Positions 1 through 6,255 of a stretch of 6,255 bases of DNA are shown piece after piece (within the stretch, counting starts at the first letter, position 1; each line of letters begins with the position of its first letter). The stretch comes from Clostridiales bacterium (GTDB taxonomy: Bacteria; Bacillota_B; Dehalobacteriia; UBA4068). A model generated the notes under the pieces. That model searched no databases. It was given only the letters and a program-made list of their open reading frames with translations, and was not told where the DNA came from. The DNA lies in the NCBI GenBank assembly GCA_009782975.1, contig WRIA01000034.1, forward strand, positions 1 through 6,255. The letters are read 5' to 3'. A program made the translations under genes and the position numbers.

Positions 1-203
1 GTCATAGCCCAGGAAATATCCCCGGGCATAAGCACCGTATCCTCCTCTTTAACCGTATCCAGCCAGTTGTCGTATAGCGTGCCGTAATAATCCTGCCACT
101 GCGGGCCGAATATATCCATGGGCTTATAGGTATCGGGCGGTTCGGTGGGTTTAAAAGGGGCGGATAAAGCCAGATGAGGGTCGGATAAGGCAAAAACCTT
201 CAC
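1..203 (-). CDS. Calcineurin-like metallophosphoesterase, N-terminal part (runs off left edge)
   Basis: This is the first 67 codons of a predicted phosphohydrolase of the calcineurin-like superfamily, probably the COG1768-type group common in Clostridia. The start is GTG at 203-201, preceded by AGGAGG (213-218 on the plus strand, read in reverse) with a 9-base gap. No ATG is available upstream of the first catalytic motif. Two metal-site motifs are visible: D8-x-H10 near the N-terminus, within SDPHLAL, and G61-D62 in PGDISW, followed by Trp65. The KPMDIFGPQW segment near residues 28-36 fits the same group. Enzymes of this fold use a two-metal centre to hydrolyse phosphoesters, but the substrate is unknown here. 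The gene lies downstream of pduL on the same strand, with a terminator between them, so it is probably transcribed on its own. The C-terminal part with the remaining His ligands is outside the window. The family call is fairly secure; the specific role is not known. Confidence 0.85.
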   Translation of the reverse strand, partial: MKVFALSDPHLALSAPFKPTEPPDTYKPMDIFGPQWQDYYGTLYDNWLDTVKEEDTVLMPGDISWAM

Positions 204-259
204 GCGGGGTTTCCTCCTGCAAAAAAAATAACAAGTGGCTGTAGCAAAACATCCGTTGT

Positions 260-289
260 TTTATATGCGGCACAGGTGATCTTTTACAA
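260..289 (-). promoter_or_regulatory. Possible sigma-A-type promoter of the metallophosphoesterase gene
   Basis: Read leftward, TTGTAA (plus-strand 284-289) and TATAAA (260-265) are separated by 18 bases. They lie between the pduL terminator and the GTG start at 203. The -10 box matches five of six consensus positions and the -35 box four of six. The position suits a gene that needs its own promoter after the preceding terminator. This rests on pattern matching only. Confidence 0.35.
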
Positions 290-294
290 ACCAC

Positions 295-324
295 AAAAAA
301 AGGCGCTTTACGCGCCCTTTTTTT
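295..324 (-). terminator. Intrinsic terminator of pduL, possibly bidirectional
   Basis: A perfect 5-bp GC stem (GGCGC 302-306 with GCGCC 312-316) has a 5-base loop. It is flanked by seven A (295-301) and seven T (318-324), with one unpaired C at 317. Read leftward it gives hairpin then seven U, beginning within the TAA stop codon of pduL at 325-323. The A tract and T tract allow a longer A-U extension of the stem and would let it work in both directions. It separates pduL from the metallophosphoesterase gene. Confidence 0.85.
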
Positions 325-946
325 ATTCGTGCTTTACCAGCAGAGCCTTGGCATCGTTGCCTAACTGGAAGGAGTTGGCCTCGTCGGTATCCACATGTAC
401 GTCCAGGGCGAATTCGGGATGTACGCGGGCCATAATATTGAAGATAGCCCCGCTTTTTACCCCCTTAAAATATATATCCACCATCTCTTTATCCGTTATG
501 CCTAAACGCTCCCCGTCGCTTGTATGCAAATGTATATGGGGTTTAGCCACTATAACGCCTTCTTCCAGCACAACATAGCCCTTGGGGCCCACCAGCACGC
601 ATCCGGGGCTGCCGGCCAGCTGACCGGAATTGGTAAGCGGCGCCTTTATGCCCAGCTTGCGCGCATCCGTTTGGGCCAGCTCTACCTGAGTCTGGGGGCG
701 CACCGGGCCTAAAATACGCATCTTTTCCATCATACCCTTGGGGCCCACCACGTTTACACATTCATCGCAGGCATATTGGCCGGGCTGGGTCAGATCCTTG
801 ATATTGGTCAGGGTAGCGCCCTTGCCAAAAAGCATCTCCAGATGCTCCTGGCTTACGTGCAGGTGGCGGTTGGAAATACCGACCGGCACAATAAAAGGGT
901 TGGCGCTGTCGCTTAAATCGACGTTTTTGGGGTCTGTAAGGGGCAT
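323..946 (-). CDS. pduL: PduL-type phosphate acyltransferase (phosphotransacylase)
   Basis: The product interconverts acyl-CoA plus phosphate with acyl phosphate plus CoA (propanoyl- or acetyl-CoA), a step that lets acetate or propionate kinase make ATP. The 207-residue protein shows the two-part PduL zinc-enzyme signature. The first part has VPVGISNRHLHVS at residues 20-32, with H28 and H30. The second has PHIHLHTSDGE, with H137, H139 and H141, followed by the typical LDVHVDTDEAN segment with H184. The start is ATG at 946-944, with AGGAGG (plus-strand 954-959) seven bases upstream. Only about 18 residues precede the first domain, so there is no clear room for the amphipathic encapsulation helix of microcompartment-borne PduL, and no shell-protein genes are in view. 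A cytosolic, Pta-like role is therefore likely. It is divergent from the catabolic operon; a link to it through acetate formation is inference. Whether acetyl- or propionyl-CoA is preferred cannot be told. Confidence 0.93.
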   Translation of the reverse strand: MPLTDPKNVDLSDSANPFIVPVGISNRHLHVSQEHLEMLFGKGATLTNIKDLTQPGQYACDECVNVVGPKGMMEKMRILGPVRPQTQVELAQTDARKLGIKAPLTNSGQLAGSPGCVLVGPKGYVVLEEGVIVAKPHIHLHTSDGERLGITDKEMVDIYFKGVKSGAIFNIMARVHPEFALDVHVDTDEANSFQLGNDAKALLVKHE

Positions 947-992
947 AGATCATCCTCCTGTTCAAATTTATCTTTCTTTATGCGATACAGCT

Positions 993-998
993 ATTATA
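993..998 (-). promoter_or_regulatory. Likely -10 box of the pduL promoter
   Basis: Read leftward, a perfect TATAAT lies 46 bases upstream of the pduL ATG, which leaves a leader of roughly 40 bases. The -35 region is poor: TTGTAT occurs upstream, but with a 20-base spacer. The box sits in the self-complementary ATTATAAT (993-1000), so by sequence alone it could also be read rightward (TATAAT 995-1000). Confidence 0.5.
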
Positions 999-1173
999 AT
1001 ACCTAAAACCCGCGGCAAATACAAGCCCCCGTAAATATTCAAATAATTTCAAACAAACACCTTCTTTATAAGCGCCGGTTTTGGCAGGAAAAAACTGATC
1101 CGTGATGAACACTTACTATTACGCTGCTTTAAATATCAACAGAAATTTAGCTTTTGCAAACTATCAATATCTG

Positions 1174-1201
1174 CTGATTATCGATTTTTATTAAATATTA
1201 T
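1174..1201 (+). promoter_or_regulatory. Weak candidate promoter for the ACT-ssnA-ygfK operon
   Basis: TATTAT at 1196-1201 matches five of six -10 positions. CTGATT at 1174-1179, 16 bases upstream, is only a poor -35 match. It would start transcription near 1208 and leave a leader of about 47 bases before the ATG at 1255. An alternative is TTGCAA (1154-1159) with GATTAT (1176-1181). The surrounding sequence is so AT-rich that neither assignment is firm. A weak -35 would fit an activator-dependent promoter, but that is inference. Confidence 0.25.
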
Positions 1202-1217
1202 CTGTTGTTAAATGTTT

Positions 1218-1228
1218 TTTACTGTAAA
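1218..1228. promoter_or_regulatory. Short palindrome TTTACTGTAAA, possible operator
   Basis: A perfect 5-bp dyad around a central T lies 26 bases before the ACT start codon, just upstream of the ribosome site and just downstream of the candidate promoter. This is a suitable place for a repressor site. It is flanked by further loosely symmetrical repeats: TCTGTT 1201-1206 against AACAGA 1227-1232, and GTTGT 1204-1208 against ACAAC 1232-1236. In AT-rich sequence such a short dyad can arise by chance, and no regulator gene is in the window. Confidence 0.2.
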
Positions 1229-1254
1229 CAGACAACTTAATTGGAGGTACCGCT

Positions 1255-1686
1255 ATGAACGTTAAGCAGATTTCTGTTTTTATCGAGAACAAAAAGGGCC
1301 GCCTGATAGCGGTTACCACCTGTCTGGCCGAAAACGAGGTAAATATCCGCGCTCTTTCCGTGGCCGATACCTCGGATTTTGGCATTTTACGCCTTATCGT
1401 GGATCATCCCAACCGTGCCTGCCGCGCGCTTAAGGAGGCCGGCTTTACCGTAAGGGAGACCGATGTGCTGGCCCTGGAGGTTGCGGACGCGCCGGGCGGC
1501 ATAAATGCCGGGTTGACGATACTGGAGCAAGCGGGCATAAACGTGGATTACGTTTACGCCTTTTTAGGCGCGAATAAGGGCAAAGCCCTTAATATTCTTA
1601 AGGTGGATAAAATGGAGGAGGCCGCCCGTGTTTTAAGCGCGGCCGGTTTAAGGTTGCCGGATGGGGAAGAAATATACGGCAGATAA
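1255..1686 (+). CDS. Tandem ACT-domain protein (COG4747-like), putative small-molecule sensor
   Basis: This is a 143-residue protein made of two ACT domains and nothing else, roughly residues 3-70 and 71-137. The first shows the usual beta-alpha-beta start (QISVFIENKKGRL), a helix into NEVNIRALSVAD, and a second half ending GFTVRETDVLALE. The second starts at APGGINAGLTILEQAGINVDY, a hallmark of this family. No catalytic domain or DNA-binding domain is attached. ACT domains usually bind amino acids or related ligands at domain interfaces. Stand-alone pairs of this type are frequent in Clostridia and archaea, often beside aryl-CoA ligase and indolepyruvate oxidoreductase genes, and their function is largely unproven. 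The start ATG has GGAGG (1243-1247) seven bases upstream. It is the first gene of the rightward operon, 45 bases before ssnA, with no terminator between. The family call is secure; the ligand and its role in the operon are unknown. Confidence 0.9.
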   Translation: MNVKQISVFIENKKGRLIAVTTCLAENEVNIRALSVADTSDFGILRLIVDHPNRACRALKEAGFTVRETDVLALEVADAPGGINAGLTILEQAGINVDYVYAFLGANKGKALNILKVDKMEEAARVLSAAGLRLPDGEEIYGR

Positions 1687-1731
1687 AAAATATGGCAAAG
1701 TTTTTTAGCGGTATCATGGGGGGTAAATAGT

Positions 1732-3057
1732 TTGCGCATACTGCATAATGGGCGTTTGCTTACACGCGACACAGACAGGCCCTGGTTTGAAAGGGGCGCT
1801 GTGGCTTTTGCCGGGCCGGGCATAATAGAGGTCGGCCCGGAGCAGGAGATACGCAGGCGTTACCCGGACGCCGCCTTGACAGACGCGGGCGGCGGATTGA
1901 TAATGCCGGCCTTTATAAATATGCACCAGCACGCTTACAGCGCCTTTGCCCGCGGCCTGAATTTGCCCGGTTATGCCCCTAAAAGCTTTGCCGGTATATT
2001 GAATGATTTGTGGTGGCGCCTGGACGCCGCCTTAAACGAGGAGGATATATATCTTTCCGCTTTACTCACCTTTACGGATTGCGTAAAAAACGGCGTTACC
2101 ACGGTTTTTGACCATCATGCCGGTTTTAACGCCATAGAGGGCAGCCTTTCCGTAATAGCGGAGGCAGCGGGGCTGGCGGGTTTACGCGCCTGCCTGTGCT
2201 TCGAGGTATCCGACCGGGCCGGGCAAGGGGCGGCGGCCAGAGCGGTAGCGGAGAACGCCCGCTTTTTGGATAAATGCCGCAAGGAACAAAACCCTGCCCT
2301 TGCCGGTATGATGGGCCTGCACGCCTCCTTTACGGTGTCGGACGCTACCCTGGCCGCCGCCCGCGCCGCGGCCCCGGCCGGTACGGGCTTTCACCTGCAT
2401 CTGGCGGAAGGGCCGGAGGATCAGCATCATTGCCTTAAGGAACATGGCCTGCGGGTGGCGGAACGCTTGCAGCGGGAAGGCATACTGGGCCCGCACAGTA
2501 TAGCGGCTCATGGCATAGATGTGGATGAAAAAGAGATAGCCATACTGGCAAAAAGCCAAACGGCCCTGATACATAACCCTCAATCCAATATGGGCAATGC
2601 CGTGGGCGTAGCTCCCCTTACCGCCATGGAAGCCGCCGGGGTAAAGCTGGGCCTGGGCACGGATGGCTATACCCACGATATGCTGGAAAGCATGAAGGCC
2701 GCCCAATTGCTGCAAAAGCACCATTTACACGATACCAACTCCGGGTTCTCTCTGGCCACGGATATGCTGTTCAGGCAAAACCCGCGTTTGGCCGCGCGGC
2801 ATTTTTCCACCCTGCTGGGGCAGATAAAACCCGGCGCGGCTGCGGATATGATAGTGCTTGATTATGAGCCTTTTACCCCCTTGGACGAAACGAACGCTGA
2901 CGGTCACGCCGTTTTCGGCCTTGGCGGGCGGCAGGTGCGCACCGTGCTTTCCGCCGGACAGCTGTTGTTGTATAAAGGGGAACTATGTAATATAGATGAA
3001 GAAAAGATCTGCGCTGAAGCGCAAAAAGCCGCCCAAAAACTGTGGGCAAGGATGTAA
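1732..3057 (+). CDS. ssnA: SsnA-type amidohydrolase (putative aminohydrolase of purine/urate catabolism)
   Basis: This 441-residue metal-dependent hydrolase belongs to the amidohydrolase superfamily, in the ATZ/TRZ-like branch that includes guanine deaminase. It has a short N-terminal beta domain, then the TIM barrel. Metal motifs are H65-x-H67 (in NMHQHAYS), H223-x-x-E226 (in HLHLAEG), H260 (in AAHG) and D311 (in LGTDG). IHNPQSNM (280-287) is also typical of the branch. Length and conserved stretches, including DLWWRLD (92-98), FDHHA (126-130), HAVFGLGG (392-399) and the C-terminal LWARM, agree with E. coli SsnA, which has nearly the same length. The start is TTG at 1732, behind a G-rich, imperfect ribosome site (GGGGGGT about 1718-1724); no in-frame ATG suits the N-terminus. 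It ends in tandem stops (TAATAA). It lies 22 bases before ygfK, the conserved partner. It probably opens or deaminates a purine-derived ring in the cytosol; the substrate is unproven. Confidence 0.88.
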   Translation: MRILHNGRLLTRDTDRPWFERGAVAFAGPGIIEVGPEQEIRRRYPDAALTDAGGGLIMPAFINMHQHAYSAFARGLNLPGYAPKSFAGILNDLWWRLDAALNEEDIYLSALLTFTDCVKNGVTTVFDHHAGFNAIEGSLSVIAEAAGLAGLRACLCFEVSDRAGQGAAARAVAENARFLDKCRKEQNPALAGMMGLHASFTVSDATLAAARAAAPAGTGFHLHLAEGPEDQHHCLKEHGLRVAERLQREGILGPHSIAAHGIDVDEKEIAILAKSQTALIHNPQSNMGNAVGVAPLTAMEAAGVKLGLGTDGYTHDMLESMKAAQLLQKHHLHDTNSGFSLATDMLFRQNPRLAARHFSTLLGQIKPGAAADMIVLDYEPFTPLDETNADGHAVFGLGGRQVRTVLSAGQLLLYKGELCNIDEEKICAEAQKAAQKLWARM

Positions 3058-3079
3058 TAAAAAAATAACGGAGGACTTT

Positions 3080-6022
3080 ATGTCGGATACTATGCGCCCG
3101 CAAAATTTTTCTCAATTTATGGAAGGGTTGCTAAACGAATACGCGGAGGAGGAAACCGCTTTGGGCCTGCCCAGATTGCTGCGTATGGGGCAGGAAGGCG
3201 GCATAACGGTGTTGCCCGGGCAAAACCCGGAAAACCTGCTGGGCCCGGCGGCCGGTCCTCATACCCAGCTGGCCGGCGGCATAGTGACCGCTTATCTGGC
3301 GGGAGGACGTTACTTTGAGCTTAAAACTGTGCAAAAGCTGTACGGCAAGGCGCTGGGCATCAATAAACCCTGCATATATGCCTTAGACGAAGGATATAAC
3401 TCCGAGTGGTCCAGCGAATTTTCCCCGGAGCAGGCTTTGGCCGAATACATACGCGCCTATTATGCCATCTGCCTTTTAAGCAGGGAATGGTATCTGGGCC
3501 GCCCGGATGGCTTTATCTTCAATATAAGCGTGGGTTACGACCTGGCGGGCATAAAAAGCGCCGCTGTGGATAGCTTTATAGAAGGGGCAAAGAACGCTTC
3601 CTCTACCGAAGCCTGGCGCGAATGTACGCAATGGGCACAGGCCAACCTGCACCGCTTCGACCGGGTCGACGCAGCCTTTTTGGCAAGCATAAGCCCCCGC
3701 TTAAGCACCTCCGTAACACTTTCCACCCTTCATGGCTGCCCGGCCGGGGAAATAGAGGCTATAGCAGCTTATCTGCTGGAGAAAAAAGGGCTGCATACAT
3801 TTATAAAATGTAACCCTACCCTGTTAGGGGCGCGTTTTGTGTCGCGGGTACTGCACCGTTTTGGCTACAGCCTGCGCACAGACCCCCGTCATTTTAAGGA
3901 TGACCTGCAAATGGAGCAGGCGTTGCCCATGTTTGGCCGTTTAAAGGCTTTAGGCATGGAAAAAGGGCTGGTGTTCGGCTTAAAGTTAAGCAATACCCTG
4001 CCGGTGGTGAATAATGATAAACTGCTTGACGCCCCGGAACTTTATTTAAGCGGGCCGCCCCTTTATCCCCTAACGGTGAATCTGGCCGCCAAATTAGCCG
4101 AGAACAGCGGCGGCGAGCTGCCTATCTCCTATTGCGGCGGGCTGGACGCGGAAAACGCGCCGGGCTTGTTGCGGGCGGGGCTTTATCCCCTTACCTGCGC
4201 CACAATACTGCTTAAGCCCGGCGGCTATACCCGTCTGACGGATATAGCGGAAGCCTGCGCGGGCATCATGCCGCCGCCGCATATAAATATTAAGCTGCTT
4301 AAAGAACTGGCGGCGCGCTCGCTTTCGGATGGCCACTATCACAAGCTTGGTTTAAGCGGAAAAAAGAATGGCGGAAAGCTGCCTTTGGAGGATTGCGGCG
4401 GCGCGCCCTGCAGCATGGCATGTCCCTTTACCCAGGACATACCGGCTTATCTGCGCGCTTTTAACAGGCAGGACGAGCTTTTGGCCGCGCATATAATCCG
4501 CGGGCGCAACACATTGCCTTCCATAACCGGGTATATATGCCCTCACCGCTGCGAGGGCTTTTGCCGCCGCGCCAATTACGACGAACCCCTGCAGATACGA
4601 AGCTGCAAGCGTATAGCTATAGAGGATGCGGAAATAACATTTTATCAGGCAAAATACCTGCCTAAAAAAGAGGAGGCCCTTGTAAAAGGACGTTTTGCGG
4701 AAAACCTGCCGCCGGCCCTTTTGGGGCGGGCAGCGGTGGTGGGGGCAGGCCCCGCCGGGCTTTCTACAGCTTATTTACTGCGGCGCGGCGGCTATAAGGT
4801 GGATGTTTACGAGCGCGCGGAAAAGACAGGCGGCCTGCCGCGGCAGGTTATACCCGCCTTCCGCCTGCCGGACGAAGCCCTTGTAAGGGATTTGAAGGCT
4901 TTGGAGGATCCGGATATAGCGTATTTCTGCGGGCAGGAAATAGAAAACCCCGCGGAACTGCTGCAAAGATATACAGTGGTGGTGCTGGCCACGGGAGCCT
5001 CCCTTCCGGGCTGCCTGCATCTGGAATACGGGGAAAGCATAAATGCGCTGGATTTTTTGCGCGAAGCCAAACAAAGCCCCCATACCCTGGATGTGGGATG
5101 CTCCGTGGCCGTGGTGGGCGGCGGCAATACCGCTATAGACGCGGCCCGGACCGCCCTGCGTCTGCCCGGGGTGGTGGAGGCGCATATAGTATATAGGCGC
5201 AGCCGCGCCCTGATGCCGGCGGAAGCGGAGGAATTGGCGCTGGCCCTAACCGAAGGCGTACAACTTCATCCCCTGGCTTTGCCCGTTGGTATTCAGGACG
5301 CCGTGTTGAATTGCGAGTATATGCGGCTTTCTCTGCCGGGGCCGGACGGCCGACGGGAACCGCGTCCTTTAGGCAAATTTTTCGATTTGCCGGTAGATAC
5401 CCTGGTGGCCGCAGTGGGCGAGCAGGTGGATAGCGAATACTATCGCCGGGCCGGGCTGGCCTTGGATAAAAACGGCCTGCCCCGTCTGGACGAAAACCTG
5501 CAAAGCAGCATACCGCGGCTGTATGTGGCTGGAGACGGCAAGGCCGGACCGGCCACCGTGGCACAGGCCATTGCCGACGCCTGGCGCATAGCCGGAGCAG
5601 TTACCGGCCTGAAACCACCTACCATAGAAAAAGACGAACGCGCCGCGGCGGCGGCGCGGCGGCGCAAGGTACGCAAGGCCACGGAAACTATGGAGCCGGG
5701 GCGCTGCTTAAGCTGTGATCTGGCCTGCGAATGTTGCGTGGATGTTTGCCCCAACCGCGCCAACCGCGTGCTTACACTAAACGGAAAAAGACAGATACTG
5801 CATATGGACGCTCTTTGCAATGAATGTGGCAACTGTGCCGTGTTTTGCCCCTACGAAGGCGCGCCCTACCGGGATAAACCCACATTTTTTGCCACCAGGG
5901 AGGGTTTTGCGGCCAGCGCCAATCCCGGTATAGTGTTCGATAACAAGGGTTCGGTAATATCCCGCGGGCTGCCGGAAAAAACCGCCAAAGAACTGGCCGC
6001 GGCGCTTAAACCGGAAATTTAG
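3080..6022 (+). CDS. ygfK: YgfK-type multidomain Fe-S flavoprotein (annotated 'putative selenate reductase subunit')
   Basis: This is a 980-residue cytosolic oxidoreductase. Residues 1-420 form a dihydroorotate-dehydrogenase-like barrel (GPAAGPHTQLA 55-65, LHGCP 217-221, NPTLLG 245-250, GLKLSNTLP 300-308, LLKPGGY 377-383). Residues 435-515 form a GltD/DPD-type Fe-S domain with C439, C444, C448, C487, C491 and C495. Next come FAD and NAD(P)H folds: G555-A-G-P-A-G560 with E578, then G680-G-G-N-T-A685 with YRRSR (705-709), and a second FAD motif at VAGDG (816-820). The C-terminus is a two-cluster ferredoxin (C876, C879, C883, C886, C890; C913, C916, C919, C923). I start it at ATG 3080, with GGAGG five bases upstream and an N-terminus (MSDTMRP) like E. 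coli MGDIMRP; the frame is open to 2996, but that would overlap ssnA and add a lysine-rich stretch. Family membership is secure. The selenate-reductase name is doubtful; electron transfer from NAD(P)H in purine or urate catabolism is more likely. Confidence 0.92.
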   Translation: MSDTMRPQNFSQFMEGLLNEYAEEETALGLPRLLRMGQEGGITVLPGQNPENLLGPAAGPHTQLAGGIVTAYLAGGRYFELKTVQKLYGKALGINKPCIYALDEGYNSEWSSEFSPEQALAEYIRAYYAICLLSREWYLGRPDGFIFNISVGYDLAGIKSAAVDSFIEGAKNASSTEAWRECTQWAQANLHRFDRVDAAFLASISPRLSTSVTLSTLHGCPAGEIEAIAAYLLEKKGLHTFIKCNPTLLGARFVSRVLHRFGYSLRTDPRHFKDDLQMEQALPMFGRLKALGMEKGLVFGLKLSNTLPVVNNDKLLDAPELYLSGPPLYPLTVNLAAKLAENSGGELPISYCGGLDAENAPGLLRAGLYPLTCATILLKPGGYTRLTDIAEACAGIMPPPHINIKLLKELAARSLSDGHYHKLGLSGKKNGGKLPLEDCGGAPCSMACPFTQDIPAYLRAFNRQDELLAAHIIRGRNTLPSITGYICPHRCEGFCRRANYDEPLQIRSCKRIAIEDAEITFYQAKYLPKKEEALVKGRFAENLPPALLGRAAVVGAGPAGLSTAYLLRRGGYKVDVYERAEKTGGLPRQVIPAFRLPDEALVRDLKALEDPDIAYFCGQEIENPAELLQRYTVVVLATGASLPGCLHLEYGESINALDFLREAKQSPHTLDVGCSVAVVGGGNTAIDAARTALRLPGVVEAHIVYRRSRALMPAEAEELALALTEGVQLHPLALPVGIQDAVLNCEYMRLSLPGPDGRREPRPLGKFFDLPVDTLVAAVGEQVDSEYYRRAGLALDKNGLPRLDENLQSSIPRLYVAGDGKAGPATVAQAIADAWRIAGAVTGLKPPTIEKDERAAAAARRRKVRKATETMEPGRCLSCDLACECCVDVCPNRANRVLTLNGKRQILHMDALCNECGNCAVFCPYEGAPYRDKPTFFATREGFAASANPGIVFDNKGSVISRGLPEKTAKELAAALKPEI

Positions 6023-6039
6023 CCTGCAAGGAGGCATTT

Positions 6040-6255
6040 ATGAAAATATTGATAAAAAACGGCCTGCTAGTTAAAGCGGAAAGCTGTACGCGCGCCGATT
6101 TGCTTATAGAGGATGAGCGCATAGCGGCCATAGCCCCTGAAATAAATGATACCGAAGCCGAGGAATACGACGCCGAGGGCTGTATGGTCTTTCCCGGTTT
6201 TATAGACGCGCATACCCATTTGGATATGTACGCGGGCACCTGCCATACCGCCGAT
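6040..6255 (+). CDS. Dihydropyrimidinase/hydantoinase-like amidohydrolase, N-terminal part (runs off right edge)
   Basis: These are the first 72 codons of a cyclic-amide hydrolase. The N-terminal beta-sandwich start (MKILIKNGLLV, then DLLIEDERIAAIAP) leads to PGFIDAHTHLDM at residues 52-63. It carries the HxH metal pair at H58 and H60, and the following GTCHTAD resembles the GT-x-x-TADDF segment of D-hydantoinases and dihydropyrimidinases. The start ATG follows AAGGAGG (6028-6034) by five bases and lies 17 bases after the ygfK stop, so the two genes are co-transcribed and probably efficiently translated. Enzymes of this family open cyclic ureides such as dihydrouracil, hydantoin or related purine breakdown rings. 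A hydantoinase-like gene beside ygfK and ssnA matches the composition reported for anaerobic urate-degradation loci. Dihydroorotase or allantoinase are alternatives that cannot be excluded because the carboxylated lysine and other ligands lie beyond the window. Confidence 0.83.
   Translation, partial: MKILIKNGLLVKAESCTRADLLIEDERIAAIAPEINDTEAEEYDAEGCMVFPGFIDAHTHLDMYAGTCHTAD

Follow-up and report, generated by a model that had tools for sequence, protein, structure and literature searches.

The window analyzed here, a 6,255-base stretch of DNA (GC content, 0.54) from a Clostridiales bacterium, very probably carries the 5′ part of an operon for the reductive (anaerobic) degradation of uric acid: ssnA, ygfK, and the beginning of a hyuA-type hydantoinase gene. 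YgfK and SsnA are encoded side by side, as they are in reductive uric acid degradation clusters. This reading draws on the identity and order of the genes, on conserved residues and predicted folds, and on the neighborhoods of relatives; the chemistry is taken from the literature. The lineage is a divergent addition to an already known, recently characterized pathway and not a new type of system, and we infer that its chemistry and substrate are unchanged.

Gene content of the window

The features of the window are collected in Table 1. The earlier note had described ssnA, ygfK, and a hydantoinase-like gene as consecutive, with spacers of 17 to 22 bases. Open reading frame coordinates and family matches agree with this description: all three genes lie on the plus strand, with 22 bases between ssnA and ygfK and 17 bases between ygfK and hyuA. 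A GGAGG stretch stands ahead of both the ygfK ATG and the hyuA ATG, and the length of YgfK is counted from the ATG that follows it (the mechanical open reading frame begins upstream, at 2996). No plus-strand terminator-like site was predicted in the 45-, 22-, and 17-base gaps; such sites lie at 302–316, at 907–923, and within the ACT, ssnA, and ygfK genes. Terminator-like sites numbered 11 versus 4.5 expected (200–3100) and 9 versus 5.4 expected (3000–6255), and sigma-70-like sites numbered 6 versus 3.0 and 1 versus 2.3 in the same two segments. Of these promoter and terminator predictions, only the absence of plus-strand sites from the gaps entered the argument.

Table 1. Features of the 6,255-base window
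Feature	Position	Strand	Evidence or remark
Metallophosphoesterase-like gene, start	left edge of window	−	name is our reading; no Pfam or NCBIfam match
Phosphate propanoyltransferase (PduL/PTAC)	323–946	−	Pfam and NCBIfam matches
ACT-domain-pair protein (PF19571, ACT_8), 143 aa	1255–1686	+	Pfam ACT_8, 100 bits
Gap between ACT gene and ssnA, 45 bases	1687–1731	+	six-G run before the ssnA TTG
ssnA, aminohydrolase SsnA, 441 aa, TTG start	1732–3057	+	NF005540, TIGR03314
ygfK, flavin/iron-sulfur reductase YgfK, 980 aa	3080–6022	+	TIGR03315
hyuA (putative hydantoinase), 5′ end, 72 codons, open at the window's end	6040–6255	+	TIGR02033, E = 5e-19

The YgfK protein matches TIGR03315 with 988 bits (cutoff, 835.3) over model positions 1 to 970 of 1,012, and its identity to the E. 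coli protein is 39% over 1,004 columns. The structure model (pLDDT, 88.4) predicts an N-terminal dihydroorotate dehydrogenase-like barrel, followed by an NfnA/GltD/DPD-like FAD-NAD(P)H part and then by C-terminal cysteine motifs. In DPD/PydA, the flavin barrel comes after the FAD part, whereas the YgfK barrel is N-terminal and precedes it. Cysteines 439, 444, 448, 487, 491, and 495, as well as 876, 879, 883, 886, 890, 913, 916, 919, and 923, are invariant in 45 sequences. YgfK is accordingly modeled with a flavin barrel, an FAD/NAD(P)H part, and iron-sulfur cysteines, cofactor binding being predicted in each case.

For SsnA, the scores are 551 bits with NF005540 (cutoff, 444) and 510 bits with TIGR03314 (cutoff, 455.5), and identity to E. 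coli SsnA is 36% over 430 columns. Residues H65, H67, H223, H260, and D311, predicted metal ligands by analogy with the amidohydrolase superfamily, are invariant across the alignment. The window SsnA keeps each of the 60 columns conserved without exception in the 24 other aligned sequences, and the window YgfK keeps 155 of the 166 such columns from 26 others; these invariant-column alignments comprised the first 25 loci of the survey described below plus E. coli, not all 64 loci. TIGR03315 and TIGR03314 each exceeded their cutoffs in only 1 of 14 control genomes, so the adjacency of YgfK and SsnA is not due to chance.

Proposed chemistry and characterized relatives

The reductive uric acid pathway was characterized in 2025, and that report (PMC12507026) provides the biochemical frame for the window. 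Purified XdhD reduces urate to yanthine (2,8-dioxopurine), and E. coli YgfK and SsnA, each inactive alone, together turn yanthine into ureidomethyl-hydantoin (UMH); the dihydro-yanthine intermediate between them is described there as inferred and not detected. C. difficile HyuA converts UMH to 2,3-diureidopropionate (DUPA) in vitro, YgeW or UacY then leads to albizziin, and YgeY with YgeX leads to pyruvate, the end products being pyruvate and ammonia. SsnA is named there as a robust marker of uricolytic clusters. According to a commentary (PMC12990295), the pathway was found independently by two groups, who disagree on which ureido group leaves first. The earlier note had spoken of breakdown to xanthine, a product that must be corrected to yanthine, the characterized first product in PMC12507026.

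Transferred to the window, this scheme would begin with NAD(P)H electrons passing through the FAD and iron-sulfur clusters of YgfK to the flavin in its N-terminal barrel, which would reduce the pyrimidine ring of yanthine. SsnA would hydrolyze the dihydro-ring to give UMH, drawing the unfavorable reduction forward, and HyuA would open the hydantoin ring of UMH to give DUPA. XdhD, YgeW/UacY, YgeY, YgeX, and a permease are absent from the window, as the earlier note had observed of the usual further members. An XdhD-type molybdenum enzyme for the upstream step from urate to yanthine would be expected elsewhere in the genome, as would YgeW or UacY, YgeY, and YgeX for the later steps to pyruvate and ammonia. 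Because the urate entry step lies outside the window, only the yanthine-to-DUPA segment of the pathway is visible.

The E. coli K-12 cluster (b2870 to b2881) has the order ygeW-ygeX-ygeY-hyuA-yqeA ... ygfK-ssnA-ygfM-xdhD. It shares with the window the YgfK, SsnA, and probably HyuA families, the FAD/NAD(P)H part within YgfK, and the adjacency of ygfK and ssnA, which the earlier note had described for E. coli and which is seen in the K-12 gene order. The arrangements differ in that E. coli places ygfK before ssnA, the reverse of the window, with hyuA several genes away. In addition, ygfM-xdhD directly follows ssnA in E. coli, whereas in the window the hyuA-like gene follows ygfK and the ACT gene precedes ssnA. 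The C. difficile variant, as described in PMC12507026, resembles the window in its SsnA step and probably in its HyuA step. It employs UacX, which lacks the FAD domain, in place of YgfK; by this published description, it is set apart from the window, where YgfK is full-length.

Neighborhoods of ygfK in other genomes

The neighborhood survey took in every YgfK-positive genome from three samples (8 of 391, 18 of 295, and 40 of 398 genomes; E ≤ 1e-150), which gave 64 distinct ygfK loci after removal of repeats. Genes were labeled by their best BLASTP match among the proteins of E. coli K-12 and of the window (E ≤ 1e-6), a label set that does not include UacX and UacY. A threshold of 40% identity separated the label "xdhDlike" from "xdhAlike", and ygeX-like matches below 30% were set aside as "PLP?". 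Eight of the 64 stretches measure less than 15 kb, and the absence of a gene from them is therefore of little significance.

In the fetched stretches, ssnA is present at 51 of the 64 loci, ygeY at 35, ygeW at 30, ygeX at 12, and hyuA at 11. Same-strand ssnA adjoins ygfK at 39 loci (upstream, as in the window, at 23 and downstream at 16), and at 31 of these 39 the stretch also holds hyuA, ygeX, ygeY, ygeW, or an xdh-type gene. The order and strand of the whole trio are as in the window at six loci (L034, L035, L036, L044, L088, and L090), and each locus with hyuA after ygfK has ssnA upstream. The strict count is five, as the ssnA-ygfK spacing at L034 exceeds the 300-base limit for adjacency; all five strict loci have ygeX, ygeY, or ygeW in the stretch. 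The clearest case, L090, reads ssnA-ygfK-hyuA-ygeX-ygeY-ygeW-yqeA-permease on one strand. Proteins of the six same-order loci are 41 to 48% identical to the window YgfK and SsnA, and at four of the six, ygeX-ygeY-ygeW is located upstream on the opposite strand, in the place taken in the window by the ACT and phosphotransacylase genes. These relatives with further members, together with the purified-enzyme pathway in PMC12507026, support the earlier proposal that the trio is the ssnA-ygfK-hyuA part of an anaerobic uricolytic cluster. At 8 of the 39 adjacent loci, the stretch holds no further pathway or xdh-type gene, and at 13 of the 64 loci, ssnA is absent from the fetched stretch; YgfK therefore need not always signal a uricolytic operon.

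Whole genomes were searched for the six same-order loci and for G973, the nearest genome to the window. YgeY and YgeW exceeded their cutoffs in 7 of 7 genomes and YgeX in 5 of 7 (6, 6, and 5, respectively, for the six same-order genomes alone); YgeX was not found in G973 and G002. XdhD exceeded its cutoff in none of the seven, with weaker matches in five. The pathway genes of G973 are dispersed.

A pair of genes for PLP-type enzymes, one ThrC-like and one CysK-like, came to light in the same neighborhoods. In G973, these two genes and hyuA are oriented away from ygfK, and an aminopeptidase-like gene is interposed. The pair is found at 8 of the 64 ygfK loci, that of G973 included, and four of these have ygeY or ygeW and no ygeX. 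In the 398-genome sample, 37 of 40 YgfK genomes encode a CysK-like protein, versus 49 of 358 others (Fisher P = 9e-25, relatedness ignored), and 37 of 40 encode a ThrC-like protein, versus 39 of 358 (Fisher P = 2e-27, relatedness ignored); the queries came from a YgfK-bearing genome, and the E-value limits differ between the two proteins. The CysK-like matches fall into a closer group (∼57 to 72% identical) and a weaker one (∼34 to 46%), many YgfK genomes being represented in the latter alone. Genome G1023 carries YgeX plus both PLP genes, and because it has both, replacement of YgeX by the pair is kept as a possibility only. Among the papers listed by a literature search, judged by title and abstract opening, we found no report linking threonine synthase, diaminopropionate ammonia-lyase, and uric acid.

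The left boundary of the conserved segment differs from the earlier note, which had given the operon as 1255 to 6255. The ACT gene, at 1255, has no relative in the 64 ygfK neighborhoods (E ≤ 1e-6), and the conserved part therefore begins at 1732. We considered the ACT gene as a member of the uricolytic operon and rejected it, as it has no such counterpart and shows no sign of a pathway role; its cotranscription with ssnA-ygfK in the window is possible. The ACT_8 protein has 7,069 database matches; among the best 120 of these, the named ones are mostly from Bacillota, and no longest contig equals those of the three close YgfK relatives introduced below, an indirect indication against membership. 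An ACT homologue in G973 (48% identical) lies >5 kb downstream of ssnA, directly after a phenylacetate-CoA-ligase-like gene (556 bits, below the 646-bit cutoff).

Regulatory elements were also sought. A functional RNA such as a purine riboswitch was rejected, as the window gave no Rfam match at the gathering score; two weak matches (E = 0.053 and 0.17) are both confined to minus-strand positions 222–357. In some Clostridiales, ygeW-ygfK-ssnA-ygeY belongs to a predicted sigma-54/DioR regulon (PMC6615313). A sigma-54 promoter of this kind was likewise rejected for the window, where 21 loose matches were found versus 26.6 expected, and no site with ≤2 mismatches lies upstream of the ACT gene or ssnA.

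Divergence of the lineage and competing readings

The window YgfK and three database proteins (P0002 to P0004; 75 to 78% identical) group together in one clade (support, 100). Named relatives of the window's proteins are labeled as Firmicutes, Clostridiales, or Bacillota bacterium. In this quick-method tree, the clade has a stem of 1.27 changes per column, and its next relatives are P0007 and G973. In the SsnA tree, the window pairs with G973 (100/97) on an end branch of 1.32. The position beside G973 in both trees suggests joint inheritance of ygfK and ssnA. For two of the three close YgfK relatives, there is a counterpart SsnA whose longest contig has the same length (7,882 and 76,106 bases), and the pair is therefore probably linked in these two as well. 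No YgfK >48% identical to that of the window was found in the three genome samples (391, 295, and 398 genomes).

These long branches, and the alteration of 11 YgfK invariants (10 of them in every member of the four-protein clade), are compatible with a shift of substrate, in which the divergent pair would reduce and open another oxopurine or a related heterocycle instead of yanthine. We consider such a shift unlikely, given that SsnA keeps 60 of 60 and YgfK 155 of 166 invariant positions and that a hyuA-like gene adjoins the pair, as it does in clusters that carry further genes of the set. Furthermore, the window YgfK and SsnA are both flagged for unusual amino acid makeup, which can lengthen branches without functional change and could explain part of the lengths seen here. 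A more elaborate version, to which we likewise give little weight, is that the window clade (the window protein and P0002 to P0004) feeds a different reduced purine into the hydantoin route and may finish it with the ThrC-like and CysK-like pair in place of YgeX.

Of the third gene product, 72 residues are seen. This fragment best resembles a hyuA-type hydantoinase: the best NCBIfam model is TIGR02033 (D-hydantoinase; 68.5 bits versus a cutoff of 393.25, for 72 residues against a 454-position model), with E = 5e-19 versus 4e-14 for the next model, and identity to E. coli HyuA is 41% over 73 columns. Its best matches among the survey open reading frames are the hyuA genes of L036 (59%), L035 (49%), and L088 (47%); at each of these loci, hyuA is the first pathway gene to follow ssnA-ygfK. 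The single Pfam match is Amidohydro_3, the Pfam family used for UacY in PMC12507026. With so short a fragment, the gene could in principle encode another amidohydrolase (a UacY-type D-aminoacylase or a dihydroorotase), making the operon a different variant; the ranking of the NCBIfam models and the matches to hyuA of ssnA-ygfK loci render this quite improbable.

A reading in terms of selenium metabolism takes YgfK for a subunit of a selenate reductase and SsnA for a protein of selenium metabolism, following the NCBIfam names of TIGR03315 and TIGR03314; it is highly improbable in view of the activity of the purified proteins on yanthine (PMC12507026). A link to selenium more likely runs through the labile selenium cofactor of molybdenum hydroxylases. 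Growth of C. difficile on urate requires yqeB, according to PMC11448449; among the 64 ygfK stretches, 8 contain yqeB and 6 contain yqeC.

Degradation of yanthine by an ssnA-ygfK-hyuA operon is our preferred reading, and the interest of the window lies in its lineage and in the question of whether its YgfK and SsnA still use yanthine. Anaerobic breakdown of uric acid by gut bacteria affects host urate, as reported in PMC12507026, and in termites it bears on nitrogen recycling; urate-degrading Clostridia of termite guts were described in 2012, at a time when the key genes had yet to be identified (PMC4036019). With the window, this pathway gains a divergent branch, and the range of sequences against which ssnA and ygfK have to be judged as marker genes becomes broader.

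Genes flanking ssnA-ygfK

The phosphate propanoyltransferase (PduL/PTAC) gene of the window is accompanied by a terminator-like hairpin at positions 323 to 295, and no counterpart of this gene was found in the 64 surveyed ygfK loci. Selenium-cofactor-linked genes adjoin ssnA-ygfK at two loci: in L033 the pair is followed by yqeC and yqeB, together with an xdhC-type gene, and in L053 yqeC and yqeB precede it. The yqeC, yqeB, and xdhC-type genes have been associated with the selenium cofactor found in molybdenum hydroxylases.

Features located in the window and in L089, a ygfK locus of genome G973
Feature	Location	Strand	Remark
Phosphate propanoyltransferase (PduL/PTAC)	window 323-946	-	divergent from operon
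PLP-enzyme pair (PF00291), threonine-synthase-like and cysteine-synthase-like	L089:4171-5520 and L089:5424-6893	both -	

Dispersed genes and ygfK without ssnA nearby

In G973, the nearest genome by both YgfK and SsnA, the uricolytic genes are dispersed (contigs C13 and C33; loci L089 and L132): rpoB lies just downstream of ygfK, a FakA-like gene (YloV family) directly precedes ssnA, and ygeY and ygeW are located away from both. At eight loci (L092, L094, L095, L096, L099, L101, L108, and L110), ssnA was not found within the fetched stretch; three of these (L092, L094, and L108) share the order xdhB-like, ygfK, carbamate-kinase-like. Seven of the eight fall in one 11-member subclade of the YgfK tree, which also includes three loci with ssnA. 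These eight loci reflect either a dispersed pathway or a YgfK serving another reaction.

A PLP-enzyme pair near ygfK

The L089 PLP-enzyme pair lies close to ygfK, as do its relatives in L037, L038, L039, L098, L119, L120, and L123. The E. coli pathway scheme lacks this pair. Without accounting for relatedness, 37 of 40 YgfK genomes encode a CysK-like protein and 37 of 40 a ThrC-like protein, versus 49 and 39, respectively, of the 358 other genomes in the same sample. The ThrC-like/CysK-like pair possibly carries out diaminopropionate breakdown where ygeX is absent.
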